From Novosphingobium profundi (GTDB lineage: Bacteria > Pseudomonadota > Alphaproteobacteria > Sphingomonadales > Sphingomonadaceae): a stretch of 64,000 nt of DNA. The stretch covers positions 496,001 to 560,000 of the forward strand of contig NZ_JAIVLF010000003.1 in NCBI RefSeq assembly GCF_020524485.1, read 5' to 3'. Under the pieces are notes generated by a model. That model was not told the DNA's origin. It saw only the letters and a program-made list of their open reading frames with translations, and did not search any database. The number at the start of each line of letters is the position of its first letter. The stretch's first letter is position 1. This document shows, one piece after another, positions 1 through 64,000 of the stretch. The position numbers and the translations under genes were made by a program.

Positions 1-1
1 G

Positions 2-1456
2 GGCGAAGCGAATACCTCCGAAACCCTGCGTAGCTGTATCCGGACGAACGAAGCGCCCTACTATCGCTGGCTGGGCCCGGCTGCAGACCCGGCCAGCCGC
101 GCCGACGTCGAACGCGCCGATGCCAAGGCCGCGTTTGCCGTCGGCAAGACTTCGATGACGATCCGGCCGGACGATCTGAACCTCGACTTCACGCTTCAAG
201 ACGCCCTCGACAACGCCGACCTCGTAGTCCTTCATGACCCTCAAGGCAGCGGCTTCGCGCTTGATGTGGGACTTCAACTGCCCGTGTCCCGCCCGATCAC
301 GCTGATGAGCCATCCGCGCGGCCGCGCCAGCATTCGTGCCACGGCGCAAATGGACGCGCTCATCACCCAAGCGGATACAAATCTCATCATTGGCACCGGG
401 CTCCAGGGGCTTCACCTCGACTGCAACGACTTCGCCGCGCACGGCCTCGTCATCCAGCGCGGCAAGGCCTGGATCATCGATGACATCGACGTCACCGGCT
501 TCCTTGATACCGGAATGATCCTGGGCAAGGACGGCGCTTCGGGTGCCTATTGCTACGAACACCAGATCAGCCGCCTCACCATCGATGGCGGAATTGCGAA
601 GGCCCAGGCAGGCACGCATCCCAAGCGCGGAATAGGCTTCCTCGACGGAGCCACAGACAACAAGCTCTGGGCACCGGTGGTATCCTATGTCTCGGACTAC
701 GGCATCGACAACAGCAGTGGCGGGAACAACTGCATCGCGTCCGCCCACGTTTATGGCCCCTGCGACTATTCGTTCGTGGCAGGTGGCGAATGCGAGTTCA
801 TCGGCTGCTTTGCCGACACGCCAAGAATTGCCGGCTACCTGATCACAGGCGAACGAACGCAGATCATCGGAGGCAAGGTCTTCGCCAACATCGGCGCACT
901 GGGGTACACCCCGGAAGCGGAAGCCTTCCGCTTCGACATGCCCCACCAGATCACCATCATCGGCGTACGCCTGCGCAACCTCGGCTACGACTTCAACGCA
1001 ATTGCCCCCTCGGACACCTCCACCGTCTTCGGGCTCGCTTACAGCGCGGTGACGACAGTCTCGTCCCGGCGCAACTGGGCGGGCCAGAGCATCCGTACGA
1101 GCGGGGCCTACGGAGCCGAGTTCCGCGCAGGATCGCCCGCTGGCCAGCGCGCCAGCATGATCCTCCATGACGAGAACGACAAGTCGCTCTGGCGCCTCGG
1201 CAAGGACAACTCCTCCGTGTCCGGGAACAACTCCGGAGCGGACTTCGATTTCGACAGCTACGACGACACCGGCGCTTTCCTGGCCACACCGCTCAGCATG
1301 ACCCGCACGGGAACAGTCCAGGTGATGGGCACCTATTCCGCGCCATTCCGCCTTGGCGCGCTGCGCATGTGGAACAACAGCGGCGTCATCTACGTGAAGC
1401 AGGGAAGCAATCCCACCTCCGCCGTCGACGGAACGGCATTGGGCCCGACGACCTGA
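2..1456 (+). CDS. Right-handed beta-helix protein, tailspike/pectate-lyase-like (5' end outside window)
   Basis: The reading frame is open from base 2 with no stop, so the gene begins upstream of the window; the first internal ATG is at 155. The visible part (about 484 residues) is rich in short beta-strand repeats with Gly/Asn/Asp turns (for example LIIGTGLQGLHLDCNDF, then ITIIGVRLRNLGYDF), the pattern of right-handed parallel beta-helix proteins such as polysaccharide lyases and phage tailspikes. The last ~110 residues look like a separate tailspike-style C-terminal domain. No catalytic residues can be assigned. It is convergent with the polysaccharide genes that follow, which suggests action on a polysaccharide; that is inference from context only. 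Confidence 0.6.
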   Translation, partial: GEANTSETLRSCIRTNEAPYYRWLGPAADPASRADVERADAKAAFAVGKTSMTIRPDDLNLDFTLQDALDNADLVVLHDPQGSGFALDVGLQLPVSRPITLMSHPRGRASIRATAQMDALITQADTNLIIGTGLQGLHLDCNDFAAHGLVIQRGKAWIIDDIDVTGFLDTGMILGKDGASGAYCYEHQISRLTIDGGIAKAQAGTHPKRGIGFLDGATDNKLWAPVVSYVSDYGIDNSSGGNNCIASAHVYGPCDYSFVAGGECEFIGCFADTPRIAGYLITGERTQIIGGKVFANIGALGYTPEAEAFRFDMPHQITIIGVRLRNLGYDFNAIAPSDTSTVFGLAYSAVTTVSSRRNWAGQSIRTSGAYGAEFRAGSPAGQRASMILHDENDKSLWRLGKDNSSVSGNNSGADFDFDSYDDTGAFLATPLSMTRTGTVQVMGTYSAPFRLGALRMWNNSGVIYVKQGSNPTSAVDGTALGPTT

Positions 1457-1475
1457 CCGGGCGGCGGCCTGTCAG

Positions 1476-1515
1476 GCGAAGCCCCCCGTGCGAGCCCTCG
1501 CACGGGGGGCTTCGC
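1476..1515. terminator. Perfect 18-bp hairpin, bidirectional terminator
   Basis: Arms at 1476-1493 and 1498-1515 are perfectly complementary with a 4-base loop. The hairpin lies between two convergent genes (stops at 1456 and 1520), the expected place for a shared terminator. There is no clear T run on either side, so efficiency is uncertain. Confidence 0.75.
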
Positions 1516-1519
1516 GTGT

Positions 1520-2422
1520 TCAGCGTCCGCGCATGGCCACGTAGGCGTTCACCGCCCGGCGGTAGGTGCTGCGTGGCACGAAGCTCCGGGCGACCTGGCG
1601 CAGGCAGATGCCCATCGGCACCCCCGCCCGCAAACGCCCATCGACGATGTAGCCGAGCGCGCGCATCGGCTTCGCCCCGGCGAGGTAATAGGCCAGAACC
1701 GTCGCACGATATCCGCGAAACGCCTTGGGTGACAGGATCGGTTGCGCCTTCTCCAACCAGGCCGTCGGCGCTTCCCAGCCGCGATGGCGCGAGGTGCGGT
1801 TGTCTTCCGAGATGTCGATCCAGACCGTCAACGGCTCGGGAAGCATCCGGAAGCGCACGCCGCCCGCCTGCAGGCGCACGCAAAGGTCGAGGTCCTGCCC
1901 CTTGCGCAAGGTCGGATCGAAGGGAATGCGCCGCGCCGTCTCGGTCTTGAGAACCAGGGTCGAGGTCTGGATGAACTGGTTCGAGACGAAGAGATATTCC
2001 CCCACGTCCTCGCTCTCGCCGATCGGCCGGTCCGGACGGACCCACTGCTTCTCCACCCCACGATCAACGTAGGTCGGCGCGTACCAGGCAATGTTCGGAT
2101 CGGGGCTCATCGCTTGCGCAAACGTCGCGAGCTTCTCGGGCAGGAAGAAATCGTCGCTGTCGAGAAAGGCGATGTAGTCTCCCGTCGCCGCATCGATTCC
2201 AGTGTTGCGCGCCGCGCCGCCACCGCCGTTTTCACGCCAGACATAGCGGAAGCGCGGATCGTTCATGCCTGCCACGGCCTGTTCGAGTTCCTTGCCGTCG
2301 GCCGAACCATCGTCGACGACAATGCACTCCCAATTGTCCCAACTTTGCTTGAGAACGCTCTCCAGCGTCGGGCGAATAGAGTGGGCCCGGTTATAAGCGG
2401 GAATAACGACAGAGAACTTCAT
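1520..2422 (-). CDS. Family 2 glycosyltransferase
   Basis: 300-residue cytoplasmic GT-A enzyme that adds a sugar from a nucleotide-sugar donor during polysaccharide repeat-unit assembly. The N-terminus MKFSVVIPAYNRAHSI is the classic GT2 start; a DDGS motif near residue 38 and a DSDD motif near residue 90 (the metal/nucleotide DxD) are present. Its ATG overlaps the stop of the upstream sulfotransferase gene by 4 bases (ATGA), so the two are translationally coupled. It is the last gene of the minus-strand polysaccharide operon and ends just before the bidirectional hairpin. Sugar specificity cannot be read from sequence. Confidence 0.9.
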   Translation of the reverse strand: MKFSVVIPAYNRAHSIRPTLESVLKQSWDNWECIVVDDGSADGKELEQAVAGMNDPRFRYVWRENGGGGAARNTGIDAATGDYIAFLDSDDFFLPEKLATFAQAMSPDPNIAWYAPTYVDRGVEKQWVRPDRPIGESEDVGEYLFVSNQFIQTSTLVLKTETARRIPFDPTLRKGQDLDLCVRLQAGGVRFRMLPEPLTVWIDISEDNRTSRHRGWEAPTAWLEKAQPILSPKAFRGYRATVLAYYLAGAKPMRALGYIVDGRLRAGVPMGICLRQVARSFVPRSTYRRAVNAYVAMRGR

Positions 2423-3339
2423 GACAGTTCCTCCCCGTTTACAGAGTTGCAGGGCAGCGCCGATTCCGGGCGCGGGTAAGACCAGGGCACGTCCCGCCCG
2501 AGCAGTTCGCGCACGCGCTGGACCGAGGGCGCCATCTCGATACGCAGCGCCGCCTCGGTCTCTGGATTCAGCGTTTCACGAACCAGCGCGGTATTGCGCG
2601 CGCGGTTGCTGCTGGTCGGCAAGCTGATCGGCGAAAGGCCGATCCACGCGAGCACTTCATTCGTGGTTTGCTCGGGCGCCTTGATGAACTCCTCGAAGAT
2701 GAGAATCTTGACGTTGTCCGGGCCGAATGCAGCCCGCCATCGTTCGATCTGCCCATCGTAGCGACTGCGTTCCTTATAGGAGAAGGCGCGGTAGTTGTAG
2801 GTCACGGCATTTTCGGTGCGAAGCTCTTCGGCCGTATGGCGGATGCGCTCTTCTTCCTGCGCAATCGCCTCCTCGAAGCTAAGCTTCTCACGTCCGCGTG
2901 CGACGTTGTGCAGATAGTGAGAGAACGAGCGCTTCACCGGGTCGCGCAGGATCATGATCACCCGCGCTTGCGGCACCACTCCGGCCGCGATCTGTGGCAC
3001 CGCCTCGTGATACATCATCGGCGTGGAATCGATCGTATATTCGCCTTCCCCAAGGACGGGGAAAATCGACCGATAGTAGCCGATCCCCTCTTCCAGGAGG
3101 CGCGGTTTGTCGAAGAAATGGCTTTCCTTGAACAGCCCGTCACGGATCTTTGGGTGCTGCGAAAGCAGGCCGTGCAGCGTCGTCGTGCCCGCCTTCTGCG
3201 CACCTACGATCAAGATTCCCGGCAGGTCCCCATGTCGCCTTGCCAGCCGCCGCAGGGGAAACTGGACCCGTTTGCCGAATGTCTCGCGATCGATCCCATT
3301 AGCAACCAGCGCCTTCTTCAACATCAGGGGCATTTTCAT
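2419..3339 (-). CDS. Sulfotransferase family protein (first of two)
   Basis: 306-residue PAPS-dependent sulfotransferase. The 5'-phosphosulfate loop is GILIVGAQKAGTTTL near residue 40, and the 3'-phosphate motif is RVIMILRDPVKRSFSHYL near residue 125. The start ATG at 3339 overlaps the flippase stop (ATGA) and has AGGAA upstream; the open frame extends 78 codons further upstream but that part is antisense-like low-complexity sequence inside the flippase gene. Context between a flippase and a glycosyltransferase points to sulfation of the exported polysaccharide or its lipid-linked precursor. Acceptor unknown. Confidence 0.88.
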   Translation of the reverse strand: MKMPLMLKKALVANGIDRETFGKRVQFPLRRLARRHGDLPGILIVGAQKAGTTTLHGLLSQHPKIRDGLFKESHFFDKPRLLEEGIGYYRSIFPVLGEGEYTIDSTPMMYHEAVPQIAAGVVPQARVIMILRDPVKRSFSHYLHNVARGREKLSFEEAIAQEEERIRHTAEELRTENAVTYNYRAFSYKERSRYDGQIERWRAAFGPDNVKILIFEEFIKAPEQTTNEVLAWIGLSPISLPTSSNRARNTALVRETLNPETEAALRIEMAPSVQRVRELLGRDVPWSYPRPESALPCNSVNGEELS

Positions 3340-4769
3340 GATGGAATTCCTAAGACTTTTACACGTTTCAGGACAGCCAGACCCGCCAGGCCACCAAGCA
3401 GCGCTCCGATCGCGATTTCGCAGGCGATCTGAGCGAAGACGGGCGTTCCTGCAACGGCATACCTGTCGAGAAGGAGAACCCCCAGCACCATGATCGTCGC
3501 TGGGGCGAGGCCCACCAGGATCTCGCGCCCGACCCTTGGCCAGGACAGGTCGAAGACCCGGACAACTTCCCACAAGGGCAGAATCAGGGCCATCACCGAC
3601 AGCAGGGCCACCGTCAACGCGAGGGTCCAGATATCGGCCTCGAGCCAGACCATGATGCCCAGGGCCAGAGTGATGACGACCAACCGGACCAGTTGGAACA
3701 GCATCTGCAGCGCGGTATGCCCCTTCGCCCGCAGCGCCGCAGCGAGCACACCACCTAGCGGAAGGACCGAGGAGGTCGCAGCGAAAAGCGCAAGATAGGG
3801 GCCCGCAGCTTGCCAGGTGCTGCCCATGAGCAGTGAAAGCAGGTCCCCTGCAATCAATGCCAGAAGGAAGAGAGGCAGGCTCGCCACTATCAGGCTCAGG
3901 CGGATCGACCGCATGAAGAACGCCGCCTGTTCCTCGGGCTCTTTGTCGAGATGAACGAACGCAGGGTAGATCGCGCGATTGATGGCAAAGGTGATCATCT
4001 GCGTCGGCTGCTGACTGAAGCGGCGCGCCAGGCCGTAGTAGCCAAGGCTGGTCGGGGTTCCGACCTGTCCCACGAAGAATTGATCGATACTGCCGTTGGC
4101 GAAGGTCAGCACCTGCATTCCGGCCAATGGCAAGGTGAAATGCACGAGCGCGCGGACCTCCTTACGTTCCGGCAAGGCTTTCGGCCATACGGGCGCGTGC
4201 CGCACAAAGCCCACGACCTCAATCAGGCGCTGCATTCCTGCATAGACGACCAGTGCGTAGATCCCCAGCCCCCCGATCGCCGCAAGGCAGCCGCAGGCCG
4301 CGCTCACGATGCTCGACACCGTCTCAATCTGAGCGAGCGGGCGGAACGCCATCATCCGCGACATCTGCGCCTGGGCCAGCACAGTCGGTGCCGCAATCAG
4401 CCCCAAGCCTGTCATCAGCGGAAGCAACCAGACCAGACTCGGCAGGCTCAGCCATTCGGCCACCGGCAGACCGACGAGGGCGGCACATACGAAGGAGACG
4501 AACGTGAGCCCCAGATTCAGCCAGAACGCGGCGGCATCGCGCCGATCATCGGGCTCGCTGTAGCGCACCAGCGCCATCGAGAACGACTGCGTGGCGAGCG
4601 TCGAGGAAAGCTGGTAGCCGATCAGCGCAATTGACGACGCGGCGAAGCCGCTCGGACCGATGGCGTTGGCCAGCACCAGCATGAATACGGCCTGCGCGAT
4701 CGAACGGCCCGCGCGCCCCGCACCAGCCCATAGCGTAGCGCTGAACGCCGCCTTCCCAAAGTTAGCCAT
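3336..4769 (-). CDS. Wzx-like polysaccharide flippase
   Basis: 477-residue integral membrane protein of the MOP exporter superfamily with about 12-14 hydrophobic segments throughout (for example LSLIVASLPLFLLALIAGDL). Such proteins flip lipid-linked oligosaccharides across the inner membrane. The N-terminal pattern (an aromatic GxG region, then FAASSIALIGYQLSSTLATQ) fits the polysaccharide biosynthesis protein family. It is co-transcribed with two sulfotransferases, glycosyltransferases and an O-antigen ligase/polymerase-like gene, so a Wzx/Wzy-type pathway is likely. The gap to the upstream sulfotransferase stop (4790) is 20 bases. Confidence 0.85.
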   Translation of the reverse strand: MANFGKAAFSATLWAGAGRAGRSIAQAVFMLVLANAIGPSGFAASSIALIGYQLSSTLATQSFSMALVRYSEPDDRRDAAAFWLNLGLTFVSFVCAALVGLPVAEWLSLPSLVWLLPLMTGLGLIAAPTVLAQAQMSRMMAFRPLAQIETVSSIVSAACGCLAAIGGLGIYALVVYAGMQRLIEVVGFVRHAPVWPKALPERKEVRALVHFTLPLAGMQVLTFANGSIDQFFVGQVGTPTSLGYYGLARRFSQQPTQMITFAINRAIYPAFVHLDKEPEEQAAFFMRSIRLSLIVASLPLFLLALIAGDLLSLLMGSTWQAAGPYLALFAATSSVLPLGGVLAAALRAKGHTALQMLFQLVRLVVITLALGIMVWLEADIWTLALTVALLSVMALILPLWEVVRVFDLSWPRVGREILVGLAPATIMVLGVLLLDRYAVAGTPVFAQIACEIAIGALLGGLAGLAVLKRVKVLGIPS

Positions 4770-4789
4770 TGGCCCGGTCCCTTACCACG

Positions 4790-5719
4790 TCAGGTCCGAA
4801 AGCATGGACGAAGCGGCCAGACCAACCGCTTCACCGCCGCGCGGTCCGCCTGCGACAGCGTCCGGCGCCACTCGTCGTCCTCACGGACAGTCACATTCTT
4901 CTGGACCCGCATGGGATTGCCCATGATGGTGTGACCGGGCTGGATCTGTGCCTTGCCCTCAGCATCGATGGGCGGCGTCGCGAAAGGCGGCAACTGCGCG
5001 AAGGACACAATCTCATCCAGCGTACGCGCCGGATCCTTCACGAAATCCTCATAGTGAATCCGCTTGTAGGCTCCGAAACGCAGGCTGCCGAGGCGGGCCA
5101 TCAGATAGGTCGAACGCCAGCGACGGCCAATTTCCTCAGCCCCGAAAATCGGCATCTCCCGCTCTTCCCACCAGACTTCGGGCATCTTCTTGCGCCGCTG
5201 CCAGGAATAGGCCGTGGCATAGGGATTGCGGATGAAATGCAGGAAGCGGACATCGATGCCGTCAATGCGCTGAAGCGCAAGCGCCCAGTTCGCCGTCTTC
5301 GAACTGTCTACGATGACCCGAGCCCCCGAGACCTCGGCGATCGCACGGTAAAAACGGCCGATAGGCTCAAGGAATGCATCGAGCTGGTCGTAGTACTCCC
5401 GCCCCCCCAGCCCCAGCAGGAGCTGGCGACGGTGCCGGTCATCGGCGACGGCCGCACGACGTGCGCGCCATTCGGCCGGGTCAAAGCCCTGCATGCCACC
5501 CGGGAAAGCCCGCTGGAGGACCTCGCCCCAGAACGGGCAGTTCTGGAACTCTTCCCCACACCCGCACAGCTGGCGCTTGTCGAAATCAAGCCAGGTGCTG
5601 AATATCTGATGGATTTCGCCCAAGGAGACCACTTCCGGATGGGTGTCGAGCAGTCGCTCGATCAGGGAGCTCCCCGAGCGGCCAACGCCGCCCACATAAA
5701 GGACCGTAATCTGGCTCAC
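4790..5719 (-). CDS. Sulfotransferase family protein (second of two)
   Basis: 309-residue sulfotransferase. PAPS-binding loop LYVGGVGRSGSSLIERLL lies near residues 7-24; the second motif VRFLHFIRNPYATAYSW lies near residue 150. A GTG at 5719 is chosen as start because it overlaps the preceding stop (GTGA) and has AAGGTAGA just upstream; the longer open frame up to 6499 is a shadow of the ligase gene. It is only distantly similar to the other sulfotransferase in this operon, so the two probably modify different positions or substrates of the same glycan. Confidence 0.87.
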   Translation of the reverse strand: MSQITVLYVGGVGRSGSSLIERLLDTHPEVVSLGEIHQIFSTWLDFDKRQLCGCGEEFQNCPFWGEVLQRAFPGGMQGFDPAEWRARRAAVADDRHRRQLLLGLGGREYYDQLDAFLEPIGRFYRAIAEVSGARVIVDSSKTANWALALQRIDGIDVRFLHFIRNPYATAYSWQRRKKMPEVWWEEREMPIFGAEEIGRRWRSTYLMARLGSLRFGAYKRIHYEDFVKDPARTLDEIVSFAQLPPFATPPIDAEGKAQIQPGHTIMGNPMRVQKNVTVREDDEWRRTLSQADRAAVKRLVWPLRPCFRT

Positions 5720-7218
5720 CGATCTACCTTCCGTGCTAATCGTTGCTGACGACGCGCCTCGCCAAGCTCCCCCTTGATCCGAACCGCCGCGAATACGGCA
5801 AGGACAGTCAGGCTCCAGGTCAGACGCGAGCTGCCAAGAGCATCGACCTCGGTCACGTTGCGGATCACCTCGAAGAGCACGACAGCGAACATGAAGCGTC
5901 CGGCACGCGAAACCTTCGCGATATGCCCCCCGGTCATCGCCGCCATCACGTAGAAGGCCACGCAGCACAGAAACGCGAGGGTTCCCCCGAAGACGTACGT
6001 ATTGAGATAGCCATTGTGCGCATGGGCCGCAAAGCGGCTCCAAGCACCGCCAACGCCGTAGAGCGGCGAACGCATGCCCAGATCGAAGAACCCCTCGTAC
6101 CCGTACCCGATCAAGGGACGCTCCATGACGCTGCGTACGAGCGCCCACAAGGGCAAACGCCCGGTCAGGTCGGACTGGATTCCCAGCAGGTTGAAAAGGG
6201 GTTGCGCGTAGAGGAAGAAGAGCGCGATCGTAATCACGAAGAACGCGATCACGGCCAGCTTCAGGAACGCATAGAAGTTCATTCGCCCCTTGTTCCCCAA
6301 GACCAAACTGAGACCGCAGACCACGAAGAGGCCAGCAAGAGACGTCTTGGATTGCGTCATGTAGATGAAGAATAGCGCGACGCCGATCAGCCCCACGATG
6401 ACTGGAAAATTGGACTTGCGCAGGCTGGCAAGGAGGAACAGCGTGGTCAGGCTGAGGATCGCGCCCATATAGTTCTTGTGCGAGGTCAGCCCCCTCCATG
6501 CGCCCTCATAGAGATAGGCCTGGTGAACCGCCCGTTCAGGAAGCAGGAAGACCCCGGCCAGACTGATCAACATGAAGACCACGAGGCATTTCATGGCGCT
6601 GTCGATCAGACTGCGCGCACTCGGCGCGGTCACGATGATCATGATGAAGATCACGTTGGAGATCAGGAAGAGGGCGTATTTGGTGACCAGCAGACCCGCG
6701 TCCGGGCTCAGTGCCGTACTCATGGCATAAACAACCATGCTCGCCAGGATCGGCAGGGCAACGGGCAGCGCCTGGCGGAAGTTGCGCCACGCCCGAGAGA
6801 TATGGAGCGCGAAATTCACCCCGGCAAGAACCAGCAGGGTCAGGAACACGATCTGCGTGAGCGAAGAGCCGCCCGCCTCGCGCACCGCATAGGCATCGTT
6901 TTCCATCGGAAACGGATCAAGATTCGTACCGACCACGAAGATATAGGCCCACAGCAGCGCCTGCGGAAACAGCGACCAACTGCGTTGCGAAGGCCGCGCA
7001 CCACCGCGCGTGGACCGGGACATCCGCCCCGAAATCGCAGCACGCGCGGATCCCGCCTCCCGTTCCAGATCGCGCGGCGAGTTTCGCTTCCTCGAGCCAT
7101 TCCGGAAGCCCGCCCCTGCCATCCCGGCTTGCGGTGGAAATGTAGCTTTGTACGCCATCAAACCTCGCTCTGTCGCGACAGGAAGCGTGCGCACGCCAGC
7201 AATCGCCAAGCGCGCCAT
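5716..7218 (-). CDS. O-antigen ligase / Wzy-like membrane protein
   Basis: Up to 500 residues with about ten transmembrane segments and a large periplasmic loop after mid-protein (MERPLIGYGYEGFFDLG and the following HAHNGYLNTY), the hallmark of the O-antigen ligase/Wzy superfamily. It should polymerise or ligate polysaccharide units at the periplasmic face. The ATG at 7218 has GGGAG about 8 bases upstream; internal starts at 7158 or near residue 66 are possible because the first ~85 residues are basic and poorly conserved-looking. The sequence cannot distinguish ligase from polymerase. Confidence 0.82.
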   Translation of the reverse strand: MARLAIAGVRTLPVATERGLMAYKATFPPQAGMAGAGFRNGSRKRNSPRDLEREAGSARAAISGRMSRSTRGGARPSQRSWSLFPQALLWAYIFVVGTNLDPFPMENDAYAVREAGGSSLTQIVFLTLLVLAGVNFALHISRAWRNFRQALPVALPILASMVVYAMSTALSPDAGLLVTKYALFLISNVIFIMIIVTAPSARSLIDSAMKCLVVFMLISLAGVFLLPERAVHQAYLYEGAWRGLTSHKNYMGAILSLTTLFLLASLRKSNFPVIVGLIGVALFFIYMTQSKTSLAGLFVVCGLSLVLGNKGRMNFYAFLKLAVIAFFVITIALFFLYAQPLFNLLGIQSDLTGRLPLWALVRSVMERPLIGYGYEGFFDLGMRSPLYGVGGAWSRFAAHAHNGYLNTYVFGGTLAFLCCVAFYVMAAMTGGHIAKVSRAGRFMFAVVLFEVIRNVTEVDALGSSRLTWSLTVLAVFAAVRIKGELGEARRQQRLARKVDR

Positions 7219-7242
7219 GCCTCGCTCCCCGAGCCCATTGCT

Positions 7243-8367
7243 TTATCCCTCCAGAATTCGGTCATAAATCTCTTCCAGATGGGTTGCCTGGCGACGTACG
7301 TCGAAAACCTGTTCCACATGGTCGCGCCCCGCTCGGCCGAGCCGCAGTCCGAGTTCGGGGTCGAGCAGCAGACGTTCGAGCCGCTCAGCCAAGGCATCGA
7401 CATCCCCCGTCGGAGCCAGCAGACCGGTTTGCCCGTCCTTGACCGCTTCGAGGATGCCTCCCTGGGCGAACGAGACAACGGGTACACCTGCGGCAGAAGC
7501 TTCCATATAGGAAATCGGAAGCCCCTCGTTATCACCATTTGAGGAGGGAACCGAAGGGACACAAAAAACGCGAGCCTTCCCCAATTCCTCGACGACACGC
7601 GAATGCGGCTGCGCACCGAGGTAGTCGACATTGGCCAGTTTCGCCTTCGCGAGAGCGAGATAGGTGTCCCGCATGGGGCCATCACCAATGATCCGCAAGG
7701 TCGTGCCCTGCTCGTTCGCTCCTGCGCGTTCGAGCGCCTCGATGAGCAGGTTCAGCCCCTTCTTCTCGACCAGTCGGCCGACGTAGAGCACCACGTTTTC
7801 GCGCGCTTCGTAGTTGGGACGAAACTTGTCGAGAGCGATGCCGAGGTAGTGCAATGTCGTCTTCTCGGGCGCGGCGCCAGCCTGCGCGGCCTGTCCGGCG
7901 ATAAACCGTGACACCGGGAGAAAGTGGGAAGCTTCGCGAAACAGGCGAGCGCGCTTGGCGAGATAGATGCGACCTTCCGGCCCCATTGCCTTGAACGCCG
8001 CATCGGTAAACGTGACATCGTAACCATGCAGCGTGACGACGAGCGGAATCCCCAATCGGCGTGCAACCGGCAACATGTCGGCGGCATCAACAGCGAAATG
8101 GGCGTGGATCAGATCGGGTTTGGTCTGCGCGACCGCATCCACGAAGGCCTTGCCGACCCCCAGCGCCTTGAACAACCCGATCCGCATTTTGGGCACCTTG
8201 CCGCCCTTGCTCATGACGACCCGTCGGGTGTCCGCGATATCGAGTTCATCGAGTTCGCGCAAAGCTGCGAAGGTCGGTTCGTAGCGCGACATGCTGTCGT
8301 AGTGCTGCCGGATGAAAGTCTCCGAGATGGGCAGCAATCGAGAACGATAGATCAGAACGCGTGGCAC
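7243..8367 (-). CDS. Family 4 glycosyltransferase
   Basis: 374-residue GT-B fold enzyme. The N-terminal domain begins MPRVLIYRSRLLPISETFI, and the C-terminal GT4 signature is visible: NVVLYVGRLVEKKGLN, then GDGP, then an E-x7-E-like stretch (EGLPISYMEASAAGVPVVSF). It should transfer a sugar in repeat-unit synthesis on the cytoplasmic side. The start codon is GTG. It sits 24 bases upstream of the O-antigen ligase-like gene in the same minus-strand operon. Confidence 0.9.
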   Translation of the reverse strand: MPRVLIYRSRLLPISETFIRQHYDSMSRYEPTFAALRELDELDIADTRRVVMSKGGKVPKMRIGLFKALGVGKAFVDAVAQTKPDLIHAHFAVDAADMLPVARRLGIPLVVTLHGYDVTFTDAAFKAMGPEGRIYLAKRARLFREASHFLPVSRFIAGQAAQAGAAPEKTTLHYLGIALDKFRPNYEARENVVLYVGRLVEKKGLNLLIEALERAGANEQGTTLRIIGDGPMRDTYLALAKAKLANVDYLGAQPHSRVVEELGKARVFCVPSVPSSNGDNEGLPISYMEASAAGVPVVSFAQGGILEAVKDGQTGLLAPTGDVDALAERLERLLLDPELGLRLGRAGRDHVEQVFDVRRQATHLEEIYDRILEG

Positions 8368-8466
8368 GGAAATGCGATGCCTTTCACTTGAGTCCTAGTG
8401 GCATGAGCGAGCCACTACCCTTGTCCTGCGAATGGAGCAAAGACCCTCCGGTCTCGAAATCTGCCC

Positions 8467-9240
8467 TCAATGTCGCGTCAGCGCAACGAACAGCGCATGC
8501 GGTGTCGTCACCGCATATCGCCAGAACAGCTTGCGCGGGTTCGTCACCAGGCGATGTATCCATTCGATGTTGTTGCGCTGCATCCACTCCGGCGCGCGCG
8601 GATAGTGTCCCGTCACATAGTTGAAACAGCCGCCACAGGTCACGATCCATCCTGCCTGCAGCTGATCGCGCCAGCGCAGGGCGACCTCCTGCTCCTTGGG
8701 CTTACCCAGGCCGAGCCACACGACGTCAGGCTTCGCCGCGTTGATCTCAGCGACAATCTGCGCCTCGTCCTCCGGCTTGAAATATCCATTGCGTCGCCCG
8801 GCAATGCGCAACCGAGGATAGAGGCGGCGAAGTTCGGCAGCGCAAAGCGCGTTGACTTCCTCGCTCCCGCCCAGAAGATAGAAGCTGTGGCCGGTCTGCT
8901 CGAACCGGCGGGCGAAGTCGTGCAGCATGTCCGTGGTGGCCGAACGTTCGGGAATCGCGGCTCCGTCGAACCAACGCGAAAGCGTGACAAGAAATCCGCC
9001 ATCGGCATGGATGATGTCGGCCTGGCCGACCATCTCGCGATAGCGCTCGTCGGTGCGCGCGAGCGAAAGGCCGTGGCCATTGACGTCCATCACCGTCTTG
9101 GTGCGGCCATCCCCCGAAGCGATATCTTCAAGACATGCATCGACCAGCCCCTCGCGCGAAAGGCAATCGATTTCAAAGTCGCCGAAACAGCGCCGAGCGG
9201 GAGCAGTCTTCTCATTCACAGGCATATCATTCACTCGCAT
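8467..9240 (-). CDS. WecG/TagA/CpsF family glycosyltransferase
   Basis: 257 residues of the WecG/TagA/GumM family (GT26), which add a sugar (ManNAc, ManNAcA or GlcA in known members) to a lipid-linked intermediate. Evidence is the conserved DVVWLGLGKPKEQEVALRW block near residue 165 and the TMDVNGHGLSLA stretch near residue 50. About 100 bases without a gene separate it from the GT4 gene. The start is ambiguous between 9240 and an internal ATG at 9225; neither has a convincing Shine-Dalgarno sequence. A UDP-sugar dehydrogenase encoded next to it makes a hexuronic acid donor plausible. Confidence 0.87.
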   Translation of the reverse strand: MRVNDMPVNEKTAPARRCFGDFEIDCLSREGLVDACLEDIASGDGRTKTVMDVNGHGLSLARTDERYREMVGQADIIHADGGFLVTLSRWFDGAAIPERSATTDMLHDFARRFEQTGHSFYLLGGSEEVNALCAAELRRLYPRLRIAGRRNGYFKPEDEAQIVAEINAAKPDVVWLGLGKPKEQEVALRWRDQLQAGWIVTCGGCFNYVTGHYPRAPEWMQRNNIEWIHRLVTNPRKLFWRYAVTTPHALFVALTRH

Positions 9241-9285
9241 CTCACTCGGACTCTAACAGGTACACAGCGTTCGCCGCGATCAGCT

Positions 9286-10452
9286 TCAATCCGAACCAAA
9301 GATATCTCGCGTAAAGACCTTGTCCTTCACAAATGTGATATCCGGCGTCATGCGATTCGCGATAATGACATCGCAATCCTGCGCAAACTCATCGAAATTC
9401 CGCATCACGCGCGAGCCAAAGAAGCTCTCGTCCTTCATCGTAGGCTCGAAGATGACGACCTCAATGCCCTTGGCCTTGATCCTCTTCATGATGCCTTGGA
9501 TCGAAGACTGGCGGAAGTTGTCCGAGCCCGCCTTCATCACCAGCCGGTAGATGCCGACCTTGCTCGGATTGCGCGCGATGATCCGGTCGGCAAGGAAGTC
9601 CTTGCGCGTACGGTTCGCATCCACGATGGCCCGAATAAGGTTCTGCGGGACTTCGGAATAGTTAGCGAGAAGCTGCTTGGTGTCCTTGGGCAGGCAATAG
9701 CCGCCGTAGCCGAAGCTGGGATTGTTGTAGTGCGAGCCTATGCGCGGATCGAGGCCGATACCGTTGATGATCTGCCCCGCATCCATGTCACGGGCCATGG
9801 CGTAGCTGTCCAGTTCGTTGAAGAAAGCCACTCGCATCGCAAGATAGGTGTTCGCGAAAAGCTTGATAGCCTCGGCTTCCTCGGCGTCCGTAAAAAGAAC
9901 CTCGATCTCTTCCTTCAAGGCGCCTTCCACAAGCAGGTCCGCAAAGGTGGATGCCCGCTGCGAGCGCTCGCCCACGATGATGCGCGAGGGATAGAGGTTG
10001 TCGTAGAGCGCGCGACCTTCGCGCAGGAATTCCGGGCTGAAGATGACCTGAGAGGTCTGGTACTTGGTCCGGACCTCCTGCACAAACCCGACAGGCACCG
10101 TCGACTTGACCACGATTGTAGCATCGCATTTCGCGTCCAAGACCATCTGAATGACAGCTTCGACGGAGGAGGTATCGAACTTGTTCGTCTCAGGATCGTA
10201 GTTCGTCGGCGTCGCGACGACAACGTATTGAGCCTCGGCCAGCGCCTCTTCGGGATCCAGCGTCGCGACGAGATCCAATGATCGCGTCTTCAAGAAGTCC
10301 TCGATTTCCGCGTCAACGATCGGCGATTTTTTGGCATTGAGCATCGCGACACGCTCTGCCGAAATATCGACGGCGACGACATGCTGATGTTGCGCAAGAA
10401 GAACTGCATTGGACAGCCCCACATACCCCAACCCGAAAACAGCAATCTTCAT
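9286..10452 (-). CDS. ugd: UDP-glucose/GDP-mannose family dehydrogenase
   Basis: 388-residue NAD-dependent nucleotide-sugar dehydrogenase producing a UDP-hexuronate for the polysaccharide. The Rossmann motif [16 protein letters not shown] starts at residue 1, which fixes the start at 10452 rather than the longer frame. The catalytic cysteine lies in [12 protein letters not shown] near residue 250. The length matches the short UGD form of streptococcal HasB type. It is the promoter-proximal gene of the minus-strand polysaccharide operon and is preceded by a ~750-base non-coding region. Confidence 0.9.
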
Positions 10453-10939
10453 TCTAAGAGAACCTACTCTAGCTACACCATCGAAGGTTGAAGGCAACAC
10501 GGCGCAACATCCTTAGCCGGTGCAGCATTGGCAGCCTGAGACGCAATCAGTCAACGCCCCAATGCTGCAATTGCACAAGATAAATTGTCGACCCCATAGA
10601 CCAAGTCAAGATAAACAGTATTTGACACCTTAGGCTGGCAGGAGCCCGCAGCCCCCACCCCCTGTCGGAACCGGTTCAGTGGCATAGTCGCGTTGCATCC
10701 CGCATTGCAAAGCGCCCGAACGTTTTCCGGCTTCGGCAAGCGGTTGCCGGAAGGTAGGGCGCTGACCACCGGACTTTCTTCAGGTTTCAAGCGCATCGCA
10801 AGAATCGCATCGTTCGCGAAGGAACGTGGGCGGCATTGTTGTACAAGCGACCGATTGCTGCGCATGCGAATATTCCGCCCTTCCCCCCGTGGCCTGGAAG
10901 GTCACGCACCTCTCCGCAGGTGAGCTTGGGAGGTGAACG

Positions 10940-10996
10940 ATGGGCGTCACGCGTCAAGCAGACAAGCCAAACAAAAAATGGCCCGGCAGCACGTAG
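10940..10996 (+). CDS. Possible 18-residue leader peptide
   Basis: ATG at 10940 is preceded by GGGAGGTG at a good distance, a stronger Shine-Dalgarno than most genes here have. The frame reads MGVTRQADKPNKKWPGST and stops at 10994-10996 inside the hairpin. It may be a leader peptide or chance. Confidence 0.2.
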   Translation: MGVTRQADKPNKKWPGST

Positions 10997-11007
10997 CCGC
11001 CGGGCCA
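10973..11007 (-). terminator. Leftward rho-independent terminator
   Basis: On the minus strand a 9-bp GC-rich stem (11007-10999 paired with 10987-10979, 11-base loop) is followed directly by six T residues. No annotated minus-strand gene lies upstream of it, so it should end a short transcript starting within about 190 bases. Confidence 0.6.
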
Positions 11008-11047
11008 AGTAAAAAAGGTTGCTCAAGCAGAGCCACCTTCGGGTCGC
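10973..11047 (-). ncRNA. Candidate ~75-nt small RNA, Crp-activated
   Basis: A TATGAG hexamer on the minus strand at 11059-11054 would place a start near 11047. The CRP-like palindrome is centred at 11088.5, exactly 41.5 bases upstream, the class II activator position. The transcript would contain a short internal hairpin region and end at the T-tailed hairpin at 10973. Prediction only; no homology to a named RNA is recognised. Confidence 0.35.
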
Positions 11048-11081
11048 AAAACCCTCATAGGCCAAATATTGCGCGGCGACC

Positions 11082-11095
11082 GTGATCCAGATCAC
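11082..11095. promoter_or_regulatory. CRP-like operator GTGATCCAGATCAC
   Basis: Perfect inverted repeat GTGATC-CA-GATCAC, matching the CRP half-sites GTGA/TCAC with N6 spacing. It lies 105 bases upstream of a Crp-type regulator whose recognition helix has the R-E-x3-R residues that read GTGA in E. coli CRP, so autoregulation is likely. Confidence 0.55.
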
Positions 11096-11199
11096 ACTTG
11101 ACGCCGGCCGGACACCCTAGTTGAATTTTCTGGAATTTCGGCGCAGATCAAAACATAGGTGCCAGCTGAAGACAGATCGCCGGACGGAGCCACCCCAAC

Positions 11200-11853
11200 G
11201 TGACCGAAGACGAAATCGAAGATGTCGTCCAGGCGGTGTTCCGTTGCAGTGCTACAGTGGCGCGCGAGCTCGCGCCGATCTTCTCTGCGCGCAAGCTCGT
11301 GGCAAAGCAGGTTCTCGCCAGCCAGGGCGCCCCCTCGAAAATGTGCTGGATCGTCATCAATGGCGCAATCCGTGTCGATGCGTTCGGCGTAAACGGACAG
11401 ATCCAGCAGCTCTCGCACTATGGACCTGGCGAATTCTTCGGAGCCTACCCGACAGAGACGCAACACCGCGCCGAAATCATCGCAGCCACCCGTTCACTCC
11501 TCCTCGGTACCGAGACCGTGCGACTTGCCAACGCTGTCGACAGGAATGTTGAGCTGGCCACTGGCATGGCCCGCCTCCTCGCCCGACAACTCGACCGTAT
11601 ACTGGACCAGATGGTCATACGCTCCACCTATTCCGCAGCGGGCCGGGTTTACGCCGAACTACTCGCACTGGCTCAGACCTCGCAGGCGATCGCGCCGCCG
11701 CCACGAATCACCTCGCTGGCGCTGGCGGCGAATACGACACGCGAAACGGCTTCGCGCGCCATTGGCGTCCTGGTCCGCCGCGGCATCATCTCGCGCGATG
11801 AGGAGAAACTCGTTATTCATTCCGCTCGCATGATCGAAGAACTGATCTGCTGA
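11200..11853 (+). CDS. Crp/Fnr family transcriptional regulator
   Basis: 217 residues. An N-terminal cyclic-nucleotide-binding-like beta roll (about 20-125) is followed by a long dimer helix and a C-terminal winged helix-turn-helix (about 165-210). The recognition helix reads TTRETASRAI, with R181, E182 and R186 at the positions that contact GTGA/TCAC in CRP. It lacks the N-terminal cysteine cluster of Fnr, so it is not an oxygen-sensing FeS protein. The GTG start at 11200 has CGGAG upstream. Its site lies between it and the polysaccharide operon, so control of that operon is possible but not shown. Confidence 0.85.
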   Translation: MTEDEIEDVVQAVFRCSATVARELAPIFSARKLVAKQVLASQGAPSKMCWIVINGAIRVDAFGVNGQIQQLSHYGPGEFFGAYPTETQHRAEIIAATRSLLLGTETVRLANAVDRNVELATGMARLLARQLDRILDQMVIRSTYSAAGRVYAELLALAQTSQAIAPPPRITSLALAANTTRETASRAIGVLVRRGIISRDEEKLVIHSARMIEELIC

Positions 11854-11899
11854 CCATCTCGCCCATGCCAGGAAAGAAACTGGGGCGTCGGCCCGAGAC

Positions 11900-13372
11900 C
11901 TACTCCGGTTGCAGTGGCGAATAGCGCGCGATCGGAATGTCACCAAAGGGAGTAACGAGCTCACCGGATGGCTCGAAGCGGACCTCCGGATCGAGAACAT
12001 CGAACACGCAGACGTGGGGCCAGGCTCCGCAGATGTCGTTGCCCTGCGCCGCTCGTGCGAAGTAGATCGCCCTCTGGCCAGCTACCTCAAGCGAGATTTC
12101 CGAGCCCATGGTACCGTAGTCGAGGCCAAGGCGGGCCCCGGTCTGGCAGGACAGGATCTCACGCCCATAGCGCACCGCCTCAAGCACGTCGTCGAAGGCA
12201 CGCAACCAATAGCCCTCCTCGGTCTGCCAGGTATCTCCGCAGCGACCGGGCCGATCGGGAAACGATTGATCGCAGGCCAGGATCGCGCGGCTGGCCCCGA
12301 CGCCGACCGTCTCAAAGGGTACGCCGCGCGGGACATCCCGACGGACTTGGTAGATTGTGCGACCACTTTCCTTCCACCAAGACAGGGCCAGCGCCAGCTC
12401 ATCCTCACTGCGCCCCACGTGAAGCGCAACGGCATCGGTCGCCAACTGATTGGCCCGGCGTATCGCGAGGCCCATCGCAATCGCGGTGGCCTGAATGATT
12501 CCGGAATGGGTCACCTCTCCCTGTTCGGGCAGGTCAATCAGGCTATCGGCCCTATCGACCAGTGCCTCGAACCGCGGCAGCCAGCTACGCCCGAATCGCG
12601 CCACGGAGGTTGCGCGGAATTGCTCAAGTGATCCAGGCAATACGACATGCAGCTGGATGCCAAGCTCAAGCGCCATTTCCGCAATAAAGATGTCGGCCCC
12701 GGCTGCCAGCGCGCCATAGGCCGCACCTGGCCCGATCTCGTGCAGAGCCTTTCCGATCTGGGCACAGACCTCGTCCTCGTGCCCCGTAAGATTCATGATT
12801 CCACTGAAATGCAGAGTTGCCGGAGGAGAGAGCCCGTCCAGCATCTCGAAGCTGTCGCCAGTAGCCTGAAGAATCTCCCGAAACTGGCGAATGGTGGCGG
12901 CGCGGTCCTCCCAGGCCTGTGGCGCGGACGCCAGCGCCGCGAGCAGAGCCTCCCGGCTTCCGTGTTTGTCCCCTAGGAGCAAACGAGCCTCTGCGACTGT
13001 CGCATTCAGCCAGAAGCCGGTTTCCGGCTCGTAGTCACCACTCTCAATAATTGCGAGAATGCGCCGTGCGTCCTCCCGGGCCTCAATCACGTCCCCGCAC
13101 AGAAATGCCGTCGTTGCAGCATTGATCAAAGGATAAGTGGCACGTCGCTCACCTGCACTGGCGCGGTAGGCCGCTGCGGCCTGCCGAGCAAGAGCGAGAC
13201 GCGCTCTTCCCCGGCAGCGCAGCGACCGGTCCTTCAGGAGACGCCCCTTGAGAGCGAGAACCTCACTCGAAGAGTCCTCGCAAAGTCCGGCCTCCTCGAA
13301 CATGTGCCACGCCTTTGACGTATCGCCGTTGCGGGCCGTCTGGCGGATGCGGGTGAGTAGAGTGGGAAACAT
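11900..13372 (-). CDS. TPR protein with SLOG/Rossmann-like domain (possible signal sensor)
   Basis: 490 residues. The N-terminal ~170 residues are TPR-like helices (KAWHMFEEAGL, then ALKGRLLKDRSL). From about residue 185 a Rossmann-like segment begins with LHFSGIMNL, then AYGALAAGADIFIAEMAL and LHVVLPGSLEQF. This pattern is found in TPR/cyclase-associated proteins and resembles SLOG-type nucleotide-binding folds. A further alpha/beta segment ends the protein. No catalytic domain is recognised. It is the last gene of a three-gene minus-strand operon, 15 bases after the 160-aa unknown. The SLOG assignment is by pattern only. Confidence 0.6.
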   Translation of the reverse strand: MFPTLLTRIRQTARNGDTSKAWHMFEEAGLCEDSSSEVLALKGRLLKDRSLRCRGRARLALARQAAAAYRASAGERRATYPLINAATTAFLCGDVIEAREDARRILAIIESGDYEPETGFWLNATVAEARLLLGDKHGSREALLAALASAPQAWEDRAATIRQFREILQATGDSFEMLDGLSPPATLHFSGIMNLTGHEDEVCAQIGKALHEIGPGAAYGALAAGADIFIAEMALELGIQLHVVLPGSLEQFRATSVARFGRSWLPRFEALVDRADSLIDLPEQGEVTHSGIIQATAIAMGLAIRRANQLATDAVALHVGRSEDELALALSWWKESGRTIYQVRRDVPRGVPFETVGVGASRAILACDQSFPDRPGRCGDTWQTEEGYWLRAFDDVLEAVRYGREILSCQTGARLGLDYGTMGSEISLEVAGQRAIYFARAAQGNDICGAWPHVCVFDVLDPEVRFEPSGELVTPFGDIPIARYSPLQPE

Positions 13373-13387
13373 GGCCCTGCCGTTACC

Positions 13388-13870
13388 TCAGCCGTCGATC
13401 GGCGGCGGATTGGTGATGTCGGGATCGATCGCGATGCCGGTCCAGCGACGGTTCCCCTTCGCATCCTCCTGGAGGAGATCGACGTTGATGTTGAAGGGAT
13501 GGATCGTGCCGTACTTGCCCCCCGCGTTGAAGCGCGCCTTGAACTGGACGGTCTTGTAGCGGCCGTAAGCCTTGTCGTAGTCCGCGTAGACCAGCCCACC
13601 GTAATAGGACGACAGTTCCTCCTTGGTGGTGATCGCCTCGTAGGCATCGGAAAAGAAGAGCTGATCGCCATCCAGCTGGATCGTCACGTAGCAGTCTTCG
13701 GTGATCGCGATGTAGTCCTTTCCGGTGTCGGCATCGCGGCAGGACAGGACGACCTGTCCCTCACGGACCGCAAGCGTGACCTTGTACACGACAGAGCGCG
13801 CGCTCTGCTCCAGGCTCAGGCTATCGAAGAATGGGGCCAGCCCATATTGCTTGTAGTTTATCGTCGACAT
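13388..13870 (-). CDS. Conserved-looking 160-aa protein of unknown function
   Basis: I do not recognise the family. The protein begins MSTINYKQYGLAPFFDSL; this ATG at 13870 is preferred over the upstream one (13927) because AAAGGAAGAG lies just upstream. It has an acidic, aromatic-rich, mostly beta character with no signal peptide or membrane segment (VVYKVTLAVREGQVVLSCRD, then a YYGGLVYADYDKAYGRYK stretch). It sits between the TIR-TPR gene (60-base gap) and the TPR/SLOG-like gene (15-base gap), so it is probably part of the same system. Confidence 0.6.
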   Translation of the reverse strand: MSTINYKQYGLAPFFDSLSLEQSARSVVYKVTLAVREGQVVLSCRDADTGKDYIAITEDCYVTIQLDGDQLFFSDAYEAITTKEELSSYYGGLVYADYDKAYGRYKTVQFKARFNAGGKYGTIHPFNINVDLLQEDAKGNRRWTGIAIDPDITNPPPIDG

Positions 13871-13930
13871 CGCAGCTCTTCCTTTCTCTCCTGCAGCAGT
13901 CTCTTGCAAGGCGTTGCTCTGACGCACTCG

Positions 13931-15523
13931 CTAGTCCGAGCCGGCCTGTGGCCAGGGTTCGGAAAAGCGCTTCTTCCAGACCTTCCAGTCATGATTTTCC
14001 GGGTCTGAGGCAATCAGCCGATCAAGTTCCTCCTGGGCCCGGCTGCGCATGCGCTGGGCCATCGCGCGAAATCCCATCGCATGGCGCAGCCGCGAGGTGG
14101 AATTCATCGCCAGCATCCAGGCCTGGCGATAGGTCGCATTCTTGGGATCGGTATCGAGCAGGTCCCGGGAGATTTCCAATTGCTTCTGGCGCTGGTCCAG
14201 CGCGTCTTCCTCGCGCCCCTGCCGAAGCAGCGCATCGGCATACCAGGCGTAGCGATTGGCCAGATCGCGCGTGACCTCCAGATTGTCCGGCTGCATCGCA
14301 TGCACGCGCAGCAATGTCTCCAGAGCCTCGTGACATTCCGGCAGGAGATCGGGATTTCCCGCCTCGTCCAGGCCGACCGAACACAGGTTCCCTTGCGCGT
14401 AGGCCAGCTCATGGCGGTATTCGGGATTGTCTGGCTCAAGCTGCACCAGCTTTTGCGAAAGAGCCTTGTAGGCCGTGAAGTGCGGCAAGGCCTGAAGCGG
14501 CTTCTTGCGCATGAAGATCGCGTAGCCCACCCAGAACTCGCTCTGCGCCTGGCCGTAGATCCGCAACGGATCGTCCGGTGCCGCCGCCAGCAGCGCGGCC
14601 GTGGCGCGGCTAGCTTCCTGGAACTTGGCAACGGCGCCCTCTACGTCGCCGCGGCGATGATCGTCCTCGCCCATGGCGTGCAGGATACGGGCCCTGCGCT
14701 CGAGCGAATCCACAGGCAGCGCATCGAGATCGGCCTGCTCGGCGTAATAGTCGAGCGCGCGCGCGTTGACCGTTTCCAGCACGTCCAGCCTGCCCACGCC
14801 CTTCAGCCTCTCGCGCAGATCCGTCAGCATGAACTCGATCAGCCCCTCGGCCTGCCTGCGTTGCTCGTCCGCTTCGCGTTGCGCCCTTATGGCGAACACC
14901 AGCATGAGGCCCATCACTAGAGCAAGAGCGAAGGCCAGCGCCGTGATCGAGATCACACGGCGCATCCGGCGCTGGGCATCGCGCTGAATAATTTCATCGA
15001 GAGCAAGGCCCGACAGGCCGGCCAGGATCTTGAGGCGCGCGAGTTGGCGCCCGTCCTTGTCGGGCCGAAAGTCGGCGGCGATGGGCTCGCGCACCTTGCC
15101 ATCGCGGCCCGGCATGACAAGCGCGGCCGGAAAGCTCTCCGAGGGTTCTCCGCGCAGCAGCGCGGCGATCACCGGACGTTCGGGGTGGAGACGCCGGAAC
15201 AGGGCAATCTCGGCGTTGACCCAGCGCGAGGCCGCCGCCTCGGGCGAACACAGCACAAGCAGCGCGGCCGAACCGGCCAGAGCCTTCTCGACCTCGGAAT
15301 CAAGGCTGCTCGCCGCCGGCAGTTCGGCCCGGTCGCGGAAAATCGGCGCAAGACGCCGGGGCACGCGACCGCGCGGCGTTTCAGAGCCGACAAGGCGAGC
15401 AGGGATGCGGTAATTCTCGAGCCAGCGGTGCAGGCGCCCCGCCTCCCGCTCGTCGGCGTGGCTGTAGCTCAGGAAGGCGCGGTAGCGATCCTGCGGCGCG
15501 GCACTGGCGTCCTCTTGCCTCAT
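13931..15523 (-). CDS. TIR domain - transmembrane - TPR protein
   Basis: 530 residues. TIR domain at about 12-150: box 1 RAFLSYSHADE, box 2 region RDRAELPAASSLDSE, and SRWVNAEIALF with E105 at the position of the catalytic glutamate of NAD-cleaving TIR enzymes. One transmembrane helix at about 190-212 (ISITALAFALALVMGLML), then a C-terminal TPR region to the end. Bacterial TIR domains are commonly NADases or make cyclic ADP-ribose-type signals; a membrane-tethered TIR with a TPR sensor would fit signalling or abortive defence. It is the first gene of a three-gene operon, 200 bases downstream of the GGDEF gene. Confidence 0.8.
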   Translation of the reverse strand: MRQEDASAAPQDRYRAFLSYSHADEREAGRLHRWLENYRIPARLVGSETPRGRVPRRLAPIFRDRAELPAASSLDSEVEKALAGSAALLVLCSPEAAASRWVNAEIALFRRLHPERPVIAALLRGEPSESFPAALVMPGRDGKVREPIAADFRPDKDGRQLARLKILAGLSGLALDEIIQRDAQRRMRRVISITALAFALALVMGLMLVFAIRAQREADEQRRQAEGLIEFMLTDLRERLKGVGRLDVLETVNARALDYYAEQADLDALPVDSLERRARILHAMGEDDHRRGDVEGAVAKFQEASRATAALLAAAPDDPLRIYGQAQSEFWVGYAIFMRKKPLQALPHFTAYKALSQKLVQLEPDNPEYRHELAYAQGNLCSVGLDEAGNPDLLPECHEALETLLRVHAMQPDNLEVTRDLANRYAWYADALLRQGREEDALDQRQKQLEISRDLLDTDPKNATYRQAWMLAMNSTSRLRHAMGFRAMAQRMRSRAQEELDRLIASDPENHDWKVWKKRFSEPWPQAGSD

Positions 15524-15723
15524 GGCTGTGGCGCATTCATCCCAAGCGACCCCATGACCCGTCCAGACACCGCCTCGGCCGCATGTGCAGTATCCCCCAT
15601 TCCGTCAGGCGACAGCGCGTAAACGGCTGTTTTCCCGGGATGGCCCTCGCACCTTGGAATATCACACCGGGGCCCGGACGCAAGCGCCCTCGGCCGCGTC
15701 CAGGCACCCGCAGGTCCTGCCCG

Positions 15724-17511
15724 TCAGGCCGCGACACGCACCCCGTTACGCCCGGACTGCTTCATGTCCTGGAGCGCGGTGTCGGCGATCCCTCGCGCAT
15801 CCTCGGGCGTCATGCCCGAACGCAGCTGCACCACCCCGCAGCTGACCGAGGAGAGGACGGCCACATCGCCTGCACGGCAGACCGGGCTTTGCCGCACGGC
15901 CTCGGCGATACGCTCGCAGATGCTGCGCGCGGTCAGGATGTCGCAGCGCAGCAGCAAGGCGAACTGGTCGGCCCCGAGGCGCGCGACGACGTCGGTATCG
16001 CGCGCATTGCGCTTGATGCGCCGCGCCACTTCGACAAGCGCGGCATCGCCCACGACCAGGCCGTGCTCGTCGTTGATCGTGTGGAAACTGTCGAGATCGA
16101 CGAGCGCCAGCGAAATCGGGCGCCCCACGTCCTCCATCGCCCGGTCGAGGTGGACGAGGAAGCTCTCGCGCGCGCAGACGCCTGTCAGGCGGTCGGTCTC
16201 GGAACGGCCGATCAGCGCCAGGTCGAGCGCCCGGCGTTCGGTCACATCGCGCAAGGTCACCACCCAGCCTGAATGCGCGCGCCCCTTGCGCAGAAGTCCG
16301 ATAGTCCCCTCCAGGACGAGAGCGGGACGGCGCATCGGCGAGAACTCGATCAGCCGGGTCGCGCCCTGCGCCCCGAAATCCTGACTGCGACAGGCCTTCC
16401 CGAGATCTTCCATGAGATCGTGGACCTGCAGCGAGACCGTCTCGCAGGACCGCCCGATCATCTCCTCGGCCGAAATGCCCAGGAGCGCCTGGACGGGGCC
16501 CGTCGCCCATTTGCACTGGCCCGAACTGTCAAAACCCAGGCACGCGGTGGCCGCGCTCTCCAGCACCTGGCGCAAGGCTTCCTCGCGTTCGGCCAGACGG
16601 ATCGCCAGATGCCGCCGCGAAGTCACCAGCGAGGCGACCGGGAGGCAGGTCAGGAGCAGCGCGCCCAGGTAGAGCTGAAAAAACAGCGTCTGAAGCTGCG
16701 CAGACACCGGCATGCCCGCGACGGGTCCATGACCCGCGAGTGTCGCCGCGAGACCCGTGAAGGCCACCAGCATGACCCCCAGCTTGGTGCCAAGGCGGCC
16801 GAGCCGGAACGACAGGTAGGTCACCAGGCACATCGGGAGGAACAGGAGCGGCACGAAGGACTGTGTGAAGACCGCAGCGGTGGTCAGAAGCAGCAGCCCG
16901 TAGCCGCCGAGCGCACTCCACATCTCGCGCCGGTTGGCAAAGCGCAGCCAGCGCACATAGCTGCCATCGAACAGCGCACACAGGAACGGGGTGAGGACCA
17001 GCAGGCCAAGGGCATTGCTGAAATACCAGTTGCCGACCGAAACGAGAAACGGCGCGCCAAAGGCCAGGGCCGTCACCGCCGATCCGATAAGCGCGGCGAT
17101 CAGCACCGCGACCCCGCCAGCGTAGAGGACAAAGCGCCAGATCGCCCGGTTCGAGGCAAAGATCTCGGACCTTGGCGTGTGGCGCAGCACCAGCCAGGCC
17201 GCGAGCAAGGTCTGCCCCATGTTGATCACGCCGTAGGTGACGAGAACGGGAGACCAGCCGCGTGCGACAGTATTCGCCGCCAGGTTTGCGGCCCATCCGG
17301 CCGCCAGGACCCACCCCCAGTTGGCGCGCGGTTCCCGCAGGAGGAGCATCAGGATGATGGCATCGGCGGGCCAGATCGTGGCGACGTCGTAGCCTTTGCT
17401 GGTCAGCTGGATGGCGAACGTGGCGAGCACGAAATACCCCACCGCCGCGATGATCGCGGCATCGGCACGTCGCTCGAGCACAGCACGCGATTCGGGGCCT
17501 GAGTTCACCAT
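15724..17511 (-). CDS. MASE1-PAS-GGDEF protein with degenerate GGDEF
   Basis: 595 residues. About eight membrane helices (residues 20-300) form a MASE1 sensor (IWPADAIILMLLLREP is typical), followed by a PAS domain (about 305-420) and a GGDEF domain (about 430-595). The signature motif reads RLGADQF at residues 511-517 instead of RxGGDEF, with the second Gly and the Glu both replaced, so diguanylate cyclase activity is doubtful. The upstream metal-binding segment LALVDLDSFHTINDEHG is intact. It lies 85 bases downstream of nifA on the same strand; co-transcription is possible. Confidence 0.85.
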   Translation of the reverse strand: MVNSGPESRAVLERRADAAIIAAVGYFVLATFAIQLTSKGYDVATIWPADAIILMLLLREPRANWGWVLAAGWAANLAANTVARGWSPVLVTYGVINMGQTLLAAWLVLRHTPRSEIFASNRAIWRFVLYAGGVAVLIAALIGSAVTALAFGAPFLVSVGNWYFSNALGLLVLTPFLCALFDGSYVRWLRFANRREMWSALGGYGLLLLTTAAVFTQSFVPLLFLPMCLVTYLSFRLGRLGTKLGVMLVAFTGLAATLAGHGPVAGMPVSAQLQTLFFQLYLGALLLTCLPVASLVTSRRHLAIRLAEREEALRQVLESAATACLGFDSSGQCKWATGPVQALLGISAEEMIGRSCETVSLQVHDLMEDLGKACRSQDFGAQGATRLIEFSPMRRPALVLEGTIGLLRKGRAHSGWVVTLRDVTERRALDLALIGRSETDRLTGVCARESFLVHLDRAMEDVGRPISLALVDLDSFHTINDEHGLVVGDAALVEVARRIKRNARDTDVVARLGADQFALLLRCDILTARSICERIAEAVRQSPVCRAGDVAVLSSVSCGVVQLRSGMTPEDARGIADTALQDMKQSGRNGVRVAA

Positions 17512-17596
17512 CCTCGCCCCGATAATCCAGCAAGGGTTAACCCAATGTATACTTGTCTAACAAAACCGGTGGAAATCCCGGAAAACAGAGGCATTA

Positions 17597-19360
17597 TCAG
17601 AACTTGCGCACCTCTATGTCGTACTTGCGGATGGCATAGCCGATCTGGCGCGGGGTCAGTCCCAGCAGCCGCGCCGCCTTGGCCTGGACCCAGCCCGCCC
17701 CTTCCAGCGCATCGAGCAGTTCGGCCCGGCTCACCTTGACGTTGTCGAGCGGCAGGTCCCGGTCCGGTTCGCGCCGGTGGAGGGGAATGGCCGGGGCCTC
17801 GCCCCCGCGCTCGGGGGCCACGCCGCCCTGCTCCTCGCGCGGGCCCGGCTGGACGATGGGGAAGGGATCGGAAACCGCGGTCTTCCAGAGCATCGCGGAC
17901 AGGCACTCGTCGTTGCGGCAGGCAAAGTCGCGCGCGTCGATCCGGTCATCGAGCGAGAGCGTGGCGGTGCGCCGGATACAATTCTCCAACTCGCGCACGT
18001 TGCCGGGAAAGTAGCAGCTTTCCAGAACATCGAGCGCGGAGGGGCTCAGTTCGTGCTCGGTGTGGTGTTCCTGGTCGAAGCGGCGCAGGAATTCGCGCGC
18101 GAGCTGGGGGATGTCCTCGCGCCGGTCGCGCAGCGCGGGCAGGCGCACCGAGACGACATTGATGCGGTAGTAGAGATCGGCCCGAAACTCGCCCTTGGCG
18201 ACCGCTTCCTCCAGGTTGCGGTTGGTCGCGCAGACGAGCCGCACATCGACCTTGATCGTCTGCGTGCCGCCGACGCGCTCGAATTCACCTTCCTGCAGCA
18301 CACGCAGGAGCTTGACCTGAAAGGCCTGCGAGGTGTCGCCAATCTCGTCGAGGAAGAGTGTACCGCCATCGGCCAGTTCAAAGCGCCCCTTGCGCTGGGC
18401 GACCGCGCCGGTGAAGGCGCCCTTCTCGTGCCCGAAAAGTTCGGACTCCAGGACGGATTCGGGAAGCGCGGCGCAGTTGAGCTTGATGAACGGCTTCTTC
18501 GCGCGCGGGCTGAAATCATGGGTCGCACGGGCAAACAGCTCCTTGCCCGTGCCCGATTCCCCGCGCAGCAGCACCGCCGAGTGGCTGCGCGCCACCCGGC
18601 GGATACGCTGCAATGCCTCGCGCAGCGCCGGGCTGGAGCCAACGATGTCCCCCTGCTCGTCTGTGTCCTCGGCCTTGGCCTCGGCGCTGCGTGCCCGGCG
18701 GGCAGAGCCGTCCTCGAGCCCTTTTTCGAGCAGGCGGTGCTGATCCATCAGCCGCTCGCGGTCACGCTGGACGAGCTTGAGCAGCCGCACCGTCTGGCCG
18801 ATCAGGTTGGCGACCATGGTCAGGAAGCGCACGTCCTCATCCGCCGCGTGGTACGTCGTCGTCTCGTCCCAGATCTGTTCGATGGTGAGCGTGCCCACCA
18901 CTTTCAGGCGGTCCTTGATCGGCACCCCGATGAAGGAGACCCGCGCGCCGGGCGGCAGCGGCCCATCGAAGGCCCAGTCGGGAAACAGCGCGCTGCGCTC
19001 CATGTTGTGGACCACCACCGGCATCCCGGTGTCGTAGATCTGGGCGACCGCACGTTCGGGCTGGCGCCCCATCCACAAGTGCGCGCGCTCCTCGCTCCAG
19101 CCGATCCCCACGACGCTGGTGGGCGCCCCCTCCTCGTCGAGCAGGGTCACGAGGCCGTGGCGCATGTCGAGGAAGCTGGAGAGCAGCGTCAGCACGTTGG
19201 TGAGCGTCGCCTCCAGCCGTCCCGGCACGGCCAGGACCTTGGAAATCTCGTAAACGCCGCGCAGCGCGATATCCGCGCGCGTGTGGCTCGGGCCGCGGCT
19301 GTAGCTGCTCACGGAGTAACCGGCCGTAGCGGGGGCGACTGTCGATGCATGCGTACCCAT
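17597..19360 (-). CDS. nifA: NifA, sigma-54-dependent nif activator
   Basis: 587 residues. N-terminal GAF domain (about 35-190), AAA+ domain with Walker A GESGTGKE and the sigma-54 contact loop ELFGHEKGAFTGA, and a C-terminal Fis-type helix-turn-helix ending at KYDIEVRKF. Cysteines C449, C461, C481 and C486 form C-x11-C-x19-C-x4-C, the redox motif of oxygen-sensitive alphaproteobacterial NifA, so it should need no NifL and none is found here. ATG 19360 (AAAGG upstream) is preferred over GTG 19414. It follows fixABCX as in rhizobia. It should bind the TGT-N10-ACA sites reported below. Confidence 0.97.
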   Translation of the reverse strand: MGTHASTVAPATAGYSVSSYSRGPSHTRADIALRGVYEISKVLAVPGRLEATLTNVLTLLSSFLDMRHGLVTLLDEEGAPTSVVGIGWSEERAHLWMGRQPERAVAQIYDTGMPVVVHNMERSALFPDWAFDGPLPPGARVSFIGVPIKDRLKVVGTLTIEQIWDETTTYHAADEDVRFLTMVANLIGQTVRLLKLVQRDRERLMDQHRLLEKGLEDGSARRARSAEAKAEDTDEQGDIVGSSPALREALQRIRRVARSHSAVLLRGESGTGKELFARATHDFSPRAKKPFIKLNCAALPESVLESELFGHEKGAFTGAVAQRKGRFELADGGTLFLDEIGDTSQAFQVKLLRVLQEGEFERVGGTQTIKVDVRLVCATNRNLEEAVAKGEFRADLYYRINVVSVRLPALRDRREDIPQLAREFLRRFDQEHHTEHELSPSALDVLESCYFPGNVRELENCIRRTATLSLDDRIDARDFACRNDECLSAMLWKTAVSDPFPIVQPGPREEQGGVAPERGGEAPAIPLHRREPDRDLPLDNVKVSRAELLDALEGAGWVQAKAARLLGLTPRQIGYAIRKYDIEVRKF

Positions 19361-19422
19361 GACGGAAGCCTTTCTGCCGTCAGCGCATTCCTCTCCATTT
19401 CCCGGTTCCGGCACTGCTCCCT

Positions 19423-19474
19423 TGCGGAGTCGGGCCCGCGTCTCTTCGTGGTTCGACGTGTCTTGATTTGGACA
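19423..19474 (-). promoter_or_regulatory. Weak NifA site and sigma-54-like box upstream of nifA
   Basis: TGT-N10-ACA at 19459-19474 and a poor -24/-12 match with GG-N10-GC spacing (CGGGCC-N5-CCGCA on the minus strand, 19438-19423) lie in the fixX-nifA gap. They are unusually close together, so autoactivation by NifA is only a possibility. Confidence 0.2.
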
Positions 19475-19569
19475 AACGTCTCAAATCCCAAGCGATTCGA
19501 CAAGAGAATAAGCGCCCTCCCCCAGGACTTCCTTACAGTAATCTGACAAAACCATGCCTCTGCATGACT

Positions 19570-19869
19570 TTATCCGAACTTGTAGAGCACCCCGAAACCG
19601 CCGCGCGGATAGTTCCACTCCACTTCGCCCGTCTTGCGCGTGACGATGCGGCAGGTCCCGCATTCCAGACACCCATCGGCGGCCACTTCGACCTGACCGG
19701 ATTCGGTCACGGCATAGCATCCCGCCGGGCACAGGCGGGTCATCGCCAGCAGGCTGGCCGAGGGCACTTCGTGCTCACGCACGCGGATATGGGGCTTGCC
19801 GGCGTCGACGAGGTAGCGGTTCTGAAACAGCTTCTCCTCGACCTTGGGAGCGGTGGCGATTTCGGTCAT
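19570..19869 (-). CDS. fixX: FixX, ferredoxin-like subunit
   Basis: 99-residue ferredoxin-like protein of the FixABCX electron-bifurcating complex, which delivers low-potential electrons from NADH to nitrogenase ferredoxin or flavodoxin. Cysteines CPAGCYAV and [10 protein letters not shown] supply the iron-sulfur ligands. The C-terminus [15 protein letters not shown] is typical of FixX. The ATG at 19869 gives the standard length; the long frame running to 21276 is a shadow of fixC. It is 41 bases downstream of fixC and precedes nifA. Confidence 0.96.
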
Positions 19870-19910
19870 TGCGCGTCTCCTTTCATGGTTGGGCAGAACG
19901 TGAGGTCCCC

Positions 19911-21224
19911 TCAGCGCCAGGCGCGGGCCACGCGCCAGGCATCGCCGAGCAGGCCCCGCAGGCTGCGGCTGTCGCGAAAGCTCTTGAGGATGGCCTTTTC
20001 CTTGGTCTTCTTGTCGACCCCATCGACCCGGAACCAGGTCTGCATGGCCTGGCTGAAGAGGCGCGGATAGGTACCGAAGAAGGTCGTCTTGTTGGCGTCG
20101 AGCAGCCCGGGGATCCCCTTGTATTTCTTGAGGTCCTTCATCACGAAGGTCGCTTCGAGGCGCCGCTCGTACTCCTTGAGGGTATAGCCATCCATCGCCT
20201 CGCCCTTGCGGTGGAGCGCGACCACGGTCTCGGCCGCGATGCGCCCCGTCGTCATGGCCAGGTTCGAGCCCTCGCGGTGGACCGCGTTCACGAACTGCCC
20301 GGCATCGCCGACCACGATCCAGCCATCCCCGGTCAGCTGCGGGATCGCCTTGTAGCCGCCTTCCGGGATCAGGTGGGCGGCGTATTCCTTGACTTCCGAG
20401 CCTTCGAGCAGCGGCGCGATCGAGGGGTGCGCCTTGAAGGCTTCGAGCAGTTCGGCCGGTGTTGCCTCGCCTTCGGCAAAGTCGGAGACGATGCAGCCGA
20501 TGCCGACCGAGATCGATTCCTCGTTGGTATAGAGGAAGCCCGTGCCGGTCATGCCGCGCGTGATCGTGCCCATGGCCTCGATCACCACGCCCTCGTTGCC
20601 CTTCAGGTTGAAGCGCGCCTCGATGGTTTCGCGGGGCAGGAAGTGCATCTCCTTGACCGCCAGCGCGACGCTTTCGGGCGCGATCTCGGGCCGCAGCCCG
20701 GAGCGCTGGCCGACCAGGCCGTTGACCCCTTCGGCCAGGATCACGACAGGCGCGAAGATCGGGTTGCCCTGTCGATCGGTGCGCACGCCGATGACCCGAC
20801 CGGTCAGATCCTTGACCAGTTCGGTCACGGTCGTCTCGCACAGGACCAGCGCGCCCGCTTCCTTGACCTTGGCCGAGAACCACTTGTCGAACTGCGCGCG
20901 CAGGATCGTGTAGCGGTTGGGCTTCTCCTCGTTGAAGTCGCCTGAACGGTAATGCATGCCGGTGTGCGAGGTGTCGTCCATCGACCACATGCGCTGCTCG
21001 ATCACGTGGCGTTCCAGCGGCGCTTCCTCGCGGAATTCCGGGATGATCTTCTCGAGCGCGTCGGAATAGAGGATTGCGCCCTGCACGTTCTTCGAGCCCG
21101 CGTACTCGCCCCGCTCGATCTGGAGGACACTCAGCCCCTCCTTCGCCAGGGTATAGGCCGCCGCGTTGCCCGAAGGCCCGGCCCCCACGACAATCGCATC
21201 GAACGTGTCCTCCATCTCGGCCAT
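19911..21224 (-). CDS. fixC: FixC, flavoprotein quinone reductase subunit
   Basis: 437-residue FAD protein related to ETF:quinone oxidoreductase. Dinucleotide motif [16 protein letters not shown] lies at residues 9-24 and a second FAD block, [15 protein letters not shown], near residue 295. In the FixABCX complex it passes one electron branch to quinone while the other branch reduces FixX. It is 14 bases downstream of fixB in a tightly spaced fixABCX operon, which itself follows nifW by 4 bases. Confidence 0.96.
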
Positions 21225-21238
21225 GGTCTCTCTCCTTC

Positions 21239-22336
21239 TTAGCTGGCCATCCGGGTGACGCGCAGGCGCCGCGCAAAGGCCTCGGTCAATGCGGGCAGCA
21301 GCGTGACCGCGTCGGCAACGATACCCAGGTGCGCGAACTCGAAGATCGGCGCCTTGGGGTCGGTGTTGATGGCAAGGATCAGGTCGGCGCCTTCCACCCC
21401 GACCCGGTGCTGGATCGCGCCCGAGATGCCCGCCGCGATGTAGAGGCGGGGCCGGATGGTCTTGCCGGTCTGGCCGATCTGGCGGTCCGAGGTGATCCAG
21501 CCCTTCTGCACCAGCGGGCGCGAGCCGCCATATTCAGCGCCCAGCACCGCGGCGAGGTCCTTCACCAGCTGGAAATTCTCGACCGAGCCCAGGCCCAGGC
21601 CACCGGCCACGACGACATCCGCATAGGGCAGCGCGGCCTTGTCGCTGTCGCGATCGGCAATGAAGTCGAGCACCTTGGTGACGACATCGTCCTCGGCGAT
21701 ATTCGGCGTAAACTCGACAATGCGTCCGCTGCGCCCTTCCTCGCGCTCGGGCATGGCCATGACGCGCGGGCGCACGGTCGCCATCTGCGGGCGGAAGTTG
21801 AGCGTGAAGATGGTGCACAGGAGCGAACCGCCAAAGGTGGGCCGGGTCGCGGCAAGCGAGCCGTCCTCGTCGATGGCAAGCTCGGTCGAATCCGCAGTGA
21901 GGCCGGTCTTGAGCGTGGTCGCCACCGAACCCGCCAGGTCACGGCCGAGGTTGGTCGCGCCCAGGAGCAGGATCTCGGGCTGGTAGGTGTTGACGATGTC
22001 GGTCAGGACCTGCGTCGAGGTTTCGTTGCGGTAGTGCTTCAGGGCCGGATCGCAGGCGATGTAGACACAGTCCGCGCCGTATTCGAAGCAGTCCTGCGCC
22101 GCCTTGCCCAGCGCCTCGCGGTCATCGCCCATGAGAACCGCGGCCAGCTCCACGCCGCGCTTGTCGGCCAGCTTGCGCCCTTCGCCCAGCAGTTCGAAAG
22201 AGACCGAATGGACGGCCCCGTGCTCGATCTCCACCGCCACCCAGACGTGCTTGTACGCCTTGAAGTGCTCGGGCAGTTCCTTCTTCGTGTTGGCACGGCC
22301 TCCCTTGGTGGGAGCGGGCTTTGCTGCATCGGCCAT
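21239..22336 (-). CDS. fixB: FixB, electron transfer flavoprotein alpha subunit
   Basis: 365-residue ETF-alpha homologue. The C-terminal FAD-binding domain carries [15 protein letters not shown] and later [16 protein letters not shown], both ETF-alpha signatures. An N-terminal extension [19 protein letters not shown] precedes the usual fold. Start 22336 is chosen because the longer frame is fixA shadow. It pairs with FixA and carries the bifurcating flavin; the gap to fixA is 17 bases. Confidence 0.96.
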
Positions 22337-22353
22337 CGGTCCGGCTCCTTTTC

Positions 22354-23211
22354 TCAGACGTAGTGGTGGAGGGCCTGGGCGGTGAGGTCGTCCTCGACGC
22401 CCGGTGCCCTTGCGAAGATCGCATCGACCACGGCCCGCGCCTTCGCATCCATGGTGCCTTCGGCCTCGATCATCGCGGCGGCTTCCGAGCGCGCGGTGGG
22501 CGCAAAGACCTTCTTCACGATGGTCGGCGAGCCACGCAGGCCGCACTTGGTGAGGTCCTCGATGCCAACATCGGACGCGTTCCAGGTGATGATCTCGGCG
22601 CGCGCGGCCTCCAGTGCCTGCGCGATCGTGCCGCGCCGCATCTCGTTGGTCGCCTCGAGCATGGTGATGAGCACGGGCAGCTTCGTTGCCAGCACCTGCG
22701 TGCCTGTCTCGGCGCGGCGCTCCACGGTGATGCGCCCGGCCTCAAGGTCGGTCGCGACGATCTTCGAGATGTAGGTCAGCTGGTTGAGCTTCAAGCGGCT
22801 GGCGATGCCCGGCCCGACCTGCGCGGTGTCCCCGTCGATGGTCTGCTTGCCGGTAAAGACGATCTCGGGCGTGCCGAATTCCTCGCCGATTTTCGTCAGC
22901 GCCATCGAGAGCGCATAACTCGTCGCCAGCGTGTCGGAACCCGCGAAGTAGCGGTCGGTCAGGAGTACCGCGCGGTCCGCCCCGAAAGTCAGCGCCTTGC
23001 GCAGCGATTCCGAGGCCGTGGGCGGGCCCATGCACAGCGCCGTGACGCTCGCGCCGAGGCGGTCCTTCAGGCGCAGCGCCTCTTCCAGCGCAAAGAGATC
23101 GTAGGGGTTGATGATCGTCGGCACGCCTTGGCGCATGATCGTGTTCGTGACCGGATGGACACGGATCTGCGCGCTGTCGGGCACCTGCTTGATGCACACC
23201 ACGATATGCAT
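22354..23211 (-). CDS. fixA: FixA, electron transfer flavoprotein beta subunit
   Basis: 285-residue ETF-beta homologue that starts [20 protein letters not shown], the standard FixA N-terminus. The AMP/FAD-binding region [19 protein letters not shown] is near residue 90. With FixB it forms the NADH-oxidising, electron-bifurcating half of FixABCX. It begins 4 bases after the nifW stop, so the fix genes are read from the iscA-nifUSV-nifP-nifW transcript unless an internal promoter exists. Confidence 0.97.
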
Positions 23212-23215
23212 TGTC

Positions 23216-23557
23216 TCAGCCTCCTGTCAGGGCGTCGAGCGGCACGAAGGGCCGGTTGGGTTCGGGTTTGGGCGCGACCGCGTCCTTGTGGACCTTGAAC
23301 AGACGCTCCGCGATGGGCGAGGAGGCCACGAAGTCGGCATAGGCCTGCGCGAGGTGCTCGCCGCAAAGCGCGTAAAGCTCGGTATCGTCGGCACTTTCCA
23401 GCGCGCCCTCGACCTCGCTGCCGCGCAGGTACTGGCCCATGCGGCGCAGGATGTGGAGCCGCGCGACCTGGACCACCTGCGGGTCGTAATCGACGCCGAG
23501 CAGTTCGAAGAAGTCCTCCGCGCTCGAGAGTTGGTGCAGTTCGTCAAGCAGGCTCAT
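23216..23557 (-). CDS. nifW: NifW, nitrogenase stabilising protein
   Basis: 113 residues of the NifW family, thought to protect or mature the MoFe protein under oxygen. The N-terminus [26 protein letters not shown] followed by [17 protein letters not shown] is the family pattern. Its ATG overlaps the end of the nifP gene by 14 bases. The position between nifP and fixA is common in alphaproteobacterial nif islands. Confidence 0.94.
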
Positions 23558-24317
23558 GGCTGTCCTCCTGAAGAGCGAAATCGGGGCAGACCGGCGCGCG
23601 CCCCTCTCTATGGGCGTCCCTGTGAGCAAGGCGCGCCTCCAGAAACTCGATGCGGTCGAGCAGCTCGGCCACCGCCTCGCCCACGGGATCGGGCATGAGA
23701 TGATGGTCAAGGTCGATCCGGCCCGACACGCGGCGGCGTTCGGTGGCCCCGCGCACCACGCGCCCGGGAATGCCGACGACTGTCATGGCGGGCGGAACGG
23801 GATCGACGACCACGCTGTTCGCCCCCACGCGCGCGCCCTTGCCCACAGTGATCGGGCCCAGGATCTTGGCACCGCAGCCCACCAGCACGCCGTCCTCCAG
23901 CGTGGGGTGGCGCTTGCCCGGCGCCCAGCTCGTGCCGCCCAGCGTGACGCCGTGGTAGAGCGTCACATCGTCGCCAATTTCGGCGGTCTCACCGATGACG
24001 ACGCCCGCGCCGTGATCGATAAAGAAGCGCCGGCCGATGGTTGCGGCAGGGTGGATGTCGACATTGGTGAGGAGGCGCGCCAGCCAGCCCAGGAACCGGG
24101 CCGGGAAACGCAAGCCCATCTGCCACAGCGCATGGGCGAGCCGGTGCCAGATGATCGCGTGGACGCCCGGATAGGTCAGCAGGACTTCCAGCGCCCCGTT
24201 CGCCGCCGGATCGCGCGCGGCCACGCACCCTACGTCCTCGCGCAGGAGGACAAGGAGCGAGGGCCTAGCCCTTACAGGCGGTGCGCCAAGCGTGTCGAAG
24301 GGCGTGGCGACGGGCAT
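23544..24317 (-). CDS. nifP: NifP/CysE-type serine O-acetyltransferase
   Basis: 257 residues. Left-handed beta-helix hexapeptide repeats (residues about 90-205) include [29 protein letters not shown], shortened here to its diagnostic core HGAGVVIGE, then [19 protein letters not shown]. It makes O-acetylserine for cysteine, boosting sulfur supply for NifS and FeS clusters. The ATG at 24317 overlaps the nifV stop as TGATG and is preferred to a GTG one codon earlier. As a nif-linked second CysE it corresponds to NifP of Azotobacter. Confidence 0.92.
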
Positions 24318-25471
24318 CACAGCGCCCTTTCAGCCATGCCGGTACGGCAATAGATCAGCGCCAGATCAGCGAGTTCCACGCCCTTCTTGGTGTCGAGCGC
24401 CTTGGCGCGCACGTCGGCCAGAATACGCCCCAGCCGCTCCTGATCGGCCTCAAGGCCAATCGAGCGCAGGCTGGAGGTGATCGCCGCTCGCCCCGAATGG
24501 CGCCCCAGCATGATCCGCCGCTCGCGCCCGAAACGCGCCGGGTCGAGCGCCTCGTAGGTCTCTGCATCGCGCAGGAGGCCCGAGACGTGGATGCCGCTTT
24601 CATGGGTAAAGACCATCGAGCCGACGATGGGCTTGTTCTCCGGGATCGGACGCCCGGCGGCGAGCGCCACCGTTTCGGCAAGACGCGCGAGCTGGAGAAA
24701 GTCGATGCGCGTGGTACGCCCGAGCGTTTCGCCCAGCGCCGTCACCACTTCTTCGAGCGGCGCGTTGCCCGCCCGTTCGCCCAGCCCCAGCACGCAGACC
24801 GAAACGTGGCTCGCGCCGCCCCGCACGGCCGCCAGCGTGTTGGCCGTGGCCAGGCCCAGGTCATCGTGGCCGTGAAATTCGAGCTCGATGTCGGTCTCGC
24901 GCGCAAGCTCGCGGAAGATCTCGTGGGTGCCGAACGGGTCGAGCACGCCCAGCGTGTCGGCGTAGCGGAAGCGGTGACCGCCCGCCTCCTCGATGGCGAC
25001 GACCACGCGCTTCAGGAAATCAAGATCGGCCCGGCTGGCATCCTCGCCGCCGATGGAGACGCGAAGCCCCCGGTCGAGCGCGTAGCCCACGACTTCTTCG
25101 ATGCGCGCCAGCACATCGGCGCGGCCGGTGCCGAACTTGGCGCGGATCTGGCGGTCCGAGACAGGGACCGAAAGATGCACGCGCTCCACCCCGGTGCGCG
25201 CGGCGGCGTCCACATCGCTGCGCGTCGCGCGGCACCAGGGGATGATCTGGGCTGTCCTGGCCTGCTCCACCATGGCCCGGATCGCGGCCTCGTCCTCCAT
25301 GCCCATGGCCGGGGTGCCCGCCTCGATCTCGTCGACGCCCGCAGCTTCCAGAGCCGCGGCAATCGCCATCTTCTCGGCGAAGCTGAAGGCCACGCCCGGA
25401 GACTGCTCACCATCGCGCAAGGTGCTGTCATTGACGACGACAGGCGGGAAATTGGGCAGGAAACCGGACAT
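24317..25471 (-). CDS. nifV: NifV, homocitrate synthase
   Basis: 384-residue HMGL-like/TIM-barrel enzyme condensing acetyl-CoA with 2-oxoglutarate to give homocitrate, the organic ligand of FeMo-co. The signature [18 protein letters not shown] is at residues 13-30 and the metal-binding [18 protein letters not shown] near residue 190. ATG at 25471 has GGAG upstream; the longer frame would need TTG at 25486. It sits between nifS and nifP. Confidence 0.96.
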
Positions 25472-25505
25472 GGCAGTCAACTCCAATAAGGGGGAATGGA
25501 CAAGA

Positions 25506-26711
25506 TCAGGCGTAGGTCGGGTTGAAGGCCCCTTCCTTCTCGCGTTCGCGCCAGAAGGGGCTCATGTCGCGCAGGCGCGCGATGATCTGGGGCATCACCT
25601 CCAGCACACGATCGACATCGGCCTGGGTATTCTCGCGGCTGAAGGAGAAGCGGATCGCGCCATGGGCGGCGGTGTAGGGCACGTTCATCGCGCGCAGCAC
25701 GTGGCTGGGTTCGAGCGAGCCGGACGTGCAGGCCGAACCCGAGCTTGCCGCAATGCCTTCGCGGTTCATCAGGAGCAGGATCGCCTCGCCCTCGATGTAC
25801 TCGAAGGCGACATTGGCGGTGTTGGGCAGGCGGTTTTCGACATCGCCGGTCGCAAAGGAATGGCTGATCGCACCGAGCAGCCCCTCCTCCAGCCGGTCGC
25901 GCAGCGCGGCGACGCGGGTCTGCTCCTCGGCCATGTACTCGCCCGCAAGCTGCGCCGCGCGGCCAAGGCCGATGATGCCCGGCGCATTCTCGGTCCCGGC
26001 ACGCCGACCCCGCTCCTGGTGGCCGCCGCGCACGAGCGGACGAAGCCGCACGCCCTTGCGCACGTAGAGCGCGCCCACGCCCTTGGGCCCGTGCAGCTTG
26101 TGGCCGGAAAGCGAGAGCATGTCGATCTCGGTCGATTTCAGGTTCATCGGGATCTTGCCGACCGCCTGCACCGCGTCGGTATGGAACAGCGCGCCCGCCT
26201 CGTGCGCCATCTCGGCCAGCTTGGCGACGGGGAAGATCGTGCCCGTCTCGTTGTTGGCCCACATGATCGAGACAATGGCGGTCCGTGGACCCAGCGCCTT
26301 GCGGTAGGCCTCCATGTCGAGACGGCCCTTGGCATCGACCGGGATGATGTGGACCTTGGCCTGCCCGGTCTTTTCAAGATGCGCGACAAGGCTGAGGACG
26401 GCCGGATGTTCGACCGCCGAGGTGATGACCTCATCGCGCCCTTTCTGGGTTTCAAGCGCGGAAAGGATCGCCATGTTGTCCGCCTCGGTCCCGCCCGAGG
26501 TATAGACGATCTCGTGGTCGAACTCAGCGCCGAGCAGATCCTGGAGCTGCTTTCGCGCCTTGGCGAGCGCCCCACCCACTTCCGAGCCGAAGGCGTGCAT
26601 CGAGGAGGCGTTGCCGAACTGTTCCGAGAAGTAGGGCATCATCGCCTCGACCACGCGCGGATCACAGCGGGTGGTGGCGTTGTTGTCGAGGTAGACCGGG
26701 TCGTTGGCCAT
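25506..26711 (-). CDS. nifS: NifS, cysteine desulfurase
   Basis: 401-residue PLP enzyme that supplies sulfur for nitrogenase FeS clusters. N-terminus VYLDNNATTRCDPRV, PLP-lysine motif SLSGHKLHGPKG near residue 200, and active-site cysteine in SSGSACTSGSLEPSHVL near residue 325 are all present. AAGGAG stands 8 bases before ATG 26711. It lies 31 bases downstream of nifU, its scaffold partner. Confidence 0.97.
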   Translation of the reverse strand: MANDPVYLDNNATTRCDPRVVEAMMPYFSEQFGNASSMHAFGSEVGGALAKARKQLQDLLGAEFDHEIVYTSGGTEADNMAILSALETQKGRDEVITSAVEHPAVLSLVAHLEKTGQAKVHIIPVDAKGRLDMEAYRKALGPRTAIVSIMWANNETGTIFPVAKLAEMAHEAGALFHTDAVQAVGKIPMNLKSTEIDMLSLSGHKLHGPKGVGALYVRKGVRLRPLVRGGHQERGRRAGTENAPGIIGLGRAAQLAGEYMAEEQTRVAALRDRLEEGLLGAISHSFATGDVENRLPNTANVAFEYIEGEAILLLMNREGIAASSGSACTSGSLEPSHVLRAMNVPYTAAHGAIRFSFSRENTQADVDRVLEVMPQIIARLRDMSPFWREREKEGAFNPTYA

Positions 26712-26742
26712 GGTGGGGGCTCCTTCGCGTCGGTTCATGTGC

Positions 26743-27663
26743 TCAGTGAACAGGGGCGGCGGGAATGACGAGGAGCGGCACGCCAACGGCTTCGACCAGC
26801 CGTGCCTGCACGCCTTCGATGGTCGCCCCGGAGAGGTGGCAGCCCACGCACGCGCCCGTCAGCTTGACGATGACGCGGTTGCCCTCGACATCGATGAGTT
26901 CGCAGTCCCCGCCATCGCGCTGGAGCGAGGGACGGATTTCCTCGATGGTCTCCTCGATCAGGCGGATCTTCTGGAGCGTGGTCAGCGGCGCCTTGCTTTC
27001 CGGCGCCTTGACGACAACCTTCTTCGGCTTGGCGAGCACCGGAACGGCGCCGGGCACGAAGGCTTCGTGCGCGGAAAGGATGCCTTCCTCGACCATCTCG
27101 GCGTTGACCCGTTCGAGCACGGCCTCGATGCCTTCGGCGCAGGTCGCGCACGAGCCGCCCGCCTTGGTGAAGTTGGTAATCTCTTCGACCGCGGTCAGGG
27201 TGTTGGCGCGGATCGTGCGCTCGATCATGCCTTCATCGACGCCGAAGCACTTGCAGATGAGCGCACCTTCCTCGTGGTCATCGACCCATTCCTCGCCGCG
27301 GTAATTGGCGACGGCCGCCTGCAGCGCCTCGTAGCCCATGACCGAGCAGTGCATCTTTTCGGGCGGAAGGCCGCCGAGGAAATCGGCGATGTCCTGGTTG
27401 GAGATCTGCATCGCCTGCTCGATGGTCTTGCCGATGATGAGCTCGGTCAGCGCCGAGGAGCTGGCAATCGCCGAGCCGCAGCCGAAGGTCTGGAACTTGG
27501 CCTCGGTGATGACCTGGCTGACCGGTTCGACCTTGATCATCAGGCGCAGCGCGTCCCCGCAGCTGATCGCGCCGACATCGCCCACGCCGTCCGCGTCCTC
27601 CAGAACCCCGCTGTTCTTGGGGTTGAAGAAGTAGTCTTTGACCTTCTCGCTGTATTCCCACAT
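26743..27663 (-). CDS. nifU: NifU, iron-sulfur cluster scaffold
   Basis: 306 residues with the full three-domain NifU layout: an IscU-like domain (about 1-125, cysteines in [19 protein letters not shown] and MHCSVMG), a central 2Fe-2S domain (CKCFGV and GGSCATC) and a C-terminal Nfu domain with [13 protein letters not shown]. It assembles clusters for NifH and for the NifB/NifEN pathway with sulfur from NifS. ATG at 27663 gives the normal length; upstream frame is iscA shadow. Confidence 0.97.
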
Positions 27664-27676
27664 GTGCCGGTCTCCC

Positions 27677-27997
27677 TCAGCCGAATGACTTGCCGCACGA
27701 GCAATTGTTCGATGCGTTCGGATTTTCGAAGGTGAAGCCCGATCCCTCGAGCGCCACGACGAAGTCGATGGTGGTGCCTGCAAGGAGCGGCTGGCTGGCG
27801 GGGTCGATGAAGACCTTGAGGTCCTCCTTCTCGACCACGGCGTCATCGGCCTCGGGCTCGGCGACGAGCCCCATCATGTACTTGTAGCCCGCGCATCCCC
27901 CGGCCTCGACCTGGATCCTGAGGCCGGCTGGCGCGCTGTCGGCCTTGGCTATGGCGCTGCGCACGGCGTCCTGGGCACTGTCGGTGAGAACGATCAC
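27677..27997 (-). CDS. Nif-type IscA/HesB A-type carrier protein
   Basis: 106-residue A-type FeS carrier. It has the three conserved cysteines, one in [12 protein letters not shown] and two in [10 protein letters not shown] at the C-terminus. It is the first gene of the iscA-nifU-nifS-nifV-nifP-nifW-fixABCX-nifA block and follows a perfect sigma-54 promoter by about 25 bases. Equivalent to the IscA-nif found upstream of nifU in Azotobacter. Confidence 0.93.
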
Positions 27998-28032
27998 AAG
28001 GCTTCTCCTCGCAGATGTTGCGAAGGACCATC

Positions 28033-28048
28033 AGCAAGGCGCGTGCCA
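28033..28048 (-). promoter_or_regulatory. Sigma-54 promoter of iscA-nifUSV operon
   Basis: Minus strand TGGCAC-GCGCC-TTGCT, a perfect match to the -24/-12 consensus. Predicted start near 28021, about 24 bases before the iscA ATG. Confidence 0.85.
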
Positions 28049-28113
28049 GTTGCGCAAAAGCCCGCAATTGCAGGATGGGCGCGCGCACCCGCGCGTCCTC
28101 AGGAGCCCATTCC

Positions 28114-28161
28114 TGTCGGTTTCGTCACATTTCGGACAGCGTCGGTGTTGCGTTGCACACA
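28114..28161. promoter_or_regulatory. Two NifA upstream activator sites
   Basis: TGT-N10-ACA at 28114-28129 and again at 28146-28161. They lie about 95-140 bases upstream of the predicted iscA start and about 70-115 bases upstream of the predicted start of the plus-strand gene, so they can serve both divergent promoters. Confidence 0.8.
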
Positions 28162-28203
28162 AAGGCGCCCGGGCGCGCGCCTTCGCGCACACGAAACGGC
28201 AAA

Positions 28204-28219
28204 CGGCCCGCTTCGTGCA
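28204..28219 (+). promoter_or_regulatory. Sigma-54-like promoter facing right
   Basis: CGGCCC-GCTTC-GTGCA keeps the GG-N10-GC core but departs from consensus elsewhere. The predicted start near 28231 is 22 bases before the ATG at 28253. Confidence 0.5.
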
Positions 28220-28252
28220 TGACGCGAGCGCCCCCTTTCAAGGAGTGAAGTC

Positions 28253-28861
28253 ATGTCGACGCTTACGGCCCCTGTGATCAGCGATACCCCCTTCGGCGCG
28301 CTTGCCGCGCAGCACCGCCTCCACAACGCCGTCCTCAAGGAACCGATGCCTGCTCCCGGCACCTTCGGCTTTCGCGGGGACATTGCCCTCGCCTTTCAGG
28401 ACCAGGTGGCAGACGAAGCCCGCCCGCCCGCCTATTCGCTCGAACAGGTGCTCGCGGTTGGCGATGCGACGAGCGCAAAGATCCCGGTGCTGGCCGGCTA
28501 CCTCCACAACTTCGCGTGGCTCAAGGATGCAGGCGAAGTGCTGGCCGACTATCTCGTGCCCGAGGGCACCTATGTCTTCTTCGTCAACAACATCGACTTC
28601 CTGAAGACCTACAGCGTGGCCCTGCCGGGCGGCGCCACCGCCAAGGTCCTGCCCCTCGACGAATCGACGGTGTGGAAGGAAGTGCTGGAACTGGCGGGCG
28701 TCGAAAAGACCGACGTCAAGAAGATGAGCGGGCCCGAAAAGCTTGAATACGTGCTCGCCCAGCTGGCGGCCACGAAGATGGACTACCCCGCGATCTCCTA
28801 CGAGGACGGGGTCGCCGCGATGGAGCCGGTGCGCAACCGCAACGAGAACCGCCCCGTCTGA
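28253..28861 (+). CDS. Unknown 202-aa protein under apparent NifA control
   Basis: I do not recognise the family. The protein is soluble, has no cysteines, no signal peptide and no membrane segment, and ends in a polar tail PVRNRNENRPV. A central stretch EGTYVFFVNNIDFLKTYSVA suggests an alpha/beta fold. AAGGAG lies just before ATG 28253. It is divergent from iscA-nifUS, shares the two NifA sites, and is followed on the same strand by an alpha/beta-hydrolase-like gene. Function in nitrogen fixation is inferred from regulation only. Confidence 0.75.
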   Translation: MSTLTAPVISDTPFGALAAQHRLHNAVLKEPMPAPGTFGFRGDIALAFQDQVADEARPPAYSLEQVLAVGDATSAKIPVLAGYLHNFAWLKDAGEVLADYLVPEGTYVFFVNNIDFLKTYSVALPGGATAKVLPLDESTVWKEVLELAGVEKTDVKKMSGPEKLEYVLAQLAATKMDYPAISYEDGVAAMEPVRNRNENRPV

Positions 28862-28890
28862 CGCCCGCACCGGACCGGGCGGGCCCGCCG

Positions 28891-28925
28891 GGCCGGATGC
28901 GGTGTCCCCCTTATCGCATCCGGCC
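28891..28925. repeat. Perfect 11-bp stem-loop between two plus-strand genes
   Basis: Arms 28891-28901 and 28915-28925, 13-base loop, in the 109-base gap before 28971. There is no T run, so it may be an attenuator or RNA-stability element rather than a full terminator. Confidence 0.45.
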
Positions 28926-28970
28926 CCGGTCGTGGTAGCCTGCGCAGGCGAATCGCAAGGGAGAGAGGCG

Positions 28971-30035
28971 ATGGCATCCACGGTGTCCCATCTCGTCACG
29001 GCCGAGCAGGCCGAACTGCAAAGCGCGCCCGCCAAGGCACTGCGCGCGCCGATGACCGCCTCGCTCCTGGGGCTGGAATGGCGCAACGCCGCGCTTGACG
29101 CGCTGTTCTACGACATCGAAGGACTGGAAAGCGAGGACGTCGCCAGGCTTGCGGCCTGGGATGCGCCCGAGGGCGCGCTGCTCCTCGTACCGCCCGCGGG
29201 CAAGGGCGAGGTGCAGGTCTTCAGCGAGCTTCAGGCCTTCCTTGATGCAGGCGGCGGCGAAGCCAGGGCGCTCGCGGTCGCCGGTGTGGGCAGTTCCGCC
29301 ATCGGCTCGGCCGCCTTCGCGCGCGACATTGCCGAGGCTCTGGGCGGTCCGGTGGCGGCGGTCGTGTCGGGCTACGGCCTCTCCGATGCCCTGACCGAGG
29401 CGCTGGGCGGCTTCTTCTGGTTCGGCGCGCTCAATTCGATGCGCCATGCTTTTGAAGGGCTCGACCGCACAGCGCGCACGCTTTCGGACCGTTCACCCTC
29501 GCTCACCTCGATCGAGGCGGACAGCTTCCTCCGGCTGTCCAAGGACACCGCGACGCTGATCGCACTGCTGGAAAGCCCGCATTGCACGATCCCGTTGCTG
29601 GTCGGCCATTCCAAAGGCAATCTCGTCCTTTCCGAAGCGCTCTACGCGCTGCGCAAGCAGGAAAAACTGGGGCCTGTAGCCAAGCGCACGCAGATCGTCA
29701 CGATCAGCGCCAAGGTGGGTATGCCGCGCGAGTTCATCGGCAAGGTCTTTGACGTGATGGGCCAGTTCGACAGCTTCGGCGCGCTCAATTCGCGCCCCGA
29801 CATCAAGGCCGACTACCTTGTCCCGGGTGCCTGGCATTCGACCAACCCGAACTTCCCGATGGGCATGGGGATCAACGTCACAAAGGTCCTCAAGACCGTG
29901 CTGCCGCTTTTGGGCACGCAAAAGCGGCCCACCAACACGAACGCGCAGGCCGCGACCGTGCTCGACCTCCCGCAATGGCTTACCGGCACCTTTGCGACCG
30001 CGCCCTGGATGCTGGCCCGGCCGATGACGCTCTAA
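28971..30035 (+). CDS. Alpha/beta-hydrolase-like protein with GHSKG motif
   Basis: 354 residues. Strand-turn-helix segment IPLLVGHSKGNLVLSEAL (residues about 207-225) has the nucleophile-elbow form G-x-S-x-G, with serine 214 the likely nucleophile, as in lipases and esterases. The surrounding sequence is not close to a named family I recognise. Start ATG 28971 has GGGAGAGAGG upstream; the longer frame overlaps the preceding gene. It follows the NifA-controlled unknown gene after a stem-loop, and its stop is 16 bases from the convergent Rieske gene. Substrate unknown. Confidence 0.65.
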   Translation: MASTVSHLVTAEQAELQSAPAKALRAPMTASLLGLEWRNAALDALFYDIEGLESEDVARLAAWDAPEGALLLVPPAGKGEVQVFSELQAFLDAGGGEARALAVAGVGSSAIGSAAFARDIAEALGGPVAAVVSGYGLSDALTEALGGFFWFGALNSMRHAFEGLDRTARTLSDRSPSLTSIEADSFLRLSKDTATLIALLESPHCTIPLLVGHSKGNLVLSEALYALRKQEKLGPVAKRTQIVTISAKVGMPREFIGKVFDVMGQFDSFGALNSRPDIKADYLVPGAWHSTNPNFPMGMGINVTKVLKTVLPLLGTQKRPTNTNAQAATVLDLPQWLTGTFATAPWMLARPMTL

Positions 30036-30051
30036 GGCGCGGCAAGCGGCG

Positions 30052-30480
30052 CTATTCGAGGCCCTCGCCGCTGTCGACATCGTCGTCCTCGACAAGGCCC
30101 GGTGCGCGCAGACAGATGTCCTCGTCCGCATCGATCTCCACCTCGATGGCGGTGAGCCGTTCGCCAAGGCAGGGCCCCGCCACGCATTCCCCCGAGCCCA
30201 AATCAAACAGCGCGCCGTGCTTACCGCACTGGATGCGCGTGCCCTCGCCGTCGAGGAACTCGCCCTCTTCCCAATCGAGGTTGGTGTTCTGGTGCGGGCA
30301 GCGGTTTTCAAAGGCGCGCACGTTGCGCCCCCAGCGAAGGACGAAGATCGGCCAGGGCCCGACCCGCCCGTCCTCCTCGCGCCGGGCCAGCACGAACGGC
30401 ACTGCACGGCGGTTGGGAATGTCGGCAACCGCGCAGATGGCGAAAGGCGGCAGGGTCATCGTCTGCGTCCCCCCGCTCAT
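30052..30480 (-). CDS. Rieske 2Fe-2S ferredoxin
   Basis: 142-residue small soluble Rieske protein. Cluster ligands are in CPHQNTNL and QCGKHGALFDL (C-x-H ... C-x2-H). It resembles the ferredoxin components of dioxygenases rather than the membrane bc1 subunit: there is no TAT signal or membrane helix. Its ATG overlaps the truncated haemoglobin stop (ATGA), so it is translationally coupled to it. Together they end the nifHDKENX...nifQ transcript; an electron-transfer role to the haemoglobin is a guess. Confidence 0.88.
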   Translation of the reverse strand: MSGGTQTMTLPPFAICAVADIPNRRAVPFVLARREEDGRVGPWPIFVLRWGRNVRAFENRCPHQNTNLDWEEGEFLDGEGTRIQCGKHGALFDLGSGECVAGPCLGERLTAIEVEIDADEDICLRAPGLVEDDDVDSGEGLE

Positions 30481-30899
30481 GCGGCACCTGCCGGTTTGGC
30501 GACAGGCTTGGGAAGCGGCAGCATGCCCATCTTGAAGCTCTGCGTCATATGCGCGGCGCGCTGCATCGCCGCGCGCGCCAGTGCATCGGGAAGGCACTCC
30601 TCCACCGCCTGGCCGAAAGCGGCCATCCAGCGCGTGAAGTCCTCCTCCTCGACGGTCAGCTTGAGGTGATGGCTATAGGGCGTACCGCGCTGGTAGCGCT
30701 CGGTGCCCAACAGCGCGTGCGACCAGAAATCGCGCACGAAGCCATAGTGCTCGGGAAAGTCTGGGATCATCGCGGCGAACATCGGGCCGAGCCGGTCGTC
30801 CTCGTTGCACAGCGCGTAGAAGCGGCGGACCATGGCATCGATCGCGATCTCCGCACTCTCCCCCTTGGCGAGGGCGGGTCCGATGTCGCACCCGCTCAT
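30477..30899 (-). CDS. Truncated haemoglobin, group III-like
   Basis: 140 residues. The globin pattern MVRRFYALCNEDDRLGPMF, then YGFVRDFWSHALLG, then TPYSHHLKL with the likely proximal histidine, fits group III (P-type) truncated haemoglobins. It could bind O2 or NO to protect nitrogenase or aid respiration at low oxygen; cyanobacterial GlbN is likewise linked to nif genes. The ATG at 30899 overlaps the nifQ stop (ATGA), placing it inside the nif operon. Confidence 0.85.
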   Translation of the reverse strand: MSGCDIGPALAKGESAEIAIDAMVRRFYALCNEDDRLGPMFAAMIPDFPEHYGFVRDFWSHALLGTERYQRGTPYSHHLKLTVEEEDFTRWMAAFGQAVEECLPDALARAAMQRAAHMTQSFKMGMLPLPKPVAKPAGAA

Positions 30900-31519
30900 G
30901 CGTGCCCCATCTGCTGGGGCGCAATCTTGCCGTTGGCGATACGCGCGAGCAGCGCCTCGCCGTCCTCGGGCCCGAAGCAGGCGTCGAAATCGTCGCACTC
31001 GGCACAGACCGGCACCGAGCAGAGCCGGAAGCCCTCGGACGAGCACATCATGCGGTAGAAGAACTTCTTCCACTTCATGTCGTTCGCGTTCTTCATGGCA
31101 AGACGCGGGAAGTGGAGCTGCATCAGCATCGAGAGTTCATCCCGGCTGGCAAAACCCAGATCCTGCCACAGGTGATTGGGCCGCTGGCAGCGCCGTGCGA
31201 CCAGGCGGGTGAGGAGCAGTTCGAAGACCGAAGCCGCGCCGCAGTTCATCCATAGGATGTCGCGCAGCGCCTGCTCCTCCCTTGCCACGACCGGCGTCCC
31301 CGCCTCGGGCAGCGTCACGTGGGGAAAGGCAATGCGGCACAGCTCGGCCAGTTCCTCGCCATCGAGTCCTGTCGCGTCGGCCAGTGTCGACCCGTCGCGT
31401 TCCGCCTCGAAGAAGGACAAGGCCAGGATCGAGGCGGCCAGGTGCACGTCCACCGGCGGCACGTCCGAGCGTGCGCCCTGCCAGAGCAGTTCGGCATAGA
31501 TCTCTTCGCCACGTCCCAT
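30896..31519 (-). CDS. nifQ: NifQ, molybdenum donor for FeMo-co
   Basis: 207 residues. The diagnostic C-terminal motif CSVPVCAECDDFDAC (C-x4-C-x2-C-x5-C) near residue 170 binds the Mo-Fe-S cluster that NifQ delivers to NifEN/NifH. ATG at 31519 starts MGRGEEIYAELLWQ, the usual length; upstream residues in the open frame are low-complexity shadow. It follows fdxB after an 84-base gap without a visible promoter. Confidence 0.95.
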   Translation of the reverse strand: MGRGEEIYAELLWQGARSDVPPVDVHLAASILALSFFEAERDGSTLADATGLDGEELAELCRIAFPHVTLPEAGTPVVAREEQALRDILWMNCGAASVFELLLTRLVARRCQRPNHLWQDLGFASRDELSMLMQLHFPRLAMKNANDMKWKKFFYRMMCSSEGFRLCSVPVCAECDDFDACFGPEDGEALLARIANGKIAPQQMGHA

Positions 31520-31604
31520 CGTCTGTGTCTCCTTCGGGTCTGATTGTCCGGTCCTGCTCCTGTTGTCGGCACCCTCTCCCGGGCGGTGTGACGCCAGCTT
31601 GCTC

Positions 31605-31901
31605 TCAGGCCGCCTTGGCGTGGGTCTGGCAATTGGTTGGGCATACCCGCGCGCAGGCGCCGCAACCGATGCACGCGTCTTCATCGTTCATCGCCATGAC
31701 GCGCTTCTCGATCTCGTCGTCGTCATCGTCCTCATCGAGTTCGACCACATCGCCGTCCTCGTTGACGCCCTTCAGCGTCATCACATTGCGCCCGCAGACC
31801 TTGAAACAGCGCCCGCAACCGATGCACAGGTCGGGGTCGATCGAGAGCAGGTACTCGGGCACCCACGCGCGTCCACCGCGGGTCAGGGCCGCGACGCTCA
31901 C
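31605..31901 (-). CDS. fdxB: Ferredoxin III, 2[4Fe-4S], nif-specific
   Basis: 98 residues with two cluster motifs: CIGCGRCFKVC at about residues 26-36 and CIGCGACARVCPTNC near the C-terminus, separated by a very acidic linker. This is the FdxB/ferredoxin III type found after nifX and DUF269 genes. The GTG start at 31901 overlaps the preceding stop (GTGA). Likely electron carrier for FeMo-co assembly or nitrogenase. Confidence 0.93.
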   Translation of the reverse strand: MSVAALTRGGRAWVPEYLLSIDPDLCIGCGRCFKVCGRNVMTLKGVNEDGDVVELDEDDDDDEIEKRVMAMNDEDACIGCGACARVCPTNCQTHAKAA

Positions 31902-32101
31902 GAAGCGCTCTCCAGCGCCTTCATCTCGGCCTTCTTGGCGGCGAGCGCGGCGTAGCTCTCGCACACGCGGGTCGCCGTCGCCATGACGTTCTCCAGCCCC
32001 ACGGGCAGCTCTTCGGAGAGGTCGTGCAGGTCCATCTTGGCCTGCATCGCGCGCGCCGAGAGCTTCTTCACCTCGGCCTTCATCGCTTCGAGATCGGACA
32101 T
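31898..32101 (-). CDS. DUF683 (CCE_0567-like) small nif protein
   Basis: 67-residue, mostly helical protein, MSDLEAMKAEVKKLSARAMQ at its N-terminus, matching the DUF683 family that always sits between the NifX-associated DUF269 gene and fdxB. Function unknown. It lies 17 bases after DUF269 and overlaps fdxB by 4 bases. Confidence 0.9.
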   Translation of the reverse strand: MSDLEAMKAEVKKLSARAMQAKMDLHDLSEELPVGLENVMATATRVCESYAALAAKKAEMKALESAS

Positions 32102-32118
32102 GGGCCCTGCGCTCCTTT

Positions 32119-32577
32119 TCAGTAGTCGGCGACTTCGGGGAACTTCCCGATCATGTCGCTCGCCTGCACGATCAGCTTCTCCGCCTCGGCGTTGAGCTTT
32201 TCCAGGCTGTCGAAACCGAAGCGGTGCACATCGCGCAGCGACTTGTTCACCACGACCAGACGCCCGGCGATGAGGACCATGCGGCCAAAGCCCTCGTGGC
32301 TCATCTTCATCATCGGCTGGACCATGCGGCGGGTGCGCCGCTCGATCTCGAGGCACAGCGCGCCATAGTAGAGTTCCAGACGCCAGAGCGTATCCGGGTC
32401 GGGATCGCCGATGATCGGGATCGCGCGGCGCGCGTCCTTGTCGAGGATGTAGGGCGCGAGCAGTTCAGCATCCCCCTTCTTCTCCCAGTGGCCGTGCGTG
32501 TCCTGCGCGCGCACCTGGCGCACCAGGGCGGCGGCGAAACCGTCAAGAACGGGCGGATCGATCACGTCTTCAGGCAT
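32119..32577 (-). CDS. NifX-associated protein (DUF269)
   Basis: 152 residues of the DUF269 family found next to nifX in most Mo-nitrogenase clusters. Conserved-looking blocks are [20 protein letters not shown] and [17 protein letters not shown]. No cysteine motif. Role unknown but tied to FeMo-co biosynthesis by context. Starts 3 bases after the nifX stop. Confidence 0.92.
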
Positions 32578-32580
32578 CGC

Positions 32581-32997
32581 TCAGGCCTCCTCTTCCTCGA
32601 AATCGTCTTCCAGGTCGGCAACGCGCTCGCCGCTCCTAGCCATGACCTTGCGCAGCCAGGGTGGAGGCGTGCCCTTCAAGACCTCCTGCAGCTTGGCGAG
32701 CATGCCTTCGATGGGCTCGGGCTCGGCCACCTTCATGGGGTGGATGTTCTGCGCGACGACGCGCGCGGCACCCGATCCGCCGATGGCGGCCACGACGAGA
32801 ATGGCGACGCCCTCGAGCGCCTTGAGCTTGGGTTCGAGCTTGTCCTCGTTGCCGTCCTCGTTGAGTTCACCGGAGAATTCCTCGACCCGGTCGAGCGACC
32901 AGCCTTCGGGTGTCAGGTCGTAGATCGCGATGTTGCGGGCCCAGCCGAAGTGCGCGTCGATGCGCGCAAGGTCCTGCGTGGCGAAAGCGACTTTCAT
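32581..32997 (-). CDS. nifX: NifX, FeMo-co precursor carrier
   Basis: 138 residues. MKVAFATQDLARIDAHFGWA at the N-terminus and AIGGSGAARVVAQNIHPMKV in the middle are typical of the NifX/NafY/NifB-C-terminal fold that binds NifB-co and FeMo-co precursors. The ATG overlaps the nifN stop (ATGA). An acidic tail (residues about 128-138) is present. Confidence 0.95.
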   Translation of the reverse strand: MKVAFATQDLARIDAHFGWARNIAIYDLTPEGWSLDRVEEFSGELNEDGNEDKLEPKLKALEGVAILVVAAIGGSGAARVVAQNIHPMKVAEPEPIEGMLAKLQEVLKGTPPPWLRKVMARSGERVADLEDDFEEEEA

Positions 32998-34379
32998 GGC
33001 ACGAGCTCCTGTGCGGTTTGATGGGAGGTAGCGTGGGGTTCGGGCCAGGCATCGCGCCAGTCCTCGGGACCGGGGGCGTGGCTCTGGTGATGGTGCATCA
33101 ACATGTTGCCGACAGCGAAGAGCAGGTCTCGTGTGCCGCGGTAGCCCACGGTCACGAGATGCGCGGCGCCCAGTGTGTCGAACATGGGAATTCCGATGCG
33201 AAAGTGCGGAATGTGCAGGCGCGCCGCCGCTTGCCGGCCATGGCTGTGGGTGATGAGGATGTCCGCGCCGTTCGCCCCGGCTTCCAGGTCTTCCAGGTCC
33301 CCCAGCAGGACTTCCGCGCACGGGGTCTGCGCAAGGATCGGCGAGGTCGTGGTGGTAACCGCGCAGGCGACCTCCCCACCCACTTCGCCCAGCGCCGAAA
33401 CGAGCGCAAAGAGCAGGTCCGGTTCGGCCCCAATGGCGAGTTTGCGCCCGCCGATGTGGAAGTGCGCATCGAGCATGGCATCGACCAGCTGGCCGCGCTG
33501 GCGGCGGTAGCGCACCGGCACCGGCTTACCCGAGATCCGGGACAGGAAGGCCATCAGTTCGTCGCACGGCGCAAGTCCGGTGAGGCGTTCAAACAACCGG
33601 AACGGCACACCCGCGCGCGCTTCCAACGCCTCGGCAGCGGTGCGCATCTGTTCACCGATGGCGATGGTCCAGCCCGCAAGCGCCATCGCGCGCACCTCCT
33701 CGGGTCCGGTGCCGCCCAGCGTCGTGGGGGTGAAGTCCTCGGGAATATGCCCGTCGAGCGAGCCCGACAGGTCCGGCAGGAAGGTCGGGACAAGGCCGAA
33801 GTCCTCGAACAGGGCGCGCAGCTCGTCGATGTCACCCGGCGTCACGTGGCAGCCCGGCAGCACGTTGATGCGGCGCGGATCGCGGATTGCAGGCTCGGGC
33901 GAGACGACCATCTCCTCGATCATCGCGGTCACCGCCTTGGCCCAGCCGTCCTGGAAAGCGCCTGCAAAGTCCGGGGTCGCGCACTGGACGATCTCGACAC
34001 CGTCCAGTTCGGGATGGCGCGCGCGGATCTGTTGCACGAAGCCCTTGAGGTCATCGCCCTTCACTTCGGTAACGCCGGTCGAACAGATGCCGATAAGTTC
34101 GGGCCTGGTCTTCTCCACGATATTGAGCACGGCCTGCTCGACATTCTCGAAGCCGCCCAGGACCGTCGCCACCTCGGACATGGCGGTGGTCTGCAGCGGG
34201 ATAGCCTCGCGGAAGTGGCGCACGAAGAGGACAAGGCCGAAGCTGGTGCAGCCTTGCGAACCATGGAGCAGCGGCATCGCGCCGCGCATCCCCATGAAGG
34301 CGAGCGCGCCGCCGATAGGCTGGCTCATCTTGAGCGGGTTGACCGTGCAGGCCTTCTTCGACTTGACGATGGCAGCCAT
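32994..34379 (-). CDS. nifN: NifN, FeMo-co assembly scaffold beta subunit
   Basis: 461 residues, paralogue of NifK. The N-terminal CTVNPLKMSQPIGGALAFMG and HGSQGCTSFGLVLFVRHF supply cluster-ligand cysteines. With NifE it forms the scaffold on which NifB-co is converted to FeMo-co. Two bases separate its ATG from the nifE stop. Confidence 0.97.
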   Translation of the reverse strand: MAAIVKSKKACTVNPLKMSQPIGGALAFMGMRGAMPLLHGSQGCTSFGLVLFVRHFREAIPLQTTAMSEVATVLGGFENVEQAVLNIVEKTRPELIGICSTGVTEVKGDDLKGFVQQIRARHPELDGVEIVQCATPDFAGAFQDGWAKAVTAMIEEMVVSPEPAIRDPRRINVLPGCHVTPGDIDELRALFEDFGLVPTFLPDLSGSLDGHIPEDFTPTTLGGTGPEEVRAMALAGWTIAIGEQMRTAAEALEARAGVPFRLFERLTGLAPCDELMAFLSRISGKPVPVRYRRQRGQLVDAMLDAHFHIGGRKLAIGAEPDLLFALVSALGEVGGEVACAVTTTTSPILAQTPCAEVLLGDLEDLEAGANGADILITHSHGRQAAARLHIPHFRIGIPMFDTLGAAHLVTVGYRGTRDLLFAVGNMLMHHHQSHAPGPEDWRDAWPEPHATSHQTAQELVP

Positions 34380-34381
34380 GG

Positions 34382-35800
34382 CTATGCGGCCTCCCGTCCG
34401 GCTTGCCGGGGCGCCTCGACCTCGTCCCAGGGGGCGGCCCGGCGCACCTCCTGCCAGACGGGGTTTGCGAGCGTGCGGTCGATCTCGGCCACCATCGCGA
34501 CCATGCCGTGGTAGCCGGCAAAGGCGACGTGGCGCTCCTGATTGATGTCCATCCAGGGCATCGAGGCCTTGAGCGCGATGAACTGCGAGCGCCCGCCCGA
34601 AAGCATGATATCGGCCTCGGCCTCCTTCAGCTTGCGGTACATCTCACGCGGGGCGAGGTTGTCGAACATGTGGGCCTCATCGCCCATCAGCTTCTTGATC
34701 TTGTCCTTGTCCTCGCGCGTGGACTTCTTGACCGAGGTGCCCACAATGCGAAGCCCGGCCTCCTGCAGCGCGGCGACGACCGACCAGCTTTTCACGCCGC
34801 CGGTGACCAGCAGCACCTTCTTGCCCGAAAGGCGCTGTCGGTAGGGTTCGATGGCGGCCCAGGCACGCGCTTCCTCGCGCGCGATGACCGCCTCGGTACG
34901 TTCCATCAGCTCGGGATCGGCGCCTTGCTGGATCAGCAGCCGCGCCATCTCGCGCAGCGTATCCGACATGTCCTCGATGCCGTAAAACGAGCCTTCGAAG
35001 AAGGGGATGCCATAGCGCTCCTCCATCTTCCTCGCGACATTGATCATGGCCTTGGAGCAAACCATCATCGCGGCCTTCGCGCGGTGCGACCAGGCCACTT
35101 CCTCGTAGTGCGCATCGCCCGAGATGCACGAGAGGATGCGGATGCCCAGCTCATCCAGCAGCGGCCTGATCTGCCACAGCTCGCCCGAGAGGTTGTATTC
35201 GCCGATCACGTTGATGTCGTAGGGCGTGGTGTATTCCGGCTCCTTCGTGCCGATGACGTGCTTGAGCATCGCCTCGCCCGCCAGCTTGTTGCCCAGGTTC
35301 TTGGGGCCCACGAAGCCGGGCGAGTGAATGGGGATGCAGGGCGTGCCGAACTTCTCGACGGCCTTCTTGCAGACCGTGTCGATGTCATCGCCGATCATCG
35401 CGGGCACGCAGGTCTCGTAGACGAAGACGGCGGGCGGGGCGTACTTCTCGACAATCTCGCGGATCGCCTTGAAGAGATGCTTCTCGCCGCCGAAGACGAT
35501 GTCGTTCTCGGTCATGTCGGTGGTAAAGCCGGTGCGGTAGAGCGTGGAGCCCGAGGACGCCGCGCCGCGGTTGTCCCAGGAATTGCCCTCGCACGCGATG
35601 GGCCCGTGAACGAGATGGGCGACATCGGTGATCGGCTGGAGCGCGATCTTGGCGCCATCGAACGCGCAGCCGCCCGCCGCCCCGCCGGGCTGGAGCTGCT
35701 TGGTGCAACCCTTCTTGCGCTCCTTCTCGGACTTGGCCTGGTTCTTCCCGCAGGCCGGCTCGTTGAACACGTCCTGGATCGTCTGGTTCAGGCTGGTCAT
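34382..35800 (-). CDS. nifE: NifE, FeMo-co assembly scaffold alpha subunit
   Basis: 472 residues, paralogue of NifD. N-terminal cysteine-rich segment ([26 protein letters not shown]) and [15 protein letters not shown] supply cluster ligands. Start 35800 has CGGAG upstream and gives the normal length. The 81-base gap after nifK contains a strong leftward hairpin with T5, so nifEN may be expressed below nifHDK. Confidence 0.97.
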
Positions 35801-35830
35801 GGCAGGCACTCCGGCGGGTGGGGGATGGGG

Positions 35831-35873
35831 AAAAAGGGGTCTCCCCGCGACATGGCGCAGCGGCGGGGAGACC
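35831..35873 (-). terminator. Hairpin with T run between nifK and nifE
   Basis: On the minus strand, an 11-bp perfect stem (35873-35863 with 35848-35838, 14-base loop) is followed by CC and five T residues (35835-35831). It lies 8 bases past the nifK stop. It probably acts as a partial terminator or 3'-end stabiliser for nifHDK mRNA. Confidence 0.65.
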
Positions 35874-35881
35874 AAGGGACC

Positions 35882-37441
35882 TCAGCGGATGATGTCGTAG
35901 CTGTAGTCCGTCTTGCTGGGCACGTTGGTGGTCGCGTCCATGTGCTCGAAGATCCTATCGAGGATCGTGACGAGGACGTTGAGACCACCCTGGTAGCCCC
36001 ACACCGGGTAGCGGTGCTTGTGGTGGCGATCGAAGATCGGGAAGCCGATGCGGATCAGCGGGACCCCGGTGTCGCGCTCCAGGTACTTGCCGTAGGTGTT
36101 GCCGATCAGGAAATCGGGCGCCTCGGTGAAGAGGAGCGAGCGCATGTGCCACAGGTCCTTGCCCGGATAGGCCTTGCAGTTGGCCCCGAAGGGCGAGCTG
36201 TCGAACAGTTCCTGCATCTTGGCCGCCCAGGCCTTGCCCCCGTTGGTGGAGAGCACGACCACCGGCTCACCGCCCAGTTCCATCACGAACTTGGCGAGGC
36301 CATAGGCAAGGTCCGGATCGCCATAGATCGCGAACTTCTTGCCGTGGATGTGGGCGTTGGAATCGGCGATGGCATCGACCAGGCGGCCGCGTTCCTTCGC
36401 CAGTTCGTCGGGGATCTGGACGCCCGCCATGCGCGCCACTTCCATCACGAAGCTGTCGGTCGCCTCGATGCCGATGGGGTGGTTGAAGGCGGCGGTTTCC
36501 TGCCCGTGCGCGGCGATGAAGGGCAGCGTCTTTTCGGTGCAGTATTCCTGCATCGAGATCGTGCCCTTGGCATGGATGGCATTGGCTGCATCTTCCAGCG
36601 TGGTGCCGCCATCGTACATGCGGAAGGTGCCATCCGTCGGCGTATCCCACACGTCCGACTGGTCGCCCAGGATCGTGTACTCGATCTGCATCATGTCGAA
36701 GATGCGCTTCACCTCGCGCAGGTTTCCGACCGCGTAGCCATCGAACCCATTGAGGAAATTGATCGAGCCGTTGGGGACACGCTCCAACTTGGGCGCGGTC
36801 TTGGCCTTGCCGTCCCAGAAGTGCTCCAGGATGCCCTTCATGGCGTTGTCGTAGCCGGTGATGTGGCTGCCCACGAAGGCCGGGGTGTGCGCGAAGGGAA
36901 CGTCGAATTCCTCGGGCAAGGATTCCTTTTCCTTCGCCGTCTTGATGAAGGCGTTGAGGTCATCGCCGATCACTTCGGCCATGCAGGTGGTCGAAACTGC
37001 GATCATCTTGGGCTTGTACATGCTGTAGGCGTTGGCAAGCCCGTCAACCATGTTGGTGAGCCCGCCGAAGACCGCCGCATCCTCGGTCATCGAGGAGGAG
37101 ACGCACGAGGTCGGCTCCTTGAAGTGGCGCGAGAAGTGCGAGCGGTAATAGGCCACGCACCCTTGCGAGCCGTGCACGAAGGGCAGCGTCGATTCAAAAC
37201 CGACCGCGGCGAAGACGGCGCCCAGCGGCTGGCAGGCCTTGGCCGGGTTGATCGTCAGCGCCTCGCGCGAGAAGTTGAGGTCCTTGTATTCCTCGGTCTT
37301 GGCCCATTCCTTGACGCGCGCGATCTCGGCGTCGGGATGGGGGTTCTCGAACTCGGACCGCTTCTTGGCGAGCATGTCCTTGTATTCGTCACCGCGGAAC
37401 AGCTCGAAGTGGTCTTTTACCTGGTCTGCGTCCTGGGGCAT
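35882..37441 (-). CDS. nifK: NifK, MoFe protein beta subunit
   Basis: 519 residues. P-cluster cysteines lie in [12 protein letters not shown] and [18 protein letters not shown] (residues about 70-107), with a third in [13 protein letters not shown] near residue 155. It is the long alphaproteobacterial form with the N-terminal extension [17 protein letters not shown]. It follows nifD by 42 bases. Confidence 0.98.
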
Positions 37442-37483
37442 GGGTGCCTCCCTTGAACTGGATGGGGTTGGAAAAAGCCGCGG

Positions 37484-38986
37484 TTATTCCGCCGCGATGG
37501 CCATGGTGTCGCTCTCGCCGGCCTTCCAGGGCGTGGGCGCCATCGACCAGACCGGCGAGTTGATCGCCATATCCATGTCGCGCGCGAAGATCGCGAAGCC
37601 ATCATAGCCGTGGTAGGGGCCCGAGTAGTCCCAGCTGTGCATCTGGCGGAAGGGCACGCCCATCTTCTGGAAGACGTACTTCTCCTTGATGCCCGAGCCG
37701 ACGAGGTCGGGCTGGATCTTGTCGACGAACTTCTCGAACTCGTAGCCGGTGACATCGTCGTAGATCAGCGTGCCGTCCTTGACGTAGTGCTGGGCGGTGC
37801 GCTGGTAGTCGTCGTTGTGGCCGAACTCGTAGCCGGTGCCGACCACTTCCATGCCCAGGTCCTCGTAGGCGCCGATGACGTGGCGCGGACGCAGGCCGCC
37901 GACATAGAGCATGACGGTCTTGCCTTCGAGGCGCGGCTTGTACTTGGCAATGACCGCATCGGTCAGGGCGCGGTACCTGGCGATCACCTTCTCGGCGTTT
38001 TCCTGGATGGACTCGTCGAAGTAGCTGGCGATCTTGCGCAGGGATTCCTCGATCTTGGAGGGCCCGAAGAAGTTGTATTCCACCCAGGGAATGCCGTACT
38101 TCTCTTCCATGTGGCGCGAGATGTAGTTCATTGAGCGGTAGCAGTGGAGGACGTTGAGCTTGGCCTTGGGCGTGGCCTCAAGCTCGGCGATCGAGCCGTC
38201 GCCCGACCACTGCGCGATGACGCGAAGGCCCATTTCTTCCAGCAGGATACGGCTCGACCACGCATCGCCGCCGATGTTGTAGTCGCCGATGATCGCGACG
38301 TCATAGGGCGATGGCTCGAAGCTGGGTTCCTTGTCGCCCACCTTGTCGAAGACCCAGTCGCGCACGGCATCGTTGGCGATGTGATGGCCGAGCGACTGCG
38401 AGACCCCGCGAAAGCCCTCGCAGCGCACGGGCACGATGGTCTTGCCGCCGTATTCCTTGCTCTTGGACTTGGAGACCGCCTCGATGTCATCGCCGATAAG
38501 GCCGATCGGGCATTCGGACTGGACCGTGATGCCCTTGTTCAGCGGGAACAGCATCTCGATCTCGTCCATGATCTTGGCGAGCTTCTTGTCGCCGCCAAAG
38601 ACGATGTCCTTCTCCTGGAAGTCGGAGGTAAACTGCATGGTCACGAAGGTGTCGATGCCGGTCGTGCCGATGTAGTAGTTGCGCCGCGCGGCCCAGGAAT
38701 ACTGGCCGCAGCCGACCGGCCCGTGGCTGATGTGGATCATGTCCTTGATCGGCCCCCAGACCACGCCCTTGGAGCCTGCATAGGCGCAGCCACGGATGGT
38801 CATGACACCGGGGATCGACTTGATGTTGGATTTGACGCCGCAGTCGCTCTTGCCCTCTTCAGAGACGTTGAGGTGCTTGGCGCGGCGCTTGGCGGCTTTG
38901 GCCGGATAGACTTCAAGGACTTCCTGGATCAACGCCCGGTTGCGTTCCTTGACTTGTGCGATGTCGGTAGGGGTTGAGACGCTCAT
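37484..38986 (-). CDS. nifD: NifD, MoFe protein alpha subunit
   Basis: 500 residues. P-cluster ligands are in [22 protein letters not shown] and [12 protein letters not shown]; the FeMo-co cysteine is in [17 protein letters not shown] and the FeMo-co histidine in [18 protein letters not shown]. All ligands of a functional Mo nitrogenase are present. Preceded by a stem-loop in the 152-base nifH-nifD gap. Confidence 0.98.
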
Positions 38987-39055
38987 TTGGATGCACTCCT
39001 GGTTGATCCGTCCTTGCGCAGATCGAATTTGGGCTCAGATCGAACTGGACCGGTT

Positions 39056-39110
39056 GTCCGGCCCTCCCCCCGCTTCGCATGCCAACAAGAGGCGCGTGGG
39101 AGGACCGGAC
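39056..39110 (-). repeat. Stem-loop between nifH and nifD
   Basis: 13-base arms 39056-39068 and 39098-39110 pair with one G-U, with a 29-base loop. No T run follows on the minus strand, so an mRNA-stabilising or processing element for nifH is more likely than a terminator. Confidence 0.5.
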
Positions 39111-39138
39111 GTTCGGGGGACTGGCGCGAAGGCTCAGG

Positions 39139-40035
<897 letters not shown>

Positions 40036-40149
40036 TTAAAGCCGTGTGCTCCGGATCGGACAGGGGGTCGGCCCGGACCGGTTCTCTCCCCGACGCGTCC
40101 TCTCTCGTTGCGGCGGGCCAGCAGGATCTGCCCGCTGTGCCGACCTCTC

Positions 40150-40165
40150 TGCACGGGGCGTGCCA
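40150..40165 (-). promoter_or_regulatory. Sigma-54 promoter of nifHDK
   Basis: Minus strand TGGCAC-GCCCC-GTGCA, with intact GG-N10-GC core. Predicted start near 40138. Confidence 0.8.
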
Positions 40166-40235
40166 AACGCAGCGCGCCTGCCTAAAATCGCGTTCAATCG
40201 GGTACTTGGCCGGAATGTCGGGGCCCGCACGGGCA

Positions 40236-40280
40236 TGTGGCAAAGCGAACAATGGGGCGTTGCATGTCGCAAAGGACACA
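40236..40280. promoter_or_regulatory. Paired NifA sites between nifH and the pseudo-receiver gene
   Basis: TGT-N10-ACA at 40236-40251 and 40265-40280, centres 29 bases apart (about three helical turns, same face). They are about 100-140 bases upstream of the nifH start and 80-125 bases upstream of the divergent plus-strand start. Confidence 0.85.
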
Positions 40281-40334
40281 CGTTCGCCCGGCCCGGCCAG
40301 CGGCAGAGCCGCGCATTTGCGCGGCCGATTGGGA

Positions 40335-40350
40335 TGGAACGCTTCTTGCG
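40335..40350 (+). promoter_or_regulatory. Sigma-54 promoter facing right, opposite nifH
   Basis: TGGAAC-GCTTC-TTGCG matches the -24/-12 consensus at all core positions. Predicted start near 40362, 27 bases before ATG 40389. Confidence 0.7.
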
Positions 40351-40388
40351 TGGGGGAGCGATGAGTTCCCATGCACAGGAGAAGCCCC

Positions 40389-40820
40389 ATGCAGATCGGT
40401 GTCGAAACCGCCAAGGCCGTCGACCAGCGCCGCATTTTCGTTGTCGACGAGGACGAGATCACCCGCGCCGCCTTGCAGTTCATGTTGCACGACGAGATCG
40501 AGACCCACGAACTGGCGAGCCTGGAGGAAGCCTATGCCAAGGGGCAGGACTGGCTGCTGCCCGACGTGCTGATCCTGGGTCTTTCAATCCTGCGCGCGCA
40601 CGGGCTGGAGGTGCTGGCCGAGATCGCCGCGCGCTACCCGGCCGCGCGCGTCCTCATCGTCGCCAGCCCGGAGGAAGAGGAACTGGGCATCGCCGCGCTG
40701 AAAGCGGGCGCCCACGGCGCGCTCATCAAGCCGCTGCGCATGGAGGCGGTGCGCCAGAAGGTCGACACGATCCTCGGGCGCGCGGGCGGCGCTGCGCTGG
40801 TGCAGTTGGGAGGATTATAA
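40389..40820 (+). CDS. Pseudo-receiver domain protein, divergent from nifH
   Basis: 143 residues forming a single CheY-like receiver domain: RRIFVVDEDEI holds the acidic pair (D20/E21) and ALIKPLRME the conserved lysine K114. The phospho-acceptor aspartate is replaced: the strand reads PDVLILGLSIL with G64 where Asp is expected. It therefore probably cannot be phosphorylated and may act as a protein-binding module. There is no output domain. AGGAG precedes ATG 40389. It has its own sigma-54 promoter and shares NifA sites with nifHDK, so it should be made only during nitrogen fixation. Confidence 0.8.
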   Translation: MQIGVETAKAVDQRRIFVVDEDEITRAALQFMLHDEIETHELASLEEAYAKGQDWLLPDVLILGLSILRAHGLEVLAEIAARYPAARVLIVASPEEEELGIAALKAGAHGALIKPLRMEAVRQKVDTILGRAGGAALVQLGGL

Positions 40821-40834
40821 AAGGAAGGAGATTT

Positions 40835-40947
40835 CCGAGGGCCATTGCCCTCGGGCTCCCCATACCATCGACCTCACCTTGCGCGCGCCACGTGGCTTGA
40901 GAGAGGTGAGGTTGCCCATTTGGGGGTCAAGGGGCGATGGCCCCTTG
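40835..40947. repeat. Three inverted repeats in a convergent intergenic region
   Basis: Perfect 8-bp hairpins at 40835-40854 (loop CATT) and 40928-40947 (loop GATG), plus a 9-bp inverted repeat 40871-40879/40904-40912 between them. They lie between convergent stops (40820 and 40970) and probably act as terminators in both directions. Confidence 0.55.
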
Positions 40948-40969
40948 AAAAGAGACTTAACTTCTTCCC

Positions 40970-41731
40970 TCAGGCGGCGGTCGCCTCGGCGTCCTCGCGC
41001 TTGACCACCTTGTGGCTTTCCTCGTCGAGGCCCTGCTTCCAGTAGCTGGAGATGTAGAGTTCGGCGGGCGTCAGCGCCTTCTCCTCGCGCAGGTACGTGC
41101 GCATGAGGCGCATGGCCGAAAACTCGCTCGCCGCCCAGGCGTAGACCCGGCCTTCGGGCCAGCCGTAGGCGCGCAGCGCTTCAACCAGCCACTGGGGCTG
41201 CTGGCCGGGTTCAGGGTTCACGACCCAGCGGATCTCCACGCCTTCGGGCGCGTCGATCTCCACGCGGTCATCCTCCTGCTGGATCTCGATCACCGCGTAG
41301 CCCTTGGCCTCGCGCCCCAGGGCTTCGAGGTTCACCGAAATGGCGGGAATCGCGGTCATGTCTCCGGCGATGAGGTAGAAGTCGAAGCCTTCGGGCAGGG
41401 GCTTGGCCGCCCCCGGACCGCCGACCTCAATGGTCGAGCCGATCTCGGCATTGACCGCCCAGTTGGTCGCCGGGCCCGAGACGCCGTTCTCCACGCCATG
41501 GAGCGCGAAATCGACGTCGATCTCACCTTCGCGCTGGGCGCGGATGGTGTAGGTGCGCAAGGTCGGCTTGGCCTTGCCTTCCACAGGCGGAAACATCAGC
41601 TTCACATAGCCCCCTTCCTGCCCGTGCGGGAAGTCGGCCAGCCCTTCGCCGCCCAGCGTCAGGCGGATCATCGAGGGCGAGACCTGCTGGCGGGCGAGGA
41701 CGGTCAGCGTGCGCGGCTGGGGCTTGGCCAT
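40970..41731 (-). CDS. Siderophore-interacting FAD protein (ferric-siderophore reductase family)
   Basis: 253 residues. FAD motif RTYTIRAQREGEIDVDFALHG (core RTYTIR near residue 58) and the C-terminal SIP domain with VYAWAASEFSAMRLMRTYLR identify the ViuB/YqjH family, which reduces ferric chelates with NADPH. ATG 41731 is preferred to the upstream frame. It is 108 bases downstream of the ModG-like gene; a TTGCAA-N16-TACATT sigma-70-like pair on the minus strand suggests its own promoter. Iron supply for nitrogenase is a reasonable inference. Confidence 0.88.
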   Translation of the reverse strand: MAKPQPRTLTVLARQQVSPSMIRLTLGGEGLADFPHGQEGGYVKLMFPPVEGKAKPTLRTYTIRAQREGEIDVDFALHGVENGVSGPATNWAVNAEIGSTIEVGGPGAAKPLPEGFDFYLIAGDMTAIPAISVNLEALGREAKGYAVIEIQQEDDRVEIDAPEGVEIRWVVNPEPGQQPQWLVEALRAYGWPEGRVYAWAASEFSAMRLMRTYLREEKALTPAELYISSYWKQGLDEESHKVVKREDAEATAA

Positions 41732-41839
41732 GGCGGGGGCTTCCTTATTGCGATAAACTTGCAAGAAGGAATGTAGGCGCCCTGTCACCGATTGCAATGG
41801 GGCATACCTATCACTGGTCCCCTGGCCCATGCGGGAACG

Positions 41840-42343
41840 TTACCCGTCGAGCGCGCAGACGATGATGTGCGAGGCCTTGAAGCTGGCGAGGATCTGGCGC
41901 CCGGCCTCCAATCCCAGCGCCCGCGCGCTGTGGCTGGTCACCAGCACCGTCAGCTCGCGCCCCTCGCCAATGTCGAGCACGCATTCGGCCTCGACCGGCC
42001 CTGTCAGCACGTTGACGACGGTGCCCCCGATGAGGTTGCGCGCCGAAAGCGCGAGACCCGGGACGTCGTCGATCAGGGTAATAAAGCTGGGCTTGATAAG
42101 CGCAACCGCGCGCCCTCCCGGTTTCAGCCCAAGCGCGGCGACGGTGGAGTTGGGAACCAGCGCGTCGATCACGATCCGCTCGTTGACGAGCAGGCCCACT
42201 TCCGCACTCACCGCACCGTGGACGATGGCGGTCACGATGCCCTCCAGCATGTTGCGCTCGCTCGCGCGCAGGCGGCGTCCGCCCGGCGGGACGAAGGGTA
42301 CGACAGCGGCTCCGGCCGCTCCCGTCGCGGAGGCCATGCTCAT
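41840..42343 (-). CDS. Di-Mop molybdate-binding protein (ModG-like)
   Basis: 167 residues: a ~30-residue leader and two tandem TOBE/Mop domains (about 31-95, NMLEGIVTAIVHGAVSAEVG; about 101-167, ARNLIGGTVVNVLTGPVEAE). Such molbindins store or buffer molybdate in the cytoplasm. The ATG overlaps the glutaredoxin stop (ATGA). It is the last clear gene of the nifB operon. The ModC and ModE encoded at 55.0-56.1 kb both lack Mop domains, so this may be the main cytoplasmic Mo-binding protein. Confidence 0.88.
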   Translation of the reverse strand: MSMASATGAAGAAVVPFVPPGGRRLRASERNMLEGIVTAIVHGAVSAEVGLLVNERIVIDALVPNSTVAALGLKPGGRAVALIKPSFITLIDDVPGLALSARNLIGGTVVNVLTGPVEAECVLDIGEGRELTVLVTSHSARALGLEAGRQILASFKASHIIVCALDG

Positions 42344-42660
42344 GCGCTTTGCCCGGCGAGGAGCGCCTGAAGCTCGCCCGCCGCGTACATGTCGCGCACG
42401 ATGTCGCAGCCGCCGATGAACTCGCCGCGCACGTAGACCTGGGGCAGCGTGGGCCAGTCGGAATATTCCTTGATGCCTTCGCGCAGGAACGGATCGTCGA
42501 GCACGTTGACCCCGACATAAGGGCGCCCGATGGCCTCGAGCACCTTCACCACGCCTGCGGAAAAGCCGCATTGCGGAGCGGCGGGCACGCCCTTCATGAA
42601 GACGACGATCTCGTTGTCGGTGACAAGCGCGCGGATACGGTCGGACGTGGCCATGGCCAT
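42340..42660 (-). CDS. Monothiol glutaredoxin (Grx4/Grx5 type)
   Basis: 106 residues with the monothiol active site PQCGFS and the downstream WPTLPQVYVRGEFIGGCDIV glutathione-binding block. Monothiol glutaredoxins carry or transfer 2Fe-2S clusters together with BolA proteins; a bolA gene lies 5 bases upstream. A nif-linked glutaredoxin (grx5-nif) is known in Azotobacter. Confidence 0.93.
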   Translation of the reverse strand: MAMATSDRIRALVTDNEIVVFMKGVPAAPQCGFSAGVVKVLEAIGRPYVGVNVLDDPFLREGIKEYSDWPTLPQVYVRGEFIGGCDIVRDMYAAGELQALLAGQSA

Positions 42661-42665
42661 TCTCC

Positions 42666-42923
42666 TCAGGTTGCAGGGGTAGTGTCGGTGGTGGCGGGGA
42701 CGAAAGTCTGCAGCGCCAGCGCGTGCAGTTCATGGCCCATGTCCGCCCCGATCGCGGCGTAGACCATCTTGTGCTGGACGATCCGGCTCTTGCCCGCAAA
42801 GGCGGCGCAGGTGACGCGCGCGGCCCAGTGGTCGCCGTCACCGGCCATATCGACCATCAGCACGTCCGCGTCGGGAAAGGCCGCGGTGATGCGGCGTTCG
42901 ATCTCGGTGGCATCCATGGGCAT
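42666..42923 (-). CDS. bolA: BolA family protein
   Basis: 85 residues. The pattern MDATEIERRITAAFPDADVL, then KSRIVQHKMVYAAIGADMGHELHAL (core SRIVQHKMVY) is that of BolA, with the invariant histidine in HELHAL. Works with the adjacent monothiol glutaredoxin in FeS cluster trafficking. It is 24 bases after the 2Fe-2S ferredoxin gene in the nifB operon. Confidence 0.92.
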   Translation of the reverse strand: MPMDATEIERRITAAFPDADVLMVDMAGDGDHWAARVTCAAFAGKSRIVQHKMVYAAIGADMGHELHALALQTFVPATTDTTPAT

Positions 42924-42947
42924 GGGCTGTCTCTCCTAGGCACGTCG

Positions 42948-43247
42948 TCAGACGAAGCTCAGAACCTCGACGGTCACGTCCTCGGTGCCGGTCAGCGTCG
43001 CCTGGCAGGCAAGGCGCGACTTGGAACCAACGCCGACGATGGTGTCGAGAATTTCGTTCTCCTCCCGGCTGATGCGCGAGAGGCCCTTGCGCCCCTCGAT
43101 CACGAAGAGATGGCACTGGCCGCAGGAGGCTTCACCGTCGCACTTGTGGGCGAGAGGCACGCCGCTGGCGAGCATGGCGGCGAGCAGGCTGTCGCCCTCG
43201 GCAACAGCAACGGACGTGGCGGTCGGAAGGATGGTGAGCGTGGTCAT
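42948..43247 (-). CDS. 2Fe-2S ferredoxin, adrenodoxin type
   Basis: 99 residues. Cluster ligands are CDGEASCGQC (C-x5-C-x2-C) at about 36-45 and a distal cysteine in SRLACQATL; the C-x5-C spacing is that of adrenodoxin/Isc-type ferredoxin rather than plant type. Likely donor in FeS assembly or to nitrogenase under NifA control. 28 bases after the DegT-like gene. Confidence 0.92.
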   Translation of the reverse strand: MTTLTILPTATSVAVAEGDSLLAAMLASGVPLAHKCDGEASCGQCHLFVIEGRKGLSRISREENEILDTIVGVGSKSRLACQATLTGTEDVTVEVLSFV

Positions 43248-43275
43248 GGCGTTCTTTCAGTGTCTCTTTGGTTGG

Positions 43276-44454
43276 TCAGTAAATGGCGGCCCCGGCGCCC
43301 GCGTTGATCGAGGCGTCCTTGAGACGCGCAACCATGAAGGCGATCTGCTCGGGGGTGAGGTGGGCGTGGAAGGGCAGCACGACCGCGCGGTCGGCGACCT
43401 TCTCGGTCACGAAGAGGTCGCCGCGCGTCCAGCCCAGCGCCCGGTAGGCGCGCTGGAGGTGGAGCGGGCTGGAATAGGCGTGGGCCTCCACCCCCTCGGT
43501 GCGCATGTCCTCCAGGATCGCGTCGCGCGATCCCTTGGTGAAGCGCGTCCCCAGGTGCACCGTGTAGAGGAACCAGTGGACCTCCTCGACATCGGGCGAG
43601 ATGTAAGGCGGCTTGATCCCCTCGAAGCTTTGCATGAAGCCATCGTACATGGCCTGCACCCCGCGGCGGCGTTCCAGGAGCACGTCGAGGCGGCGCAGCT
43701 GCGCCAGCGCAAGGGCGGCCACCATCGCGCCCATCGGCGCGCCGAAAGGCGCATCCACCCCGGCCGAAACCGAAGCGCGGTCCGATAGGCTGCGGCTGCG
43801 CAGGCGCCGCAGCGCCATGGCCAGCTGCGTATCGTCGGTGAGCGCAATGCCCCCCTCCCCGCAGGCGATGACGCCGGGCTGGGCAAAGTCGAAAAGCGCG
43901 GCATCGCCAAAGCTGCCGACCACGCCTTCCTTGTGGCGCGAGCCGATCGCCTCGCTCGAATCCTCAATGAGGAAGAGGCCGTGCGCCTCGGCCAGCGCGC
44001 GAAGGCCCGGCCAGTCGGCGGGGTGCCCGCAGGTGTTGCCCGCCAGGATCGCACGGGTCCGGCTCGTCACCTTGTCCGCGCTCTTCTTCGCCGAAAGACA
44101 GCCCGACCAGTAATCGATATCGGCAAAGACCGGGGTCGCCCCGCAGCGCAGGACCGCGTGGCCCAGTTCGTGAAAGGAGTGGGCCGAGAGGATCACCTCG
44201 TCGCCCGGCCCGATGCCCTTGGCGGTCAGGACCATGAGGAGCGCCATCGCCGCGCTGGAGGTCGCAACCGCGCGCGCACGGCCGCACTGAGCGGCGAAGG
44301 CCTGCTCCAGCTCCTCGACCAGCGCGCCCGGCCCCAGCTGCGCGCCGCGCAGGACCTGCTCGACCGCGACCACGTCCTCCAGCGTCAGGTCGGGGTCGCT
44401 CATCGGGATCTGCAGCGCCTCGCCCGTGGCGATCGAGACGACCTGCCCGCTCAT
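43276..44454 (-). CDS. DegT/DnrJ/EryC1-like protein lacking the PLP lysine
   Basis: 392 residues with the fold-type I layout of the DegT sugar aminotransferase family: SSAAMALLMVLTAKGIGPGDEV near 66-87, FLIEDSSEAIG at 161-171, and FDFAQPGVIACGEGG at 188-202. In active members the last block contains K where this protein has G194, so no internal aldimine can form. The D165 that binds the PLP ring nitrogen is kept. It may bind a ligand or partner without transaminating. Translationally coupled (ATGA) to the preceding small gene in the nifB operon. Confidence 0.82.
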   Translation of the reverse strand: MSGQVVSIATGEALQIPMSDPDLTLEDVVAVEQVLRGAQLGPGALVEELEQAFAAQCGRARAVATSSAAMALLMVLTAKGIGPGDEVILSAHSFHELGHAVLRCGATPVFADIDYWSGCLSAKKSADKVTSRTRAILAGNTCGHPADWPGLRALAEAHGLFLIEDSSEAIGSRHKEGVVGSFGDAALFDFAQPGVIACGEGGIALTDDTQLAMALRRLRSRSLSDRASVSAGVDAPFGAPMGAMVAALALAQLRRLDVLLERRRGVQAMYDGFMQSFEGIKPPYISPDVEEVHWFLYTVHLGTRFTKGSRDAILEDMRTEGVEAHAYSSPLHLQRAYRALGWTRGDLFVTEKVADRAVVLPFHAHLTPEQIAFMVARLKDASINAGAGAAIY

Positions 44455-44726
44455 GCCGGAGCCCTCCCGGCAACCAGAAGCCCGCTCGCCTCAGCCGGAT
44501 CGCCGGTCACGCGGATGCAGTGGGCGGAGACGTCGAGCAGGTGCAGGTCGCAGGTGCCCGCCGAGCGGTAGGGTTCCTCCAGCACGTCGCCCGCATCGCA
44601 CTGGCGCAGGGCGAGATTTGGGACGAGACGCCGCAGCGCGACACCCAGAGTCTCCGGGAGCGCACTGTCACCCAGCGCCTGTACCAGCGCGTCGATGCGC
44701 GCGAGATCGATTTCGCTGAGCGGCAT
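44451..44726 (-). CDS. Small nif-operon protein, DUF6129-like
   Basis: 91 residues, MPLSEIDLARIDALVQALG at the start. It has two cysteines (RQCDAGDV and AGTCDLHLL) but no cluster motif. I believe it belongs to a small family linked to nif clusters (DUF6129), but this is from memory of the pattern. 19 bases after the DUF3024-like gene; overlaps the DegT-like gene by 4 bases. Confidence 0.65.
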   Translation of the reverse strand: MPLSEIDLARIDALVQALGDSALPETLGVALRRLVPNLALRQCDAGDVLEEPYRSAGTCDLHLLDVSAHCIRVTGDPAEASGLLVAGRAPA

Positions 44727-44745
44727 GGGCCTTCGCCTCCTTCCT

Positions 44746-45117
44746 CTATTGCCAGAAAACGCGGGCAGGATCGGCGTTGAGCCAGCCCATCAGCTCACCA
44801 AGGCGCGCGAACGGGCCGTCCTCGATCCAGCTGTGCGTGCCGTGATCGCGCCGGTAGAGCCTCCATTCGCGCGCGCGTTCGTCCCAGAGGAGGCGCGCGA
44901 TGTCGATTTCGCCGCCTTCGGGATCGACGGTGCGTGAACAGCACGGCGCGCGCACGAGGTAGCCGTCCTCGATGGGCACGACCACGGGCTCGACGTAGCG
45001 GTAGCGCCGCCGCCGAACGAGCAGGCGTTCGATCCGCGCCAGGTCGAACTCGTTGGGCTGGCGGGCGAGAAGCGCGCGCGGCGCGGGGGCCTCGGCGGGG
45101 GCGGCAGCAAGGCTCAT
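44746..45117 (-). CDS. Small nif-operon protein, DUF3024-like
   Basis: 123 residues. The core RRRRYRYVEPVVVPIEDGYLV followed by APCCSRTVDPEGGEIDIARL (core PCCSR...GGEIDIA) matches my memory of the DUF3024 family; the C-terminus WRLYRRDHGTHSWI is aromatic and basic. Two adjacent cysteines could bind metal. Function unknown. Overlaps the nifZ-like gene stop by 4 bases. Confidence 0.65.
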   Translation of the reverse strand: MSLAAAPAEAPAPRALLARQPNEFDLARIERLLVRRRRYRYVEPVVVPIEDGYLVRAPCCSRTVDPEGGEIDIARLLWDERAREWRLYRRDHGTHSWIEDGPFARLGELMGWLNADPARVFWQ

Positions 45118-45392
45118 GCCAACGTCCCTCCCGTCTCGGCGCGTTCGATCTCCTCTTCGAGACAGCCGACGACGAGCGGGAAACCTGCCCCTTCGCCGCG
45201 CGCGAACTCGACGAGGTAGACCGGCTGGTTGCTCTCCTCGTGGTGGCCCACGTTGACGATTTCACCGCACGTCCCGCGCGGGGCCAGGATCGCTTCAGGC
45301 CGGGCGCCCGGAAACGAGCCGTCATTGACAAGGTCCACCACCGCGCGCACGGCCTCGCCCCAGCCGTAGACGGGTTCCCGAATGTCCATCAT
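45114..45392 (-). CDS. NifZ-domain protein, second copy
   Basis: 92 residues. VNDGSFPGARPEAILAPRGT followed by GEIVNVGHHE and VYLVEFARG follow the NifZ pattern more loosely than its neighbour. NifZ helps form the second P-cluster of the MoFe protein. Overlaps the upstream nifZ by 4 bases, so the two are a tandem pair. Confidence 0.75.
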   Translation of the reverse strand: MMDIREPVYGWGEAVRAVVDLVNDGSFPGARPEAILAPRGTCGEIVNVGHHEESNQPVYLVEFARGEGAGFPLVVGCLEEEIERAETGGTLA

Positions 45393-45739
45393 GGCCGGGC
45401 ACTCGAATGGGCCGGAGCCGGGCTTGCGGGCCGTGCGACAGGCAGTTCGTCCTCGTCCTCCTCGCTCGCCCAGACCGGGTCGAGCTCGCGGCGCTTCATG
45501 CCCACGCGGTGGCCGCTCTCGAAGAACTCGATGCCATAGATGTAGAACTGCTGGAGGAAGGTGCCGATCGAGACGACGACGCCCTCTTCGCCCTTTCGGA
45601 CCAGCAGTTCGCCGATCTCCTTGCCCGCGTACGTGCCATCGTTGCGCACAAGACGCCGCGCGCGCACGCGTTCTCCATAGCGGAAGGCGGGCGGGCCATT
45701 GAGTTCAACGACCTCGCTGTCACGAACGATGTTCGCCAT
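45389..45739 (-). CDS. nifZ: NifZ, P-cluster maturation protein
   Basis: 116 residues with the canonical NifZ block: RNDGTYAGKEIGELLVRKG, GVVVSIGTFLQQFYIYGIEF and GHRVGMKRREL. Start 45739 has GGAGGAGG upstream and overlaps the end of the TPR gene by 20 bases. The acidic/Pro-Ala C-terminal tail is not part of the domain. Confidence 0.92.
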   Translation of the reverse strand: MANIVRDSEVVELNGPPAFRYGERVRARRLVRNDGTYAGKEIGELLVRKGEEGVVVSIGTFLQQFYIYGIEFFESGHRVGMKRRELDPVWASEEDEDELPVARPASPAPAHSSARP

Positions 45740-46295
45740 CGGCCTCCTCCTCATCCTCCATGCGGTTCAGGACATCGACAAGGACCTGCGCCCCGATGCG
45801 GTCACGCGGGTCGAGTTCGAGCAGTTTCTCGGCCGCCTCCCGGCCCGCTTCGAGATGGCCGGTGCGCAGCGAAAGATAGGCGTAGCCCTTGAGACTGAAG
45901 AGGAAGAAGCGCGGCAAAAGCGCCTCCCACTCCCCGAAGGCGGCATCGCCCGCCTGCACCCGCCGCCAGTCCTCGCCCAGGACGTTGAGGCGCAGGGCCT
46001 TGGCAACGCAGGCGCGCGCCACGTCGAGAGCTTCGTTCAGCCGTCCCTTGTAGAAATAGAAGCGGTAGAGCGCGATCAGGACGGCGGCGTGGTCGGGCGC
46101 GATCTTCTCGGCTTCGAACAGGTGCGTCTCGGCCACATCGGTCAGGTGATAGCGCGTGGCCGCACGTTCGAGGTGAGAGCGCGCCTCCTCGGGCAGGCCC
46201 CCTCCCAGGAGGGGGCTGGCGAGGATCGAACGCTCGAACGCGTCCGACGCCCCGCCAAAGCCCTCGAACGGCAGCGTTTCACGCGCCCCGCTCAT
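45720..46295 (-). CDS. TPR protein of the nifB operon
   Basis: 191 residues built mostly of helical TPR-like repeats ([38 protein letters not shown], and [20 protein letters not shown]). Soluble, no signal peptide. TPR proteins at this position occur in other alphaproteobacterial nif islands, but the function is unknown. Overlaps fdxN by 4 bases and nifZ by 20. Confidence 0.8.
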
Positions 46296-46513
46296 GCTGG
46301 CTGATACCGCGGCACGCTGGCGTCGAGCACGCAGGTGTCATCGACCGGACAAATCGCGACGCACTGCGGGTCCTCGAAGTGGCCGATGCACTCGGTGCAC
46401 AGCGCCGGGTCGATGACAAAGGTGCCCTTCGCCTCCGAGATGGCCATGTTGGGACACAGCGCCTCGCAGGCCGTGCAGTTGGTGCACTGGCTGGCGACGA
46501 TCTTGTAGGCCAT
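46292..46513 (-). CDS. fdxN: 2[4Fe-4S] ferredoxin next to nifB
   Basis: 73 residues. [12 protein letters not shown] and [18 protein letters not shown] are the two cluster motifs; the second has the long insertion typical of nif-linked FdxN. Electron donor for NifB or nitrogenase. Six bases downstream of nifB. Confidence 0.93.
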
Positions 46514-46519
46514 CGCCGC

Positions 46520-48103
46520 TCACCCCGCCTGGCTGAGCAGCGCGCCCTGGCGGATGGCCGCATCGCCGCGCTGCTGGTGGACGATCTCGCCGCGCTCGAT
46601 CTTGCCAAGGTAGTCCTTGAACCAGACCAGCGCGGACTGTTCGATGTATTCGTGGGCGTACTGGTCGACCGGCTCGACGCCGGCGGCCTCAAGATCCGCC
46701 TTGGGGCAGCCGCCGATCTTGGCGACAAAGACCGCGTGGCAGTCATTGATGGCCGCGATCACGGTGTCGAGCGCGTCCTCCTCGCCGTACCCGCCCTGGC
46801 AGTAGAGATCGACGCGGCGGTGGCCGACAAACTTGGCGCCCTTGGCGTTGAGCTCATAGACCTGGAATTCCTTGGCGTGGCCGAAGTGCTCGTTGATGAT
46901 CCCGTGGCCCTTGGTGGCAACCGCGACCAGGACCGAGATATCGCCTGCCTTTTCAAGGCCGTCCAGTTCGCTCGCCTTGGCCGCGACCTTGGCCTGGCGC
47001 TCGCCCTCTACGGCCTGCTGGTAGGCCTTGCGGCCTTCGGCGTCGTATTCGATGTCCATCGCCATGATCTTCTCGGTGGTGAACTCGGCCGAGCGGTCTT
47101 CGCCCAGAAGCCCGACCGCGTCGGCGCGGCACTGGCGGCAGTGGCGCATCATGTTCATGTCGCCCTCGCAGGCATCCTGAAGTGCCTTCAGTTCCTGCGC
47201 GGAAGGACCGCGCTGACCGTTGAGGCCGAACACGGTGCCGTGCTCGGGCGCGGAAATGAGCGGCATGATGTTGTGCAGGAACGCGCCGCGGCTCTTCACC
47301 GCCTTGTTCACCTCGACAAGGTGCGCATCGTTGATACCCGGGATCATCACCGAGTTGATCTTGGCAAGGATGCCCCGCTCGGTGAGCATTTCGAGGCCCA
47401 GCAGCTGTCGCTCGGTCAGGATCTTCGCGGCTTCATAGCCCTGCAGGCGCTTGTTCTCCCAGAAGATCCAGGGGTAGATGTGCTGGCCCACTTCGGGGTC
47501 CACCATGTTGATGGTGATGGTGACGTGGTCGACCTTGTACTTGGCGATCTCGTCGACCCAATCGGGCAGCGCGAGGCCGTTGGTCGAAAGGCACAGCTTG
47601 ATGTCGGGGGCGACCTCGCTGATGAGGCGGAAGGTCTCGAAGGTCTTTTGCGGGTTGGCGAGCGGATCGCCCGGCCCGGCAATGCCCAGCACGGTCATCT
47701 GCGGAATGGTGGAGGCGACCGCGAGCACCTTCTTCGACGCCTGCTCGGGCGTCAGGCGCTCCGAGACGACGCCCGGCCGGCTCTCGTTCGCGCAGTCGTA
47801 CTTGCGGTTACAGTAGTTGCACTGGATGTTGCAGGCAGGCGCGACCGCCACGTGCATGCGTGCGTAATGGTGGTGGGCTTCTTCGGAATAGCACGGGTGG
47901 TTCTTCACCTTCTCCCAGATCTCGGGCGGCATGTCGGCCGGCCCTGCGCTCGATCCGCAGCTCGCCTTGCCCGAACCGCCTTCGGTCCCGCAGCCCTTGT
48001 GCTCGGCCACCTTCTGCATGACGTCGGAAATATCGACGACGCCGTCTGCGGAACTGGCCTCACGTGTGCTGTCCGGATCCTGGCTGAAAAGGGTGTCGGT
48101 CAT
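46520..48103 (-). CDS. nifB: NifB, radical SAM FeMo-co core synthase
   Basis: 527 residues. Radical SAM motif [14 protein letters not shown] at about 90-103 (C-x3-C-x2-C), then SAM-binding blocks such as [19 protein letters not shown], and a C-terminal NifX-like domain (about 400-490) with [19 protein letters not shown]. It makes the 8Fe-9S-C NifB-co. First gene of a ~12-gene operon, with a sigma-54 promoter and NifA site upstream. Confidence 0.98.
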
Positions 48104-48169
48104 GGAAAACTCCCCAAGTCGCAGCCGGCGGAGGGGGCACCACCGGCTTTCTGCTGATGGGAGAGGCTC

Positions 48170-48185
48170 AGCAAACTGCGTGCCA
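48170..48185 (-). promoter_or_regulatory. Sigma-54 promoter of the nifB operon
   Basis: Minus strand TGGCAC-GCAGT-TTGCT, a perfect -24/-12 match. Predicted start near 48158, 55 bases before the nifB ATG. Confidence 0.85.
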
Positions 48186-48284
48186 AATATCGGAAACTAC
48201 CGATTTGCAGGCGTTTCATGCCGCACCGCAGCACGCCGTACACGAAGGTCCCTGTCGCGATTGTCAGGCTTGGTACGCCGACTT

Positions 48285-48300
48285 TGTCCGGCTCGCGACA
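48285..48300. promoter_or_regulatory. NifA site upstream of nifB
   Basis: TGT-N10-ACA about 134 bases upstream of the predicted nifB start. Confidence 0.7.
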
Positions 48301-48405
48301 CGACAAGGTGCAGGTCGTGCACGATCAGGCACCTAGGCAAGGCGGAGAATCCCCGTTACCAGAACGGGTTCGCGCACACTCGCGCAACGGAGTACGAATA
48401 GCCGC

Positions 48406-49500
48406 ATGGCCTTGCTGGTCTTTTATGTCGCCCTGGCGCTGTGCGTCTCGTTCCTGTGTTCGCTGCTCGAATCCTCGATGCTGACGCTCACGCCCTCGCA
48501 GGTACGCACCTTCGAGCAGCGCGGCGCGCCCTGGGCGCGCAAGCTCAAGCGGTTGAAGGACGATGTCGACCGCCCGCTGGCCGCGATCCTCACTCTCAAC
48601 ACGATTGCCCACACGATGGGTGCCGCGGGTGCGGGCGCGCAGTACGCCAAGCTCTACGGCAGTGGCAGCGAGGCGGTGTTCGCCGCGCTGCTGACCGTCG
48701 CGATCCTGATCGTCACCGAAATCATCCCCAAGACCATCGGCGCGCGCTACGCCACGGGTCTAGCCCCGTTCTGCGCCTGGATCCTGCCGCCGATGATCGC
48801 GTTGCTGGCGCCCCTGGTGTGGGTTTCGCGCCAGATCACCAAGGTCATTGCGCTGGGCCGCACCGCCGAAACCCCGCGCCACCGCGAAGAGCTTCTCGCG
48901 GTCACCAGCCTGGGCCAGGCCTCGGGCCAGATCGACACCGCCGAAGCGCGCTTTCTCAACAACATGCTCCAGCTCGACCGGATCAAGACGGCCGACGTGA
49001 TGACGCCGCGCACGGTGGTCTTCAGCCTGTCGCAGGACATCGCGCTGGACGAGTTGACCGAGAAGGTGCGCAAGTCCCCCTTCACCCGCATTCCCGTCTC
49101 GGGCGAGGGTGTCGACGAGATCCGCGGCTTCGTCATCAAGCACGACGTGCTCGACCTGCTCATGGACGAGGACTGCGACGAGCAGGGCTTTGCTGAACTG
49201 ATCCGCCCGCTGCCCAGCGTGCTCGACCAGCTGAGCGTCGACCGGCTGTTCCACCGCTTCATCTCCGAGCACCACCACATCCTGATGGTGGTCGACGAAT
49301 ACGGCAGCTTCCTGGGCCTGGTGACGCTGGAGGACGTGCTGGAGACGATCTTCGGCTTCGAGATCGTGGACGAACTCGACGCGGTCGACGATCTGCAGGA
49401 ATACGCCCGCGAACTCTCGCGCCGACGCGCCGAGGCCGCAACGCGGATGAAGACCCCCGCGCCCGCCGCCGCGCCCGAACGCCGCGCCGCGCGCGACTGA
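48406..49500 (+). CDS. CNNM/CorC-type membrane protein with CBS pair
   Basis: 364 residues. An N-terminal CNNM domain with three to four membrane helices (MALLVFYVALALCVSFLCSL, ILTLNTIAHTMGAA, VAILIVTEIIPKTIGARYA) is followed by a CBS pair at about 195-320 (VMTPRTVVFSL and ILMVVDEYGSFLGLVTLED). Family members are linked to Mg/Co efflux. It lacks the C-terminal CorC domain and ends in an Ala/Pro/Arg tail. Divergent from nifB, convergent with the SIR2-like gene; a link to nif is not shown. Confidence 0.88.
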   Translation: MALLVFYVALALCVSFLCSLLESSMLTLTPSQVRTFEQRGAPWARKLKRLKDDVDRPLAAILTLNTIAHTMGAAGAGAQYAKLYGSGSEAVFAALLTVAILIVTEIIPKTIGARYATGLAPFCAWILPPMIALLAPLVWVSRQITKVIALGRTAETPRHREELLAVTSLGQASGQIDTAEARFLNNMLQLDRIKTADVMTPRTVVFSLSQDIALDELTEKVRKSPFTRIPVSGEGVDEIRGFVIKHDVLDLLMDEDCDEQGFAELIRPLPSVLDQLSVDRLFHRFISEHHHILMVVDEYGSFLGLVTLEDVLETIFGFEIVDELDAVDDLQEYARELSRRRAEAATRMKTPAPAAAPERRAARD

Positions 49501-49513
49501 GAGCGCCCGCCCG

Positions 49514-50362
49514 TCAGCCCATCAGCTGCCCCAGCGCCTCGCCCAGAGGCTTGGCGATGGGCACAATGTTCTGTTCCTCCAGAAAGCGCCGCTCGTTGCG
49601 GGTAAGTGTTTCCACGTCGAGCACGGCATAGTGCCGCGCGGCCGAGCGCTTCATGATCTGGCGCGCGTAGGTGCGCAGAAGCTGGTCGTCGAAGCGGCAG
49701 CCCAGGAAGACGAAGCCAAGACCTGTCCGGCGATGGCGGACCTCCTCGGGGATCGGGGTCTGGATGTCGATCTCGGTGAGGACCTCGACATAGTCCGCAT
49801 CGGTGATGAGAAAGTTCGCATCGGGCGCGATACCGCCATGGGGCGTGTAGAGCAGCGTCGTTGCGGCCTCGGCCTCCTGCGCCTTCGCCGGATCGCCGCC
49901 GGGCGTGTAGAAGCGGAACCAGCGGTCCTCGCCGATGTGCGCGCGGGTGATCCCCTGCACTTCGGCCCAGTCCTCGCGGCCCGCGGCAAGGAGCGCGGTG
50001 CGCATCTCGCCCGCATACCAGGCATCGACGACGAGCGGCAGCGGCAGGCCAGCAAGCCAGCGGTGAAAGGCCGAAGGCAGCACGCCCTGGGAAAAGGCCT
50101 CCTTCATCCAGGCCGTCACGGTGTCGCGAAAGCGCGTGCTCTCAATGTACTGCGCGGCGGCCCAGCAATTGCCTTTTGCGCGGCGCGGAAGCGTGGTCTT
50201 GGTCGCGAAGAACTCCGCCAGAGCCTCGGTCGAGAGCGGCACGGCATGCGCGCCCAGCGCCGAGATGCCGGGCCCCACGAAAGGCACCAGTTGCCCGGCC
50301 CGCAACCCCTCGCCCACTTCGTCGAGCAGCACCTCGGGATTGTCCAGAACATGTGTCGCCAT
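49514..50362 (-). CDS. SIR2-like protein in a nif operon
   Basis: 282 residues of SIR2-like fold. The dinucleotide loop is VPFVGPGISALG at 26-37, and YTPHGGIAP...ITDADY at 172-191 resembles the H-G...Y block of SIR2_2 proteins. The usual T-N-Y-D catalytic segment is replaced by VVDAWYAGEM at 111-120, so NAD hydrolysis is doubtful. ATG 50362 is preferred to the longer frame. It starts 4 bases after nifT stops and is last in the fdxN-LRV-nifT operon, so it should be NifA-controlled. Confidence 0.75.
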   Translation of the reverse strand: MATHVLDNPEVLLDEVGEGLRAGQLVPFVGPGISALGAHAVPLSTEALAEFFATKTTLPRRAKGNCWAAAQYIESTRFRDTVTAWMKEAFSQGVLPSAFHRWLAGLPLPLVVDAWYAGEMRTALLAAGREDWAEVQGITRAHIGEDRWFRFYTPGGDPAKAQEAEAATTLLYTPHGGIAPDANFLITDADYVEVLTEIDIQTPIPEEVRHRRTGLGFVFLGCRFDDQLLRTYARQIMKRSAARHYAVLDVETLTRNERRFLEEQNIVPIAKPLGEALGQLMG

Positions 50363-50366
50363 GGGC

Positions 50367-50585
50367 TCAGTCCTCTTCCACGGTGGCGCGTTTCTTCGCC
50401 TCGACGGTGATCGGCAGGCGCGTGTCCTCGGCCAGCCAGGGCAGCTCGAGCACCCATCCATTGGCAAGGCGCACCCAGCCGCCCCACAGGCTTTCCTTCT
50501 CGACCTCCACGATCGGCTCCTCCAGGTCTTTCTTGGGCACGTAGGCCGAGAGCTGTCCCTCGGCGCGGCGGATCATGACTTTCAC
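50367..50585 (-). CDS. nifT: NifT/FixU
   Basis: 72 residues, MKVMIRRAEGQLSAYVPKKD then WGGWVRLANGWVLELP, matching the small NifT/FixU family of unknown function. Starts with GTG. Three bases after the LRV gene stop. Confidence 0.93.
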   Translation of the reverse strand: MKVMIRRAEGQLSAYVPKKDLEEPIVEVEKESLWGGWVRLANGWVLELPWLAEDTRLPITVEAKKRATVEED

Positions 50586-50588
50586 AGG

Positions 50589-51461
50589 CTAGGTCTCCTT
50601 TGCGGGATCATGGGGCGCGGGAAAGGCGACGACTGCGGCGCCCTCGTCCTGCGCCTCCTCCTCGAGCCGGCGCGCCAGTTCGGGCACGGCCTCGATGCGC
50701 GTGCGCGCAAGTTCGCGGATGGCGGGTTCCTCGTCATCGAGCAGCGCGACAAGGTCCTCCTCGGCCAGCCGCTCGGCAACGGTGAAGCGCACGCGCATGT
50801 CGCTGTCCTCGACCAGCAAGCGCAAGGGATCGGGCGGCAGCCGCCCGGCGACCTCGCGGCGCACCAGCGGGTCGGGGTCGAAGGCCATGTCGGGCAGCGC
50901 GCGCAGATCGATCCGCCGGGCCACCCAGGCGCGCACCTCGGGGTCAGGGTCGTGGCGCACCAGCGGCAGCATTTCGACCGGCATGCGCCGCACTGCGGTG
51001 ATGCGCACCATGTAGGCCTCGTCGCGGATCGCGGGCACCAGGTCCGCCCCGGTCAGCCGCGAGGCCGCCGCGATGCGCACGTCGATATCCTCGTCGTGGA
51101 TCATGTTGCGGATCCTCTCCACAGGCAGGCGCAGCGTTGCCATCGCGCGGACCTCGGGTTCGGGATCGTCCAGCAGGGGCACGAGGCGGAACACCGTGGC
51201 GTGGCGCGCGGCGCCTGCGCGCACCTCGAAATAGGGATGGTCGAGATACTGGTCGGCAAGCTCGGGGTTGGCGCGCAGGAACGTCTCCACCCGGCGCGCG
51301 CGGCGGTCGCGGATGCAGGCGCGGCCCTTGGCGCACAGACCCATCGCGTTGATGGCCTGGTGGTCGCACTCACGGCAGCGCACCGGACGCCCCTTCCAGT
51401 CGAGCGCGGCGCCCAGATTGTCCTCGAAGGCGTTGTCCTCGAAGGCCACGGCCCGTCCCAT
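50589..51461 (-). CDS. 4Fe-4S leucine-rich-repeat-variant (LRV) protein
   Basis: 290 residues. The N-terminal cysteine cluster CRECDHQAINAMGLCAKGRAC (residues about 29-49; core CREC, GLC, GRAC) binds a 4Fe-4S cluster. It is followed by about eight LRV/HEAT-like helical repeats (YFEVRAGAARHATV, DIDVRIAAASRL, DMRVRFTVAERL). Azotobacter vinelandii LrvA is the structural prototype. Function unknown; located 16 bases after fdxN. Confidence 0.9.
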   Translation of the reverse strand: MGRAVAFEDNAFEDNLGAALDWKGRPVRCRECDHQAINAMGLCAKGRACIRDRRARRVETFLRANPELADQYLDHPYFEVRAGAARHATVFRLVPLLDDPEPEVRAMATLRLPVERIRNMIHDEDIDVRIAAASRLTGADLVPAIRDEAYMVRITAVRRMPVEMLPLVRHDPDPEVRAWVARRIDLRALPDMAFDPDPLVRREVAGRLPPDPLRLLVEDSDMRVRFTVAERLAEEDLVALLDDEEPAIRELARTRIEAVPELARRLEEEAQDEGAAVVAFPAPHDPAKET

Positions 51462-51477
51462 GCCCCTTGCGCGCCGG

Positions 51478-51672
51478 TCAGGCCGGCACGCAGGTCTTGG
51501 GGACGGGGCAGACGGTGTCGCACTGCGGATGGTCGTACTCGCCCGCGCACTCGGTGCACTTGGCGGGATCGATGATGAAGGTGTCGCCCTTCATCGAGAT
51601 CGCCGCGTTGGGGCATTCGAATTCGCACGCGCTGCACCCGGTGCACTGCGAGGCGATGATCTTGTAGGCCAT
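51478..51672 (-). CDS. 2[4Fe-4S] ferredoxin, FdxN type
   Basis: 64 residues, close in sequence to the ferredoxin after nif[13 protein letters not shown] and [18 protein letters not shown]. First gene of a four-gene operon with its own sigma-54 promoter (51706-51721) and NifA site. Likely electron donor to nitrogenase or assembly proteins. Confidence 0.93.
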
Positions 51673-51705
51673 GGTTGTCCTCCTGCCTGTGTCCGCTCGA
51701 GTGAA

Positions 51706-51721
51706 AGCAGGAAGCGTGCCA
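51706..51721 (-). promoter_or_regulatory. Sigma-54 promoter of fdxN-LRV-nifT-SIR2-like operon
   Basis: Minus strand TGGCAC-GCTTC-CTGCT. Predicted start near 51694, 22 bases before the ferredoxin ATG. Confidence 0.82.
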
Positions 51722-51765
51722 GCCAGAAAGTCGAGGACTTATAGCGCGTTGGAACTACATCAGGA

Positions 51766-51781
51766 TGTCAGGGACCCGACA
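51766..51781. promoter_or_regulatory. NifA site upstream of fdxN operon
   Basis: TGT-N10-ACA about 80 bases upstream of the predicted transcription start. Confidence 0.75.
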
Positions 51782-51816
51782 AACGTGTCCGCTTTCCCCC
51801 ATCGTGCAGGCGCGTG

Positions 51817-53223
51817 TCAGAAGTGGACCGTCGCGCTGGTATAGCCATAGAGCGTATCGCCCCAGCCGTTGGCACCGCTCGCATTCTTCAGGAAATCGCC
51901 GCGAAACAGCACCGCCCCGCCGGTATCGACTTCCAGCACCCGGGGCACCAGCCAATAGCCCGCGCGTGCCTCCAGCTGGTAACCCGCGAAACGGCCCGCG
52001 TTCCCCTCGGCGTCCGAGACGCCGGTCGCGGAAAAACTGTCCTCGTGGCTGTCGGCCCAGTTCGCCCGGCCCATCGCCGCAAGGGTGAGCCGCTTGGCCG
52101 GGCTGGCCTGAACCAGCGCCCCCACCGATCGGATATTGGCACGGCCCAGCGCACCGTAGAGCGAGGTCGGGCCGAACTCGAAGCGGCGCGCGCCGAACAG
52201 TGTGTCGAAGCGGTTGTAGGAACCTTCCCCCTTATCGCCCGAGACGAGATCGAGTTCGAGCGCCACGCGCGGACTCCAGCCACCAGCAAAGCGATAGCCC
52301 ACCTCGGCATGCGCAAAGTAGGCCGAGACGTCGCGTTTGGAGGCATCCGGCGTGCCCGTCACACGCGTGTTGCCGAACTGGTAGGCTCCTTCCACGTCGA
52401 AATCCATGCGCCCCGGCGTGCTCTTGCGCGAAAGCCGCGCTCCGGCTGTGCGCAGGTGCCGGTTGCGCGTTGCACGCGATGGGGTGTCGTCCTCGTCGAG
52501 GCCGTAGAAATAGCCCTCCAGTGCCGCCCCGCGAAGGCCGATGGGCGTGCGCGCGAAAGCGCCCCAGAAGGTTTGATCGAACCCCTGGCTATCGGCGTGC
52601 ACCTGGTTGTCCAGAATGCCGTCCCGGTCCCCCGGCAGGCGCCGTACGGGCATCGTGTAGAAGGCCGAGACGGCCTCTCCGCCCGTGCCCGTCCAGTCCG
52701 CACGGAAGCCTGTGAAAGCGTTGATCGTGTTGCGAAAGCGATTGCGCGCGACAAGTCGGCGCGAGCCCAGGTCCATGGTGAAGCGCCCGGCCTGGAGGCG
52801 CGCGGAGGTTCCCTTGCCCAGCGCCGCGCCGAAATCGAAGGCGACATAGGCCTGCGTCACCGCCAGCGCGTTGACCTCGGTGGTGCCGAGCGAGCTGCCC
52901 TCGCCCCCGCCATAGGCGCGCGAATCGGTGATCTCCCCGCCCACCTCCACCGGCCCAGCGTCATAAGTCACCTGCAGATCGCTGCGCAAAAGGAGCGCGT
53001 CGCTGCTGCGCGCGCGGCCGGGACGAAACTGGTTGTCGATCGCCTCGTAGCGGGCCCGCACATGGCCCTCGACCGTCAGCCCCTCGGGATTGCCGAGAGC
53101 CTTCTGGAGGCTCGGCGCGTCCTCCTCTCCGGCCTGGGCCACGCCCGGCAGAAGGCTCAGGGCCAGCGCATGGAACAGGCCCGCGTATCGGGCGCCGCGC
53201 GCGCCCCGCACCATCATCGTCAT
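51817..53223 (-). CDS. Outer-membrane porin, alginate-export type
   Basis: 468 residues. A signal peptide (MTMMVRGARGARYAGLFHAL, then LSLLPGVAQAG with an A-x-A cleavage site) precedes a long amphipathic beta-barrel ending in the outer-membrane terminal phenylalanine (YTSATVHF). The barrel pattern fits the alginate-export porin family. ATG 53223 has GGGAG upstream. It is divergent from modA and shares an intergenic region with two ATAT-N8-ATAT sites, so it may be an oxyanion channel under ModE control; the substrate is inferred only from context. Confidence 0.82.
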   Translation of the reverse strand: MTMMVRGARGARYAGLFHALALSLLPGVAQAGEEDAPSLQKALGNPEGLTVEGHVRARYEAIDNQFRPGRARSSDALLLRSDLQVTYDAGPVEVGGEITDSRAYGGGEGSSLGTTEVNALAVTQAYVAFDFGAALGKGTSARLQAGRFTMDLGSRRLVARNRFRNTINAFTGFRADWTGTGGEAVSAFYTMPVRRLPGDRDGILDNQVHADSQGFDQTFWGAFARTPIGLRGAALEGYFYGLDEDDTPSRATRNRHLRTAGARLSRKSTPGRMDFDVEGAYQFGNTRVTGTPDASKRDVSAYFAHAEVGYRFAGGWSPRVALELDLVSGDKGEGSYNRFDTLFGARRFEFGPTSLYGALGRANIRSVGALVQASPAKRLTLAAMGRANWADSHEDSFSATGVSDAEGNAGRFAGYQLEARAGYWLVPRVLEVDTGGAVLFRGDFLKNASGANGWGDTLYGYTSATVHF

Positions 53224-53300
53224 CGGAAACTCCCTGGAGAATGCGCGCGACATGTTCCTGTGCCTAGCACGGGACAACCGCTTCGGTCGCGGCGCTATTT

Positions 53301-53322
53301 TCTATATCTTATGGTATATAGA
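53301..53322. promoter_or_regulatory. Putative ModE operator 1
   Basis: TCTATAT-N8-ATATAGA, a perfect 7-bp inverted repeat about 80 bases upstream of the porin ATG. ATAT-rich dyads with 6-8 base spacing are typical of ModE boxes. Confidence 0.5.
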
Positions 53323-53521
53323 TGGTACGGAAAGTCCAGACCGGGTACGGCTCGCCGGTGCGAAGAGCATTTTTCATCCGCGGACGAGCGGAAAGGGAAC
53401 ACCCGCTTTCCTCGCGACTTATCCGCATTTCTTGGCCTGACATCCGGGCAGCGGATAGTCTTCGCCCCATGCTGCAACGCAGCGATCACGGGTTTCGCAT
53501 CTTTCCCGCAGCCGCATTTCA

Positions 53522-53537
53522 ATATACAGATGGATAT
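53522..53537. promoter_or_regulatory. Putative ModE operator 2
   Basis: ATAT-N8-ATAT, sharing ATGG in the spacer and a following AG with the site at 53301-53322. It lies 20 bases before the modA ATG, suitable for repression. Confidence 0.45.
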
Positions 53538-53556
53538 AGCAATTTCCGGAGGGATC

Positions 53557-54330
53557 ATGTTGAACCGAATCGGCCGCTGGTGCGCGGCCCTCGCGCTGCT
53601 GCTGGCCCTCGGCCTTCCCGGCCAGGCCGCATGGGCCGCGGGGCCCACTGTGCTCGCAGCCGCAAGCCTGCGCGAATCGATGAACGCGGCCGCCAATGCC
53701 TGGGCCGCCAAGGGCCATGCACGCCCGGTGATCTCCTTTGCCGGCTCCTCCGCGCTCGCCCGCCAGATCGAGGCCGGGGCGCCTGCCGACATCTTTGTCT
53801 CGGCCGATGAGAAGTGGATGGACTACCTCCAGGCCCGCAAGCTGATCCGCACCGCGACGCGCACGTCCTTTCTTGCCAACGACATCGTCCTCATCGCACC
53901 CAAGGCCAGCCCGGTGAAGCTGGCGATCAAGCCCGGCTTCCCGCTCGCCCGCACGCTTGGCAACCGCCGTCTCGCCATGGCCGACACCAACGCCGTGCCC
54001 GCCGGGCGCTACGGGAAGGAAGCGCTCCAGAAGCTGGGCGTGTGGAACAGCGTTTCGGGCAAGGTCGCCAGCGCCGAGAACGTGCGCGTCGCCCTCGCCT
54101 TCGTCAGCCGGGGCGAGACCCCGCTGGGTGTCGTCTATGCCACCGACGCCAAGGCCGATCCGGGCGTGCGCGTCGTCGGCACCTTCCCGCGCGCCAGCCA
54201 CACCCCGATCAGCTACCCCGTCGCGCTGACCGCAAAGGCCGCCAACCGGGAGGCCGAGGCCTTCCGCAAGTTCTTGATTTCCCGCCAGGGCAAGGCCGTC
54301 TTCGCCCGCTTCGGGTTCCGCACGAACTGA
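53557..54330 (+). CDS. modA: ModA, molybdate-binding periplasmic protein
   Basis: 257 residues. A signal peptide of about 28 residues (ALALLLALGLPGQAAWAAG) precedes TVLAAASLRESMNAAANAW and ISFAGSSALARQIEAGAPAD, the ModA oxyanion-binding pattern (AAASL and GSSALARQI). It delivers molybdate to ModBC. ATG 53557 has CGGAGGG upstream; the very long open frame to the left is antisense to the porin. Confidence 0.96.
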   Translation: MLNRIGRWCAALALLLALGLPGQAAWAAGPTVLAAASLRESMNAAANAWAAKGHARPVISFAGSSALARQIEAGAPADIFVSADEKWMDYLQARKLIRTATRTSFLANDIVLIAPKASPVKLAIKPGFPLARTLGNRRLAMADTNAVPAGRYGKEALQKLGVWNSVSGKVASAENVRVALAFVSRGETPLGVVYATDAKADPGVRVVGTFPRASHTPISYPVALTAKAANREAEAFRKFLISRQGKAVFARFGFRTN

Positions 54331-54332
54331 GC

Positions 54333-55037
54333 ATGGCAGGCCTCCTCTCCCCCGAGGAATGGCAGGTCGTCGTCCTCTCGCTCAAGGTGAGCGGCGTGGC
54401 GATCCTGATCGACCTGCCGCTGGCCTTTGCGCTGGCCTGGCTGCTCGCGCGCGGGCGCTTTCCCGGCAAGGTGCTGCTCGATGCCATCGTCCACCTCCCG
54501 CTCGTCCTGCCGCCGGTGGTGACAGGCTGGATGCTGCTGCTCGCGTTCGGCAGCAACGGGCCGGTCGGGCGCTTCCTGCTCGACACCTTCGGGCTTGGCC
54601 TCATCTTCCGCTGGACCGGCGCGGCGCTTGCCGCCGCGATCATGGCCCTGCCGCTGATGGTGCGCGCGATCCGGCTCTCGCTGGAGGAAGTCGACCGGCG
54701 CCTGGAAAGTGCCGCGCGCACGCTGGGCGCTGGCCCCTGGCGCACCTTCGCCAGTGTCACCCTGCCCCTTGCCCTTCCCGGCGTGATGGCCGCGCTAGTC
54801 CTGGGCTTTGCGCGTTCCATCGGTGAGTTTGGCGCGACGATCACCTTTGCCTCGAACATTCCGGGTGAGACCCGCACGCTGCCGCTCGCGATCTATACCG
54901 CGCTGCAGATCCCGGGCAGCGAAGGCGACGTGGCGCGCCTCGCGATCATCTCGGTACTGCTTTCGCTTGCCGCGCTGGTGATTTCCGAGACACTGACCCG
55001 GCGCTCCGGGCAGAGGAAGGCCGGCCATGCCCTTTGA
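54333..55037 (+). CDS. modB: ModB, molybdate ABC permease
   Basis: 234 residues with five membrane helices and the ABC-coupling EAA loop (SAARTLGAGPWRTFASVTLP) near residue 135. Standard ModB features: LPLVLPPVVTGWMLLLAFG and RSIGEFGATITFASNIPG. Two bases after modA and overlapping modC by 11 bases. Confidence 0.96.
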   Translation: MAGLLSPEEWQVVVLSLKVSGVAILIDLPLAFALAWLLARGRFPGKVLLDAIVHLPLVLPPVVTGWMLLLAFGSNGPVGRFLLDTFGLGLIFRWTGAALAAAIMALPLMVRAIRLSLEEVDRRLESAARTLGAGPWRTFASVTLPLALPGVMAALVLGFARSIGEFGATITFASNIPGETRTLPLAIYTALQIPGSEGDVARLAIISVLLSLAALVISETLTRRSGQRKAGHAL

Positions 55038-55749
55038 CGTCGACATCGCTCTCCAGCGCGGCAGCGCGCACATCGCGGCCCGCTTCCGCGTCGGGCCGGG
55101 CCTCACCGCCCTGTTCGGCACCTCGGGCGCGGGCAAAACGAGCGTGCTCAACGCCGTTGCCGGGCTCATCCGCCCACAGAGCGGCCGCATCGCGGTGGGC
55201 GGGGACATTCTCTACGACGGCGCCGCGCGCCTGCACCTTGCGCCCGAGAAGCGCGCCTGCGGCTACGTCTTCCAGGACAGCCGCCTGTTCCCCCACAAGA
55301 ACGTGCGCGACAACCTGCTGTTCGGCTGGAAGCTCGCGCCCGCCGCGCGGCGCTGGATGGCGCTGGAGGAAGCGAGCGAGTTCCTCGGCATCGCGCATCT
55401 GCTGAAGCGCATGCCGCGCACGCTGTCGGGCGGCGAAATGCAGCGTGTCGCAATCGGCCGCGCGCTCCTTTCCGGGCCCCGCTTCCTGCTCATGGACGAG
55501 CCGCTCTCCTCGCTCGACGAGGAACGGCGCGGCGGGGTGATGCAGGTGATCGAGCGCATCCGCGACGAACTGGCCCTGCCCATCCTCTACGTCAGCCACG
55601 ACCGGCGCGAGGTGGACCGGCTTGCCGATCATGTCGTGACGCTGGGCCCGGATGGAGCGCGGGTCACCCCCGGGATCAGGACTTCTGATGGGCCAGCGGC
55701 GCGTCGCGCAGCGCTGCGCCCAGTTCCGTCCACTCCGCACAGTCCCTGA
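55027..55749 (+). CDS. modC: ModC, molybdate ABC ATPase lacking the TOBE domain
   Basis: 240 residues: Walker A FGTSGAGKTS, signature LSGGEMQRVAIGRAL, Walker B FLLMDEPLSSLD and the switch histidine YVSHDRRE. Typical ModC has ~350 residues with a C-terminal TOBE/Mop regulatory domain; here the protein ends about 25 residues after the ATPase core. Its last 74 bases overlap the 3' end of the convergent modE gene. Either a natural short form or a truncated gene. Confidence 0.94.
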   Translation: MPFDVDIALQRGSAHIAARFRVGPGLTALFGTSGAGKTSVLNAVAGLIRPQSGRIAVGGDILYDGAARLHLAPEKRACGYVFQDSRLFPHKNVRDNLLFGWKLAPAARRWMALEEASEFLGIAHLLKRMPRTLSGGEMQRVAIGRALLSGPRFLLMDEPLSSLDEERRGGVMQVIERIRDELALPILYVSHDRREVDRLADHVVTLGPDGARVTPGIRTSDGPAARRAALRPVPSTPHSP

Positions 55750-56059
55750 GGCCGCGGCTCTCCTCCTGGAGGCTGCGGTAGAGTTGAAGGATGCCCCGTC
55801 CATAGGGGGTCATCCGCGCACCGCCGCGCGCCGAACCGCCCGGTGCGGTTTCCACCAGCGGTTCGTGCCAGCAGCGGTTCATCGTATCGACCAAGAGCCA
55901 GGCCCGGCGGTAACTCATGCCGATCTTGCGCGCGGCGGCCGAGATCGAACCTTCCTCGCCAATGGCATCGAGCAGGTCCGCCTTGCCCGGCCCCATGGCG
56001 ATCTCATCCCCTGAATAGATCTGCAACTTGATCTTCAAGACTGGTGCGCTCTGGCTCAT
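55676..56059 (-). CDS. modE: ModE-type regulator, DNA-binding domain only
   Basis: 127 residues. The winged helix of ModE is clear: GKADLLDAIGEEGSISAAAR then KIGMSYRRAWLLVDTMNRCW. The C-terminal di-Mop molybdate-binding half (about 140 residues in E. coli ModE) is absent, so molybdate sensing must occur differently. Start at 56059; the frame upstream is not needed. Convergent with modC. Likely binds the ATAT-N8-ATAT sites near modA. Confidence 0.9.
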   Translation of the reverse strand: MSQSAPVLKIKLQIYSGDEIAMGPGKADLLDAIGEEGSISAAARKIGMSYRRAWLLVDTMNRCWHEPLVETAPGGSARGGARMTPYGRGILQLYRSLQEESRGLRDCAEWTELGAALRDAPLAHQKS

Positions 56060-56254
56060 CCGCCCGTCTTGGCCCGGATCTATCCGCGTGGCAAGCCACC
56101 GCTGCAAAGCGCGTTGGAACACTTGTCTGTACCACTAAGAGACACTCTGGCGCGCAACAAATGGCCACTTGCCTAGCGTTGAATCGATTGCAATATAACA
56201 CTGGGGCCTTTGGGCGCGATACGAAACAGAACAAGAAGAAGCGGGACCATAAAA

Positions 56255-56905
56255 ATGAACACTCGTCCGACGGAGACGCCGCAGGCCGGGGCACAGCGGC
56301 CACGTCGCACTATCAAGCGCCAGCAACCCGGCGTGCGGCGGCAGGATCTGCTGCAAGTGACCCTCGAATGCCTTGCCAGATTGGGGCCACGGGGCACCAC
56401 GGGACGCGAAATCTGCCGACAGGCCGGGGTCTCGCATGGTCTCTTGCGCCACTACTTCACCAATCCGCAGAACCTGCTGCTCGAAACCTACGAAGAGCTC
56501 TGCAACCAGGTCATCACGGGCCTTGCTGCCGAACTGACAGTGCCCGATCGCGACGCTTGGGCCTCGCTCGACGCCTTCTTCGACAAGCTGTTCTCCGACG
56601 AATGGGCCAACACCCAGAATCTCGGCGCCTGGCTCGCCTTCTGGTCGCTGGTGCGCAGCGATCCCGAATTTGCAGCGCGCAACGATGCCCTCAATAATGA
56701 AGTCCGGCGCCTGCTGGCCGATGCGATGTCACGCCTTTCCGAGCGCCCGCTGGGCTCGTCGATGGACGATGCCGTCGCGATCATGGCCGCCACCATGGAC
56801 GGTCTGTGGTTCGAGTACTGCCTCTCGCCCAACCGCCTCTCGCGCGAGCGGGGCATGGAATTGTGCAAGCGCACCTTGCGCATGCTCATTCCCGAAGGCG
56901 CCTGA
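56255..56905 (+). CDS. TetR family regulator (BetI-like)
   Basis: 216 residues. The N-terminal helix-turn-helix ECLARLGPRGTTGREICRQA, then GVSHGLLRHYFTNPQNLLLE, and a C-terminal domain with WLAFWSLVRSDPEFAARND, resemble BetI-type TetR repressors. A basic Pro/Arg N-terminal tail precedes it. Divergent from modE. The target is unknown; betaine genes are not in the window. Confidence 0.88.
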   Translation: MNTRPTETPQAGAQRPRRTIKRQQPGVRRQDLLQVTLECLARLGPRGTTGREICRQAGVSHGLLRHYFTNPQNLLLETYEELCNQVITGLAAELTVPDRDAWASLDAFFDKLFSDEWANTQNLGAWLAFWSLVRSDPEFAARNDALNNEVRRLLADAMSRLSERPLGSSMDDAVAIMAATMDGLWFEYCLSPNRLSRERGMELCKRTLRMLIPEGA

Positions 56906-56952
56906 GGCCCGAAACGGCCTGCCACGGGGAACTCACGGGGGACTGACGCGCC

Positions 56953-57876
56953 TCAGCCTGGCGTCGGCGCGTCAGCCTCGTCACGCACCCAGGCCACGAA
57001 CCGGCCGAGCGGCGATCCGCCCTCAGGGTCGCCGCGCCAGACAAGATGGTAGGCCTCGCGGGTCGACAGCGCGGTCTCGAAAGGGATGACCAGGGTTCCC
57101 GCGGCCAGTTCGGGCTTGATCAGGAAGCTGGGGATGAGCGCCACACCGGCGCCCGCCGCCGCGGCCTGCGCCAGCATCAGGAAGTGCCCGATGCGAGGCC
57201 CCTCGCAAGGGCGCGCCAGTTCCACGCCGCACGCCGCGAACCACTGGTCCCAGGCCCTGGGGCGCGAGGACTGGAAGAGCAGCGGCTTGTCCGCCAGATC
57301 CGCCGGACGTTCCAGCGGGTTGGCCTCCAGCCAGCCTGGCGCGCAGACCGGGACCGCTTCCTCGCGAAACAGGAACGCGTGGTTCATTCCGGGCCAGGGC
57401 GGCTGTCCGAAATCGAAGGCGGCATCGAACTCGCCTGCCTCCTCATCCTCGCCGAAAGGCCAGCTGCGGGCCGCGATATTGATGACAAGTTCAGGGTGCC
57501 GGGCCGAGAGGCGGGGCAGGCGCGGCGCCAGCCAGCGCATGCCCAGGCTGGGCAGGCAGGCAATCGTGAGGCTGTTGTCCCCGCGCTGTTCGCCCAGCCG
57601 CGCGCTGGCCCGGACGATCTGCGCGAGCGCAGGCTCCACCGCCTCGGCATAGGCGCGCCCGGCCGCGTTCAGCTCCACCCGCCGCCCTGTCCGCACGAAC
57701 AAGGGAACACCCAGCCGCGCCTCGAGTTGGGATATCTGACGGCTGATCGCGCTCTGGGTCAGCCCGACCGCGCGCCCGGCCTCGGAAAAGCTGCCGTGGC
57801 GGGCGGCGGCCAGAAAGCTGCGCAAGGATTGCGAGGAAGGCAGATGCACGCCGGCGAGATCATTCCATTTCATCAT
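56953..57876 (-). CDS. LysR family regulator (GcvA-like)
   Basis: 307 residues. N-terminal LysR helix-turn-helix SLRSFLAAARHGSFSEAGRA, then VGLTQSAISRQISQLEARLG, and a C-terminal effector-binding domain. Divergent from the DUF1338 gene with a 72-base gap, so it probably controls the 57.9-61.8 kb catabolic operon. An ATCAT-N6-ATGAT dyad spans its start codons (57872-57887). Confidence 0.9.
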   Translation of the reverse strand: MMKWNDLAGVHLPSSQSLRSFLAAARHGSFSEAGRAVGLTQSAISRQISQLEARLGVPLFVRTGRRVELNAAGRAYAEAVEPALAQIVRASARLGEQRGDNSLTIACLPSLGMRWLAPRLPRLSARHPELVINIAARSWPFGEDEEAGEFDAAFDFGQPPWPGMNHAFLFREEAVPVCAPGWLEANPLERPADLADKPLLFQSSRPRAWDQWFAACGVELARPCEGPRIGHFLMLAQAAAAGAGVALIPSFLIKPELAAGTLVIPFETALSTREAYHLVWRGDPEGGSPLGRFVAWVRDEADAPTPG

Positions 57877-57948
57877 GCATTGATGATAGCTTGTCGTTTG
57901 CAGGGCAAGAATTTCGCGTGGTAAGCGCAAGGGCAGAGGAGACAATCG

Positions 57949-58974
57949 ATGCAGGATCTGCACACATCGACCGTTGCACGCCTAGTTCGCGCGCACCTGG
58001 GTGACGAGATCGGCGCGGTCACGCTCGCCGCACTTAACATCGCGCCTGCGCTGCTGAGCGAGGAAGGCGAGCGCGTCTCGCGGGCCAGCATGGCCACCGC
58101 GCTAGGCGCGGCGCTGTTCCGCACCGTTCTCGACGGCGTGCCGAGCGCGTCCGCATATGTCGGCGAGCGCCTGGAAATCGATCAGCGCATCACGCTCGAC
58201 CACGGCGCCTTGCGCACGATCCTCTTTCCCGAGGGCCCCACCGGCGCCCTTCCCGGCGGGCAGGAGGCCTTCGCGCGCATCCTGCACCCGCTCGGCTATG
58301 TCGAGGCCGCGCAGTATCCGCTGCCGCGCCTCCGGATGACCGGCCACGCCTGGTGCCACCTCGACTATCCCGAGGACATCCTCCAATACTTCGTCAGCGA
58401 ACTTCATGTCGACCAGTTCGACGCCGAATTTGCAGCCGCCGCGCACCGCGTCTTTGACACGTCGGCCGATCCGCTGAGCGCACAGGCCAAGGCCGCGCTC
58501 GACCGTTTTGCGGCCGAGGGCAGCGTGCCCTTTGCCGAAGCCGAGGCGCTTCTCCCCGTCCTCGTCTCCGCCTTCGACCGCGCGCACGAGCCCGCCTTCG
58601 AAGACGACTACGAGACGCTGCTGGCCCAGTCCAAGGAAGCCGCCTGGATCGCCACCGAGGGCAACGCCTTCAACCACGCGACCGACCGCGTGGCCGATGT
58701 CGCCGCGCTGGCCGAGGCCCTGCGCGCGGCGGGCAAGCCGATCAAGGACACGGTCGAGCACTCCGCCTCGGGCCGCGTCCACCAGACCGCCTTTCGCGCC
58801 GACATGGTCGAGCGTCCCTTCCGCCGCGCCGACGGTACGCCGGTCACCCGCACAGTGCCCGGCTCGTTCTTCGAATTCATCACCCGCGACACCCTGCCCG
58901 GCAGCGAGGCCCTCGACCTCGGTTTCGACAGCGGCAATGCCACGGGCATCTTTGCCATGACACGGACCCCATGA
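57949..58974 (+). CDS. DUF1338 enzyme (2-oxoadipate dioxygenase/decarboxylase, HglS-like)
   Basis: 341 residues of the DUF1338 family. Pseudomonas putida HglS of this family converts 2-oxoadipate to D-2-hydroxyglutarate with Fe(II). Supporting blocks are EGNAFNHATDRVADV near 237-251 and SASGRVHQTAFRADMV near 267-282, containing likely metal-binding histidines. The next gene is a D-2-hydroxyglutarate dehydrogenase-like flavoprotein, overlapping by 4 bases, which fits the pathway well. Confidence 0.87.
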   Translation: MQDLHTSTVARLVRAHLGDEIGAVTLAALNIAPALLSEEGERVSRASMATALGAALFRTVLDGVPSASAYVGERLEIDQRITLDHGALRTILFPEGPTGALPGGQEAFARILHPLGYVEAAQYPLPRLRMTGHAWCHLDYPEDILQYFVSELHVDQFDAEFAAAAHRVFDTSADPLSAQAKAALDRFAAEGSVPFAEAEALLPVLVSAFDRAHEPAFEDDYETLLAQSKEAAWIATEGNAFNHATDRVADVAALAEALRAAGKPIKDTVEHSASGRVHQTAFRADMVERPFRRADGTPVTRTVPGSFFEFITRDTLPGSEALDLGFDSGNATGIFAMTRTP

Positions 58975-60386
58975 CCCTTTCCAGCGACGCCCGGATTGCT
59001 CTTGAGACGATTGTCGGCGAGGCCAATGTCCTCAGCGCCGAAACCGACATCGACGCCTACGCCGAAGATGGACGCGGCACGCGCGGGGCTGCGGCCTGCG
59101 TGGTGCGCCCCGCCAGTGCCGAGGATGTGCGCGACGTTCTGGAAGCGGCCCATGCCCATGGCGTGACCGTCATCCCGCAGGGCGCGCGCACCGGCCTTGT
59201 CGCGGCCGGGCTTGCCGCCAGCGCCGAGGATCAGATCGTGCTCAGCCTCGAACGGCTGAAGGGCGAGATCGCCATCGATCCGGTCAACCGCTCGGCGCGC
59301 GTGGGCGCAGGCGTGCTCCTCTCCGAGCTCAACGCGGCGGCCGAGGAACATGGCCTGTTCTTCCCCATCGATCTGGGCGCCGATCCGTCCATCGGCGGCA
59401 TGGTTGCGGCCAACACCGGCGGCGCGCGTCTCTTGCGTTACGGCGATGTGCGCCAGAACCTGATGGGCCTCGAACTCGTCACGTCCGAGGATGCCCCCCG
59501 TATCCTCTCGCTCGGCTCCGAACTCTGGAAGAACAACAGCGCGCTCGCGCTTCAGGATCTTGTCGCGGGCAGTTCGGGGACGCTCGGCGTCGTGACGGGC
59601 GCGACGCTTGCGCTCAGCCCGAAGCCGGTCAACACCGTGACCGCGCTCCTCGCCCTCCCACATCCCGAGGCCGCGCTCGACGTCCTCGCGCGCATGGAAA
59701 GCGCCTTTGGCACACTGCTGACCGCGTTTGAGGGGATCTCCAAGCCCGCACTGACCGCAGCCATCACCCACGTGTCCTCGCTGCGCGATCCCTTCGCGGG
59801 CGAGATCCCGGGATACTGCGTGCTGCTTGAACTCTCGGGCGGCGCGGCGATCGAGGCCGAATGGCTGGAGGAAAAGCTTGCCGAGACGCTCGAGCCCCTG
59901 TTCGAGGACGGCACCATCGCCGACACCCGCATCGACCGCGGCACCGCGCTCTGGGCCGTGCGCCACGCGGTGCCCGAGGGCCTGCGCAAGTCGGGCAAGG
60001 TCGTCGCCTGCGACATCGCGATGAAGCGCGGCGATGTCATGCGCTTTCGCACCGACATTGCCGCCCGCCTTGCCAAGGTGGCCCCGCAGCTTGAGCTGTG
60101 CGACTTCGGCCACATCGGCGACGGAGGCCTGCACTGCAACAGCGTCTGGCCCGAAAGCGCAGGCGCCTTCGATCCCGCCGTTGCCGACGCCGCGCGCGAG
60201 ACCATCTTCGCCGCCGTCGTCGAGGACTACCAGGGCAGCTTCAGCGCCGAACACGGCGTGGGGCCGGCCAACGCGGACTGGTACGCGCGCTTCATTCCCC
60301 AAGACGTGCGCGCGCTGTCCGGACAGATCCAGGACCTGATCGCCCCGCGCCCGATGGGCCGGGTGCGCTTTGGCCCCACGCGCTGA
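58971..60386 (+). CDS. FAD-linked oxidase, D-2-hydroxyglutarate dehydrogenase-like
   Basis: 471 residues of the VAO/GlcD family. FAD-binding segment VIPQGARTGLVAAGLAAS and PSIGGMVAANTGGARLLRYG in the first 160 residues, and the C-terminal metal/substrate motif CDFGHIGDGGLHCN near residue 380 with EHGVGPAN. It would oxidise the D-2-hydroxyglutarate made by the preceding enzyme to 2-oxoglutarate. D-lactate is an alternative substrate by family. Confidence 0.87.
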   Translation: MTLSSDARIALETIVGEANVLSAETDIDAYAEDGRGTRGAAACVVRPASAEDVRDVLEAAHAHGVTVIPQGARTGLVAAGLAASAEDQIVLSLERLKGEIAIDPVNRSARVGAGVLLSELNAAAEEHGLFFPIDLGADPSIGGMVAANTGGARLLRYGDVRQNLMGLELVTSEDAPRILSLGSELWKNNSALALQDLVAGSSGTLGVVTGATLALSPKPVNTVTALLALPHPEAALDVLARMESAFGTLLTAFEGISKPALTAAITHVSSLRDPFAGEIPGYCVLLELSGGAAIEAEWLEEKLAETLEPLFEDGTIADTRIDRGTALWAVRHAVPEGLRKSGKVVACDIAMKRGDVMRFRTDIAARLAKVAPQLELCDFGHIGDGGLHCNSVWPESAGAFDPAVADAARETIFAAVVEDYQGSFSAEHGVGPANADWYARFIPQDVRALSGQIQDLIAPRPMGRVRFGPTR

Positions 60387-60407
60387 ATTTTCCGGGAGAG
60401 AGAGCAC

Positions 60408-61832
60408 ATGACAACGCCCCACAACGGCTCCGCCTTCACCTCGCTCGATCCGGCCACCGGGGAGGTGGTCTGGGAGGGCGCGAGCGCCACGCCTGCCGAT
60501 TGTGAGGCCGCCATCGCCAAGGCCCGCAAGGCTCTTGGCGGCTGGCGCGCCGCGCCGCTCAGCGAACGGATCGCCGCCGTGGAGCGCTTTGCGAGCGCCA
60601 TCGGCGAAGACGAAGAGGGCCTTGCCGAAACGATCTCGCGCGAGACCGGCAAGCTCCTGTGGGAGACCCGCACCGAGGCCAAGGGCATGGTCGGCAAGGT
60701 CGCCGTCTCGATCCGCGCGCAGGCCGAACGGGCGGGCGAGCGTCGCCAGGACATGCCCTTTGGCGAAGCGGTGCTGCGCCATCGCGGCCACGGCGTGATG
60801 GCGGTCCTGGGCCCCTACAACTTCCCCGGGCACCTCCCCAACGGCCACATCGTGCCCGCCCTGCTCGCGGGCAACACGGTGGTCTTCAAGCCCAGCGAAA
60901 TCGCGCCTGCCACCGGCGCACGCATGGCCGCGGCCTGGGACAAGGCCGGACTTCCCGAAGGCGTCTTCAACCTCGTCCAGGGCGGTCGCGAGACTGGCGA
61001 AGCGCTGGTGGCGGGCGACATCGACGGCCTCCTCTTCACAGGTTCGGCCCATGCGGGCCGCGCGCTCAAGCACGCCACCATCGAGCGCCCCCACCTGATC
61101 CTTGCGCTGGAGCTGGGCGGCAACAACCCGCTGATCGCCTGGGACAGCCCCGAGGAAGCCGCCTCGATCATCGTCCAGTCCGCCTTCGTCACCTCGGGCC
61201 AGCGCTGCTCATGCGCGCGCCGCCTGATCGTGCCCGAGGGCCCCAAGGGCGATGCCATCATCGAGGCGCTCGACGCGCTGACTGACAAGCTGGGCATCGC
61301 GGCCTGGAACGAGGAGCCTGCGCAAGCGGCCTTCATGGGCCCGCTCGCCTCCACCGCGGCCGCGCAGCAGGCCCACCGCCAGGTTGGCGCGCTGATCGAC
61401 CATGGCGCCACCTCGATCCGCGCCTTTCATGGCATCGAGGGCCGCACGCCTGCCTTCGTCGCGCCCGCGATCCTCGATGTCACCGGGATCGAGGTCCCCG
61501 ACGAGGAGATCTTCGCCCCGGTCCTGCAGGTGCGCCGCGTACCCGATTTCGACGCGGCGCTGGCCGAGGCCAACGCCACGCGCTTCGGGCTGTCCGCCGG
61601 ACTTGTCAGCGCCGATGCAGACCTGTGGCAGCGCTTCGTGGAAGAGAGCCGCGCCGGCGTCGTCAACCGCAATCGCCCGACCACGGGCGCGGCGGCCAAC
61701 ATGCCCTTCGGAGGCCTTGGCGATTCGGGCAACCACCGTCCGAGCGCCTACTACGCGGCTGATTACTGCGCCTATCCGATTGCCAGCTTCGAGGCCGAAA
61801 CGCCCAGCGCCGTCGCGATTCCAGGCCTGTAA
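60408..61832 (+). CDS. AstD-like aldehyde dehydrogenase
   Basis: 474 residues. The NAD-binding GPYNFPGHLPNGHIVPAL and FTGSAHAGRALKH, catalytic glutamate LALELGGNNPL and catalytic cysteine TSGQRCSCARRLIV resemble succinylglutamate semialdehyde dehydrogenase (AstD). No other ast genes are visible, and the neighbours suggest 2-oxoadipate/lysine metabolism, so the substrate may be a related semialdehyde. It lies 21 bases after the FAD oxidase gene. Confidence 0.88.
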   Translation: MTTPHNGSAFTSLDPATGEVVWEGASATPADCEAAIAKARKALGGWRAAPLSERIAAVERFASAIGEDEEGLAETISRETGKLLWETRTEAKGMVGKVAVSIRAQAERAGERRQDMPFGEAVLRHRGHGVMAVLGPYNFPGHLPNGHIVPALLAGNTVVFKPSEIAPATGARMAAAWDKAGLPEGVFNLVQGGRETGEALVAGDIDGLLFTGSAHAGRALKHATIERPHLILALELGGNNPLIAWDSPEEAASIIVQSAFVTSGQRCSCARRLIVPEGPKGDAIIEALDALTDKLGIAAWNEEPAQAAFMGPLASTAAAQQAHRQVGALIDHGATSIRAFHGIEGRTPAFVAPAILDVTGIEVPDEEIFAPVLQVRRVPDFDAALAEANATRFGLSAGLVSADADLWQRFVEESRAGVVNRNRPTTGAAANMPFGGLGDSGNHRPSAYYAADYCAYPIASFEAETPSAVAIPGL

Positions 61833-62717
61833 TCAGGCTTCGCGCAGCGCCGCGACCAGCGCGTGTTCGGCCGTTGAAAGGCGCCCCTCGGGCCGCGTGA
61901 AGAGGCCGGTCGGGCGTTCGTAGCGGGAGAGCCCGAGGTCGAGCGAGACCAACTGGCCCGAAGCAATCTCGGCGGCAAAACTGCTGCGATCGCCCAGCGA
62001 GACGAAGGGCCCTTCAAGCAGGCATCCCTTGACCACGTGGAGCGAAGAGGTGCGCAGCGCGATGGGCGGCTCGATCAGCTCGGCGCGCGCAAACATCTCG
62101 CGCCAGCCGGCGACCAGCGCCGGGTGGTCGGGCACGATCCAGCGTTCCTGCACTAGGTCGGCTAGCCCCACCCGCGCCCGACCCGCCAGCGGATGGTCGG
62201 CGCGCATGATGACGCCCGCGCTCTCCATCGCCAGCGTCTCGAACGCCAGACCTTCCAGATCGACATAGGGCCCGCGCGCGCCGAAGACGAGGCGCACCGC
62301 CCCTTCGCGCAAGGCATCGAGCAGCGCGCCGAGCGGCCCCTCGCGCACCTGGACCTGGACCTGGGGATGGCTGCGCGCCAGCGCGGCAAGCGCGCGCGGC
62401 AGGCGCAGCATGGCAAAGGCCGCATCGGTGCCGATGTGCAGGGTCTCGCGGCCCTGCCCGGCCCCGGCCCGCACCGCCTCGACCGCCCGGTCGCGCTCGG
62501 CGAGGATCAGCCGCGCGCGCGGCAGGAGTTCGATACCGTGCGGCGTCAATTCCACCCCGCGTGCCCCCCGCGTGAAGAGCGGCGCTCCCAGGCTCTCCTC
62601 CAGCATCTGCAGGCTGCGCGAAAGCGAAGGCTGCGACACACTGAGGGCCTCGGCCGCGCGGTTCACGCTGCCAAGGCTCGCGACTTCCACGAAGCGTTCC
62701 AGTTGCCGAATATCCAT
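61833..62717 (-). CDS. LysR family regulator
   Basis: 294 residues. MDIRQLERFVEVASLGSVNR followed by ALSVSQPSLSRSLQMLEESL is the LysR helix-turn-helix; a typical periplasmic-binding-like effector domain follows. Its stop abuts the convergent AstD-like gene stop directly. It lies 82 bases downstream of the ferredoxin-reductase-like gene on the same strand. Target unknown. Confidence 0.9.
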   Translation of the reverse strand: MDIRQLERFVEVASLGSVNRAAEALSVSQPSLSRSLQMLEESLGAPLFTRGARGVELTPHGIELLPRARLILAERDRAVEAVRAGAGQGRETLHIGTDAAFAMLRLPRALAALARSHPQVQVQVREGPLGALLDALREGAVRLVFGARGPYVDLEGLAFETLAMESAGVIMRADHPLAGRARVGLADLVQERWIVPDHPALVAGWREMFARAELIEPPIALRTSSLHVVKGCLLEGPFVSLGDRSSFAAEIASGQLVSLDLGLSRYERPTGLFTRPEGRLSTAEHALVAALREA

Positions 62718-62799
62718 CGCGCCTGCGCTCCTCCCGAATGATCGAGAGAAGCTATAACAGGCGCAAGCGGATCGCCATCTTTTCGATAGCCCTGTCCGA

Positions 62800-64000
62800 T
62801 CAGGCCGGCAGCAGTTCCTTCAGCGGCTTTGCCGGATCGGCCAGGAATTCCACCGGGACCTTGGCGCCCGCTTCGACCAGCTTGCGCCCCTGCACGAAGT
62901 CCTTGGCGTTGTTCACGCAATCGACCGCAACGACGGTGCCTTCGCGCAGGTACACGACCGAGAACTTGCGCGCTTCGGGATCGCCGCGCAGCACGGTTTC
63001 ATCGTAGCCCGCGTTGATCCCCGCCGTCTGCAGCCGCAGATCGTACTGGTTCGACCAGAACCAGGGGAAGGCCTTGTAGGGGGCGGGATTGCCGCAGATG
63101 GCCTTGGCCACGCAGGTCGCCATGTCGGTTGCGTTCTGGACCGATTCCACGCGCATATCCGCGCCGCCTGCATAGGCGCAGGCGAACTGCGCGCAGTCGC
63201 CGATGGCGTAAACGCCGGGCAGGTTCGTCTGGCAGTGGTCATCGACCGCGACCCCGTTCGCACCCTTGGCGCCTGCGCTCAGCAGCGGCGCGACGGCAGG
63301 CACGATACCGATGCCCACGATGACCGCGTCGGCGGGGAGGACCGAACCGTCGGCCAGGCGCACGCCCGTCACCTTGTGCCCATCGCCTTCGAGGCACTCG
63401 ACCAGGGTCCCGGTACGCAGGTCCACGCCGTGCGCGCGGTGCTCGGCCTCGTAGAAGGCGGAAAGTTCTTCCCCTGCAACACGCGCGAGCACTCTGTCCT
63501 GCGCTTCGAGAAGCGTAACTTCCAGGTCGAGCTTGGAGAGGACCGCGGCGGCCTCCAGACCAATATAGCCGCCGCCGATCACGACCACGCGGCGTATCCC
63601 TGCGTCGACTTCGGACATGAGGCGGTCGCAGTCCTCGCGGGTGCGCACGGCGTGAACGCCCGCCAGGTCCGCGCCCGCACAGGTCAGGCGGCGCGGATCG
63701 CCGCCGGTCGCCCAGACGAGGTGCGTGTAGCCCAGCGTCCCGCCATCCGAGAGCGCCACCGTCTTCGCCTCCGGGTCGACCCCGGTGACTTCGGTGGAGA
63801 GGCGGAAGGTCACGTCCTTCTCGGCCCAGAAGGTCTCGGGGCGGATGTAGAGACGGTCAAAGGTCCTTTCGCGCGCGAAGTACTCCTTGGAGAGCGGCGG
63901 GCGCTCATAGGGGAGTTCGGGTTCGCGGCCGATGACGGTGATCGCGCCTTCAAAACCGTTCTGCCGCAGCGCAATGGCGCACTGGGCGCCCCCGTGTCCG
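62800..64000 (-). CDS. FAD-dependent ferredoxin reductase-like protein (5' end outside window)
   Basis: The frame is open to the window edge, so the N-terminus lies beyond 64000; about 399 residues are visible. It starts within the first FAD motif ([18 protein letters not shown]), followed by [11 protein letters not shown] second Rossmann motif [16 protein letters not shown] binds NAD(P)H, and [10 protein letters not shown] is the C-terminal FAD contact. This is the rubredoxin/putidaredoxin/rhodocoxin reductase family serving oxygenases. Its ferredoxin partner is not in the window. Confidence 0.92.

Follow-up and report, generated by a model that had tools for sequence, protein, structure and literature searches.

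Does a TIR protein encoded beside a SLOG-like protein in Novosphingobium profundi serve anti-phage defence, or does it feed a signalling pathway with another output? Bacterial TIR systems are mostly described as cell-killing defences, and an earlier note on this DNA had read three adjacent open reading frames in the window (the whole analysed stretch of 64,000 nucleotides) as a possible new signalling or defence module, with a TIR enzyme and a SLOG-like sensor paired as in Thoeris. The three frames are real, lie on the minus strand and have the extents that the note had given them (see table). A CRP/FNR-family regulator gene converges on this TIR/middle/TPR-S operon, and all four frames are open. 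The frames were called mechanically, so their start codons are uncertain; that of the middle gene may be the ATG giving 160 residues or an upstream GTG giving 179. Both the regulator gene and the cyclase remnant described below had been missed in the earlier note.

Table. Features of the locus, with positions in the window.
Feature	Position	Strand	Details
TIR-TM-TPR gene	13931..15523	-	530 aa; PF13676/PF08937 over cut-off
TIR domain	15059..15487	-	residues about 13-155; Pfam stretch 17-153
Codon of catalytic Glu E105	15209-15211	-	in WVNAEIALF
Likely transmembrane helix	14888..14956	-	residues 190-212; hydrophobic stretch VISITALAFALALVMGLMLVFAI, read off the sequence
Middle gene, PF20301 pNTSase1	13388..13870	-	160 aa; 186 bits
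C-terminal tail of middle protein	13391..13429	-	IDPDITNPPPIDG; tail type in 44/52
TPR-S/SLOG-like/dead cyclase gene	11900..13372	-	490 aa; PF20308, PF13281, alignments A2, A4
TPR-S repeats	12902..13339	-	residues 12-157; Pfam; helical repeats, fair model confidence
SLOG-like domain	12413..12826	-	residues about 183-320; GALAAGAD motif; hhalign against LOG; domain end estimated
Dead class III nucleotide cyclase domain	11912..12292	-	residues about 361-487; hhalign; metal motifs lost
CRP/FNR-family regulator gene	11200..11853	+	217 aa; PF00027, PF13545 over cut-off
CRP-type operator-like palindrome	11081..11096	.	CGTGATCCAGATCACA; 119 bp upstream of regulator gene

The trio recurs as a unit. 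At 26 of the 27 loci retrieved with PF20301 or with the window's middle protein, the TIR, middle and TPR-S genes follow one another in this order, and a TIR-TM-TPR homologue adjoins TPR-S in 26/27 and 22/43 surveyed loci. When genomes were retrieved at the level of the order through TPR-S alone (54 genomes), the TIR gene was adjacent in 34, the regulator gene in 36 (within 500 bp of TPR-S) and both in 28, leaving 20 genomes without this TIR, 18 without the regulator and 12 without both. Conserved adjacency of the three genes, which the earlier note had put forward, was thus borne out by the neighbourhood survey, but the membership it had proposed was too small, because the regulator belongs as a fourth gene. 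Judged from these neighbourhoods, four components tend to occur side by side: a TIR enzyme, a partner that evolves fast, a sensor and a gene switch. Beyond them no gene is widely common: the most frequent flanking family occurs at 4/56 loci. Since flanking genes differ between loci, either the unit is mobile or its context evolves rapidly. Plasmid records include one 1.8-Mb Novosphingobium plasmid with adjacent TPR-S and TIR matches, and in nine others the matches cover just parts of the TIR protein, at less than 60% identity.

The TIR domain scores above the cut-off for PF13676 (43.1 bits) and PF08937 ThsB_TIR (39.7 bits). It retains the catalytic glutamate expected of TIR NADases within the WVxxEI motif, as had been noticed before, and the corresponding column holds Glu in 44/44 tested TIR homologues. 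TIR proteins of other build also adjoin genes for TPR-S-cyclase proteins, namely TIR-FHA at L097 and L106 and TIR-SH3 at L102 and L128.

The 490-residue protein matches PF20308 TPR-S (31.1 bits) and PF13281 MAP3K_TRAF_bd (25.7 bits), both over cut-off. Its middle part had been suggested to be a SLOG-like nucleotide sensor, and profile comparison gives this moderate support: hhalign aligned it to LOG with 62.3% probability (E 7e-5; aligned stretch only some 66 columns long), close to the 57.7% and 1e-4 of the known pair LOG/DprA that served as positive control, but not to DprA (0.3%); five other pairs reached at most 0.3%. These values come from alignments cut down to the domains, with 21 LOG sequences and 20 DprA sequences drawn in each case from 25 loci; before trimming nothing matched, not even LOG to DprA. 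Within the SLOG-like domain, alignment A2 shows strong conservation of the GALAAGAD motif, and YpsA (PF06908) is absent from the 26 relatives searched. In a structure predicted from a two-sequence alignment (window and L004), mean pLDDT was 50.8, only the TPR part was fairly confident and the SLOG-like region lay mostly below 50.

A TIR next to a SLOG-like protein, as in Thoeris (ThsA SLOG and ThsB TIR), is thus supported, with a certain TIR and a SLOG that is putative, being recognised by profile similarity only. The parts are not a wholly new set, since Pfam already lists both TPR-S and pNTSase1 as families. Could the locus then be a Thoeris-like anti-phage system, in which the TIR would make a cADPR-type signal, the SLOG domain would sense it and the middle protein would kill or arrest the cell? 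The invariant glutamate, the SLOG-like domain, a fast-evolving component such as arms races produce and flanks that vary by locus would all agree with this. However, ThsA carries an effector domain (SIR2, TM or other), whereas the SLOG-like protein here bears TPR-S and a cyclase remnant instead, and Pfam and PADLOC searches of the module's proteins found no effector domain. The window also differs from Thoeris in the transmembrane segment and TPRs of its TIR protein, in its variable third protein and in its transcription factor; a dedicated DNA-binding regulator is not known to be part of Thoeris. Nor do the neighbours suggest a defence island. Among 70 flanking genes (of 74 picked at 48 loci, with no more than one from each side and a length limit of 700 residues; the four from L032 and L051, loci that are near-copies of others, were left out), six PADLOC models each matched one gene, as raw counts without a random-gene baseline; the first 25 of the 71 flanking Pfam families gave no defence-island support, and the trio's own PADLOC matches were only weak or generic TIR and TPR ones. 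The middle protein had no match among phage records and no relatives among viral contigs, where TPR-S had none either. The defence role and defence-island enrichment that had been envisaged thus found no support here, and we consider a Thoeris-like system unlikely.

What, then, does the sensor protein act upon? By profile comparison, its last ~125 residues are descended from a class III nucleotide cyclase: the C-termini of 14 proteins of the window's clade aligned to intact-like cyclases with 95.6% probability (E 4e-9; controls at most 0.6%), indicating common descent with PF00211 domains. PF00211 itself is found at E <= 0.05 in 25/44 TPR-S proteins (alignment A4) and has no match on the window's 490-residue protein, where the two metal-binding Asp columns hold D and G and the motifs are gone. 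Adenylate cyclases have a Lys and a transition-state Asn in the active site. The relatives' cyclase domains look intact by their metal site yet depart from these textbook sites, with N or S mostly replacing the Lys and the transition-state Asn mostly absent, and because of the former their base preference may be unusual. No class III or class I cyclase was matched in the window's genome.

The regulator's CRP-type helix-turn-helix (PF13545) keeps the RE..R contacts in the stretch TTRETASR; among 49 regulators, 45 have the DNA-contact residues RE..R and the other 4 have RE..K. In place of the CRP phosphate-binding cassette GE...R(S/T)A, the window's regulator has GAYPTETQHRAE, its pocket being changed to FGAYP; this new motif is common to 25/49 regulators, including the window's, and is conserved as FG(A/S/V)(Y/F/L)P in one large sub-clade of the window's lineage. 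The only other cNMP_binding match in the genome is FNR-like. Comparing the cyclase metal pair with the pocket residues (E, R, S/T) at 49 loci, we found both present at 13, both absent at 35 and disagreement at one, so that the pocket is kept in 13/14 loci with an intact metal site and in 0/35 with a dead one. The disagreeing locus, L045, has an alignment-dependent state (D and gap, or D and D). On the tree, both losses map to one branch; the correlation therefore counts as one event, not as many independent observations, and with only two pairs an independent-pairs test cannot reach significance. Outside the order, 3/20 TPR-S-cyclase loci have an adjacent upstream regulator on the same strand with the intact pocket FGEIALI...RSA. 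The ruined enzyme in the sensor probably once made the regulator's chemical signal, and both ends were lost together in this lineage.

Candidate operators differ between the two groups as well. An operator-like site lies upstream of the TIR gene at 5/12 intact and 2/37 dead loci (5/12 and 3/35 when re-anchored), and upstream of the regulator gene at 0/10 intact and 14/36 dead-cyclase loci, the window included, against a background of 8/4371 windows; most loci have no such site at either place. FNR could in principle bind the window's site too (8/10 against the FNR consensus).

The presence of a CRP-family regulator and of the cyclase remnant points to transcription as the output. We tentatively prefer, at nearly even chances, a TIR/SLOG signalling module that acts on transcription and has lost its cyclic-nucleotide step in the lineage of the window. 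The same losses would also suit a non-enzymatic signalosome, in which TIR and TPR proteins assemble by contacts, as ASK kinases do, and control the regulator by binding. This agrees with the match of TPR-S to PF13281 of ASK-type kinases and with the weak reach of the A4 TPR-S profile to ASK1 (5ulm, E 0.033); likeness to the TPR-S region of ASK/MAP3K5 extends to PF20308, but the window has no kinase and sets the domain in a bacterial operon with a TIR. An invariant TIR glutamate would be unexpected in a pure scaffold, and the conservation of GALAAGAD also argues against one, so that we hold an assembly of this kind to be improbable.

The middle protein, described earlier as a 160-residue unknown, proved to belong to a named Pfam family, PF20301 pNTSase1; our literature search found no paper naming pNTSase, PF20301 or PF20308. 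It is the most divergent of the trio, with a mean pairwise identity of 23% against 43% for TIR and 36% for TPR-S (37 loci with the DP-type tail). That tail occurs in 44/52 middle proteins and another in 8/52, with the open reading frame set by hand at L030, L032, L054, L108 and L127 for this count. Its Asn is found in 37 of the 44, while its DP is not independent evidence of a fixed tail, because the type was chosen by its DP. An effector role had been proposed for this protein but is not supported: there is no sign of toxicity, and judged from its divergence and fixed tail, a variable sensor or adaptor with a docking tail fits at least as well. The Pfam name, "Predicted novel nucleotide synthetase", suggests instead that it could make a messenger for TPR-S, with TIR as effector. 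Lys83, present in 38/44, would agree, but besides the tail no position other than this one and Gly38 reaches 85% among the 44 proteins, the eight proteins without the DP-type tail speak against it, and the fold model is unusable (mean pLDDT 33.6, from window and L004), though it has more strands than helices. Conservation here does not support the label, and we regard a synthetase as very unlikely.

That the window's copy is a decaying, functionless relic, as the loss of two ancestral features (cyclase site and cyclic-nucleotide pocket) and identities to the nearest named relative of only 58% for TPR-S and 72% for the regulator might suggest, is extremely improbable given four open frames, 96% identity of the TIR and middle proteins to those of that relative, a new pocket motif shared by about half of the regulators and a TIR glutamate kept in all homologues tested.

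The sequences themselves show the gene order, the TIR glutamate, the descent of the cyclase domain and its death, the loss of both cyclase and pocket on a single branch, and the operator-like sites; every biochemical step of the preferred reading, a signalling module that controls transcription, is our inference. The hypervariable middle protein would register a stimulus, its fixed tail docking on a conserved partner, and the membrane-anchored TIR would respond by making an NAD-derived signal or by serving as a switchable scaffold. The TPR-S/SLOG protein would then sense the state of the TIR. In the relatives, this would switch on the class III cyclase fused to it; the cyclic nucleotide so produced would activate the neighbouring CRP-type regulator, and the regulator would bind TGTGA-N6-TCACA-like sites in front of the TIR operon. 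The window's lineage has seen the cyclase die and the regulator lose its cyclic-nucleotide pocket, and such sites are now found mainly before the regulator gene itself. With the cyclase dead and the pocket lost, the signal must take another route to the regulator, which may be protein contact or a different ligand. It is possible, though rather doubtful, that all parts hold jointly, a TIR/NAD signal gating the fused cyclase and thereby the CRP-type factor through SLOG/TPR-S, with this step cut here and the FGAYP pocket reading the TIR signal or TPR-S directly.

The three families of the trio are already known from Pfam. TIR/pNTSase1/TPR-S conflict systems encode TIR, PF20301 and PF20308 proteins together, and the window encodes the same three; for such systems Burroughs and Aravind reportedly described, in J Bacteriol in 2020, a TPR scaffold predicted to recognise NAD+-derived signals. 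The link between cyclase and regulator is our addition. Pycsar likewise brings together an active cyclase and a TIR effector with a cNMP-binding domain, but the window's cyclase motifs are lost, its TIR protein has no cNMP-binding or CAP12-PCTIR match, and the likely nucleotide reader is a transcription factor. With class III cyclases acting through CRP, the relatives share the PF00211 domain, a CRP-type regulator with its pocket and, in some of them, operator-like sites; they differ in a cyclase that is fused to TPR-S/SLOG, tied to a TIR and unusual in its active-site residues, and the window differs further in that its cyclase is dead. For PF20301 the analysis offers a testable reading in place of "nucleotide synthetase", as a sensor that varies and docks through a fixed tail, and the coincidence of cyclase loss with pocket loss offers a natural before-and-after comparison. 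If the preferred reading is true, NAD-derived and cyclic-nucleotide signalling would be joined in one pathway, and bacteria would have a route from a TIR protein to a transcription factor.

Three close-packed open reading frames (ORFs), all on the minus strand, were confirmed where the earlier note had placed its TIR, unknown and TPR-SLOG-like genes, with 60 bp from the TIR gene to the ATG of the middle gene and 15 bp from the middle gene to the TPR-S gene. The Pfam names of these proteins presumably derive from Burroughs & Aravind 2020, and the three genes have for this reason very likely been described before. A literature search returned no account of the descent from a cyclase, of a regulator belonging to the unit as a fourth member, or of the joint loss and the operator shift described below, some of which Burroughs & Aravind 2020 may contain. 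The host genome measures 4.64 Mb (99.99% completeness). On one side, the module is adjoined by a NifA gene (TIGR01817, 718 bits, above cut-off) and by FixX- and FixC-like genes below cut-off (window 17597-21224), neighbours from which the host may be capable of nitrogen fixation. Polysaccharide-type genes encoding a GT4 glycosyltransferase, a WecG family protein and a UDP-sugar dehydrogenase flank the other side (window 7243-10500).

Features of the module in the window
Feature	Coordinates	Strand	Assignment and placement
TIR protein	13931-15523	-	Pfam TIR_2/ThsB_TIR
Middle protein	13388-13870	-	Pfam pNTSase1, 'Predicted novel nucleotide synthetase', 186 bits
490-aa (TPR-S) protein	11900-13372	-	Pfam TPR-S + MAP3K_TRAF_bd
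CRP/FNR-family regulator	11200-11853	+	PF00027 + PF13545; 46 bp past TPR-S gene, tail to tail
Predicted CRP-type operator	11081-11096		Exact match; 119 bp ahead of regulator gene

Counting the window's genome each time, the middle-gene family PF20301 was present in 2 of 385 genomes sampled at class level, 26 of 397 at family level and 4 of 398 at phylum level. We read the neighbourhoods of 26 genomes (the window's excluded) together with that of Novosphingobium sp. BW1, 27 loci picked by the middle gene, and found the order TIR-middle-TPR-S kept in 26; in the exception (L047) a TIR gene but no TPR-S gene was found. In 19 of the 27 the regulator lies at most 500 bp from the TPR-S gene. Because this sample had been selected by the middle gene, the survey was redone from the TPR-S side, with one locus from each of the 54 of 246 order genomes in which TPR-S was found (12 previously read and 42 new). 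Of these loci, 34 have the TIR gene adjacent, 36 the regulator and 28 the two together; eight have the regulator without the TIR gene, two of them (L119 and L125) ending at contig ends, and 12 have neither. At another of the eight (L087, 6682-6909) the TIR match is reduced to a 75-aa fragment ORF preceding an otherwise retained TPR-S gene and regulator. The regulator is convergent with the TPR-S gene in 44 of 45 surveyed regulator-bearing loci (exception L045), and the commonest flanking-ORF family occurs in just 4 of 56 loci. Given these adjacencies, and with no flanking family present in more than four loci, the unit is one of four genes: TIR, middle, TPR-S and regulator. The adjacency claimed in the earlier note therefore holds, but its count of three genes does not.

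The TPR-S protein ends in a domain related to class III cyclases. PF00211 matched 25 of the 44 aligned TPR-S proteins at E <= 0.05, and relatives carry the motifs FADxxGF, N(T/S)WGD, RIGGHYGP and AARIEPVTPPGS, of which the window's domain, a dead cyclase, retains little beyond RLGLDYG. In profile comparisons, the 14 C-termini of the window clade matched 43 intact-like ones at 95.6% (E 4e-9), and SLOG-region, CRP and DprA profiles at no more than 0.6%. We called a cyclase intact when both metal Asp residues were present. Adenylate cyclases carry a Lys where these 'intact' relatives mostly carry N or S, and the transition-state Asn is present in only some of them; we therefore assign no activity or product to the predicted 'intact' cyclases.

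We then scored the regulator's cyclic-nucleotide pocket (triad E, R, S/T) against E. coli CRP. Of 49 rows with a linked regulator, 13 have the metal pair together with the triad, 35 have neither, and one (L045) is discordant. On a tree computed from the TPR/SLOG columns only, there is one pocket change and two cyclase changes, the second being L045, and the shared change maps to a well-supported branch (100/99). The loss of cyclase and pocket is thus a single joint event and not many. In one large sub-clade the altered pocket is not random debris: 25 of the 49 regulators, the window's included, carry G(A/S/V)(Y/F/L)P. The recognition helix reads RE..R in 45 regulators and RE..K in four.

Operator-like sites (YGTGA-N6-TCACR) occurred in 8 of 4371 background windows from the surveyed loci. 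Counts that include the near-copy loci L031/L032 and L055/L117 placed such sites 5' of the TIR gene in 5/12 intact versus 2/37 dead loci (5/12 and 3/35 when re-anchored on the TIR motif, two loci without anchor omitted), and 5' of the regulator gene in 0/10 intact versus 14/36 dead loci; most surveyed loci have no such site upstream of either gene. The window holds two exact palindromes against 0.16 expected; the second (14942-14957) lies within the TIR gene and is either chance or an internal site. No PF00211 or class I PF01295 match was found in the window's genome, where control profiles did match, and its two cNMP_binding matches are the local regulator and an FNR-like protein (top NCBIfam model FnrL, below cut-off). 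On these grounds the local regulator is the likeliest reader of the predicted operator, and its control by cyclic nucleotides looks unlikely in this organism, as judged from these two cyclase families.

The middle gene is the variable part of the unit. The TIR-TPR-S gap of TIR-adjacent loci (about 430-1540 bp) contains an ORF, and the 52 middle proteins gathered range from 145 to 303 aa, with a mean pairwise identity over 37 loci of 23%, where the TIR and TPR-S proteins average 43% and 36%, respectively. A C-terminal tail of the IDPxxxNPPP type ends 44 of the 52; these were chosen by DP, which is present in 44/44 by selection, but 37 also have the Asn after it and 40 the Ile before it. Lys83 occurs in 38 of the 44, and the remaining eight (L094, L101, L104, L110, L113, L123, L125 and L126) end in a different conserved tail, HGG(I/A)HPP or similar. 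Two loci carry tandem pairs of different middle genes between TIR and TPR-S (L114, 9453-10190 and 8709-9428; L121, 5534-6196 and 6272-7042). A freely varying body whose end stays constant points to a variable sensor or adaptor that would dock through its tail; conservation speaks neither for an active site nor against one.

Comparison with strain BW1, the closest named relative found, bears on how the parts combine. DNA identity is about 87-97% per 250 bp over window positions 13,500-19,800 or so (middle gene, TIR, GGDEF and NifA side), falls sharply at the middle/TPR-S junction (13250-13500) to 56-74% over 11,000-13,500 (TPR-S, regulator and operator), and alignment is absent left of 10,973. 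The TIR and middle proteins are each 96% identical, TPR-S 58% and the regulator 72%. Recombination has probably exchanged the TPR-S and regulator side of one strain, with its breakpoint close to this junction, and this single case fits a middle gene and TIR that work with divergent TPR-S-regulator pairs.

At class level, the TPR-S alignment matched 76 of 289 genomes, the majority via the cyclase part alone. In the 20 class-level loci with longer matches that we read, several ending at contig ends, the window-type TIR and middle gene were absent. In three of these (L163, L165 and L166) a regulator whose pocket is intact lies immediately upstream on the same strand, and so the cyclase-regulator pairing exists beyond the TIR form too; L174 has a different 779-aa cNMP-binding ORF on the opposite strand. 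The TPR-S-cyclase proteins of L172 and L173 are long, at 752 and 710 aa, and their genomes measure just 0.8-1.0 Mb. Within the order, TPR-S-cyclase genes adjoin TIR-FHA (L097, L106) and TIR-SH3 (L102, L128) genes, and TIR coupling thus recurs with other TIR architectures.

The SLOG-like domain proposed in the earlier note fared unevenly: from about residue 183 the TPR-S protein matched LOG at 62.3% (E 7.4e-5, about 66 columns), near the reference pair LOG and DprA, both SLOG (57.7%, 1e-4), but it matched DprA at 0.3% and five further pairs gave no more than 0.3%. These profile comparisons support, and do not prove, a SLOG identity. YpsA-like SLOG domains include cADPR sensors, according to PMC9503650. 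The module may also be a defence system, as its TIR and variable component would allow; PADLOC at 1e-10 returned six models, each in 1 of 70 flanking genes (raw counts), and the flanking Pfam families were mostly metabolic among the first 25 of 71 listed. We consider a regulatory module more likely than a defence system.
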